From an uncultured Bacteroidota bacterium (GTDB lineage: Bacteria; Bacteroidota; Bacteroidia; 2-12-FULL-35-15): a stretch of DNA of 38,744 nucleotides. Under the pieces are notes generated by a model. That model had not been told where the DNA came from, did no database searches, and saw only the letters and a program-made list of their open reading frames with translations. Shown here one piece after another: positions 1-38,744 of this stretch (its first letter is position 1; each line of letters starts with the position of its first letter). The stretch lies in NCBI GenBank assembly GCA_903911435.1, contig CAIWDF010000043.1:1-38744 (forward strand). The letters are read 5' to 3'. Made by a program: the position numbers and the translations under genes.

Positions 1-3000
1 CGGATATTTTTCATTTGGTTTTAAACCAAGCGCATCTGTATAAGCAGTTTTTGCAGTTGCATAGGATTTTGTTCCGAAGTCAGCGTCCCCTTTTGCTATT
101 GCCGCTTTGTACTTTTCTTCCAATTCTTTTTCTTGTGCCAATCGATCTTTTTCAGAAGCTAAAGCAGCTAAAGCCTTTTCAATCTCAGCGAGCTTATCTT
201 TAGGGTATTGCTCGTTTGGTTTCAATCCAAGAGCTTCATTGTATCCTGCTTTCGCATTATCATAATCCTTAGAACCAAGAGCTTTGTCACCTTTGGCAAT
301 TGCCGCCTTGTAGTTTTCTTCCAGTTGTTTCGCACCAAGTTCTTTCGCAAGAATAGCATCAATTTCCGCAATCTTATCCTTTGGATATTGTTCGTCCTTC
401 TTTAAGTTTGAAGCTTCGGTGTAATTTCCTTTCGCATCAGTATACTTTTTATCACCAAGTGCTTTATCTGCTTTAGCGATTAATGCAGCGTACTTTTCAT
501 TTAACTCCTTATCGAACTTCTCTTTTGCAGCAAGGTCGGCAAGTATTTTATCAATTTCAGCCAATTTGTCTTTTGGGTACTTTTCTGCAGGTTTGAAACC
601 CAGTGCTTCATTATAACCAGCCTTTGCATTGTTATAATCTTTTGTTGCCAATGCTGCATCTGCTTTAGCAATCGCAGCATTGTATTTATCCGCAAGTTCT
701 TTTTCACCTAATTCTTTAGCGATTAACTTATCTATTTCAGCAATTCTTTCTTTCGGATATTTCTCATTTGGTTTTAAACCAAGCGCATCTGTATAAGCAG
801 TTTTTGCAGTTGCATAGGATTTTGTTCCGAAGTCAGCGTCCCCTTTTGCTATTGCCGCTTTGTACTTTTCTTCCAATTCTCTTTCTTGTGCCAATCGGTC
901 TTTTTCAGAAGCTAAAGCCGCTAATGCTTTTTCAATTTCGGCTAATTTATCCTTAGGATATTGCTCGTTTGGTTTAAAGCCAAGTGCTTCATTGTATGCC
1001 GCTTTGGCGTTATCATAATCTTTAGAACCGAGAGCTTTATCAGCTTTAGCAATTGCAGCTTTATAACTTTCCTCCAATTTTTTATCACCTAATTCTTTCG
1101 CTAAAGCTGCATCAATTTCAGCAATCTTATCTTTAGGATATTGTTCATCCTTTTTTAAACCTAAAGCTTCTGTATAATTTCCTTTTGCATCGGTATATTT
1201 TTTATCCCCAAGGGCTTTATCTGCTTTTGCGATTAATGCAGCATATTTTTCATTCAACTCCTTATCGGACTTCTCTTTTGCGGCAAGGTCAGAAAGTATT
1301 TTATCAATTTCAGCAATTTTATCCTTAGGATATTTTTCCGAAGACTTAATGCCTAGTGCTTCATTATAACCAGTCTTTGCATTGTTATAATCTTTTGTAG
1401 CCAAAGCTGCATCTGCTTTAGCTATCGCAGCATTGTATTTATCGGCAATTTCTTTTTCACCTAATTCTTTAGCGATTAACTTATCTATTTCAGCAATTCT
1501 TTCTTTCGGATATTTCTCATTTGGTTTTAAACCAAGTGCATCTGTATAAGCAGTTTTTGCAGTTGCATAGGATTTTGTTCCAAAGTCAGCATCCCCTTTT
1601 GTAATTGCCGCTTTGTACTTCTCTTCTAATTCCTTTTCCTTTGCCAACCTATCTTTTTCAGAAGCTAAAGCAGCTAACGCTTTTTCAATTTCGGCTAATT
1701 TATCCTTAGGATATTGTTCGTTTGTTTTAAAACCGAGCGCTTCATTGTAACCAGCTTTCGCGTTATCATAATCTTTAGAACCAAGAGCTTTGTCTCCTTT
1801 GGCAATTGCAGCTTTATAACTTTCTTCAAGCTTTTTATCTCCCAATTCTTTTGCAATCGCAGCATCAATTTCAGCAATTTTATCTTTTGGATATTGTTCA
1901 TCCTTTTTTAAACCTAAGGCTTCTGAGTAAATACCTTTCGCGTCAGCATATTTTTTATCGCCAAGCGCTTTATCTGCTTTAGCGATTAATGCAGCATATT
2001 TTTCATTCAATTCTTTATCTGCTTTTTCTTTTGCTGCAAGGTCAGCCATCAACTTATCAATAGCTGCAATTTTATCCTTAGGATATTTTTCTGCAGGCTT
2101 CAAACCAAGTGCTTCATTATATATGCCTTTTGCTTTTTCATATTCTTTGGTTCCAAACGAAGCATCAGCTTTATCTATTAATGCAGTGTACTTTGCATTT
2201 AATTCCTTCTCAGCTGCACTACTAGCAAGAAGTTTTTCAATTTCGGCTAATTTGTCTTTTGGATACTTTTCTGTTGGTTTCAAACCTAAAGCTTCAGTGT
2301 ATGCAGGTTTAGCTGCTTCATAACTCTTTGTAACCATTGCGGCATCGCCTTTAGCGATTGCAGCAGCGTACTTTTCGTTCAACTCTTTTTCTTTAGCAAG
2401 CCTTTCTTTTTCCGCATTTGCATCAGCCAACAATTTATCTATCTCAGCAATCTTGTCCTTAGGGTACTTTTCGTTCGGTTTAAAACCTAAAGCTTCGTTA
2501 TAAGCTGCTTTTGCCTCAGGATAAGTTTTAGCGATTAAGGCTTTATCTCCTTTAGCAACGGCTGCTTTGTAGTTTTCTTCTAATTTCTTTTCACCCAATT
2601 CCTTTGCTATTGCAGCATCTATTTCCGCAATTTTATCTTTTGGATATTGTTCATTTGGTTTTAATCCCAAAGCTTCCGTGTAGGCTGCTTTCGCTTCAGG
2701 GTAAGTTTTAGCCGCAAGAGCTTTATCTCCTTTAGCAATAGCTGCATCATATTTTTCCTTCAAGGCTTTGTCTGCTTTGTCTTTTGCAGCAAGGTCAGCA
2801 AGTATTTTATCAATTTCCGCTAGTTTATCCTTAGGGTATTTTTCAGATGGCTTTAGTCCTGTAGCTTCGGTATAAGCGGTTTTGGCATTGTTATAATCTT
2901 TTTGCCCAAGTGCAGCATCACCTTTAGCAATTGCGGCTTTGTATTTTTCTTCAGATGCTGCAGCATTTGCCAAAGCAGCTATTAATTTATCAATTTCGGC

Positions 3001-3318
3001 TAATTTGTCTTTAGGATATTTTTCAGCAGGTTTTAGTCCTGCAGCTTCATTAAAAGCAGCCTTGGCGTTTTCATAACTCTTTGTGCCCATCGCAGCATCA
3101 CCTTTTGCAACAGCCGCTTTGTACTTTTCTTCTATAGCTGCAACATTAGCGTTCGCTGCTAATAATTTTTCTATTTCTGCTAGTTTATCTTTAGGTTTTT
3201 GCTCGAATGGTTTTATGTTCGAAGCTTCGGTATAGGAAGCTTTTGCATTGTCATAATCTTTTTTTGCAAAAGCAGCATCAGCTTTAGCAATCGTAGCATC
3301 ATATTTCGCCTTCTCTTC
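1..3318 (-). repeat. Coding tandem repeats (~62 aa) with a 753-bp higher-order period
   Basis: About 18 helical repeats lie in frame. In the left half, a four-repeat unit of 251 residues (753 bp) recurs: the DNA at 1-180 is almost identical to 754-933, and 1507 onward is a slightly more diverged third copy. Repeats nearer the N-terminus (3318-2300) are more diverged and do not follow the four-repeat pattern as tightly. This suggests recent expansion by unequal crossing-over towards the C-terminal side. Confidence 0.9.
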
Positions 3319-3894
3319 GGCAGCCTTTTTGTTCGCTTCTTGTTCCAGTTTTTGAAGGTTATCCAAGGCAGAAAGCATTGAGTTGGTATAAGCCTGATCA
3401 TAGTCGATATTCTCTTTAACAGGATCAAAATATAGTTTGGCAACCGGTTTGGAGAGAATAGAATTAATTTGCGATGCAAGGGCAGGGTCTTTGGGTGTTT
3501 CAAAAATACCAACATCAGCCTTTGCTCCAGCACTGCCACTATAATTTTTGATTTGCTCGTCCGAAAGTCCTTTTGTAGAACAGGATATTTTCTTTGTAAT
3601 ATGTCCTGGTTTAGTTACCTGAATGATGTAATCTTGATTTGGGTCTAAACTAAAGGAATATTTCCCATTGGAAGAAGTAGAGAATTGTTGAGCAACAGTA
3701 CCTCCTTTGTACAATGTTACAACTGCTCCATCTAGTTTTTTATCGTCAACACTAATAACCCCAGATACAACAAATTTGAATTGTGCTTCAGCCTGAAGAC
3801 TAAGAAAGATTGTAAAACAAAGTGCAACGATATATCGCACTAGCTTTAATGGTTTCAAATTTATAGTTGTTTTTATTGAAGTTTCACTTCTCAT
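1..3894 (-). CDS. Giant secreted helical-repeat protein, C-terminus beyond window edge
   Basis: The frame is open from the ATG at 3894 to the left edge (1,298 codons, no stop). Residues 1-37 form an N-extended signal peptide (hydrophobic stretch about 19-33, AEA/Q cleavage site). Residues 40-105 resemble a carboxypeptidase-regulatory-like beta domain (SGVISVDDKKLDGAVVTLYK). From about residue 193 to the edge there are roughly 18 repeats of 58-67 residues. Each has a YxAAIAKgDxAl helix, a KxYxxAKxxYxEAlgLKPnE helix and a YPKDKiAEIDk helix, a TPR-like pattern rich in Lys, Ala and Glu. An AAAGGA-like stretch precedes the ATG. Bacteroidota proteins of this build often end in an OmpA or other envelope-anchoring domain, but that part lies outside the window. 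A structural cell-surface or periplasmic spacer role is inference. Confidence 0.88.
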   Translation of the reverse strand, partial: MRSETSIKTTINLKPLKLVRYIVALCFTIFLSLQAEAQFKFVVSGVISVDDKKLDGAVVTLYKGGTVAQQFSTSSNGKYSFSLDPNQDYIIQVTKPGHITKKISCSTKGLSDEQIKNYSGSAGAKADVGIFETPKDPALASQINSILSKPVAKLYFDPVKENIDYDQAYTNSMLSALDNLQKLEQEANKKAAEEKAKYDATIAKADAAFAKKDYDNAKASYTEASNIKPFEQKPKDKLAEIEKLLAANANVAAIEEKYKAAVAKGDAAMGTKSYENAKAAFNEAAGLKPAEKYPKDKLAEIDKLIAALANAAASEEKYKAAIAKGDAALGQKDYNNAKTAYTEATGLKPSEKYPKDKLAEIDKILADLAAKDKADKALKEKYDAAIAKGDKALAAKTYPEAKAAYTEALGLKPNEQYPKDKIAEIDAAIAKELGEKKLEENYKAAVAKGDKALIAKTYPEAKAAYNEALGFKPNEKYPKDKIAEIDKLLADANAEKERLAKEKELNEKYAAAIAKGDAAMVTKSYEAAKPAYTEALGLKPTEKYPKDKLAEIEKLLASSAAEKELNAKYTALIDKADASFGTKEYEKAKGIYNEALGLKPAEKYPKDKIAAIDKLMADLAAKEKADKELNEKYAALIAKADKALGDKKYADAKGIYSEALGLKKDEQYPKDKIAEIDAAIAKELGDKKLEESYKAAIAKGDKALGSKDYDNAKAGYNEALGFKTNEQYPKDKLAEIEKALAALASEKDRLAKEKELEEKYKAAITKGDADFGTKSYATAKTAYTDALGLKPNEKYPKERIAEIDKLIAKELGEKEIADKYNAAIAKADAALATKDYNNAKTGYNEALGIKSSEKYPKDKIAEIDKILSDLAAKEKSDKELNEKYAALIAKADKALGDKKYTDAKGNYTEALGLKKDEQYPKDKIAEIDAALAKELGDKKLEESYKAAIAKADKALGSKDYDNAKAAYNEALGFKPNEQYPKDKLAEIEKALAALASEKDRLAQERELEEKYKAAIAKGDADFGTKSYATAKTAYTDALGLKPNEKYPKERIAEIDKLIAKELGEKELADKYNAAIAKADAALATKDYNNAKAGYNEALGFKPAEKYPKDKLAEIDKILADLAAKEKFDKELNEKYAALIAKADKALGDKKYTDAKGNYTEASNLKKDEQYPKDKIAEIDAILAKELGAKQLEENYKAAIAKGDKALGSKDYDNAKAGYNEALGLKPNEQYPKDKLAEIEKALAALASEKDRLAQEKELEEKYKAAIAKGDADFGTKSYATAKTAYTDALGLKPNEKYP

Positions 3895-4231
3895 TATCCT
3901 TTCCCGAAATCAATTTTTACAAGAGTGCGAATATCGCAAAAAATAGGACACTTAATCTCCTAAATTAATATAAAATTTATTCCAGAATTGTATACGAAAA
4001 AACTTAGGGTAGGTTACAGATATAACTGCAACGAAAATGGACACTTATATCATGTGAACAAGCATGTTTTTGCTAGAAATGAGTGAATATTGGTAAAATA
4101 AATAGCACCTGCAAATTCCAATCTCTTAATATTTTTTAAATTTACGAGTATATAAATAGTTTGGAAGTGTTTGAAAAGCAAAATCCCCATTTTTAATAGA
4201 AAACTATATTGCTGAAATTGTCCGTGGTGAG
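3895..4231. other. Intergenic region, no gene seen
   Basis: AT-rich spacer between the start of the giant repeat protein and the end of the DUF1348 gene. It must carry the promoter of the repeat-protein gene. The minus-strand sequence around 3945-3937 (TATTTTTTG) is one base longer than the TAnnTTTG consensus and is the only weak candidate. No open frame with coding character and no strong hairpin were seen. Confidence 0.5.
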
Positions 4232-4645
4232 TTACCTCAACTTCCTTTCTGATTCATTTATAAGTAAATCATTGATGCTTGCAAATCTCTTTTTCATAAA
4301 TCCATTCTGGTCGAATTCCCAGTTTTCATTTCCATACGACCTATACCATTGTCCATCTTTGTCATGCCATTCATACTCGAAACGAACAGCGATTCTATTG
4401 TCGGTAAATGCCCATAATTCTTTTTTTAGTTTATAATCCAATTCCTTTTTCCATTTTTCTATTAAGAAAAGCTTCACTTCTTCCCTACCATTGATAAAAA
4501 GATTTCTATTTCTCCACTCTGTGTCAATTGTATAGGCAAGGCAAACTTTTTCAGGGTCCTTTGTGTTCCAAGCATTTTCTGCCATTTGCACTTTTTGAGT
4601 TGCCGTTTCTAAATTGAATGGTGGTAATGGTAGTTTTTGTTCCAT
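4232..4645 (-). CDS. DUF1348 family protein (NTF2-like fold)
   Basis: The 137 residues match the DUF1348/SnoaL-like pattern almost throughout: [20 protein letters not shown] at the N-terminus, then [57 protein letters not shown] and [10 protein letters not shown]. The family adopts a small alpha+beta barrel (NTF2-like) with no firmly assigned reaction. It is probably cytoplasmic, since no signal peptide is present. Members usually run about 150 residues and end in a tail of the type HWPLGRRPDDHPGLSxLGL; here translation stops right after INESERKLR, and the following DNA in other frames does not restore the tail. The gene stands alone behind the terminator of the gene upstream. Confidence 0.88.
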
Positions 4646-4704
4646 GGTTTTATTTGATTTAGTTTCTTATTTAAGCAAACATTTAAGTAAATCTTAGTTT
4701 AAAT

Positions 4705-4745
4705 AAAAATCGGAGAACATTGAATCTATCAATTCTCCGATTTTT
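4705..4745 (-). terminator. Rho-independent terminator of the T9SS cargo gene
   Basis: Perfect 13-bp inverted repeat (AAAAATCGGAGAA / TTCTCCGATTTTT) with a 15-nt loop, 20 nt after the stop codon of the 4765-8127 gene. A T-rich tract follows in the minus direction. Confidence 0.8.
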
Positions 4746-4764
4746 ATTAATGTGTTAAAGTTGT

Positions 4765-7700
4765 TTATTGAACAAGAAGCTTTCCTTTCGCAAATTCTTT
4801 TTCACCTTGTTTTATTTGATAGAAGTACATTCCTTTACTCATATCTTCACTATTCATTTGGAAACGAGCACTTGTAATGTTGGTGAATTGTTTGATTTTC
4901 TTACCACATAAACCATACACTTCTATGCTATAATTTCGTGGTTCAGTTGACTTAAAATTAAAAGTGGTAAAGTCAGAAAAAGGATTAGGAACCACTTCTA
5001 CTGTTTCATCGTGTTCAACTTTATTGACTAAAGTAGCCAAAGGAGAGCCAAACGGGGGGCCGTCAACAACATTTATATGTAAAGGATTGATGGAACGATT
5101 TAATGAATCAACATCGACAATGGTATCGCAATACGTGTTGGTACAACTAATGCCATCGCTTACAGTAAGACAAAGTAAGTAAGGACCATTACTTGGGTAA
5201 ACGTGCGAAGGAGTTGCTAAAGTAGAAGTGGTTCCATCACCAAAATCCCATAAATAACTAGTAAGATTGCCATACGAAAAATTATAGCAGGTATACGAAT
5301 TTGGTGTTGACGAATTCACATCGGGGAATAATCCATATAATGCTTGACAACTATTGAGTACTCCGCTTATGGTTAAGGAATGACACAAGGTATCAGGGCA
5401 ATTGACACTTGCGGTAGAAAGACAAACATTGTAGGTTCCGGCTGTGGTATAGAGATGTGTTGGTGAGGCAAGCGAGGAGATTGTTCCATCACCAAAATCC
5501 CAATGATAACTCATGTTAGGAGAAACAGGAGGATTGTAAGCCCAGAAATTATAAGCATTTGTTGAGTCGGGAATCATGGTGAAACTCAATGGCGGATTTT
5601 CGACCATTACATGAACCGTATTTTGTGTTGAACATGCTCCATATATATCGGATACAGTAACAGTGTAATTGGTTGGGAAATTAGGTGTAGCACTTGTACT
5701 TAGACTGTTTGAGTTGAGTATATTACCCGAAACTGGAGACCATTGAGTGGTATAAATACTTATGTCGAAATACGGACAATATCCAAATTTAATATTCGGA
5801 CGCTCTGATTGTGTATTAAAATAACCATTTGGATTTCCACATTGCGCCTGCATATCACTAGAGGAAACGATGCTGGAAACAAAGCTTGTTGAACTCAATT
5901 CGGTTGAACTATTTGAAGTGTAATTTGAACCAGAAACAATCTCGTTGAAGCAAACTTCAACTACAATGTTCGACAAACCATCCCATACATAAGGATTTTG
6001 AAAATTAAACGTATTCCATCCTGTGGTAATGGTAATGGTTTGAGAAGGAAAAACAGTTGATGTACCCTGAATGAAAGCAGGAGCACTTGAAGAGAATCCT
6101 TGCAATGAGGTACAACCCATTTTAATGGTAAAGTTATGATAGGTGCTTATACCCGTTATTTGAGTGATGTTGAATGCAAGGTTGTCTATTTTACCACTTG
6201 TTATTCCTACTGCATTCAATTCAGCAGCAGTGTAGATATATTGACTAGAACCTGAAGAATAAAAATTTCCAAAAGGAGCAGGGAAAGAGTAAGAAGAATT
6301 GGAGGTTATGCCAGTTCCTACTTGACTTGTCATTGAATTCGCACCACAGCCAGATGTTGAAACCACTCCACAAATAGGATTAATAGCATTGGTAATGTTT
6401 ACCGCAAGGTTAGCACTTCCTCCCAAACAAATGGTTGTATCATTCGAAACAGTGGTTGTTGGAATGACTACAGGGTGAGCCACAATGGAGATGGAATCTG
6501 TGATAACACAGCCCGCTGCATTACTTGTTGTCAACAAATAATCAAATGTTCCTGCGCCTGTAAACGTTGCAGTTGGGTTGGCAATGTTTGCATTAGAAAG
6601 GTAGGTTGCAGGTGACCATTGATAAGTATAAGAACCTGAAGGAATAGTATTGGTTACGTCCAATTGAACAGGCACAAATAAACAAGCATTGGTAGAGCTC
6701 TGAGTTACCGTATGGGTAAATCCGTTTACAACATTTACGGTGACGGTATCCGTATAATTACAAAGTCCGGCTCCTGTTTCTACAAGCATATACATGGTAG
6801 TGGCCGATGGTGTAGCTATTGCATCTTGACAAGTAGTACACGAAAAGTTGACACCAACTTGCATTGGAGGACCACTTACTACCGACCAGTTGTAAGTACT
6901 ACCACCACTTGCATGTAGCATTGCTTGTTGATTTCCACAAATGGTTTGGTCGGGACCAGCATAGGTGGCATTGTTTTTATAGAAATAATAACTGAACATT
7001 TTATATCCCGGAATTGGACAACTATTGTCGGTAACGGCAACATTGAGCACCGAAACAGGAGTTATATAATTGAAAGGAGGATTCCAGCTGATAGATAAAG
7101 TTAATGGATTGCTGCCCGAAACGCTGATGCTTGCTCCGGGTAAAGCTGCTGCTATGTTAGTAGTAGCTGATAGTACATCAGCTGCATCAAGATCGGAATA
7201 AACTAAGTCGAACGAAAGATTTGTTCCTGAACAAAAAGTAACGCTTATTGGATTTACTAATACTGCCGATGAGCCAACTAAATTGGTGATGCTTCCACTG
7301 CTACCCAATACAGCTTGGTTGGCACTGCTGATGACATTAACAATAAAATCTCGAACCACATTTCCTATCACCACTCCGTTTGCATCTCGTTCGGTAGCCA
7401 TGATGGCTACTACAAAATTACCTATGGTAGTAGGTGTAACGGTTATTAATCCGGTATTAGCATCGATAGTAATACCTGTTATAGGAGCAGCACCAGTATA
7501 CGATAAGTTATAAGGTGCAGAGGTGATGTAATCGGTGCTCATGGCCGAAACAAAAGAGTAGGTGAGGGCATTTGCATCTACATCAGTAGCATTAAAATAA
7601 AAGCTTTCGGTTTGCCCTACTCTTAAAAACAAAGAAATGTTTTCATTAAAATAAGCCGAGTTGTTGCCCGAATTAATAGCATTGTTTAGTATCGCATAAA

Positions 7701-8127
7701 AATCGTAACTAGGAGTACTTGATAAATTGATACTAGTACTTCTACAGCAGTTGGTATGTTCAAATCGCCAATCGCTACATGTTCCTGGCAGGTTGACAAG
7801 GGCCGAATAAATATTCTTTTTCATTCCTGGCAATGCACCTCCGTTGCACGTAGTGGAGGTGGACGAACAGAACGATGAAACATCAACTGTTGAATCGATG
7901 TTAACTGTAAAAGAAGGAATGGTTAATCCGCAGCTGCTGTTGGCTGTCATTACTTGACTTGTTCCAGGGTCGAATACGCTACAATCCCAAAACAAATTCA
8001 AGATGATTTTGTATTGATTGCCGGAAATGTGTTGATAGTTTACTTCGCCTCCTGATACGTGCGCAGCTTTAGCTGTAAACGAAACTGTAAACGCAAGTGC
8101 TAATAATGATAGTAGAGTTTTTTTCAT
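4765..8127 (-). CDS. Secreted T9SS cargo protein with two PKD domains and C-terminal sorting domain
   Basis: This 1,120-residue protein starts with a signal peptide (MKKTLLSLLALAFTVSFTAKA, then AHVSGG). I chose ATG 8127; the frame also contains a TTG at 8151, but that would place eight hydrophilic residues before the signal peptide. The N-terminal ~270 residues are a Bacteroidota surface module beginning HVSGGEVNYQ with several Cys. The middle is Ser/Thr/Asn-rich with beta-sandwich (SprB/Ig-like) segments. Two PKD domains follow, each with the YxWDFGDGT core (about residues 880-960 and 970-1040). The last ~75 residues are a T9SS type A sorting domain (VVPNPFSD, KGMYFYQIKQ, KGKLLVQ). The protein is predicted to cross the outer membrane through T9SS and be anchored at the surface or released; adhesion is a reasonable guess. 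It is monocistronic, with its own terminator. Confidence 0.92.
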   Translation of the reverse strand: MKKTLLSLLALAFTVSFTAKAAHVSGGEVNYQHISGNQYKIILNLFWDCSVFDPGTSQVMTANSSCGLTIPSFTVNIDSTVDVSSFCSSTSTTCNGGALPGMKKNIYSALVNLPGTCSDWRFEHTNCCRSTSINLSSTPSYDFYAILNNAINSGNNSAYFNENISLFLRVGQTESFYFNATDVDANALTYSFVSAMSTDYITSAPYNLSYTGAAPITGITIDANTGLITVTPTTIGNFVVAIMATERDANGVVIGNVVRDFIVNVISSANQAVLGSSGSITNLVGSSAVLVNPISVTFCSGTNLSFDLVYSDLDAADVLSATTNIAAALPGASISVSGSNPLTLSISWNPPFNYITPVSVLNVAVTDNSCPIPGYKMFSYYFYKNNATYAGPDQTICGNQQAMLHASGGSTYNWSVVSGPPMQVGVNFSCTTCQDAIATPSATTMYMLVETGAGLCNYTDTVTVNVVNGFTHTVTQSSTNACLFVPVQLDVTNTIPSGSYTYQWSPATYLSNANIANPTATFTGAGTFDYLLTTSNAAGCVITDSISIVAHPVVIPTTTVSNDTTICLGGSANLAVNITNAINPICGVVSTSGCGANSMTSQVGTGITSNSSYSFPAPFGNFYSSGSSQYIYTAAELNAVGITSGKIDNLAFNITQITGISTYHNFTIKMGCTSLQGFSSSAPAFIQGTSTVFPSQTITITTGWNTFNFQNPYVWDGLSNIVVEVCFNEIVSGSNYTSNSSTELSSTSFVSSIVSSSDMQAQCGNPNGYFNTQSERPNIKFGYCPYFDISIYTTQWSPVSGNILNSNSLSTSATPNFPTNYTVTVSDIYGACSTQNTVHVMVENPPLSFTMIPDSTNAYNFWAYNPPVSPNMSYHWDFGDGTISSLASPTHLYTTAGTYNVCLSTASVNCPDTLCHSLTISGVLNSCQALYGLFPDVNSSTPNSYTCYNFSYGNLTSYLWDFGDGTTSTLATPSHVYPSNGPYLLCLTVSDGISCTNTYCDTIVDVDSLNRSINPLHINVVDGPPFGSPLATLVNKVEHDETVEVVPNPFSDFTTFNFKSTEPRNYSIEVYGLCGKKIKQFTNITSARFQMNSEDMSKGMYFYQIKQGEKEFAKGKLLVQ

Positions 8128-8178
8128 GTGAAATAGTTTTTTGTTTTTCAATAATCTGTTTTCCTGATTATTCGACTA

Positions 8179-8186
8179 CAAATATA
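8179..8186 (-). promoter_or_regulatory. Candidate -7 element (TATATTTG) for the T9SS cargo gene
   Basis: Exact TAnnTTTG match on the minus strand, about 50 nt before ATG 8127. No TTG is seen at the expected -33 distance. Confidence 0.4.
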
Positions 8187-8305
8187 CATTTATTTCATTA
8201 AAATAAATTACACCTTGAGTTGGTGAGTTCCGAATTAATGGAACCATTAACATGATTTACGAGTAGAGCTGTAAGCTAACTCTATTTCAGCGTATCATCT
8301 TGGTT

Positions 8306-8719
8306 TTATTCAGGAAAGAATTCCAATAATAGTTCATTTACATCTTTTATCGTAAGAAATTTACTTCTAAATCCATCAACACAGCCTGTTTCTTCAGCAC
8401 GTATTTTATCATTCGGATTTAAAGATGTGGTGAGCATCACAACAATTTTTGCGTTAATTTCCCCTTCCATTTTTTTATACTCTTCCAAAAATTCCCAACC
8501 ATTCATGCCCGGCATATTAATATCCAGAAAAACAAGATCGGGTTTGGGATGTATGCCATTAATACTCGACCTAAGAAAGGCGAGTGCCTCTTCTCCATCA
8601 TTAGCCACTTCCACTTTTTCGGCACATCCTACTTTTTCGATAATGATTTGATGAAATTCGTTGCACGATTCGTCATCATCAACCAATAAAATACAGTTCA
8701 GCTTTTTTTTCATAATCAT
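8306..8719 (-). CDS. Receiver-only response regulator (CheY/Rcp1-like)
   Basis: A single receiver domain of 137 residues. It has the acidic pocket DDD (14-16), the phospho-acceptor Asp66 in VFLDINMPGMNGWEF, the Thr/Ser switch in MLTTS and a lysine in the SKFLT segment, where most relatives have K-P. There is no output domain. The start ATG at 8719 overlaps the kinase stop (ATGA), so the two are translationally coupled; a second ATG at 8713 is possible. Receiver-only proteins of this type pass the phosphate on or act by protein contact. The partner is almost certainly the kinase upstream. Confidence 0.93.
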   Translation of the reverse strand: MIMKKKLNCILLVDDDESCNEFHQIIIEKVGCAEKVEVANDGEEALAFLRSSINGIHPKPDLVFLDINMPGMNGWEFLEEYKKMEGEINAKIVVMLTTSLNPNDKIRAEETGCVDGFRSKFLTIKDVNELLLEFFPE

Positions 8720-10371
8720 TCTGTTAAAATGGTAAAATAAAAAGTACTCGATTCACCGGGTATCGACTCTACCCATATTCTTCCTCCATGTAGTTCCGCT
8801 ATTTTTTTGCAAAAGGCTAGTCCTATACCGGTTCCTTCATAATCTTTTCGTTTGTGAAGACGTTGAAAAATCAAAAAGATTTTCTCTTTGCCTTTTTCTT
8901 CTATACCAATGCCATTATCTTTTATAGAAAATTGCCAACCATTACTTATTTTAGTAAACGAAATGTGTATTTCTGGGTCAATCTCTTTTTTCCTGAATTT
9001 AATAGCATTGGTGATTAGATTTAGAAATAGAAGTTTTATTTCTAACGGAAAGGCTTTGATGATAGGTAATTTGTCAACACTAATTAAGGCGTTGTTTTTA
9101 GTAATAAGTGAAAGTAAATCGGCATGTACTTCCTTTAGTATTTCATTGCAATCTACACCATCATTTAAATGTTTGGCATTGCTCAGTCTGGAATAATCGA
9201 GCAAACCTTTGATAAGGCTATCCATGCGTACTGATGCCTGAGATACCAATTTTAAATACCGTTTGGCATCATCATCTAACCCTTGGCTGTGTTCGTTTTG
9301 AATGAGGTTGATAAAAGAATGAATGGTTAAAAGAGGTTCGCGCAGGTCGTGCGAAGTGAGATAGGTATACTGCTCTAGTTCTTTGTTTGCTGTTATTAAT
9401 TGGGCAGTATGTTCTTCTATCTCCTTTTCCATTCTTTTGCGAGGAGTAATGTCTCGCGAGATACAAAGTGCACTTGCCACAGTTCCATTGGTTGCAAACT
9501 CAGGTGTCCATCGGCTCTCGAAATAATGCAAATCTCCTTTAATAATGATAGGCACTTCAATTGTTTTTTCTTTGCCTGTAGCAAATACATGTTGATGAGC
9601 ATCTTCGTAAGCTCTGGTAATTTCATCTGAAAAACCTCTGTCGCGTAAGGTTTTACCAATCACCCACTCGCGGGTTTCGTTTCTTTCGGTAGTTATAGGA
9701 TGATTAATATATAGGTATCTGAAATCCTTGTCGAAGCGGCCAATAACGTCTGGGTTGTTATCCAACATGGCTGTGGACATCTGCAAATGTTCGAACAATT
9801 TACTCTCGTATATTTTTCCATCGGCAATTGCATTCATTAGTTCTCCGTTTACTTTTGCCAACTCTACTGTTCTTCTTATCACCTTTTGTTCCAAAAATTC
9901 GGTTAACGCTTTCACTTCCTCTTCTTTGTTTACAAGCTCTTTGTTGGCTATTACTAATTCGGCAGCGCGTTTATCCTTCTCTTGGTTTAAATAAGCACAT
10001 TCTTTTAATGCCGCTATTAATTCATCAGCACGTTTGGCTTTCTCTTCGTTTTGGTAAAGAAGTTCTTTGTTTGCAATAATTAATTCATCTGCACGTTTGG
10101 CTTTCTCTTCATTCTGAAAAGCAAGTTCTTTGTTTGCTATTATTAATTCGGCAGCACGTTTGGCTTTCTCTTCGTTCTGAAAAGCAAGTTCTTTGTTTGC
10201 AATAATTAATTCATCAGCACGTTTTGCTTTCTCTTCGTTTTGGTACAGAAGTTCTTTGTTTGCTATTCCTAATTCTTCAGCACATTTCGCTTGCTCTTTG
10301 TTCTGTAGAGCAAGTTCTTTGTTTGCTAATAGCAAAGCTGCCTTTGTTTCATTATGCTTGTCACTCATCAT
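8716..10371 (-). CDS. Cytoplasmic PAS sensor histidine kinase with long N-terminal coiled coil
   Basis: 551 residues, with no membrane segment. Residues ~10-165 are a coiled coil made of about six 21-residue repeats (ANKELxxQNEEKAKRADELII, three heptads each). A PAS domain (about 195-310; DNNPDVIGRFDKDFRYLYIN) follows, ending in CISRDITPRKRMEKE. The dimerisation/phosphotransfer domain has His341 in YLTSHDLREPLLTIHSF. The C-terminal HATPase shows N box NLITNAIKFR, G1 DNGIGIE and G2 GTGIGLAFCKKI. It autophosphorylates and should donate to the coupled receiver protein. The start is one of two adjacent ATGs (10371, 10368). The signal sensed is not evident. Confidence 0.95.
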   Translation of the reverse strand: MMSDKHNETKAALLLANKELALQNKEQAKCAEELGIANKELLYQNEEKAKRADELIIANKELAFQNEEKAKRAAELIIANKELAFQNEEKAKRADELIIANKELLYQNEEKAKRADELIAALKECAYLNQEKDKRAAELVIANKELVNKEEEVKALTEFLEQKVIRRTVELAKVNGELMNAIADGKIYESKLFEHLQMSTAMLDNNPDVIGRFDKDFRYLYINHPITTERNETREWVIGKTLRDRGFSDEITRAYEDAHQHVFATGKEKTIEVPIIIKGDLHYFESRWTPEFATNGTVASALCISRDITPRKRMEKEIEEHTAQLITANKELEQYTYLTSHDLREPLLTIHSFINLIQNEHSQGLDDDAKRYLKLVSQASVRMDSLIKGLLDYSRLSNAKHLNDGVDCNEILKEVHADLLSLITKNNALISVDKLPIIKAFPLEIKLLFLNLITNAIKFRKKEIDPEIHISFTKISNGWQFSIKDNGIGIEEKGKEKIFLIFQRLHKRKDYEGTGIGLAFCKKIAELHGGRIWVESIPGESSTFYFTILTE

Positions 10372-10703
10372 CCAAAGTTTTTTTCACCGATTCGTTAATC
10401 AATTTGAGCGATGCTTTAACATCTGCCTATGTTGTTAATTAATGATAGAATAAAAAGTAAAAACAAATAAAAACCAAGTAGAATAGCCTTATTCCGATAC
10501 TCAAAAGAAAGTGATAGTTATTCTTCGAGGTGGACTTATTTATTTGGTCGTGTAAAAGTAGACATTAAAAAGGAGATAATCACTTTATTTTAGGTGTTTT
10601 ATTTAAATGAAGTGATATTCCCGTTTTCTTGTGGAAAAGTTGAACTCTAATACACATCATTCACCAATGTGCAAAGCGAAGTGTTTTGGGAGGAATAAGC
10701 TTG
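10372..10703. other. Intergenic region, nothing recognised
   Basis: 332 bp between the start of the kinase gene and the end of the 10704-11057 gene. It presumably contains the kinase promoter, but no TAnnTTTG match on the minus strand, hairpin or coding frame was found. Confidence 0.5.
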
Positions 10704-11057
10704 TTAAAATAGTTTTTCTATTAACACTTTTTTTCCTGTTCTGAATTGGTATTCTTCGGCTATTTTCAAGAAAGCTTCGGAGGTAGATTTGTCGATGATT
10801 ACAAATTTTAAATCTTCCCATTCTTCTTTTTCAAATGGTAAGGTAAAATCGAGTGTTGATATTTCGGCTAAATAGGCATCTTCGGTTTTCCAAAACCATG
10901 TTTTCCTGTCGGCTTGGTAGATGCCATACACGAATTCTTGATCGTTTTTGCGCGAATAATGCAATTTATACCTTAGTTTAAAATCTAAAAAAGAAGTAAG
11001 TAATTGTTTAAATTCTTGGATATTCTTTTCTGTTTTTCGAGCAGTTTCTGTTTTCAT
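10704..11057 (-). CDS. Hypothetical protein, 117 aa
   Basis: No family recognised. The protein is charged and aromatic-rich (KLHYSRKNDQEFVYGIYQAD, KTWFWKTEDAYLAE), with no signal peptide or membrane helix, so probably cytoplasmic. The composition suggests a mixed alpha/beta fold starting with an amphipathic helix (KNIQEFKQLLTSFLDFKLRY). The start ATG at 11057 is the only reasonable one. Upstream lies copy A of a ~165-bp duplicated intergenic element shared with the 11491-11961 gene, so the two may share regulation although their proteins show no obvious similarity. Confidence 0.7.
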   Translation of the reverse strand: MKTETARKTEKNIQEFKQLLTSFLDFKLRYKLHYSRKNDQEFVYGIYQADRKTWFWKTEDAYLAEISTLDFTLPFEKEEWEDLKFVIIDKSTSEAFLKIAEEYQFRTGKKVLIEKLF

Positions 11058-11194
11058 AGTTTGTTTACAAGATAGGAATTGGAGTTTTTGGTTTTTATTT
11101 GGGTTAAATGAATGCTGTTTATTTTGTTTTTATTATCCTATTTTAATTGCTTTTTCTTTATCACAACTTACTATCAACAATCAAATTTAAAAAA

Positions 11195-11357
11195 CAATTT
11201 ATCCTCTTTTTCACTTTTTCGTTCAGCATTCGCAAGCCTAGGTTGAAATTTCAAATAACATCGGCCAGGGATTCTGCCTATTATCTATAATTTAATCAAG
11301 CGTAGTGTTTGGCAATTGATTTATTTTCGATGATGCTTTACTTAATAAGTTGCTAAA
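11195..11357 (-). repeat. Duplicated intergenic element, copy A
   Basis: Matches copy B (11985-12155) over ~165 bp. Conserved blocks include AGGTTGAAATTTCAAATAAC (10 nt of which form a palindrome around GAAATTTC) and TGATGCTTTACTTAATAAGT. Copies differ by small indels, including a one-base indel before CGATGATGC that breaks any shared reading frame. The element lies about 140 bp before the start of the 10704-11057 gene and just behind the terminator of the next gene upstream. Confidence 0.8.
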
Positions 11358-11432
11358 CGGAAGTGTATACCTACATTCAATTACTGATGCTATACCTATG
11401 AATGGATACCAAGCACTTTCGGAATTAAGTAT

Positions 11433-11463
11433 AAAAAAAACCCCATGTATGGTTACAAGGGGC
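11433..11463 (-). terminator. Terminator of the 11491-11961 gene
   Basis: In the minus direction: CCCC-tTGTaaccatACAt-GGGG followed by eight T residues, 28 nt after the stop codon. The stem is interrupted, but the U-tract is strong. Confidence 0.6.
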
Positions 11464-11490
11464 TCGGATTTGCTACTTTACTCTTGCCGA

Positions 11491-11961
11491 CTAAACAACG
11501 GTGACTTCATCCCAAAGTTTCAAGAGTTCGTTCATTTTGTTTCTCTTCTGGTTATTTTTATTTACTTCTAAATGATCCTTCAATTCTTGTATCACGTTGG
11601 CAACTGCCGAAATATTAAAAGGGCTTAATGGATTAAAAGGAGAATGATCGATTTCCTCTAACTTTAAAAAAAGAATGGCCACTTTCAATTCCATTTCTGT
11701 TAATTCCACTCTACGGTCTTGAAACGAGTTGTTATCCATCAACACTATCGAATCTTTATCAATAAAAATCACTCTTTTTGTTTCAGTCCTGAGCACAAAA
11801 GTTCTTTTATTGTATTTTTTATCTTCTTCGGTGCTTATTTCGAAGAGGCCATTCTTTTGAAATATTTTTATTAGGGTTTCATTGACTAGGTACTTTTTAT
11901 CCATGTTTTTAGTTTGGGAATTTATAATTTGCAATGCTTTTTCTTGTGAGTTGTTTACCAT
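11491..11961 (-). CDS. Hypothetical protein, 156 aa
   Basis: No family recognised. The protein is rich in Lys, Glu and Asn, with no signal peptide or membrane segment. The middle part is beta-prone (RTFVLRTETKRVIFIDKDSIVLMDNN) and the rest is helical (RRVELTEMELKVAILFLKLEE, ANVIQELKDHLEVNKN). A second in-frame ATG begins MDKKYLVNE (residue 20), but the TACTTTTG box at 11986-11979 is well placed for the first ATG. The gene sits between the two copies of the duplicated intergenic element and has its own terminator. Confidence 0.72.
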   Translation of the reverse strand: MVNNSQEKALQIINSQTKNMDKKYLVNETLIKIFQKNGLFEISTEEDKKYNKRTFVLRTETKRVIFIDKDSIVLMDNNSFQDRRVELTEMELKVAILFLKLEEIDHSPFNPLSPFNISAVANVIQELKDHLEVNKNNQKRNKMNELLKLWDEVTVV

Positions 11962-11978
11962 AGTTTTTTGTTAACTTT

Positions 11979-11986
11979 CAAAAGTA
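11979..11986 (-). promoter_or_regulatory. Candidate -7 element (TACTTTTG) for the 11491-11961 gene
   Basis: Exact TAnnTTTG match 17 nt before the ATG, at the downstream end of duplicated element copy B. Transcription would start within ~10 nt of the start codon. No clear -33 TTG is seen. Confidence 0.4.
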
Positions 11987-12155
11987 ATCAACAATTTGTC
12001 CTTTGTTTTACTTATTCGCTCATCATTCATATACTTAGGTTGAAATTTCAAATAACATCGGTCAGAAATGCTGCTAATGGTCCATTATTTAGTAAAGCGG
12101 AGTGTTTGGCAATTGATTTACTTCGATGATGCTTTACTTAATAAGTTACTAAACG
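11985..12155 (-). repeat. Duplicated intergenic element, copy B
   Basis: Partner of 11195-11357. On the minus strand it lies directly between the terminator of the 12269-13228 gene and the start of the 11491-11961 gene, the same relative position that copy A occupies one gene further on. A plus-strand frame through this copy (stretch VWQLIYFDDALLNKLLNGR) is not preserved in copy A because of an indel. Confidence 0.8.
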
Positions 12156-12211
12156 GAAGGTTACATCTGAAATTTAATTCGCCAATTGTTTTTAACAATC
12201 ATTTTTGCTGT

Positions 12212-12247
12212 AAAAAAAGCCCCGAACAATTATGTTCAGGGCTTTTT
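12212..12247 (-). terminator. Terminator of the 12269-13228 gene
   Basis: Hairpin GCCCcGAACA-atta-TGTTCaGGGC (one mismatch) flanked by A-tract and T-tract, 22 nt after the stop codon of the minus-strand gene. Confidence 0.75.
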
Positions 12248-12268
12248 ATTGTAAGATGATTAAATTAA

Positions 12269-13228
12269 TTATGCTTCAAAAAGTGTAAACGTAATATCAC
12301 CTGTTGTTATAAGGTCGATATTTTTTACGATTACGAATTTATTGGTAGTTGCGCCTAAATCGGCAGGGATAACATTAGCGGTAGAGTTTGCTGCTAAAGT
12401 GTACCAAGTAGTAGGTAATACGGATGAATCGGCTGTTAAGCCAATTTCTAAATCTACATCACGGTTGTTTACCATTTCAATTTTATCTCCTGTTTTCCAT
12501 TTGCGGCTGCATATCTTGCGCGAACTTGCCATAGGTACCAATAGGCGATATTCGCGTATTTTAGCAGCTTTGTAAATCAATTCCATTGGGAAATAAGCCA
12601 AAGCTTTTGATACTTCAGGCAAATACACCATTAATAAACCTGAATAAACATACCATAATCCATTAGTTGCAGCATCGCGAGCAATATCAATATCTGATTT
12701 TCCAGTTTGTACGGATGTTTTATCCGATGTTTGTGCAGCTACTAATGATTTATAAGTAGCAAGATAATTTTCTACAATCGTTTTTAATGCTGCCAGCGAA
12801 GCATCAGCCCCAATGGCAGTAACTAATGTAGACATACGGTCGATGTTCGACTGCCGTGATTTTTTGTAAAAACTAGTATTGCCACCAGCCCAAAGGGTGT
12901 TGTATTTAGTAGTTCCTTCGTCATACACAGCAGTAAGTTTTTTCCACCATATCTTTACTTCGGCAGGTATTCCTGCCTCGAAAGTTTCGATGTCAGTAGT
13001 TTCGGCAGTTCGTTGGTTGAATGATGCATTGTGTCCAATGATTGCCTTGTTGATACCTATATTAATAGGTTTGTAGATGGTATACAAATCAGCTATGCGG
13101 GTGTCTACCCCTTGATTTGCATTTAAAGTATCGTCAACAAATTGTGAAATTTGTCCCGACACGGTGTAGCCGCTTTCCATTGCTTTTTTGAATGGATTTT
13201 TTTCTAAATTACTGCCTCTAGTTGCCAT
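12269..13228 (-). CDS. Hypothetical protein, 319 aa
   Basis: No family recognised with certainty. There is no signal peptide or membrane helix. The N-terminal ~210 residues look mostly helical (INKAIIGHNASFNQRTAE; VKIWWKKLTAVYDEGTTKYN; ALKTIVENYLATYKSLVAAQ), with a Trp/Tyr-rich segment NGLWYVYSGLLMVYLPE. The C-terminal ~90 residues are beta-prone (KWKTGDKIEMVNNRDVDLEI, KFVIVKNIDLITTGDITFTLFEA) and could form a small sandwich domain. The composition is less charged than that of the neighbours. It has its own promoter candidate and terminator, so it is monocistronic. A scaffold or binding role cannot be excluded, but I see nothing that decides function. Confidence 0.75.
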   Translation of the reverse strand: MATRGSNLEKNPFKKAMESGYTVSGQISQFVDDTLNANQGVDTRIADLYTIYKPINIGINKAIIGHNASFNQRTAETTDIETFEAGIPAEVKIWWKKLTAVYDEGTTKYNTLWAGGNTSFYKKSRQSNIDRMSTLVTAIGADASLAALKTIVENYLATYKSLVAAQTSDKTSVQTGKSDIDIARDAATNGLWYVYSGLLMVYLPEVSKALAYFPMELIYKAAKIREYRLLVPMASSRKICSRKWKTGDKIEMVNNRDVDLEIGLTADSSVLPTTWYTLAANSTANVIPADLGATTNKFVIVKNIDLITTGDITFTLFEA

Positions 13229-13279
13229 GCGATTAAAGTTGATTAAAAATTAATAAAATGATTAAAGATTTCTGTGATG

Positions 13280-13308
13280 CAAAATTAATAAGAAATTTTT
13301 AATCCAAA
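13280..13308 (-). promoter_or_regulatory. Candidate promoter (TTTG-N17-TAATTTTG) for the 12269-13228 gene
   Basis: On the minus strand, -7 box TAATTTTG at 13287-13280 and TTTG at 13308-13305, spaced 17 nt. The leader to ATG 13228 would be about 45 nt. Confidence 0.45.
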
Positions 13309-13471
13309 ATCCAAATTTCAAAAAAAATTATTTGCAATAATTGCAAAAATCATCCAAAGGCAACCAAACTGAAAGAAAACAATAAATCGACTGATTGTAA
13401 AAATGGCAGATTTTAAAACCAAAACACCTGCCAAAATGGCGAGGAACTGGAAAGTTTGATTAAAAAAGGCT

Positions 13472-13800
13472 AGTTCCACACGGAACGACCCAAAACCTAA
13501 TTAGGAAAACATCCGTTTCACGCGGAACGGACCAAAACCTAATTAGGAAAACATCCGTTTCACGCGGAACGAACCAAAACCTAATTAGGAAAACATCCGT
13601 TTCACGCGGAACGACCCAAAACCTAATTAGGAAAACATCCGTTTCACGCGGAACGGACTAAAACCTAATTAGGAAAACATCCGTTTCACGCGGAACGGAC
13701 TAAAACCTAATTAGAAAACCATCCATTCCACACGAAACGGACTAAAACCTAATTAGGAAAACATTCGTTTCACGCAAAACGGAGCAAAACCTAATTCGGA
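13472..13800. repeat. 42-bp tandem repeat array, 8 units, palindromic
   Basis: Eight units in exact 42-bp register; the CGCGGAAC core or its variants start at 13479, 13521, 13563, 13605, 13647, 13689, 13731 and 13773. Most units carry two dyads: the perfect palindrome CCTAATTAGG and a hairpin CCGTTTC-ACGC-GGAACGG (one G-U pair as RNA). Central units are near-identical; outer units (first, seventh, eighth) are diverged. The array lies in an ~800-bp non-coding stretch (13229-14032) between divergent genes; the remainder of that stretch is AT-rich and carries only the two promoter candidates listed. No coding frame fits the array. The spacers needed for a CRISPR are absent. Confidence 0.93.
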
Positions 13801-14007
13801 ATTTCCACAAAAGGGGAATTTTAGGTATACATATATATAAGTATAGTTTGGAGATTTAGATTTCGAACCATTCAAATGTTTTTTCACCTATAAAACCAAA
13901 AGAGGCAACAAATTGGTGTTTTAGCATCTTCATTTTGCTGGGGTAATCACCAATATAGGCATAAAAGTTTTTTGTGAAGAAATAAATCAAGCATATATAT
14001 AATAAGC

Positions 14008-14015
14008 TATATTTG
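14008..14015 (+). promoter_or_regulatory. Candidate -7 element (TATATTTG) for the methyltransferase gene
   Basis: Exact TAnnTTTG match 17 nt before ATG 14033. No TTG at the usual -33 spacing. Confidence 0.4.
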
Positions 14016-14032
14016 TAAGAAAAAGAGACGGT

Positions 14033-14590
14033 ATGGTAAATTTTAATCTAGTGTATCTGGTATGGCTGTTGTCCGAAATTATACTCAATATCCTCACCCG
14101 TTCGAGCACAAAAGACCTTAAACAAAAAGACAAAGGCTCCATGCTTACGGGATGGGTAATGATTACAGTAGCTATTGCAGCAGGCATCACTTGCGCCATC
14201 TACACTTCGTTTTTTATCTTACCCACCTTGCTTATGTATTACACCGGCATAGCCATCCTTGTGCTAGGTATGGTCATTCGGTTTACAGCCATTTGGCAGT
14301 TGGGCAAAATGTTTACAGTAGATGTTACCATTCGCCACAATCATCGCATAAAAAAAGACGGCTTGTATAGCCTACTTCGTCATCCTTCTTACACCGGTAT
14401 GCTGCTGTCGTTTGCCGGATTTGGTCTTTCTTTGAATAATTATCTGAGTGTAGTAGTAGTAGTGGTGGTGGTTTTTGCTTCTCTTCTTTACCGCATCGGG
14501 ATAGAAGAAAAAGTACTGAAAGAGCAGTTTGGCGAAGAATACGAAACGTATTGCAAAAACACTTACCGTTTAATACCTTTTGTTTATTGA
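14033..14590 (+). CDS. ICMT-like integral-membrane methyltransferase family protein
   Basis: 185 residues with about five hydrophobic segments and the family's C-terminal signature RHPSYTGMLLSFAGFGL plus IGIEEKVLKEQFGEEYETY. These contribute to the S-adenosylmethionine pocket and catalytic site in the isoprenylcysteine carboxyl methyltransferase/PEMT superfamily. Bacterial members methylate unknown, probably lipid or small-molecule, substrates in the inner membrane; the prenylated-protein substrate of eukaryotes is not expected here. Near residue 140 there is a run of eight valines encoded by GTA and GTG triplet runs, a simple-sequence tract prone to slippage. The start ATG follows GAGACGG. 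Confidence 0.85.
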   Translation: MVNFNLVYLVWLLSEIILNILTRSSTKDLKQKDKGSMLTGWVMITVAIAAGITCAIYTSFFILPTLLMYYTGIAILVLGMVIRFTAIWQLGKMFTVDVTIRHNHRIKKDGLYSLLRHPSYTGMLLSFAGFGLSLNNYLSVVVVVVVVFASLLYRIGIEEKVLKEQFGEEYETYCKNTYRLIPFVY

Positions 14591-14626
14591 TTTACACCTC
14601 TCTTCGCATTCGGCCTTTGCAAGGGT

Positions 14627-14690
14627 TTTCTTACCAATAAAACCTATTTCTCCTTTCTGTCTTTGCGCCTTTGTGGCAAATAAAACCTTC
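14627..14690. repeat. Intergenic repeat left of tRNA-Lys
   Basis: Shares TTACCAATAAAACCTATTT and CTTTGTGGCAAATAAA with 14858-14932 on the other side of the tRNA. A third, shorter relative (CTTTCTGCCTTTCCGTCTTA) lies at 14943-14965. The motif CTTTGYGCCTTTGTGGCAAA is of a type I recall seeing in Bacteroidota intergenic DNA. Confidence 0.65.
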
Positions 14691-14714
14691 ATCAACTTAA
14701 AACCTTTTTTCTTC

Positions 14715-14747
14715 TTTGTTATAGCCAACCAAATAAAACTACCTTTG
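14715..14747 (+). promoter_or_regulatory. Promoter of tRNA-Lys (TTTG-N21-TACCTTTG)
   Basis: -33 box TTTG at 14715-14718 and -7 box TACCTTTG at 14740-14747, spaced 21 nt; the tRNA starts 19 nt downstream. Confidence 0.6.
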
Positions 14748-14766
14748 CGCCCATTATAAAAAAGAT

Positions 14767-14839
14767 GACTTCGTAGCTCAGCTGGTAGAGCAGTTGACTC
14801 TTAATCAACGGGCCGGGAGTTCGAGCCTCCCCGGGGTCA
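14767..14839 (+). tRNA. tRNA-Lys (anticodon CTT)
   Basis: A complete 73-nt cloverleaf. The acceptor stem GACTTCG pairs with CGGGGTC (two G-T pairs). The D arm is GCTC...GAGC. The anticodon stem is GTTGA/TCAAC with loop CTCTTAA and anticodon CTT at 14800-14802. The T arm is GGGAG-TTCGAGC-CTCCC and the discriminator is A. The 3' CCA is not encoded. A T-tract follows directly. Confidence 0.96.
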
Positions 14840-14857
14840 CTTTTTTTAGGTTTTTGT

Positions 14858-14932
14858 GGGTGTTTTTTTACCAATAAAACCTATTTTCCATTCGTGCCTT
14901 AGTGTCTTTGTGGCAAATAAACTTTTTTTATT
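14858..14932. repeat. Intergenic repeat right of tRNA-Lys
   Basis: Second copy of the 14627-14690 element (TTACCAATAAAACCTATTT, CTTTGTGGCAAATAAA), in the same orientation. Confidence 0.65.
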
Positions 14933-15018
14933 CTGAAAATCCCTTTCTGCCTTTCCGTCTTAGCGGTAAAAATAAATCGTTTCGATGTAAAATCATTTTA
15001 AACCAATGCCAAAATTAT

Positions 15019-15026
15019 TATATTTG
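15019..15026 (+). promoter_or_regulatory. Candidate -7 element (TATATTTG) for the lipoprotein gene
   Basis: Exact TAnnTTTG match 40 nt before ATG 15067; no clear -33 box. Confidence 0.4.
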
Positions 15027-15066
15027 ATGCGTAAAACGAATTACTAACAATTAAAAATTTTATTCA

Positions 15067-15633
15067 ATGAAAAAAACGATTATTGTACTAGCTTGCACAG
15101 CTTTCTTAGCATGCAACAAAAACGGAAACGAAGAGCAAAAATCAAACGCAGTGGTATGGGCCGAAACAGCCGAAACCACCATGCCAATGACCAAGGATAG
15201 CCTTTGGAGTCAAGAAGACTGGGACAAAACCTATAAGCTCGACAAGCCCCAGATTTTTAATTCAATCACCAAAGCCGTAAGGAGTGGTAAACTAAAAGCA
15301 TGTAGCTTTATAAATCACGACATTGATTATACCCTCCCAGAATTTGATGCCATTTTAAGCCGATGGGATTCAACATATATGACAGACAATCCAAAAATTC
15401 CTGGAACCAAGATGAATGTACCTATCAGAATTGACACAAGTCCTGACGACATTTCACAAATTCGTTTCGAAGAAAAAATAGTCTTCGATACACTCACTAA
15501 TACTTTATCTAAAAAGGTTACATCTGCTCTTATTCTTGCCTTTAAATTGGATGAAACCGGTCAGGTTGTTGGTCAGAAACCACTCTTTTGTGTAAAGTTT
15601 CCTGATGCAAATGCAGCAGCCGAGAAGAAGTAA
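15067..15633 (+). CDS. Putative lipoprotein of unknown function, 188 aa
   Basis: The N-terminus MKKTIIVLACTAFLAC is a short lipoprotein signal with Cys16 as the lipidated residue (lipobox FLAC), so the protein should be membrane-anchored in the periplasm or on the surface. The mature part has SLWSQEDWDKTYKLDKPQIFNSITKAV, then a beta-rich half (IRFEEKIVFDTLTNTLSKKVTSALILAFKLDETGQ). Its layout faintly recalls GldN-type gliding/T9SS proteins, but the match is too weak to assign. The gene is monocistronic, with a strong terminator shared with the converging regulator gene. Confidence 0.8.
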   Translation: MKKTIIVLACTAFLACNKNGNEEQKSNAVVWAETAETTMPMTKDSLWSQEDWDKTYKLDKPQIFNSITKAVRSGKLKACSFINHDIDYTLPEFDAILSRWDSTYMTDNPKIPGTKMNVPIRIDTSPDDISQIRFEEKIVFDTLTNTLSKKVTSALILAFKLDETGQVVGQKPLFCVKFPDANAAAEKK

Positions 15634-15656
15634 ATAAACAGTAATTTGAAATGGAT

Positions 15657-15691
15657 AATAAATCCCACTCTATTATAGAGTGGGATTTATT
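15657..15691. terminator. Bidirectional terminator between convergent genes
   Basis: Perfect 16-bp stem (AATAAATCCCACTCTA / TAGAGTGGGATTTATT) with a 3-nt loop, midway between the stops at 15633 (plus) and 15724 (minus). Confidence 0.85.
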
Positions 15692-15723
15692 ATTTGAAAT
15701 GAAACGAACAAAAAACGATATTT

Positions 15724-16122
15724 CTAAAAATAATGGTCAAGGATATTTTCTAACGATTCTTTGGTCAGTGGTTTTGTTTCGAAATTCGAAACAGTTAAAT
15801 ATTCTTGCGAACGACTAATATCTTTAGGGTTTGCCGAAGTAGAAAGCATAATGATGATAATTTTAGATTTCACAGAAGAAGGAAACGAATCATACTCATC
15901 CAAAAACTCCCAACCATTCATCCGAGGCATATTTATATCCAGAAAAATCAAACTAGGAAGGTTATCCAAATGAGTTCTTAAATAGTCGATTGCTTCTTCT
16001 CCATCTTCTACAGCAATGAGTGTTTCCGTCACCTTCATCTCATCAATCAAAAGCTGATGAAATAAATTATCAGCAGGATTATCATCAATTAATAAAATTG
16101 ATTTAAGTTTAGGAGTAGGCAT
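15724..16122 (-). CDS. Receiver-only response regulator
   Basis: 132 residues, a single receiver domain. The acidic pair is at 13-14 (LLIDDNPADN), phospho-acceptor Asp62 lies in LIFLDINMPRMNGWEF, the switch Ser/Thr in MLSTSANP, and Lys-Pro in FETKPLT. There is no output domain. The start lies 8 nt after the stop of the kinase 16131-17246, so the two form one operon. It closely parallels the receiver at 8306-8719, with which it shares the NMPxMNGWEFLxEY segment; unlike that protein, it keeps the standard K-P motif. Confidence 0.93.
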   Translation of the reverse strand: MPTPKLKSILLIDDNPADNLFHQLLIDEMKVTETLIAVEDGEEAIDYLRTHLDNLPSLIFLDINMPRMNGWEFLDEYDSFPSSVKSKIIIIMLSTSANPKDISRSQEYLTVSNFETKPLTKESLENILDHYF

Positions 16123-16130
16123 TTATTAAA

Positions 16131-17246
16131 TTAATTAGTATTGATTTCTTTTATTTGTTTGTTAAGCTCTTTAGCAATGGTGAAGTAGAAGGTACTTCCT
16201 TTACCAACTTCCGATTCAACCCAAATTTTCCCACCATGATGTTCCACAATTTTCTTGGATTGAGCAAGCCCTATACCTGTCCCATCATATTCTTTCTGTC
16301 CATGTAATTTCTGAAATATAATAAAGATGCGTTCGTAGAACTTCGATTCAATACCAATGCCATTGTCGGTTATCGAAAACAAGTACTCGTTTTTATGTTC
16401 CACAGCAGCAATTGAAATCAATGGATTGCCAATTTTATTTCGATACTTAATGGCATTGCTAATTAAATTTTGAAACAAGGATTTGAGTTCAACCATGTTG
16501 CCAATCACTACAGGCAAAGGAGCAATCATAAATTCAGCACCACTTTCGGCAATAGCCTTGTTCAAATCAGCTATTATGGCTTTCACAATTAGATTGCAAT
16601 CAACATCGTTTCGACTTTTATCAAATCCTATTTTTGAATAAGTAAGTAAATCTCTAATGAGGAGTTGCATTTGCAAAGTAGCTGACGAAATATATTCCAG
16701 ATATAAATCAGCATTTTTATCCAATTGACCTTCGTACTTTTTATTGAACAAGGTTACATAGTTCGACACCGTTCGTAATGGTTCTTGCAAATCATGTGAG
16801 GCGATATAGGCAAAGCGTTCTAATTCTTGATTCTGGTCAAGCAATAATTTGTTTTGCACTTCTATTTTCCGTTCAGCTTCCTTCTTTTGAGTAATATCGC
16901 GTACCACGGTAGTCACTATCATTCGGTCTTTAAGTTGAATAGGGCTCAAACTTATTTCTACAAAAAATTCAGAACCATCTTTCCTGCATGCGTTCAATTC
17001 TTTTCGCGTTTCCATTTCTTTCAATGAAGGCTGTTTCAAATAGTGGTCGCGCACATCAACATGATGATGATGAAACCTTCGAGGAATAAGAATCTCTATC
17101 GGTTGAGCTATCAATTCCTTTTCCGAATATCCAAAAAGTGTTTCAACTCTTCTATTTACTAATAATATCTTTCCATGATGATTGCAAATAATGATTCCGT
17201 CTTGTGCCGAGTCAAATGCTGCCTTATAAGTTTCGAGTTCGTTCAT
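16131..17246 (-). CDS. Cytoplasmic PAS sensor histidine kinase
   Basis: 371 residues from ATG 17246 (an in-frame TTG at 17267 would add seven residues; I prefer the ATG). The PAS domain (about 8-125: AAFDSAQDGIIICNHHGKILLVN; FFVEISLSPIQLKDRMIVTTVVRDITQKKEAE) is followed by a short coiled linker. His151 in YIASHDLQEPLRTVSNYV marks the phosphotransfer domain. The HATPase has NLISNAIKYR, DNGIGIE and GTGIGLAQSKKIVEHHGG. No membrane helix is present. It should phosphorylate the receiver directly downstream. The PAS family resembles FixL/PAS-S-box sensors, but a haem-binding site is not evident, so the ligand is unknown. Confidence 0.94.
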   Translation of the reverse strand: MNELETYKAAFDSAQDGIIICNHHGKILLVNRRVETLFGYSEKELIAQPIEILIPRRFHHHHVDVRDHYLKQPSLKEMETRKELNACRKDGSEFFVEISLSPIQLKDRMIVTTVVRDITQKKEAERKIEVQNKLLLDQNQELERFAYIASHDLQEPLRTVSNYVTLFNKKYEGQLDKNADLYLEYISSATLQMQLLIRDLLTYSKIGFDKSRNDVDCNLIVKAIIADLNKAIAESGAEFMIAPLPVVIGNMVELKSLFQNLISNAIKYRNKIGNPLISIAAVEHKNEYLFSITDNGIGIESKFYERIFIIFQKLHGQKEYDGTGIGLAQSKKIVEHHGGKIWVESEVGKGSTFYFTIAKELNKQIKEINTN

Positions 17247-17322
17247 AGTTTCTAATCTTCTTAACAATTTTCAATATCAATTGACATGCAAATGTTGGAG
17301 TTATGGATTTAGTTTGATTGGA

Positions 17323-17330
17323 CAAAGCTA
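17323..17330 (-). promoter_or_regulatory. Candidate -7 element (TAGCTTTG) for the kinase/receiver operon
   Basis: Exact TAnnTTTG match on the minus strand about 77 nt before ATG 17246; no -33 TTG at the usual spacing. The rest of the 17247-17713 gap holds the helicase promoter and leader. Confidence 0.35.
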
Positions 17331-17507
17331 GAAGATTATTTGAATATCCGAAATGACTTAAAAAAAAATATCGTCTAACCATTTTTTTGATCAAATTGTG
17401 TTCTATGATTAGGATATAGACCAAATCATTTTAATTTTTGATTGCCTCAAAAGCTTTATTTCAAAGTCCATATAAAGCCTTTTTCAAAAGCATATTGAAA
17501 ATAAAAC

Positions 17508-17537
17508 TTGTCAAATCAAATAATAAGTGTAATTTTG
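17508..17537 (+). promoter_or_regulatory. Promoter of the DEAD-box helicase gene (TTG-N19-TAATTTTG)
   Basis: TTG at 17508-17510 and TAATTTTG at 17530-17537 with the canonical 19-nt spacing. The start codon is ~170 nt downstream, giving a long leader. Confidence 0.65.
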
Positions 17538-17640
17538 CCGCGGTTTTAGTCAAAAAAGGATTTTTGATGAGACGAATTTACAACTGATTAACCTTTTGCC
17601 GAAATAACCCCAATACCAATGATGGTGGGTTTCTTAAAAC

Positions 17641-17690
17641 ACAGTTGTCTGATTCTACTCACATGTACTTCCTTGTAAGTTGACAACTGT
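17641..17690 (+). promoter_or_regulatory. Structured 5' leader hairpin of the helicase mRNA
   Basis: Perfect 9-bp inverted repeat ACAGTTGTC / GACAACTGT enclosing ~32 nt, with a smaller inner dyad (ACTT...AAGT), ending 23 nt before ATG 17714. It lies in a ~170-nt untranslated leader. Cold-shock helicase mRNAs often have long structured leaders; a temperature- or autoregulatory role here is inference. Confidence 0.5.
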
Positions 17691-17713
17691 AATATAAACA
17701 TAATTAAAAATTA

Positions 17714-19660
17714 ATGAACAAATTTGAAGCGTTAGGGCTTAACGATGCTATCGTTAAAGCTGTAACAGAAATGGGTTTTGAAACCCCAACACCTATTCAG
17801 GATAAAGTAATTCCTGAACTATTAAAAGGGAATACCGACCTTGTGGCTTTAGCCCAAACAGGTACAGGAAAGACAGCAGCCTTTGGTTTGCCACTAATCT
17901 CGATGATTGATTTCAATTCTCGTGATACACAGGCATTGATTATGTGTCCTACACGCGAATTGTGTATGCAGATAACAAGAGATTTGCAAAGTTATACCAA
18001 GTACATCAAAGATGCCAACATTGTTGCTATCTACGGTGGAGCAAGTATTGATACACAAACTCGTGAAATTAAGAGAGGAGCACAAATAGTTGTAGCTACT
18101 CCAGGTCGTATGAACGATATGATTGACCGTAGACGAGTGAATTTATCTAGTGTTCGTTTTGCTGTGCTTGACGAAGCGGATGAAATGCTTAACATGGGTT
18201 TCAAAGAAGATTTGGATACCATCCTTTCGCAAACACCCGAAGAAAAGAATACATGGTTGTTCTCAGCAACAATGCCTGATGAGGTATTACGTATTTCGAA
18301 AAATTACATGTCCAATCCTGTTGAGATTACTGCCGGCACTAAGAACGCAGGAAATGTGAATATCGATCACGTGTATTATATTGTTCATGCTCGCGATAAG
18401 TATCCTGCATTGAAACGTATTGCCGATTCTAATCCAGATATTTTTGCAATTGTTTTCTGTCGTACAAAAATAGAAACACAAGAAATAGCAGATAAATTGA
18501 TTAAAGACGGATACAATGCAGATGCATTGCATGGAGATTTATCACAATCGCAACGCGACCATGTCATGAAACGTTACCGTAGTCGTTCGTTACAAATGCT
18601 TGTAGCTACTGATGTGGCAGCAAGAGGAATAGATGTTCAAGATGTAACTCACGTTATTAATTACACCTTGCCTGATGAGATAGAAAATTATACTCACCGT
18701 AGTGGACGTACTGCACGTGCTGGTAAAACAGGAGTTTCAATCGCTATCATCAATATGAAAGAGATTGGAAAGATTAGAATTATCGAACGCATCATCAAAA
18801 AGAAATTTACAGAAGGTAAAGTTCCAACAGGATTCGAAGCATGCGAGAAACAATTATTCAGCCTTGTAAAAAAGGTACATGAAGTAGAAGTGAACGAAGA
18901 AGCCATTGAAGCATATATGCCAAAGATATATGACGAATTGAAAGATTTAAGTAGAGAAGACATCATCAAACGTTTTGTTTCTTCTGAATTTAATCGCTTT
19001 TTAGATTATTACAAAAATGCCCCAGACCTCAATGCTTCTGCTTCAAAAGGAGAGCGTTTCGTATCTGCTCCAGGCATAACCAAACTATTTGTCAATCTTG
19101 GCGAATTAGATAGCCTTGATTCAACAAGTATGAAAGAGTATATCTCCGAAGTATCGGGTGTTGATATGGCATCCATTGTGTCTGTGGAAGTAAAAAGCAG
19201 TTTCTCGTTTATCGAAGTGAAAACAGAAATTGCTGAAATCATTCAAGGGACATTCAAAAATGCTCGTTACAACAATCGTTCTGTTCGTATTGAATCTCGT
19301 GGAGCAACTGCTTCTGGTGGTGGCGAACGCAGAGGTGAAGGTAGCCGTGGAGGGTCAGATAGAAGACGTTCTTACGGAAGTGGAGGAGGAAGCGGTTATG
19401 GCGAAAAGAGAAGCTATGGCGGCCGTTCTGACAGAGGTGGAGATAGAGGAGGTTACTCAAAATCATATGGTGGTGGAGAGAAAAGCTACGGAGAAAAGAA
19501 GTCGTATGGCGATTCTGGTAATTCGGATCGTAAATCTTATAGCGACCGTGCCGAAAGAAGTTCTTCCAAAGCATCTTCTTCAAGTGAGTCAACATCTACA
19601 GGAAACGATAGAAAAGAAAACTTCAAAAGAGAAAAACGTCCTAGAAAAAGTTTTAAATAA
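17714..19660 (+). CDS. DEAD-box ATP-dependent RNA helicase (CsdA/DeaD type)
   Basis: 648 residues. Two RecA-like domains contain all standard motifs: F3 and Q29 of the Q motif (TPTPIQ), Walker A AQTGTGKT (47-54), PTRELCMQI, TPGR, DEAD (153-156), SAT, HGDLSQSQRD, VATDVAARGIDV and HRSGRTARAG. Residues ~447-525 form a DbpA-type RNA-binding domain (ITKLFVNLGELD; VSVEVKSSFSFIEVK). The last ~115 residues are a low-complexity, positively charged Gly/Ser/Tyr/Arg tail with RGG and KSYG motifs. It unwinds RNA duplexes, probably in ribosome assembly and cold adaptation. The gene has a long structured leader and its own terminator. Confidence 0.96.
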   Translation: MNKFEALGLNDAIVKAVTEMGFETPTPIQDKVIPELLKGNTDLVALAQTGTGKTAAFGLPLISMIDFNSRDTQALIMCPTRELCMQITRDLQSYTKYIKDANIVAIYGGASIDTQTREIKRGAQIVVATPGRMNDMIDRRRVNLSSVRFAVLDEADEMLNMGFKEDLDTILSQTPEEKNTWLFSATMPDEVLRISKNYMSNPVEITAGTKNAGNVNIDHVYYIVHARDKYPALKRIADSNPDIFAIVFCRTKIETQEIADKLIKDGYNADALHGDLSQSQRDHVMKRYRSRSLQMLVATDVAARGIDVQDVTHVINYTLPDEIENYTHRSGRTARAGKTGVSIAIINMKEIGKIRIIERIIKKKFTEGKVPTGFEACEKQLFSLVKKVHEVEVNEEAIEAYMPKIYDELKDLSREDIIKRFVSSEFNRFLDYYKNAPDLNASASKGERFVSAPGITKLFVNLGELDSLDSTSMKEYISEVSGVDMASIVSVEVKSSFSFIEVKTEIAEIIQGTFKNARYNNRSVRIESRGATASGGGERRGEGSRGGSDRRRSYGSGGGSGYGEKRSYGGRSDRGGDRGGYSKSYGGGEKSYGEKKSYGDSGNSDRKSYSDRAERSSSKASSSSESTSTGNDRKENFKREKRPRKSFK

Positions 19661-19665
19661 AAAAG

Positions 19666-19693
19666 AAAAGGTGAACAATTGTTCACCTTTTTT
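19666..19693 (+). terminator. Terminator of the helicase gene
   Basis: Perfect palindrome AAAAGGTGAACAA/TTGTTCACCTTTT followed by T residues, 6 nt after the stop codon. Confidence 0.88.
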
Positions 19694-19712
19694 TATTCCG
19701 TCAACATAAATA

Positions 19713-20369
19713 ATGAAAGTAATAATTACTGGTGCAACAGGCATGGTTGGTGAGGGTGTTCTTCACGAATGTCTATTAAGCAATGAAGTGAGTGAGATTT
19801 TAGTTGTCAATCGAAAAGAATGTGGTATTTCACATCCTAAATTAAAAGAGATTGTTCACTCCAATTTTTTTGATTTATCGGTAATTGAAAATCATCTTAC
19901 AGGTTATGATGGTTGTTTCTTTTGCTTAGGAGTGTCTTCCGTGGGTATGTCGGAGAGTGATTACACCAAAATGACATTCGACCTTACCATGCATGTTGCA
20001 GAAACTTTGGTGAAACATAACAAGGAAATGGTTTTCTGTTATGTTTCAGGTTCAGGTACCGATGGCACTGAGAGTGGAAAGATAATGTGGGCAAGGGTTA
20101 AAGGTAAAACAGAGAACCATTTAATGCGCATGTATTTCAAAAAGGCATACATGTTTCGTCCAGGATTAATGAGGCCTACAAAAGGTTTGAAAAACACATT
20201 AAAGTTCTACAAAGCTATCATTTGGATGTATCCGATGTTAAAGGTATTGTTTCCTAAATTTGTCTGCACACTGAGTGAAGTGGGTGTTGCGATGATTAAA
20301 TCGGTGAGCAAAGGAAACGATCGTTCTATTTTGGAAGTTCAGGATATTGTATCCCTTGCAAACGAGTAA
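19713..20369 (+). CDS. NAD(P)-binding atypical SDR / epimerase-like protein
   Basis: 218 residues with an N-terminal dinucleotide-binding motif (KVIITGATGMVGEGVLHE). Next come VVNRKE, the second Rossmann half (GYDGCFFCLGVSSVGMSE) and a SGSGTDG strand with ARVKGKTENHL further on; this Lys may take the role of the catalytic Lys. The classical YxxxK motif is not evident. It belongs to the extended/atypical SDR group annotated as NAD-dependent epimerase/dehydratase; the substrate is unknown and it is probably cytoplasmic. It starts 20 nt behind the helicase terminator, with no promoter box visible in that gap, so it may depend on read-through or an internal promoter. Confidence 0.85.
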   Translation: MKVIITGATGMVGEGVLHECLLSNEVSEILVVNRKECGISHPKLKEIVHSNFFDLSVIENHLTGYDGCFFCLGVSSVGMSESDYTKMTFDLTMHVAETLVKHNKEMVFCYVSGSGTDGTESGKIMWARVKGKTENHLMRMYFKKAYMFRPGLMRPTKGLKNTLKFYKAIIWMYPMLKVLFPKFVCTLSEVGVAMIKSVSKGNDRSILEVQDIVSLANE

Positions 20370-20443
20370 ATAATATTAAGAGATTTCAATTCCGATTCGC
20401 AAAAATTCATTTACTTTGTAGAATAATCTTTAAACTTTATTGT

Positions 20444-20938
20444 ATGAAAAAACTAATTTTTGTTTCTTTAATAGGAACAGCCTTACTAACCTCTTGTGGA
20501 AATCAGAGTGATGGCAATGATAATAAAACAGCTTCAAAAGATACTACTTTAAAATACTTTGGCGATACCATTACATTGGATGGTGCGTTAGCAGCAGATC
20601 AATTGAACACTTCTATCAATGGAAAAGATTCACTGAAGATAAAACTTGCAGGGAAAATAGAATCAGTTTGCCAGAAAAAAGGTTGTTGGATGAAAATGAA
20701 TATTGGAACCAATCAGGAAATGATGGTTCGATTCAAAGACTATGGTTTTTTTGTTCCTAAAGATGCAGCAGGAAAAGAAGTTGTAATTGAAGGAGTAGCC
20801 TTTCATGACACAACCAAGGTAGCAGAGTTGCAACACTATGCCGAAGATGCCGGTAAATCAAAAGAAGAGATTGCTAAAATAACCGAACCTGAAATAAATA
20901 TTAGCTTTGAAGCTCATGGGGTTATCATCAAAAAGTAA
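20444..20938 (+). CDS. DUF4920 lipoprotein
   Basis: 164 residues. The signal MKKLIFVSLIGTALLTSC has a lipobox Cys18. The mature domain matches DUF4920: FGDTITLDGALAADQL, then IKLAGKIESVCQKKGCWMKMNIG, MMVRFKDYGFFVPKDAAGKEVVIEGVAF and a C-terminal FEAHGVIIKK strand. The paired cysteines in VCQKKGCWM are a family hallmark and could bind a metal or be redox-active; no reaction is established to my knowledge. It is anchored in the periplasm. The 3' end overlaps the next lipoprotein gene, so the two are co-expressed. Upstream, TTACTTTG at 20411-20418 is a one-mismatch -7 box. Confidence 0.9.
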   Translation: MKKLIFVSLIGTALLTSCGNQSDGNDNKTASKDTTLKYFGDTITLDGALAADQLNTSINGKDSLKIKLAGKIESVCQKKGCWMKMNIGTNQEMMVRFKDYGFFVPKDAAGKEVVIEGVAFHDTTKVAELQHYAEDAGKSKEEIAKITEPEINISFEAHGVIIKK

Positions 20939-21386
20939 ACTATTTGTTTATGCTTCGTTTGGAATCTTTTGTTTGTTTATAATACAATGCAAACAAGAAA
21001 GCAAAACAGAAAAAGATGCTTCCTCTTGCGTAAAAACGAAACCTCTGAACCCAAATGGAGACAGTGAACTTGCGGTTTTGATGCGTAACATGTACGATTC
21101 CTTAGCTGCTGTGAATACCTTAATCAAGAATGGAGGTGTTCCAACTAAGTTTCCCGAAGCTTTTTTGAAACTGCACACTGCTAAACCGACAGATGTGAAC
21201 ACCAAACCTGATTCTTTTGATGCCTTTGCTGACGATTATTTAAACACACTCAAATCGTTGTACCATTCTCCTAAAGAAGATTTAAATAAAAACTATAATT
21301 CTTTAGTTCAGAAGTGTGCCAATTGTCATCAGGTTTCTTGTCCTGGGCCGCTCAAGAAAATATTTAAATTGAGGTTAGATAGTTAA
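20916..21386 (+). CDS. Lipoprotein with a single c-type haem motif (CANCH)
   Basis: 156 residues from ATG 20916 (a TTG at 20907 is the only earlier in-frame start). The N-terminus FVYASFGIFCLFIIQC is a lipoprotein-like signal with lipobox Cys near 27. The body is helical (DSELAVLMRNMYDSLAAVNTLIKN; DAFADDYLNTLKSLYHSP). Near the C-terminus, VQKCANCHQVSCPGPLKKI carries the CxxCH haem-attachment motif. The single His ligand after a helical bundle recalls cytochrome c'-like four-helix bundles. It overlaps the DUF4920 gene by 23 bp, which suggests a shared periplasmic redox or metal function. Confidence 0.82.
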   Translation: MGLSSKSKLFVYASFGIFCLFIIQCKQESKTEKDASSCVKTKPLNPNGDSELAVLMRNMYDSLAAVNTLIKNGGVPTKFPEAFLKLHTAKPTDVNTKPDSFDAFADDYLNTLKSLYHSPKEDLNKNYNSLVQKCANCHQVSCPGPLKKIFKLRLDS

Positions 21387-21403
21387 AAGTTTAAACTCTA
21401 ATC

Positions 21404-21435
21404 AAAAAAGCTATCTGAATTCAGATAGCTTTTTT
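21404..21435 (+). terminator. Terminator of the DUF4920/cytochrome-like operon
   Basis: Perfect palindrome AAAAAAGCTATCTGAA/TTCAGATAGCTTTTTT, 17 nt after the stop codon. Confidence 0.88.
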
Positions 21436-21487
21436 AATTGATACTTGTTTATTGTTATTTTAGTGTTTTATTAATTGATAACAAACC

Positions 21488-22864
21488 ATGTTGTATTCAT
21501 TTCTTCGGATTTTGATGAAAGTAACCGTTCGAATCTTCTTTCGTTCGATTGTTATTCGCAACAAAGAGGTGATTCCTGAAAATGGACCATTATTAGTTCT
21601 TGCCAATCATCCTAGCACCTTCATGGACCCAATTGTTATTGCAACTATTCTCAATCGAAAGGTGTATTTCCTTGGGAAGGGTGAATTGTTTAAATCCAAG
21701 TTTGCCAAGTGGTTATTACCTAAATTCAATATGGTTCCTGTTTATCGCAAGCAGGATGATCCTTCACAGATGAATAAGAATGCAGAGACATTTGAAAAAT
21801 GCTTCGAACATCTTGAGAACAATGGAGCCATATTGATGTTCCCTGAAGGAGTTAGTTTTACCGAGCGGAAATTAAGAACCATTAAAACTGGGGCCGCTCG
21901 AATTGTACTGGGTGCAGAAGCTCGAAATGATTTTCAATTAGGTGTTCAGATTGTAAATATTGGCTTAAATTATTCCGACCCTCATCACTTCAACAACGAT
22001 TTGTTCATCAACATTCACAAGCCAATTCAGGTGAGTGATTTCAAAAAAGAATATACTAAAGATAATTTCTTAGGAGCTCAATTATTAACTGCAGAAATCA
22101 CGAAGCAATTGGAGAAATTAATCATCGCAATAGAAGATGAGAATACTGATGTGCTCGTTAGTCATATTGAGATGCTTTACAAATCAAGGTTGGTAGAAGA
22201 AAGAGGCATAAAAGAGTACGAAAAGGATGCTGAATTCTTGATCACAAAAAATATCCTTGAGACGGTAAATTACTTTTCCATACATGATAGAACACTGGTT
22301 GAGGATATGCGGATGCGAATAAAAAATTACTTTGTAAAGTTAATTGAGTTACGTTTATCTGATACTGATATTGCACCCAACAAACATCAAACTTCTTTTT
22401 TCGCATTTAGTTTTAAATCACTTGCTCTCATTGTTTTTGGTGCACCATTTTGGCTGTACGGTTTTATCAATAATACATTACCATTTGAAATACCAGCTTT
22501 TTGTGCAGGTAAAATTAGTAAGCAAAAAGAATTCAGAGGGGCCATTGGTATGGTAGGAGGGATGTTTACCTTTATTATTTTTTATACTATTCAAATTACA
22601 TTGGTTTGGAAATACACGCAGAGTTATTATTTCACTATTGCTTACAGCATAAGCCTACCCATCTCAGGATTATTTGCATATTGGTATTTTCATACCGTTA
22701 AGCGAATATTCGCAAAATGGGGAATAATGATGTTGTTTTACAAGAAAAGCGTTTACATCTCCAAACTAATCACCGAACGCGAACAAATAATTACCGAATT
22801 CGATAGAGCAAAGGAAAAGTATGTTTTAATCTTAAAGGATTCTAAACTACATCCAAGTACTTAG
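21488..22864 (+). CDS. PlsC-like glycerolipid acyltransferase with C-terminal membrane domain
   Basis: 458 residues. The acyltransferase domain (about 10-210) has block I NHPSTFMDP; His41 and Asp47 are separated by five residues, as in the Sct1/GPAT-like branch, not four as in classical PlsC. Then come VYFLGKGELF, FNMVPVYR and block III MFPEGVSFTERKLR. A helical charged region follows. The C-terminal third has three hydrophobic segments (LALIVFGAPFWLYGFI; GMFTFIIFYTIQITLVW; FTIAYSISLPISGLFAYWYF) in a basic context. It likely transfers acyl groups to glycerol-3-phosphate or a lysolipid at the inner membrane. It is monocistronic; its 3' end overlaps the convergent gene by 18 bp. Confidence 0.9.
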   Translation: MLYSFLRILMKVTVRIFFRSIVIRNKEVIPENGPLLVLANHPSTFMDPIVIATILNRKVYFLGKGELFKSKFAKWLLPKFNMVPVYRKQDDPSQMNKNAETFEKCFEHLENNGAILMFPEGVSFTERKLRTIKTGAARIVLGAEARNDFQLGVQIVNIGLNYSDPHHFNNDLFINIHKPIQVSDFKKEYTKDNFLGAQLLTAEITKQLEKLIIAIEDENTDVLVSHIEMLYKSRLVEERGIKEYEKDAEFLITKNILETVNYFSIHDRTLVEDMRMRIKNYFVKLIELRLSDTDIAPNKHQTSFFAFSFKSLALIVFGAPFWLYGFINNTLPFEIPAFCAGKISKQKEFRGAIGMVGGMFTFIIFYTIQITLVWKYTQSYYFTIAYSISLPISGLFAYWYFHTVKRIFAKWGIMMLFYKKSVYISKLITEREQIITEFDRAKEKYVLILKDSKLHPST

Positions 22865-23239
22865 AAACGCATTAAATTCTTTTTTCAACTCATCATATAT
22901 TTTTTTGAACATGTTCATGCGTTCGTGCATCAACTTGTGATCTTCGAATAACCGATGATCGATGGCAATAGGATGATTTTCCGCAAACGTTGCAAGGAAT
23001 TTTTCATGTGCCTTCACCTCATGATTAAGTTTTGAAAGATGAGTTTCTTGAATGATAAATTGATTTTGAAAATGCTCAACTTGTTTTCGAACCTCTTCTT
23101 TGTTATTTCTACCAGCAATGTACTCTAATCTTTTTTGGTAAATCACTAATTCGTCTGTGTAGAATTTAGCTCTGCTTAACCACAATTGGTGCTCAAAATG
23201 TAAAGCATCAATGTGTTTTGTGTTTGAATTCTTGTTCAT
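22847..23239 (-). CDS. Small coiled-coil protein of unknown function, 130 aa
   Basis: Helical, charged protein (HIDALHFEHQLWLSRAKFYTDELVIYQKRLEYI; EEVRKQVEHFQNQFIIQETHLSKLNHEVKAHEKF; LFEDHKLMHERMNMFKKIYDELKKEF) with several His residues and no signal peptide. The open frame reaches 23290, but a textbook promoter at 23265-23294 lies inside that extension, so ATG 23239 (MNKNSNTKHID) is the true start. The type is common in Bacteroidota as a conserved hypothetical; a structural or adaptor role is only a guess. Confidence 0.82.
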   Translation of the reverse strand: MNKNSNTKHIDALHFEHQLWLSRAKFYTDELVIYQKRLEYIAGRNNKEEVRKQVEHFQNQFIIQETHLSKLNHEVKAHEKFLATFAENHPIAIDHRLFEDHKLMHERMNMFKKIYDELKKEFNAFLSTWM

Positions 23240-23264
23240 GGCATTTATTGTTAAATTTATACCA

Positions 23265-23294
23265 CAAAAGTAGTTCGGAATCATATGCATTCAA
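23265..23294 (-). promoter_or_regulatory. Promoter (TTG-N19-TACTTTTG) of the coiled-coil gene
   Basis: On the minus strand, TTG at 23294-23292 and TACTTTTG at 23272-23265, spaced exactly 19 nt. The expected transcription start is ~20 nt before ATG 23239. It decides the start codon choice. Confidence 0.7.
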
Positions 23295-23449
23295 CTTTTC
23301 GTATCAATTTTATATTAATATAATTGGATAAATATTTTGATTCTAAATTAAAATAAGTTCAATTACATTTTTCTTTGTAATTTCGATGCCGTAAATTAAT
23401 AATTCGGTTAATCATCCAACCACTAACACACGCAAATATCAATATTTAT

Positions 23450-24922
23450 ATGTCATTCAAAGGTTCTAGGTTTTTTATTTTTCTTCCTCTTCTAATGTTT
23501 CCTTTGCTTATCGTTGCTCAAAACAATAGAAAATTGACCGAAGAAGTAGATGTACTTAAAAAGGACGATGCTATGAAACATGCTGTTTTTAGTATTTGTG
23601 TCGCTAATACTTCAAAGGATTCCATCATCTATGAATACAATAGTCAAATGAGTTTAGTTCCAGCAAGTACTATTAAAATAGCAACAACTGGAGCAGCATT
23701 ATCTATTTTAGGAAAAGACTTCCTATTCGAAACAAAAATTCAATACGATGGCTCCTATGATTCCTTGAATGGAATCATTAATGGTAATTTATACATCACA
23801 GGGGGAGGAGACCCAACCTTGGAGTCTGAGTTTTTTAAACGAAAAAAAGATAGCATATCATTAGTTGTTCGTTGGGCTCGCATTCTTCATGCAAAAGGAA
23901 TTAAAAAGATAACAGGAGCTGTGATTGGGGACGCTAGCATTTTCGAAGATAACATGACTCCTGATGAATGGATTTGGGGTGATATGGGTAACTATTATGG
24001 GGCTGGTGCATGTGGATTGTCTTATCACGATAATAAATATTCAATTTTATTCAATTCGGGTGAAGTGGGCACTAAGCCGAGTGTAGCCAAAATCCTACCT
24101 ACTGTGTATGGTTTGCAACTAACCAATAACCTGACTGCGAATGGAACAGATGATAATGCATACATCTACGGTGCACCTTATGATAATTCGCGTTTTGTCA
24201 ATGGTACCATACCTCCCAACCAAACGGAGTATAAGGTGGAAGGTTCTATTCCCGATCCAGCCTTGTTTTGTGCCGAAAAGCTAACACGTGCTCTGAAAAT
24301 AGAAAAGGTAACGATAGGGGAGAAGCCAACAACAGTAAGGGCAATGAAAATGAAAAAATCGTTTTCACAAGCAAAAAAACGTACCATCCATATTCACTAT
24401 TCACCATCGCTTGATACAATTGTGCATTTAACAAATCTTCGAAGCATTAATTTGTTTGCTGAGAGTATGCTGAAATACATGAGTTTTAAGAAATTTGGAA
24501 AGGGTACTGAAGCGGATGGAATAGCCATTATTATGGATTTTTGGAAACATCAAGGCATAGATATTTCGGGTTTGTTTTTAACTGATGGCTGTGGTTTAGC
24601 GCGTGCTAATACCATCACCACTCGCACCCAAACGCAGATGCTACAAGTGATGGCGAAAGATAAAAATTTCAAAGTGTTTTATAATTCATTACCCATAGCA
24701 GGTAAATCAGGTTCTTTGGGAGGATTGTGTGTTGGCTCTTTTGCTGAGAATAATATGCATGCCAAGAGTGGATACATGAATAGGGCGAGAGGCTATTCAG
24801 GATATGTGAGAAACCGAAAAGGAGAATTACTTTGCTTTTCTTTGCTAGCTAACAACTACGATTGTTCGCCAACAGAAATGAAAAAGAAATTAGAAAAACT
24901 TTTGATAGCCATTACCGAATAA
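23450..24922 (+). CDS. dacB: D-alanyl-D-alanine carboxypeptidase/endopeptidase (PBP4 type, peptidase S13)
   Basis: 490 residues with an N-terminal signal peptide (FFIFLPLLMFPLLIVAQ). All three penicillin-binding motifs are present: S73-T-I-K76 (nucleophile and base, LVPASTIKIATTGAAL), S332-I-N334 and K419-S-G (AGKSGSLGG). The large insertion between the first two motifs, typical of the S13 family, contains NGNLYITGGGDPTLES and the SYHDNKYSILFN segment. It trims or cleaves D-Ala cross-links of peptidoglycan in the periplasm. Length and motif order fit the family. No operon partner is evident. Confidence 0.96.
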   Translation: MSFKGSRFFIFLPLLMFPLLIVAQNNRKLTEEVDVLKKDDAMKHAVFSICVANTSKDSIIYEYNSQMSLVPASTIKIATTGAALSILGKDFLFETKIQYDGSYDSLNGIINGNLYITGGGDPTLESEFFKRKKDSISLVVRWARILHAKGIKKITGAVIGDASIFEDNMTPDEWIWGDMGNYYGAGACGLSYHDNKYSILFNSGEVGTKPSVAKILPTVYGLQLTNNLTANGTDDNAYIYGAPYDNSRFVNGTIPPNQTEYKVEGSIPDPALFCAEKLTRALKIEKVTIGEKPTTVRAMKMKKSFSQAKKRTIHIHYSPSLDTIVHLTNLRSINLFAESMLKYMSFKKFGKGTEADGIAIIMDFWKHQGIDISGLFLTDGCGLARANTITTRTQTQMLQVMAKDKNFKVFYNSLPIAGKSGSLGGLCVGSFAENNMHAKSGYMNRARGYSGYVRNRKGELLCFSLLANNYDCSPTEMKKKLEKLLIAITE

Positions 24923-24946
24923 AACGGATTGGTATAAAAGCAAACA

Positions 24947-24974
24947 CCTCTTGCAATTTATCAATCACAAGAGG
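24947..24974. terminator. Possible hairpin between convergent genes
   Basis: CCTCTTG / CAAGAGG with a 14-nt loop, between the stops at 24922 (plus) and 24995 (minus). There is no long U-tract, so function as a terminator is uncertain. Confidence 0.35.
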
Positions 24975-24994
24975 CGTATTCAACATCTATTTCA

Positions 24995-25375
24995 CTAAAA
25001 AGGTAAATCGTCTTCCATTGAAGAGGAAGCCAATGGCTCAATAGGAGTAGGAGCACTACTTGAACTAGCTTCAGCCGAAGAATTTGATTTATTACTTGCA
25101 CCACCACCTTCTATTCGCCAAGCTTCAAGTGAATTAAAATGTTTTAACTCGCCTTGAGGGCTGGTCCATTCTCTTCCACGTAAATTAAAATGCACCTTTA
25201 TCTCGCTACCAACTTGATATGCATCGAGCAAACTACATTTATCTTGTGTCAATTGAAAAGAAATGTGTTGAGGATATTGCGATGAATTATCCGTGATTAC
25301 AAATTCTCTTTTTGTAAACTTATCTGAAACTCTTACTGTTTCACCTTTTACTTTTAGTACTCCTGTTACATCCAT
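24995..25375 (-). CDS. DUF3127 protein (OB-like) with SSB-type acidic tail
   Basis: 126 residues. Residues 1-90 match DUF3127, a small beta-barrel family common in Bacteroidota (MDVTGVLKVKGETVRVSDKFTKREFVITD; QHISFQLTQDKCSLLD; GSEIKVHFNLRGREWTS; FNSLEAWRIE). A Ser/Ala/Pro-rich linker follows, and the protein ends in MEDDLPF. This is nearly identical in type to the C-terminal tip of single-stranded DNA-binding proteins (DDDIPF), which docks DNA-repair and replication enzymes. A nucleic-acid-binding role is therefore plausible. It is cytoplasmic, and its start follows the flavin reductase stop by 37 nt in the same direction. Confidence 0.9.
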   Translation of the reverse strand: MDVTGVLKVKGETVRVSDKFTKREFVITDNSSQYPQHISFQLTQDKCSLLDAYQVGSEIKVHFNLRGREWTSPQGELKHFNSLEAWRIEGGGASNKSNSSAEASSSSAPTPIEPLASSSMEDDLPF

Positions 25376-25412
25376 TGTGCTTATTTTTTATTATTGTTTT
25401 ATTGTTTGTAAA

Positions 25413-26309
25413 TTATTCTCCACTTGATAATAGTACTTTCCAGGCTTCTTCCACTTTATTATTTTCCAACAATCCTTTTGCCAAATGATGCAAATGTTCG
25501 TGAAGCTTTTCACTACTTGTTCCATACATTTCGAAGGCTTCGTTGATGGCACCAGAGTTTCGATAAGCTATTATTTCATTGGCATTTGGTAACTTTTCAA
25601 TATTTCCCAATTGTCCCAGATTATTACCTGTTAATACTTTCGAGGTGCGAATATAAGCAGGAATTTTGTCAACACCAATTCCTAAATTCTGAATTGGTTT
25701 GGTTACTTCAAAAAGAGAATTGCCATTGGCCCTGTTGTACCAATTGCCACCCATTCTTCCCACTAAGTCTATTTTATGTGGATCAATATGATTGTTCTTG
25801 TCAAGAATGCTTTTATCAATATGCATCAACACCACCTCGCAGATGACCAGATTGCCTGCACCACCTTCAGTTCCTAGTTCAATTATATCTTTCACGATAC
25901 ATTCGAGTTGAACGGGAGATTCTTTCACTCTAAAAGGGCGAATCAATTCGGAAGGAATGGAAGTAAATCCTGCTTTTTCAAATTCGTTCACTCCTTTAGC
26001 ATATTCGGTACTAGCCAGCGATACCTGCTGAACCATGTCGTAATTCACAATGTTGATGACCACTTCACCCACCTCTTTTACATTATCAAGTGTGTTTTTA
26101 GTCTGTCCAGTACGCCCACTTCGTGCAGGTGAAAAAACAGCAATAGGAGGCTTGGCACTGAATACATTGAAAAAACTAAAAGGAGCTAAATTGGGATTGC
26201 CAGCAGCATCAATTGTACTTGCAAAAGCTATTGGCCTTGGAGCTACTGCACCAAGTAAATAGCTATGGAAATCGGATGTTTTAACCTCTTTCGGATTAAC
26301 GGTTAACAT
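25413..26309 (-). CDS. Flavin reductase family protein (FMN-binding split barrel)
   Basis: 298 residues. The N-terminal ~200 residues have the flavin-reductase signature: YLLGAVAPRPIAFASTIDAAGNPNLAPFSFFNVFSAKPP, then NTLDNVKEVGEVVINIVNYDM, SPVQLECIVKD and GNLVICEVVLMHID. The C-terminal ~70 residues form an extra helical segment (IIAYRNSGAINEAFEMYG...LHEHLHHLAKGLLENNKVEEAWKVLL). The protein binds FMN and probably reduces or transfers it in the cytoplasm; the physiological partner is not evident. It heads a two-gene unit with the DUF3127 gene. Confidence 0.92.
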   Translation of the reverse strand: MLTVNPKEVKTSDFHSYLLGAVAPRPIAFASTIDAAGNPNLAPFSFFNVFSAKPPIAVFSPARSGRTGQTKNTLDNVKEVGEVVINIVNYDMVQQVSLASTEYAKGVNEFEKAGFTSIPSELIRPFRVKESPVQLECIVKDIIELGTEGGAGNLVICEVVLMHIDKSILDKNNHIDPHKIDLVGRMGGNWYNRANGNSLFEVTKPIQNLGIGVDKIPAYIRTSKVLTGNNLGQLGNIEKLPNANEIIAYRNSGAINEAFEMYGTSSEKLHEHLHHLAKGLLENNKVEEAWKVLLSSGE

Positions 26310-26334
26310 GGTTTGATTTGTTTAAATAATAGCA

Positions 26335-26342
26335 CAAAAGTA
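26335..26342 (-). promoter_or_regulatory. Candidate -7 element (TACTTTTG) for the flavin reductase gene
   Basis: Exact TAnnTTTG match on the minus strand 25 nt before ATG 26309; no -33 box at the usual spacing. Confidence 0.5.
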
Positions 26343-26438
26343 AGGAATCTATTTTGAAGAAATGGGATAAAAATCAACTTCGTTTTTAACTAAATCAGAT
26401 TCAACGAATCGAATGGGTAGACGAAAACGGTCAGCTAA

Positions 26439-27014
26439 TTATTTTCGAAAGATTTTTATTTCTCCATTCATATTCACTTTGATGATGGAAGAAGGGCGGG
26501 TATTATTGGTTTCGTCTTGTCGCCAATTGACAGCATAATCAACCTTTTCGATAATGGATTTAGTGATTTCTGAAAACGAAGAAGGCGATGGCTCGCCACT
26601 AATATTGGCTGATGTAGATACAATGGGTTTACCGAATTTATGAATTAAGTCTCTGCAAAAATCATCTTTCACAATTCGTATTCCAACACTTCCATCAGCA
26701 GCTATTATACTATCTGCCAAGCCACGTCCTTCGGGATAAATAATGGTAATAGGGTGGTCTGCCGCTTCTATCAAATCCCATGCTACTGCAGGAACTTCTT
26801 TTACATACCTATTCAACATTTTTTCATCACAGACAAGCACCACCATACTTTTGTATTCTGCTCGTTGTTTTATTTTGAATAGCTTGGCTACAGCATCTTT
26901 GTTACGTGCATCGCATCCAAGTCCCCAAACAGTATCAGTAGGGTAAAGTAATATTCCTCCTTTGTGCAAAACAGCAAGCGATTTTTTTAGTTCTTCCTCC
27001 ATTTTACTTATCAT
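26439..27014 (-). CDS. L-threonylcarbamoyladenylate synthase (Sua5/YrdC/TsaC family)
   Basis: 191 residues. YrdC-domain motifs: GGILLYPTDTVWGLGCDA, KLFKIKQRAEYKSMVVLV, HPITIIYPEGRGLAD, GSVGIRIVKDDFCRDLIHKFGKPIVSTSANISG. The enzyme makes threonylcarbamoyl-AMP from Thr, bicarbonate and ATP, the first step to the t6A modification at position 37 of tRNAs decoding ANN codons. It is cytoplasmic. It is the short form, without a C-terminal Sua5 domain. ATG 27014 and ATG 27002 are both possible; a -7 box 21 nt upstream suits the first. Confidence 0.95.
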   Translation of the reverse strand: MISKMEEELKKSLAVLHKGGILLYPTDTVWGLGCDARNKDAVAKLFKIKQRAEYKSMVVLVCDEKMLNRYVKEVPAVAWDLIEAADHPITIIYPEGRGLADSIIAADGSVGIRIVKDDFCRDLIHKFGKPIVSTSANISGEPSPSSFSEITKSIIEKVDYAVNWRQDETNNTRPSSIIKVNMNGEIKIFRK

Positions 27015-27034
27015 TTTGATGATTGGTGTGAGTA

Positions 27035-27042
27035 CAAAACTA
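27035..27042 (-). promoter_or_regulatory. Candidate -7 element (TAGTTTTG) for the threonylcarbamoyladenylate synthase gene
   Basis: Exact TAnnTTTG match on the minus strand between the glycosyltransferase stop and ATG 27014. Confidence 0.45.
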
Positions 27043-27065
27043 CAAATCTAAACCATACCATGTAC

Positions 27066-28055
27066 CTAGTTTTTTAAACTTAATACATCTTTAATATCAA
27101 TTCCGAACCCACATTTGAAATGACCTTTTGGACAAGCCTTAAAACCATGTAATCCGCAGGGACGGCAATCTAATTTTTCTTTTGTTTCCACAACGCGCGA
27201 AACATCACTCAATGGTCCGAAACCAAATTGAGGAATGGTGGAGCAGAAAATGGCGGTGGTAGCGGCATTCATGGCCGATGCGAGGTGCATGGGTGCCGAA
27301 TCGTTTACATAATTCATCTCAGCATCCTTCATCAAGGCTGCTGATTCTAGAAAATTCAATTTCCCTGCAAGGTTCACACAGTTTGTGGATTTTGATTTTT
27401 CGGCATTGCTGATAATCCAATTGCAAGCCGATTCATCACTGGGAGCACCTAGAAGATAGATGGTAGTTGCTGGAGTTGTATTAATAAGTTCCACCCATTT
27501 TTCTTTCGGAAACTGCTTGGTGAACCACACAGAGGTGGGTGCCATGCAGATATAGGGCTTGGTTTTAAAGCTTTGTGTCGATTCGTAATCTTTGACCGAA
27601 GGGTGGAGTTTTGGTTTCGAAGCCTTGTTGTCAGTAAGTGCTTGAATCAATTCGTTGTTGCGTTCCACTTCGTGTTTTCCCGAACCGAGATCATGTTTTA
27701 TGGTTTTGGTATATAAAAAGGAAAGCGGATTCTTATCGAATCCTATTCTGTTTTTTGCTCCTGAATATCCAGCAATGATGCCTGAACTAGCAAAACGATG
27801 AAGATTAAAAACCGAATCGTAACGAGTGGCTCGTACTTTACGAGCAATGGAAAATAAGTTCTTTAGTTTGTTTTGTTTCTTGTCCCAGACAATTACCTCG
27901 CGAATGAATGGATGATTTTTCAGAAGTCCTTCGTTTCCTTTTCTAACGATGATATCAATCGAAGCTTCGGGATGATGTTCGTGCAGCTTTTCGAGGACGG
28001 CAGTAGCCAATATGACATCTCCAATAAAAGCAGTTTGAATAACGAGGAATTTCAA
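27066..28055 (-). CDS. Glycosyltransferase family 9 (heptosyltransferase-like)
   Basis: 329 residues with a GT-B fold. N-terminal KFLVIQTAFIGDVILATAVLEKL is the family start and VVETKEKLDCRPC...ACPKGHFKCG the Cys-rich C-terminal signature; in between are YICMAPTSVWFTKQFPKEKW and YVNDSAPMHLASAMNA (nucleotide-sugar site). It probably adds a heptose or related sugar to LPS core on the cytoplasmic face. Its start codon is TTG: the conserved N-terminus begins exactly there and no ATG is available upstream. It starts 6 nt after the SIMPL gene stop, in a dapD-SIMPL-GT9 operon. Confidence 0.93.
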   Translation of the reverse strand: MKFLVIQTAFIGDVILATAVLEKLHEHHPEASIDIIVRKGNEGLLKNHPFIREVIVWDKKQNKLKNLFSIARKVRATRYDSVFNLHRFASSGIIAGYSGAKNRIGFDKNPLSFLYTKTIKHDLGSGKHEVERNNELIQALTDNKASKPKLHPSVKDYESTQSFKTKPYICMAPTSVWFTKQFPKEKWVELINTTPATTIYLLGAPSDESACNWIISNAEKSKSTNCVNLAGKLNFLESAALMKDAEMNYVNDSAPMHLASAMNAATTAIFCSTIPQFGFGPLSDVSRVVETKEKLDCRPCGLHGFKACPKGHFKCGFGIDIKDVLSLKN

Positions 28056-28061
28056 AGGCCC

Positions 28062-28790
28062 TTAGTTTATCGCGAAATCAAGTCTCACGGTGATGGTAGC
28101 GGTTTTGTTCTTCGAAGTAGTGTTGAACGTTCCTCCCCAGCTATAATCATCTGAAGAGTTTTGTCCTGTAATTTGAAAAATGCCCATATCGGCAGATGAT
28201 AATCGATCTATTTTACCTCCTGCATTTTCGGCAATGTTCTCGGCTCTGGTGCGAGCATCTTTGGTGGCCGAAGCAAGCATTTCAATTTTCAAATCGGCAA
28301 GTTTGGTATAATAATATCGTGGGGCATCTGAATAAAACTCAACTCCTTTGTCAATCAACTCGGTTACTTCGCGCGATACTAGTTCTACTTTGTTCACACT
28401 TTTCGATTCTATTTCCACACGCTGTGTAAGGGTGAATCCTGTGAACACGTTGGTTTCGGAACGGTCGTTGTTTTTTACTCTATCGAACTCTTTTTTAATG
28501 GAAACTGCACTAAACACAATTTCCTTTTCGGCAATTCCTTTGCTGGTGAGGTAATGTTTAATAGCCGCCATGTCTTCTTTCAGTTTTTCGAAAGCATCTT
28601 TGGTAGTCATTTCTTTGCGTTGAAACGAACCGCTCCACACAATTAAATCGGATTCGAAATCGCGAGAAGCCATACCCGTAACGTTTATCGAATTATGGGT
28701 GAGGTGCGATTTTTTCCATGCCGAGCCAAGTATATTTGTGCTGATTATAATGGCTAAACCAATGACAATGGGAGCAATGCTGTTTTTCAT
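28062..28790 (-). CDS. SIMPL domain protein (DUF541)
   Basis: 242 residues. An N-terminal hydrophobic signal/anchor (IAPIVIGLAIIISTNILGSAW) is followed by the SIMPL fold: NSINVTGMASRDFESDLIVWSGSFQRK, DAFEKLKEDMAAIKHYLTSKGIAEKEIVFSAVSI, GFTLTQRVEIES and ATKDARTRAENIAENAGGKIDRL, ending in TATITVRLDF. Family members are periplasmic or surface-attached and of uncertain function (BP26/YggE relatives). It lies 36 nt behind dapD and 6 nt before the glycosyltransferase gene; the grouping may be transcriptional convenience, not a pathway. Confidence 0.92.
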   Translation of the reverse strand: MKNSIAPIVIGLAIIISTNILGSAWKKSHLTHNSINVTGMASRDFESDLIVWSGSFQRKEMTTKDAFEKLKEDMAAIKHYLTSKGIAEKEIVFSAVSIKKEFDRVKNNDRSETNVFTGFTLTQRVEIESKSVNKVELVSREVTELIDKGVEFYSDAPRYYYTKLADLKIEMLASATKDARTRAENIAENAGGKIDRLSSADMGIFQITGQNSSDDYSWGGTFNTTSKNKTATITVRLDFAIN

Positions 28791-28826
28791 TTATATTTTT
28801 GTTTGATAATGAATAATCGCTATTGA

Positions 28827-29633
28827 TTATACCGCCACATCGTACTCGCGGAGCACAGTATTGAGCGATGTTTTTAAATCGGTACTTTCTTTTCGTTGAC
28901 CGATGATGAGTGCACAAGGCACCTGAAAATCGCCTGCCGAAAACTTTTTGTTGTACGAACCAGGAATAACTACCGAACGAGCTGGCACAATGCCTTTGTA
29001 TTCTTTAGGCTCTTTACCCGTAACATCAATTATTTTGGTCGATTTGGTAAGTACCACATTGGCACCCAATACGGCTTCTTTCTGAACCCTTACACCTTCT
29101 ACCACTATGCAACGCGAACCAATAAAACATCCATCTTCGATAATAACAGGTGAAGCCTGAACAGGTTCGAGTACCCCTCCAATACCCACCCCACCACTCA
29201 AATGCACATCTTTACCTATTTGTGCACACGAGCCCACTGTGGCCCACGTATCCACCATGGTTCCACTGTCTACATAAGCTCCTATGTTCACATAACTAGG
29301 CATCATAATTACCCCTTTAGCAAGGTAAGCTCCATAACGAGCTACTGCATTGGGTACCACACGCACCCCAATGGCGGCATAGTTGGTTTTAAGTTTCATT
29401 TTATCGTGAAATTCAAAAATACCCACTTTCGTGGTTTCCATTTTCTGAATTGGGAAATACAATATCACTGCTTTTTTAACCCAATCGTTCACTACCCATT
29501 TATCTCCTTTTGGCTCGGCTACACGCAATATACCCATATCGAGCAAGGCAATCACCTCCAAGATGGTATTCTTGGTGGATTCGTCTTTTAATAATTTCCT
29601 GTTCTCCCAGGCTGCTTCAATAATCTTTTGCAT
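28827..29633 (-). CDS. dapD: 2,3,4,5-tetrahydropyridine-2,6-dicarboxylate N-succinyltransferase
   Basis: 268 residues from ATG 29633 (MQKIIEAAWENRKLL). The frame extends to a TTG at 29657, but that would coincide with the -7 box TATCTTTG. The left-handed beta-helix repeats are clear (VMMPSYVNIGAYVDSGTMVDTWATVGSCAQIGKDVHLSGGVGIGGVLEP), with PVIIEDGCFIGSRCIVVEGV and a C-terminal ALIIGQRKESTDLKTSLNTVLREYDV. It succinylates tetrahydrodipicolinate in lysine and meso-diaminopimelate synthesis, feeding peptidoglycan. It is cytoplasmic and trimeric by family. Confidence 0.97.
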   Translation of the reverse strand: MQKIIEAAWENRKLLKDESTKNTILEVIALLDMGILRVAEPKGDKWVVNDWVKKAVILYFPIQKMETTKVGIFEFHDKMKLKTNYAAIGVRVVPNAVARYGAYLAKGVIMMPSYVNIGAYVDSGTMVDTWATVGSCAQIGKDVHLSGGVGIGGVLEPVQASPVIIEDGCFIGSRCIVVEGVRVQKEAVLGANVVLTKSTKIIDVTGKEPKEYKGIVPARSVVIPGSYNKKFSAGDFQVPCALIIGQRKESTDLKTSLNTVLREYDVAV

Positions 29634-29654
29634 TCTTGTAAAATTTTTCGCCTG

Positions 29655-29662
29655 CAAAGATA
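29655..29662 (-). promoter_or_regulatory. Candidate -7 element (TATCTTTG) for the dapD operon
   Basis: Exact TAnnTTTG match 22 nt before ATG 29633 on the minus strand; it overlaps the alternative TTG start and so argues against it. Confidence 0.5.
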
Positions 29663-29724
29663 TTCAAATTTTAGCTTCCATCATTTGGTTTGCACAAAGG
29701 ATTTATTAGCCGAACTATTTTTAT

Positions 29725-29732
29725 TACTTTTG
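29725..29732 (+). promoter_or_regulatory. Candidate -7 element (TACTTTTG) for ruvX, adjacent to the start codon
   Basis: Exact TAnnTTTG match with only four bases (CGCC) between it and ATG 29737. If used, transcription would begin at or next to the A of ATG (leaderless or nearly so). Confidence 0.5.
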
Positions 29733-29736
29733 CGCC

Positions 29737-30153
29737 ATGGCAAGGTTAATGGCAATTGATTATGGTACCAAGCGGGTAGGCATTGCTGTTTCCGATTCGA
29801 TGCAGATAATAGCTACCGGGTTGACCACCGTTCACTCGAAAGATGTGATTGAGTTTTTGAAAAAGTACATGGAGAAAGAGGAAGTGGCCTGCATAGTGGT
29901 GGGCGAACCCAAGCAATTGAATAATTTGCCTTCGGAATCGGCTGCTGTTATCGACTCCTTTGTGAAACATCTAAAACGTACATTCCCTACTATCAAAGTG
30001 GAAAGGATGGACGAACGGTTCACTTCGAAAATGGCTTTTCAAACCATGATTGATAGTGGATTGAAAAAGAAAGACCGGCAGAACAAAGCATTGGTAGACG
30101 AAATAAGTGCTACCATTATTTTGCAAAGCTATATGACCAGAACCAATTATTAA
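29737..30153 (+). CDS. ruvX: RuvX/YqgF family Holliday junction resolvase-like nuclease
   Basis: 138 residues, RNase H-like fold: MAIDYGTKRVGIAVSD with the first catalytic Asp, VACIVVGEPKQLNN with the acidic strand, ERMDERFTSKMAFQ, and the final acidic residue in ALVDEISATIILQSYM. The family is linked to 16S rRNA 5'-end maturation and junction resolution; which applies here cannot be told from sequence. It is divergent from dapD and heads a ruvX-def-lipoprotein unit (35 nt to def). The start at 29737 matches the usual family N-terminus (MARLMAIDYG). Confidence 0.95.
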   Translation: MARLMAIDYGTKRVGIAVSDSMQIIATGLTTVHSKDVIEFLKKYMEKEEVACIVVGEPKQLNNLPSESAAVIDSFVKHLKRTFPTIKVERMDERFTSKMAFQTMIDSGLKKKDRQNKALVDEISATIILQSYMTRTNY

Positions 30154-30188
30154 ACAGTAGTTAAATTTAATTTTTTTTTACAAATAGT

Positions 30189-30788
30189 ATGATATTACCA
30201 GTTATTGCTTACGGAGACCCAGTGTTGCGTAAGGTTGGAGTTGAAATCACAAAAGATTATCCCGGGCTAACAGAAACCATAGCCAATATGTTCGATACTA
30301 TGCACAATGCTTTGGGTGTGGGCTTAGCGGCTCCACAAATAGGCAAGGCCATTCGTTTGTTTTTGGTGGATACCAAACCTTTTTCGGAGCGTGCCGAAGA
30401 TGATGATGAGGAAGATGAGTTTACACCCGAAGAGCGTGCCCAATTGGCTGATTTCAAACGTGTGTTCATCAACTCCAAGATAGTGGAAGAAGAAGGGAAG
30501 GAGTGGAGCTATAACGAAGGTTGCTTGAGCATTCCGAAAATACGAGAAGACGTGATGCGTAAACCTAAAATCCGAATTCAATATTACGATGAGCACTTTA
30601 AGTTTCATGACGAAACCTTCGAAGGCCTCATAGCTAGAGTGATACAACACGAACACGACCATATAGAAGGAAAATTGTTTACCGACAAAATAAGTCCACT
30701 GCGCAGACGATTGCTGCAAGGCCGACTTACCGACATCACCAAAGGGAAAGTGAAAATAGGGTATAAAATGAAATTCCCGAATGCTTAA
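30189..30788 (+). CDS. def: Peptide deformylase
   Basis: 199 residues with the three deformylase motifs: GVGLAAPQIG, EGCLSIP (metal-ligand Cys) and QHEHDHIEGKLF (HExxH metal ligands and catalytic Glu). A charged insert (RAEDDDEEDEFTPEERAQLAD) lies between motifs 1 and 2, as is common in Bacteroidota deformylases. It removes the formyl group from nascent N-terminal Met at the ribosome. It is essential in most bacteria. Confidence 0.97.
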   Translation: MILPVIAYGDPVLRKVGVEITKDYPGLTETIANMFDTMHNALGVGLAAPQIGKAIRLFLVDTKPFSERAEDDDEEDEFTPEERAQLADFKRVFINSKIVEEEGKEWSYNEGCLSIPKIREDVMRKPKIRIQYYDEHFKFHDETFEGLIARVIQHEHDHIEGKLFTDKISPLRRRLLQGRLTDITKGKVKIGYKMKFPNA

Positions 30789-30810
30789 TCATCAACTGGT
30801 ATTGAAACCC

Positions 30811-31368
30811 ATGAAAAGAATTGCTTTTGTATCCATCATTGGCTTAGTGGCCTTGTTGGCATCGTGTGGCACCGACACTGCACCCAAAAAAGAGGGTGGA
30901 ATAACCAAAGATTCGGTACGCAAAATGTCGATTGCGCACATTAAAAAGCTAGAAGGTGAAATGCACCAAACCATGGAGCTAAACAATGTAACCGCTGGAC
31001 TTGCCCTAACGGCTTATACCGAGTTTGCAAACCTTTTTCCTGACGATTCGTTATCGGCCGATTTTCTGTTCAAAGCAGGCGAGGTGGCTACTGCCATTAA
31101 ACAATATCCTCAAGCACTGTCGTATTACAAAAATATTACCGACAAGTATCCAACTTACAAAAACTATGTGATGAGCCTTTATTTACAAGGCTTTTTGCAA
31201 GACAACTATTTGAACGCTGACGACAAGGCAAAAGAAATTTATACCCAAGTGCTCGAAAAATACCCGACTTCAACCTTTGCCAACGATGCCAAGGCAGCTA
31301 TCCAAAACCTTGGAAAGTCGGATGAACAATTGATAAAAGAATTTAAAAAGAAAAACGGGCAGAAATAA
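30811..31368 (+). CDS. Tetratricopeptide-type lipoprotein
   Basis: 185 residues from ATG 30811, which puts a proper lipoprotein signal at the start (MKRIAFVSIIGLVALLASCG, lipobox Cys19). An ATG at 30781 overlaps the def stop but would add ten residues before the signal. The mature part shows TPR-like helices: TAYTEFANLFPDDSLSADFLFKAGEVATAIKQYPQALSYYKNITDKYPTY and DDKAKEIYTQVLEKYPTSTFANDAKAAIQ. It is probably periplasmic, a protein-interaction or envelope-assembly factor resembling BamD/CpoB-type TPR proteins. It follows def by 22 nt. Confidence 0.9.
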   Translation: MKRIAFVSIIGLVALLASCGTDTAPKKEGGITKDSVRKMSIAHIKKLEGEMHQTMELNNVTAGLALTAYTEFANLFPDDSLSADFLFKAGEVATAIKQYPQALSYYKNITDKYPTYKNYVMSLYLQGFLQDNYLNADDKAKEIYTQVLEKYPTSTFANDAKAAIQNLGKSDEQLIKEFKKKNGQK

Positions 31369-31371
31369 TCC

Positions 31372-32169
31372 CTAGTTGAATTCTTTGGTCAGCAACTCGC
31401 GCAAGCGCTCGGGAGTGAGGCCATGTTTCAAATCACCTTCTTTAGAAAGCGATATTTCGCCTGTTTGTTCCGACACCACAATGGCGATAGCATCCGAATT
31501 TTCGGTAATGCCCACTGCCGCACGATGCCGCATGCCCAAGTGTGCCGGAAAATCGTTTCGCTCGGTTACAGGCAATACACAGCGTGCTGCCGTTATCACG
31601 TTGTCGGTAATGATAACAGCCCCATCGTGTAAGGGAGAGTTTTTGTAAAATATACTTTCTATCATCCTCACCGATACTTTGGCCTCAATGGCATCGCCTG
31701 TATTGGCATAAAACTTAAGTGCATTGTTTTTGGTAAGGATGATGATGGCCCCTGTTTTGGCATCGCTCATGTGTTTACACACTTTTACGATGGCATTGAT
31801 ATCGAGGTTTTGAGTAGGCTCTGCTTGCCATTTGAAATCGAAAAAGGTTTTGGTGATGGCTCCTTTGGTAAAAAAATTGGAAGTACCTATGAACAATAAA
31901 AACCTGCGGAGCTCCTGCTGAAAAACAATGAGCAAGGCGATAAACCCTACATCGATGAACTTACTAAGGATGGTACCAAACAACTGCATGTGCAAGCTAC
32001 GAACCACCAGCCAAAGCAAATAAAACAATAAGATACCTATGAATATATTGACAGCTACGGTGCCTTTTACCAAATAATACAATTGATAAATGAGGATGGC
32101 TACCAAGAGTATATCTACCACATCTATCCAACGGAGAATTAAGAAAGCTTGTATAAATAGATTTATCAT
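31372..32169 (-). CDS. cdaA: Diadenylate cyclase (CdaA type)
   Basis: 265 residues from ATG 32169 (MINLFIQAFLILRWIDVVDILL); the frame extends to a GTG at 32211 but family members begin near the ATG. Three N-terminal membrane helices (IDVVDILLVAILIYQLYYLV; VNIFIGILLFYLLWLVV; FIDVGFIALLIVF) are followed by QQELRRFL and the DAC domain with its DGA motif (SPLHDGAVIITDN, about residue 181) and RHR motif (MRHRAAVGI, about 214). It condenses two ATP to c-di-AMP at the inner membrane, controlling osmolyte and envelope homeostasis. The typical partner genes cdaR and glmM are absent here. It converges on the TPR lipoprotein gene with 3 bp between stops. Confidence 0.95.
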   Translation of the reverse strand: MINLFIQAFLILRWIDVVDILLVAILIYQLYYLVKGTVAVNIFIGILLFYLLWLVVRSLHMQLFGTILSKFIDVGFIALLIVFQQELRRFLLFIGTSNFFTKGAITKTFFDFKWQAEPTQNLDINAIVKVCKHMSDAKTGAIIILTKNNALKFYANTGDAIEAKVSVRMIESIFYKNSPLHDGAVIITDNVITAARCVLPVTERNDFPAHLGMRHRAAVGITENSDAIAIVVSEQTGEISLSKEGDLKHGLTPERLRELLTKEFN

Positions 32170-32278
32170 TTTACAAGTATAAGTTTTTTTTCGAAACAGG
32201 ACGAAATACACTGCGCTTTTTTAACAATCTTTAAAAAAGTTTTGTGGTTAATCTTTAGGTAAAGGTTTTACCGCTACC

Positions 32279-32412
32279 GCTGGCGCGAGTTTTCAACTCG
32301 TGACAATTATTATGTGGCGTCTCGCCACAACACAAAAACCAATAAGAATAGGATTAAAAAAGTGGCGAGACGCCACCAACTAGTCGGCACGAGTGAGGTC
32401 ACTCGCGCCAGC
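32279..32412. repeat. Inverted REP pair (REPIN/BIME-like) next to the RAYT gene
   Basis: The element is symmetrical. The outer 12-bp inverted repeat GCTGGCGCGAGT (32279-32290) / ACTCGCGCCAGC (32401-32412) encloses hairpins CGAGTT-ttc-AACTCG (32286-32300) and CGAGTGA-gg-TCACTCG (32390-32405). Inside these are GTGGCG-tct-CGCCAC (32314-32328) and its inverse GTGGCG-aga-CGCCAC (32362-32376). Each half is a two-hairpin REP unit, placed head to head with a ~33-bp centre. It lies 48 bp past the stop of the RAYT gene. Confidence 0.88.
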
Positions 32413-32459
32413 TAGAGACGCTTCTGCATAAAACAGGTTCACCCGTATGGGTTATCATA

Positions 32460-33005
32460 TTATTCCTTGTTAAATTTATCATCCTTCCAATTTTTGGGAT
32501 TATTGACGATATAATTTGAAATGGTTAGGTATGATTTTTCGTTTCGTATGATGTGTTCGTAATAATTGCGTTGCCAAACCTGCGGGGGCGGAAAATTTTC
32601 CGCCCTATTATTGCGAAACCATTTGGTTACCCCAATTTTATATCCGCGAACAATTGACCCGATGGAACGGGGAATTATTTTTTGAAATTCGTGATGGGTA
32701 CGCAGGGGTTGAATATATTCAACCCCTACGTGGGGCGATTTCAATTCAATTATCCCATGTACATGGTTGGGCATAATAATGTGTTCATGTAAAATGGCAT
32801 TTGGAAAATGGTTTGGTATATCCAACCAACATTGGTTTGCAATTTTTCCCGCATCATTCAAAATCATCTTACCATCCACAATTCCACCAAACAAATGATT
32901 ACGGGCATCACAACATATGGTTATAAAATACAAACCCTCCTTCGAATAATCGTATTCTTTTAATCGAACGGATTTGCGATGATGGATATTGGGATTGTAA
33001 TTCAT
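32460..33005 (-). CDS. REP-associated tyrosine transposase (RAYT, Y1-type HUH nuclease)
   Basis: 181 residues. The family N-terminus is clear (HHRKSVRLKEYDYSKEGLYFITICC), then LHEHIIMPNHVHGIIEL with the HUH pair His81/His83, IPRSIGSIVRGYKIGVTKWFRNN, and the catalytic Tyr148/149 in WQRNYYEHIIRNEKSYLTISNYIVNNP. The protein nicks single-stranded REP hairpins and is held responsible for spreading REP elements. Two segments (about 95-107 and 134-143) are encoded by perfect DNA palindromes. The ATG overlaps the stop of a 57-codon gene (ATGA), so translation is coupled. REP-like hairpins flank the unit on both sides. Confidence 0.93.
   Translation of the reverse strand: MNYNPNIHHRKSVRLKEYDYSKEGLYFITICCDARNHLFGGIVDGKMILNDAGKIANQCWLDIPNHFPNAILHEHIIMPNHVHGIIELKSPHVGVEYIQPLRTHHEFQKIIPRSIGSIVRGYKIGVTKWFRNNRAENFPPPQVWQRNYYEHIIRNEKSYLTISNYIVNNPKNWKDDKFNKE
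32586..32605. repeat. 20-bp perfect palindrome inside the RAYT gene
   Basis: GGGCGG-AAAATTTT-CCGCCC, encoding the RAENFPPP segment between the conserved TKWFRNN and VWQRNYYEH motifs, where relatives vary in length. Confidence 0.9.
32704..32727. repeat. 24-bp perfect palindrome inside the RAYT gene
   Basis: AGGGGTTGAATA followed directly by its reverse complement; it encodes the VEYIQPL segment after the HUH motif, another variable region of the family. Confidence 0.9.
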
Positions 33006-33175
33006 TCGATACCCTCGGCACTAGTTCCCGTGTCAATTTGATGAATACCTGAAGAAATTTCAAATTTATAAGTATCACAAGATTTAAGACAGAAGAGAGG
33101 TTCTTTATCAAAGGTAATGTTTCCCTGATAACCATTCAAGTCAATTGACAATTCAAATAATTCAGCTGTTTTCAT
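33002..33175 (-). CDS. Small protein, 57 aa, coupled to the RAYT gene
   Basis: Open frame MKTAELFELSIDLNGYQGNI... to ...DTGTSAEGIE with a normal amino-acid mix and three beta-prone stretches (FELSIDL, YQGNITF, YKFEISSGIHQID). It starts 27 nt after the stop of the PC4/HTH gene and its TGA overlaps the RAYT ATG (ATGA). That arrangement, more than its length, supports it as a real gene. No family recognised. It could be a regulator or antagonist of the transposase, but this is speculation. Confidence 0.6.
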   Translation of the reverse strand: MKTAELFELSIDLNGYQGNITFDKEPLFCLKSCDTYKFEISSGIHQIDTGTSAEGIE

Positions 33176-33202
33176 TTTGTTTAATTTTTTCTTAATTTTT
33201 TT

Positions 33203-33634
33203 CTATCTATTACGTCTGAATCTAAAAACTTTTTTTTTCTTAGGAGCTTCTTCGTTAATAATAGCAATACCTTTATTGCGTAAAACTTGTTCTATTATTT
33301 CTTCGGTAGTATCAAATTGTATAGCTAGGTCTTTTATTCGAATGTTTCCTTTCAAGTATCTTTTTACAATCTCTGAATATCTTTCTGGGCTTAAATAATT
33401 TTTTGGTTTTTTTTTAATTTTTGGCAATTGGCCTCTGTATTCATTTAATACACTAATTAAATCATCAATAATGGTTGGATTTATTTTTATTTTTTGAACT
33501 TCAGTTTTGTTGTTGTTCAACTGGATAGTTTGCTGAATAGCTATATAAAGCTCTCCGTTCTCGTGTTTTACTAAATCAAGAAGAAAGGTGCTCTTCTCAT
33601 ATTCCAATAATGTTGTTTTTATTTCTGTATCCAT
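33203..33634 (-). CDS. PC4-like ssDNA-binding domain fused to an HTH-like domain
   Basis: 143 residues. Residues ~10-68 (YEKSTFLLDLVKHENGELYIAIQQTIQ...VQKIKINPTIIDDLISVLNEY) fit the strand-strand-strand-strand-helix pattern of Bacteroidota PC4/p15-like proteins, which bind single-stranded DNA. Residues ~78-125 (YLSPERYSEIVKRYLKGNIRIKDLAIQFDTTEEIIEQVLRNKGI) look like a tri-helical DNA-binding domain (homeodomain/sigma-r4 type). The basic tail KKKKVFRFRRNR may contact nucleic acid. It heads the three-gene unit with the small gene and the RAYT gene; a role as its regulator or DNA partner is inference. Confidence 0.75.
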   Translation of the reverse strand: MDTEIKTTLLEYEKSTFLLDLVKHENGELYIAIQQTIQLNNNKTEVQKIKINPTIIDDLISVLNEYRGQLPKIKKKPKNYLSPERYSEIVKRYLKGNIRIKDLAIQFDTTEEIIEQVLRNKGIAIINEEAPKKKKVFRFRRNR

Positions 33635-33671
33635 TTGAAAAGATTTTAATTTCCCAAAGTTGTTTGATATA

Positions 33672-33679
33672 CAAAATTA
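33672..33679 (-). promoter_or_regulatory. Candidate -7 element (TAATTTTG) for the PC4/RAYT unit
   Basis: Exact TAnnTTTG match on the minus strand 37 nt before ATG 33634; no clear -33 box. Confidence 0.45.
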
Positions 33680-33752
33680 ATAAATCTTTGTTAAAAGTAG
33701 CCTCTGACTAGGTTAGATTTAACAAATTCTCTCGACTTGATTGTTTTTACAA

Positions 33753-33795
33753 AAGGCGAGACGCCTTCTTAATAGTGACGTAGCGGGACGCTACG
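33753..33795. repeat. REP-like double hairpin
   Basis: AAGGCG-aga-CGCCTT (33753-33767) and CGTAGCG-gga-CGCTACG (33779-33795). The first shares the GGCGAGACGCC core with the REPIN at 32279-32412. The pair separates the RAYT unit from the caspase operon and may act as terminator for the latter (16 bp past its stop). Confidence 0.8.
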
Positions 33796-33811
33796 CAAAA
33801 CACTAATGAGG

Positions 33812-34756
33812 CTAATTTTCTATTCTGTTATTTTCCGCACATAATATATTTAACCATTTATTTACTTCGAAATTGAATATCCAGTTACTTCTGTATTGTC
33901 TATGGTCTTTATCATGAGCAATAATCTCAATGATTACTTTGTCAAAAGATTCAAAATTCATTTTTCTACCAATATCAAATATTTCACTTGTCAAACTTTG
34001 CATTCCTTTCAACCTTTGTGATATAGTTTTGCTGTAGTTGGTATATGAATTGTTAAAAGTAATATTAATTATTATTGCCTTTGCATCCGCTCCATTATTG
34101 TATAATGAGAAGTATAAATGTTCCCATAAATAATACCACTCAGTCCCAAAATTAAACAGTACATGAAATGCTGGTTTTATTCTTTCAATTTCTTGATTCT
34201 TTTCAATTGTTGCGATAAAATTATTTTCAATCTCTCTTTTTCGCTTATCCTCTTCTATCGTTTTTAATTCAATTTCTGTTTGAAGCATCTCTTCATTTTG
34301 ATTATGTAATTTCATTAATTGCTCAACTATGTTTTCCAACCTTGTAGTGACTTCATCAATTTGTTGAACAAATAATTTTGTCTGCTTTTCAGATTCAGAC
34401 TGTAAAGTAGAAATTTGTTTATCAGTTAATTCCTGGAATGCAAAGATTTGCTCTTTTGTACTTATTCTTATTTGATCTATTTGGGTTTTAGTAGATAAAG
34501 ATATTGCAGAAATTTGTTTTAAACTTTCTTCTTTGTAAACAGCAATTTGCTCTGATGCACTTTTATTAGCTTCATAAAAGGTTTGAAGCATTATTAGCAC
34601 CATTGCAATAAGGAAAATAATAATGTATCCTATTTGCATATAAGAATTGAACCAACTTTCTTTTTGGTTATAGCATAAGAAAAAGCTATACCAAATTACA
34701 ATAAGCACAAGGACAAACCAAGATTGAATCCATTTGTTTTTAAATTTTTCTTTCAT
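33812..34756 (-). CDS. Membrane protein: two N-terminal helices, long coiled coil, C-terminal domain
   Basis: 314 residues. Two membrane helices are predicted (about 12-30 WFVLVLIVIWYSFFLC; 42-60 IGYIIIFLIAMVLIMLQTF), joined by a short loop. Then comes a coiled coil (~65-195: EQIAVYKEESLKQISAIS, EKQTKLFVQQIDEVTTRLENIVEQL) and a beta-rich C-terminal domain (IKPAFHVLFNFGTEWYYLWEHLYFSLYNNGADAKAIIINITFNN). A basic run KRKR (171-174) sits between coiled coil and end domain. It is the last gene of the caspase operon, 4 nt after the gene before it. No family recognised. As the only coiled-coil membrane protein beside proteases, it is a candidate effector or substrate (inference). Confidence 0.82.
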   Translation of the reverse strand: MKEKFKNKWIQSWFVLVLIVIWYSFFLCYNQKESWFNSYMQIGYIIIFLIAMVLIMLQTFYEANKSASEQIAVYKEESLKQISAISLSTKTQIDQIRISTKEQIFAFQELTDKQISTLQSESEKQTKLFVQQIDEVTTRLENIVEQLMKLHNQNEEMLQTEIELKTIEEDKRKREIENNFIATIEKNQEIERIKPAFHVLFNFGTEWYYLWEHLYFSLYNNGADAKAIIINITFNNSYTNYSKTISQRLKGMQSLTSEIFDIGRKMNFESFDKVIIEIIAHDKDHRQYRSNWIFNFEVNKWLNILCAENNRIEN

Positions 34757-34760
34757 TCAA

Positions 34761-35588
34761 TTAAATTTTATCCTCAATCTTTTTAATTATACCAGGAATC
34801 AATTTTTCACTTACTCCGCTTATTAAACATATTAAATAAGTAAGAATACCAGCATCAGGACTACTTAAATTTCCAAATACTATCTTTGAGTTTAAAGCAA
34901 GGTAAACTATAAAACCACTAAAAATACCGTATGTAATTCTTAAAATCCCCTCCCATGTATAAGAGGAATCACCGATCGATGGCTCCAGTTCTAAAGTTTT
35001 AGAACGTATCATTAAAAAAACAAACCCACCTATTCCTCCTGCTAAAGAATAAAAACAATATTGAAATAATTTATGGCAGCAAGTTAATGGAGTTATGCAA
35101 TTGCCATTAACAAGCCAAAGAACTACCTCTATTATTAGGATAATTATTGTTGTTATTAATGCTGAAGTCAGAAGTTTTTTTCTGCCATTAGCGTTTAATA
35201 ACTGCTCCGCGGAATCCAATATTTTCAAAGCATTTTTATCACTTTGTTCATCAAGAATCCTACCCATACTCTCACCCAAAAGTCTTCTAAAGGCATGCAA
35301 TTGTTGCCCTTCCAGCTTTCCATTTGAAAGTTCTTCAAGCAAACCTATCTTATTTACGATTAGTCCAAATTTTTCCAGAAAATTATCTGCTTCAAAATCT
35401 TCATTGTAGGACCACTCGACACACATATCTTGATCCAAATACACAATAAATGAATTTGAGGAAATAATTAATGTTTTTATTGTCTTACCCAATGAAGGTT
35501 CATAATCGCCTTCAATAAAGCCGGAATAGTCTGGGACTTCTCTTTTTTTAAAGACTTCTTCCAAATTACTGTTTTCATCTATTTTCAT
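34761..35588 (-). CDS. Membrane protein with cytosolic N-terminal domain and four membrane helices
   Basis: 275 residues. The N-terminal ~135 residues are soluble (KTLIISSNSFIVYLDQDMCVEWSYNEDF; LLEELSNGKLEGQQLHAFRRLLGESMGRILDEQSDKNALKILDSAEQLL). Four hydrophobic segments follow: LLTSALITTIIILIIEVVLWLV, YCFYSLAGGIGGFVFLMI, ITYGIFSGFIVYLALN and ILTYLICLISGVSEKLIPGII. Two are Gly-rich (SLAGGIGGFVF, YGIFSGFIV). No family recognised. It starts 12 nt after the caspase-like gene 35601-36332. It may serve as pore, anchor or sensor in the caspase operon (inference). Confidence 0.82.
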   Translation of the reverse strand: MKIDENSNLEEVFKKREVPDYSGFIEGDYEPSLGKTIKTLIISSNSFIVYLDQDMCVEWSYNEDFEADNFLEKFGLIVNKIGLLEELSNGKLEGQQLHAFRRLLGESMGRILDEQSDKNALKILDSAEQLLNANGRKKLLTSALITTIIILIIEVVLWLVNGNCITPLTCCHKLFQYCFYSLAGGIGGFVFLMIRSKTLELEPSIGDSSYTWEGILRITYGIFSGFIVYLALNSKIVFGNLSSPDAGILTYLICLISGVSEKLIPGIIKKIEDKI

Positions 35589-35600
35589 TTCTACATTGTT

Positions 35601-36332
35601 TTAATGTTTACTTATCGCAAAGGGCGGGAAGGTTAATCTTCTTATTTGTCCTGCCATTTCAGGAGTTTGATTTGTGATAAACGTTTCCTTTATTATTAAC
35701 TTAGATTTTTCAACAGCAACATTAAGTGTTAATACTCCTTTTGTTTTTTCATCCTCCCACCACCTTTCTCCTGCTTTTATAAAGGAGTAACTAAAAACCC
35801 CACCTAAAAATTCATTGTCACCTGATGTTCCATTTGATTGAGTGGAAAATACTAATATAATTCCTTCCGGAGTTTTTATTATTGCTTCATCAAAAAGTGC
35901 ACGAGTACTTCTTTCTTCATCACCGGAAAAATTACTATACTTTTCTTCCATTAAAAAATCAGGCTTGTGAGGATGAAACTCACGACAAGCATCTATTACA
36001 ATAGTTTGCTTTTTTGAAGGAGAAACTAATTTTCCAATAGACAAGTCAACATCCTTTAAACAAACATAATCCTCAACATTATATGTACTTATAAATCCTT
36101 GTCCAGAAAAAACGATAAAAGTATAATCAGATTCCGATTCTTGAATTGCTTTAATTACATCTGAAGAAGTTGGGTCTTTTAAAATACTAATTTCATTTGG
36201 ATGCCATTCGCCACCAGCCTTGCTTGTTAAGAAATTGTGGTAATTTTCAAGATCAACCGAAACCCCACTTAGAAAATCTAAATTTCTATACCCTCCTGAA
36301 TTTCCAATTATAATTGCTTTTCTTTTTATCAT
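35601..36332 (-). CDS. Caspase-like (peptidase C14) protein with catalytic His replaced by Gln
   Basis: 243 residues, one C14 domain. It has the first strand KRKAIIIGNSGGYRNLDFLSGV, then DYTFIVFSGQGF where the two upstream paralogues have S/T-GHG (Gln78 for His), and the nucleophile strand TIVIDACREF (Cys116). The TSGDNEFLGGVFSYSFIKAGERWW segment and C-terminal PPFAISKH are kept. The Gln codon is CAA, one base from a His codon, and the frame is otherwise intact, so it is not a decayed gene. It may be a regulatory pseudo-protease or use an altered dyad. It starts 1 nt after the active-site-complete paralogue upstream. Confidence 0.9.
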   Translation of the reverse strand: MIKRKAIIIGNSGGYRNLDFLSGVSVDLENYHNFLTSKAGGEWHPNEISILKDPTSSDVIKAIQESESDYTFIVFSGQGFISTYNVEDYVCLKDVDLSIGKLVSPSKKQTIVIDACREFHPHKPDFLMEEKYSNFSGDEERSTRALFDEAIIKTPEGIILVFSTQSNGTSGDNEFLGGVFSYSFIKAGERWWEDEKTKGVLTLNVAVEKSKLIIKETFITNQTPEMAGQIRRLTFPPFAISKH

Positions 36333-36333
36333 T

Positions 36334-37116
36334 CTATTGATTGAGTAAATTATTTGTTATTGCAAATGGTGCAGTTTTCCTTATAGAATCTGGGATTGTC
36401 ATATAAGTAGGGATTTGACTTGTAAATGGATCATTTTCCAATGTTGCTATTGTTTTATTTACTGCTTCCCTAATAGTCATCCAATATTTTTCTTTGTTAA
36501 TCTTAGAAAATTTTATTCCTTCCTTCATTAATGCAGTAGAAAAAACTCCGCCCAATGAAGGGTTATCACCGGAGGTTTGCCCTACTGAACAAGCATAACC
36601 TCTAAATTGCCCATAATCAGCTTTTGAAAGAGCGTAATCAAACTTATTTCTTGCATTTCTTATAATTCTTTTTTGAGCTTCTGATAATCTTTGCACCTGT
36701 CCTCCTTTCTCAAAGTGAGAAGAGACATCACCAAAAGCACCTGCAATTTCGCTAATACTCTCTTCAGTTCGACAACAATCCAAAATTAATGATTGTTTCA
36801 ATGAGTTGGTTTTTAATTCGGTCTCGCAAATATAATTTCCATCAACACAAATATAAGTTAATCCATCAGCTTGGTTAATAAAGCCATGACCAGAAAACAC
36901 AACAAACGAATAGTCTGTATTGCATTGCCTGATTGCATTTATGATTGTTTGTCTCCCTTTATTATGGATAATTTCAATTTCAAAATCGTACCATGCTCCC
37001 CCAACATTATTTTTTAAGTATCGCGGATAATTATTCAAATCCCTATTTACACCTGATAAAAATGTTGTAGCATTGTATCCTGTATTATTTCCAATAATAA
37101 TTGCTTTTCTTGTCAT
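36334..37116 (-). CDS. Caspase-like protease (peptidase C14), dyad intact
   Basis: 260 residues from ATG 37116 (MTRKAIIIGNN); the frame extends to an ATG at 37149 inside the previous gene, but its paralogue begins at the same MTRKAIII. The C14 core: YSFVVFSGHGF (His77), LILDCCRTEE (Cys115 in the DCC position of bacterial caspases) and the TSGDNPSLGGVFSTALMKEG segment. The C-terminal KTAPFAIT motif is shared by all three caspases here. There is no signal peptide, so it is cytoplasmic. Bacterial orthocaspases mostly cut after Arg/Lys; specificity here is not readable. It begins 1 nt after the stop of the first caspase gene. Confidence 0.94.
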   Translation of the reverse strand: MTRKAIIIGNNTGYNATTFLSGVNRDLNNYPRYLKNNVGGAWYDFEIEIIHNKGRQTIINAIRQCNTDYSFVVFSGHGFINQADGLTYICVDGNYICETELKTNSLKQSLILDCCRTEESISEIAGAFGDVSSHFEKGGQVQRLSEAQKRIIRNARNKFDYALSKADYGQFRGYACSVGQTSGDNPSLGGVFSTALMKEGIKFSKINKEKYWMTIREAVNKTIATLENDPFTSQIPTYMTIPDSIRKTAPFAITNNLLNQ

Positions 37117-37117
37117 T

Positions 37118-37918
37118 TTAGAAACCTGTTTTATCATTAGTAATGGCAAAAGGAGCAGTTAAATTCATTCTCTGGGGAATTAATTTATAGGTAGGCACTT
37201 GTTTTGTAAAGGGATCTTTTGCTAATTCATTTTTTGTAAGAATGACAGCTTCTTGAATCGTCAACCAATATCTTTCTTGATTTACACTTGAAAACTTTAA
37301 ACCTTCTTTCATTAAAGCAGTGGAAAAAACACCTCCTGAAGAAGGATTGTCACCAGACGTTTGATCAATCAGGCAAGCATATCCTCTAAACTGTCCATTT
37401 GTAGTCACACCAAGTGCTGCATCAAATTTTTCACGTGGCAGATTTATTTTTCTTAGAGGAGATGATAATGTAGCAGACAGTGCAACGGCTTTATTCATCA
37501 TAGAGGCTGTACCGCTGAAGTTATAGCTTTCATTAGCACTTTCTACTTGACGACAACAATCCAAAATTAATGACTGTTTCTGAGAACTAGTTATTAATTC
37601 ATCTTCACTAATTTCCCCACCATTAACACAGATATAAGTCAATCCATCTCTTGATTTTGTATAGCCATGCCCTGTAAAAACTACAAACGAGTAATCTGCG
37701 TGACAATTTCTTATCGCGTTGAGAATTGTTTGTCTTCCTTGGTTATGTAGTATTTCAACTTCAGTTAAATTAGGAAGGTTTTCCCAATAATACCATCGCC
37801 CGCCTCCATCACTTGTTAAGTACCTTTGATAATTTTCTAAATCCTTAGTCACTCCACTTAAAAATGTTGGAGCATTAAGCCCTGTGTTGTTTCCAATAAT
37901 AATTGCTTTTCTTGTCAT
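37118..37918 (-). CDS. Caspase-like protease (peptidase C14), dyad intact, first gene of operon
   Basis: 266 residues from ATG 37918 (MTRKAIIIGNN). The open frame runs on to 38122, but the extra 68 residues have no similarity to the paralogues and include a non-coding-like stretch, so I reject that start. The C14 core: YSFVVFTGHGY (His84), LILDCCRQVE (Cys122), QTSGDNPSSGGVFSTALMKEG and LTAPFAIT near the end. It is about 25 residues longer than the third paralogue in the middle (ANESYNFSGTASMMNKAVALSATLSS). It is closest to the 36334-37116 gene, pointing to a tandem duplication. Confidence 0.93.
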   Translation of the reverse strand: MTRKAIIIGNNTGLNAPTFLSGVTKDLENYQRYLTSDGGGRWYYWENLPNLTEVEILHNQGRQTILNAIRNCHADYSFVVFTGHGYTKSRDGLTYICVNGGEISEDELITSSQKQSLILDCCRQVESANESYNFSGTASMMNKAVALSATLSSPLRKINLPREKFDAALGVTTNGQFRGYACLIDQTSGDNPSSGGVFSTALMKEGLKFSSVNQERYWLTIQEAVILTKNELAKDPFTKQVPTYKLIPQRMNLTAPFAITNDKTGF

Positions 37919-38276
37919 ATTATATATTTTTTTATTCTTATTCCCACCCCACAAAACCACCCTCTCACCTTTAAGTAAGAATCGTTTGGCGAAGATAATG
38001 AGAAGATTTAAGATTTGCAATGATGTTTTCGGGCGCAAAATCAAGTTTTGAGTTTTTACGGTGGTTAGCGGAGGAAAGAAAATTGAAAAATACCGAAATT
38101 CGGTAGATGAAAAAAAGAGCAAAAAGGGGGCAAAAATGAAAAACTCGGTGTACTAAAAATGGAAACGATTGATTTTTTTAGCAATCATTCGTCCTAAAAA
38201 AGGGTTGAACTTGTATTCAAATAAAAGGACAGTGAAGGAAAAAAAATCACGAATACTTGGTTCGGAAGTATGCTTA
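37919..38276. other. Upstream region of the caspase operon, non-coding
   Basis: AT-rich leader with no convincing gene. No TAnnTTTG box was found within 200 bp upstream of ATG 37918; CATTTTTG (minus strand, near 38138-38131) has one mismatch. The best structural feature is the odd palindrome at 38091-38105. Confidence 0.5.
38091..38105. promoter_or_regulatory. 15-bp dyad (TACCGAA-a-TTCGGTA) upstream of the caspase operon
   Basis: Perfect 7-bp inverted repeat around one central base, about 175 bp before the first caspase ATG. Its size and symmetry suit a repressor operator; no regulator gene is adjacent, so this is tentative. Confidence 0.35.
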
Positions 38277-38540
38277 CAAAATCATTTTGTTTGGTTACAA
38301 TTATATTTTGTTCGGTTACAAAATCATTTTGTTCGGTTACAAAATGATTCATGATGGATACTTTTTTATTTTGTTTGGTTACAAAATGATTCATGATGGA
38401 TACTTTTTATTTTTGTTTGGTTACAAAATCTCATTGTTTGGTTACAAAATGATTCATGATGGATACTTTTTTATTTTGTTCGGTTACAAAATCATTTAGT
38501 TTGGTTACAAAATGTCATTGTTTGGTTACAAAATCATTTC
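38277..38540. repeat. 21-bp phased palindromic repeat array
   Basis: GGTTACAA cores begin at 38293, 38314, 38335, 38377, 38419, 38440, 38482, 38503 and 38524; all spacings are 21 or 42 bp. Each type A unit is a hairpin ATTTTGT-tYggtt-ACAAAAT. The three skipped slots (about 38356, 38398, 38461) hold a second unit type, GATTCATGATGGATAC followed by a T-tract. Neither strand gives a continuous frame through the array (TGA interrupts the minus frame, TAG the plus frame). It sits ~360-610 bp upstream of the first caspase start. Confidence 0.92.
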
Positions 38541-38709
38541 CACACCAAACTTTTTTCGGTCGTCAGATGTGGTTTTTGCATATTAAGTGATTGAAAATAA
38601 AGAAAAAGCCTCTTCCCACCAGCCCCTCTCTGAAAGAAAGGTGTATGTGCAAATTATAGACATTAGTGAATAGTGAATAGGCAATAGCGGGCGGAAATTC
38701 TTTATATGG

Positions 38710-38744
38710 TGATTGTATCTCCCAATATATTGATTGTATCTCCC
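38710..38744. repeat. Start of a second 21-bp direct repeat at window edge
   Basis: TGATTGTATCTCCC at 38710-38723 and 38731-38744, 21 bp apart, with AATATAT between; cut by the window end. The stretch 38541-38709 shows nothing else recognisable. Confidence 0.55.

Follow-up and report, generated by a model that had tools for sequence, protein, structure and literature searches.

Pseudo-orthocaspases, i.e. prokaryotic caspase homologues of the C14 family in which one or both residues of the His-Cys dyad are substituted, form clades that occur mostly in Alphaproteobacteria and Cyanobacteria and often carry extra domains; the Gln-Cys type is reported to be common in Rhizobiales, and pseudo-variants make up 10 of 1078 caspase homologues in Bacteroidetes (PMC6426788). 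Operons containing multiple caspase genes are already known, Bacteroidetes included (PMC3501461). In the MoxR-vWA conflict systems, ~70% of the caspases in the effector position are inactive; such copies are almost invariably found together with another caspase and an alpha/beta-hydrolase and have been proposed to be dominant-negative regulators or peptide binders (PMC7159879). A two-gene system consisting of EACC1 and a caspase (NF047832) has also been described (PMC7159879).

The window analysed here, which is the entire 38,744-nt contig C43 of a draft Bacteroidota genome (312 contigs), contains three compact caspase genes on the minus strand, namely casp1 (37118..37918, 266 aa), casp2 (36334..37116, 260 aa), and casp3 (35601..36332, 243 aa), followed on the same strand by genes for a 275-aa multi-TM membrane protein (34761..35588) and a 314-aa protein (33812..34756). 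Because the intergenic gaps are only 1, 1, 12, and 4 nt, in this order, the five genes are likely to be on one transcript; the co-transcription of casp3 asserted in the preliminary description is therefore probable, as judged from spacing. The start codons of casp2 (ATG at 37116) and casp1 (ATG at 37918) were selected by alignment among the paralogues. Both proteins are of the active type (GHG and DCCR) and matched Pfam PF00656 with E-values of 1.3e-14 (casp2) and 5.4e-13 (casp1, using a longer ORF). The 275-aa protein was recognized by hydropathy and by BLASTP matches to neighbours of caspases elsewhere (see below); its predicted structure (pLDDT 45) was too poor for a fold search. The 314-aa protein, assigned as the last operon gene product on account of the 4-nt gap, has, according to hydropathy, two TM segments at its N-terminus and an extended region resembling a coiled coil, and family profile searches with it yielded nothing above the cut-off. 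No Pfam match to MoxR ATPase or vWA was found in the seven proteins encoded at 32460-38122, nor was a CD-NTase found among the operon genes; the contig ends ~0.8 kb upstream of the casp1 start. A transposase-like gene (Y1_Tnp, below cut-off) is located near the operon end (32460-33005). Tandem arrays with a 42-bp period are present upstream of this operon (38274-38539) and of the orthologous operon described below (L051:1475-1838), and a further tandem array was found elsewhere in the window (13473-13801).

The casp3 ORF starts with ATG, contains no internal stop codon, and scored 50.1 bits (E-value, 3.9e-13) against PF00656 (Peptidase_C14), for which the curated cut-off is 21.4, in agreement with the earlier statement that the rest of the gene is intact. 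In the alignment of the three in-operon caspases, the region of the dyad His reads FSGQGF in casp3 and FSGHGF and FTGHGY in the paralogues, and the region of the dyad Cys reads IDACR in casp3 and LDCCR in casp1 and casp2. Gln78 of casp3, which occupies the catalytic His column, is encoded by CAA (36099..36101, minus strand), whereas both paralogues have CAT (His) at this position, a difference of one transversion; Cys116, the retained catalytic Cys (DACR), is encoded by TGT (35985..35987, minus strand). The replacement of His by Gln with retention of Cys, noted at the outset, was thus borne out by the paralogue alignment and the codons. With one dyad residue substituted, casp3 falls within the definition of a pseudo-orthocaspase (PMC6426788). 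The predicted structure of casp3 (pLDDT 41) was too poor for use, and a profile search of solved structures with the caspases retrieved metacaspases only, all weakly matched.

Searches of samples of the genus, class, and phylum and of plasmids were used to gather a family of compact caspases (about 240-280 aa), which have in common the dyad regions, a GG motif at about residue 40, and, at the C-terminus, the motif Q-x-P ... PFA. Every relative recovered by these searches has both His and Cys. His and Cys are both kept in 15 of the 17 rows of the family alignment, the exceptions being casp3 and its orthologue casp_B; among 14 columns that are invariant in the outgroup rows, casp3 lacks only the His. 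Within the genus of the window, only one other of the genomes searched contains a compact caspase, which is of the active type.

The orthologue was identified in a Bacteroidales metagenome-assembled genome, a contig of which (L012) was found, by scanning with the three paralogues, to end in a truncated caspase gene. A search of the rest of this genome recovered the other end of the truncated gene (casp_A) together with the following gene (casp_B). The two contig ends, which were compared and not joined, overlap by 237 bp with one homopolymer indel, and casp_A can therefore be regarded as one gene; it carries the active-type motifs TGHG and DCCR. casp_B (L050:7103-7843) lies directly after casp_A, overlaps its end by 4 nt, also scores above the C14 profile cut-off, as do casp1 and casp2, and is 49% identical to casp3, of which it is the sole known orthologue. 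casp3 and casp_B were grouped apart from casp1, casp2, and casp_A in all of 200 bootstrap trees of the grouped rows. casp_B has kept the His (SGHG), but its Cys region reads DSRR, with Arg (CGC) in place of the catalytic Cys. Neither casp3 (Gln-Cys) nor casp_B (His-Arg) therefore has the His-Cys dyad by which active C14 proteases are recognized. The gene downstream differs between the two loci: the membrane protein gene follows casp3, whereas casp_B is followed by a gene for a 427-aa protein with a weak match to alpha/beta-hydrolases (E-value 0.003, below the cut-off). The L050 locus contains a single active caspase. The post-Cys linker is longest in the active caspases encoded beside a pseudo-copy (window 36334-37918 and L050:7840-8595), at 42-47 residues vs 26-37 residues in the others, a comparison involving three related sequences, too few for a claim.

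Further casp3 orthologues were sought in viral contigs and phages, where none was found, and in 40 additional genomes of the family to which the casp_B genome belongs, where there was no second orthologue. The plasmid search likewise detected no casp3 orthologue, only distant active-type caspases of Leptospira and one weak, partial match in Pseudanabaena, and a scan of genome contigs with casp3 alone gave no match.

Judging from these sequences, both lineages have a caspase with an incomplete predicted dyad at the equivalent place in the operon, with a different residue substituted in each. Gln, or at least a non-His residue, had been expected to be conserved among orthologues, but casp_B has His and is devoid of Cys instead; what appears to be conserved is the absence of a complete dyad and not Gln itself. 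Since the surrounding family consists of active His-Cys proteins, two independent losses, one in each lineage, represent the simplest history. casp3 was picked for being broken, and only casp_B provides an independent test, amounting to one data point; a random orthologue would be expected to be broken ~1% of the time, given that none of the 15 other rows is broken and that the frequency in the literature is 10/1078.

Both genes have the characteristics of genes under constraint. Each of casp3 and casp_B retains 12 of the 13 columns that are invariant in the His-Cys set and misses only its own dyad residue. By the NG86 method, dN/dS was 0.42/1.76 (about 0.24) for the casp3-casp_B pair, compared with 0.51/1.69 for casp1-casp_A and 0.49/2.44 for casp2-casp_A (0.20-0.30), although these ratios are rough because dS is near saturation, and they are averaged over all the time since the split. 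The difference at second codon positions, which is independent of dS, was 0.26 for the pseudo pair vs 0.33-0.34 for the active pairs. When neutral drift from casp3 was simulated (300 runs), 1% of the frames were still open once divergence had reached 13%, and all were closed from 18% onward, whereas the observed divergence between casp3 and casp_B is 39%. The distance from casp3 to the outgroups does not exceed that of casp1 or casp2, and its terminal branch is not long. These values indicate that neither pseudo-copy is decaying and that both have been under purifying selection; the loss of catalysis itself may be recent. The idea of a selected in-operon pseudo-protease, proposed in the preliminary description, thus held with regard to the dyad-broken orthologue at the equivalent position and the lack of accelerated decay, but not with regard to conservation of Gln. 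Of the observations that had been named as contrary to it, a His in the orthologue was found in casp_B, but decay confined to casp3 was not.

We consider it reasonably probable, on the evidence of the sequences, that casp3 is a dead caspase which selection has preserved because it serves as a binding partner within a membrane module under caspase control. The same data may be viewed as relaxed constraint, in which the last caspase of the array was redundant and drift abolished catalysis in the two lineages separately, with decay yet to come. Each loss concerns one residue and is explicable by a single base change, the residue lost differs between the lineages, and the losses may be recent, all of which would fit drift. 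However, the one family-invariant residue that each copy has lost belongs to the dyad, and their divergence and dN/dS match those of the active paralogues. Redundancy is also less likely at the L050 locus, because only one active caspase is present there. Relaxed constraint is accordingly regarded as unlikely, although it is the alternative to which we give most weight.

It is considerably less probable that casp3 still cleaves substrates as a slow or specialized protease, with Gln positioning a water molecule or Cys using another base. That casp3 retains its Cys, the Asp before it, and the glycines on both sides of the His position would be compatible with such an activity, but the His-Cys dyad is held to be a prerequisite for activity (PMC6426788), and a function shared with casp_B, which is without Cys, cannot need Cys chemistry. 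Least credible of all is a base-calling or assembly error at Gln78 in a normal active caspase: the change is a single transversion (CAT to CAA) in a draft genome, but casp_B, from an independent assembly, is also dyad-broken, so that dyad codons would have to have been affected by error twice, independently.

Compact caspases are accompanied by membrane proteins in other genomes as well. Homologues of the 275-aa membrane protein directly precede compact caspases at three loci in three other genomes (L033, L034, and L035; BLASTP E-values of 4e-24 to the caspase neighbour in L035 and 1e-19 to that in L033), and more distant members of this membrane protein family occur without a caspase. The membrane protein-caspase pairs at L033:6600-8202 and L034:1857-3459, found in two genomes of one genus, are identical at the protein level and adjoin genes that by eye resemble those for integrases, ParA, and antirestriction proteins, suggesting a recent transfer on a mobile element. 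In a second conserved pair, found in two Bacteroidota genomes and on Leptospira plasmids, a 1-TM protein of about 150-160 aa, belonging to a family distinct from that of the 275-aa protein, is encoded 1-4 nt ahead of a compact caspase (L027:4166-5375, L028:4807-6037, and L010:5544-6738); a Shedu nuclease gene is present nearby on one related plasmid. A CBASS-like locus (L032:6115-8776) encodes a CD-NTase (SMODS and AGS_C), SLATT_4, and a compact caspase in that order, and at L031:4280-6926 a compact caspase gene is convergent with a CD-NTase gene and a small gene after it. As read from gene neighbourhoods, compact caspases are repeatedly paired with a membrane protein or a hydrolase. Because the relatives adjoin small membrane proteins, including in CBASS loci, a role of the casp3 operon in defence or cell death is a reasonable inference.

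casp3 resembles the known pseudo-orthocaspases in being of the C14 p20 type with a replaced dyad residue, but it differs from them in that it is compact, is encoded in a tight operon with active caspases, resides in Bacteroidota, and has an orthologue broken at the other residue (PMC6426788). The MoxR-vWA systems share with these loci the presence of an inactive caspase beside another one and, at L050, of a hydrolase-like gene after the pair (a weak match), whereas the caspases studied here are free-standing, single-domain proteins that are not fused, and neither MoxR nor vWA was present among the scanned proteins (PMC7159879). The EACC1-caspase system is similar in that a small membrane protein is encoded beside the caspase, but casp3 (22 bits) and casp2 (25 bits) fall far short of the NF047832 cut-off of 140 and are hence not EACC1-associated caspases; the caspases of this operon also lack a fused C-terminal effector and have other membrane partners (PMC7159879). 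Pseudo-orthocaspases, including those of the Gln-Cys type, and inactive caspases beside active ones are therefore already known, and what is new here is that the caspases are compact, stand in tandem, and are encoded with membrane proteins, and that the two orthologues are broken at different residues of the dyad.

Proteolysis by a Cys-His dyad should not be the function conserved between casp_B, which is without Cys, and casp3, which is without His. Both proteins keep the fold core, the Asp before the position of the Cys, and the glycines on either side of the His position, and the likeliest remaining function would thus be to bind a partner or a cleavage segment. The natural partners of casp3 are likeliest to be the adjacent active caspases or their target. 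With casp1 and casp2 as presumptive working proteases, casp3, given its retained fold core, Asp-x-Cys-Arg loop, and His-flanking glycines, would most likely pair with them or hold the cleavage segment of a shared target; it may thus act as a dimer partner, a substrate decoy, or a regulator, the roles suggested in the preliminary description. In this way it may set the threshold at which casp1 and casp2 fire, inhibition and licensing both being compatible with the available data. The target or output would most likely be a co-encoded membrane protein (34761-35588 or 33812-34756), and the outcome may be membrane damage or membrane-tethered signalling upon infection or stress. Complementation of the dyad in trans within a heterodimer was also considered and rejected, as the dyad His and Cys of caspases lie within the same chain.

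In animals, the caspase homologue cFLIP is catalytically dead and is retained alongside caspase-8 as its regulator. casp3 may be compared with it as a dead homologue beside active ones and a possible regulator, but it has no death-effector domains and the sequences are very distant, so that the comparison is an analogy only. More tentatively, and with less confidence than in the binding role of casp3 itself, the operon may be an immune or cell-death module in which a dedicated dead caspase gates the active ones, catalysis having been lost independently in each lineage and the outputs being exchangeable (a membrane protein at one locus and a hydrolase-like protein at the other), as a prokaryotic parallel to caspase-8 and cFLIP. 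The compact size of the caspases (about 245 aa each, in one operon) makes them directly testable in a laboratory host, and, as the dyad is broken at a different residue in each orthologue, catalysis can be told apart from the conserved function with no need for engineering. If this reading is true, the pairing of active and dead caspases would be a recurring means of control that arose in bacteria as well as in animals.
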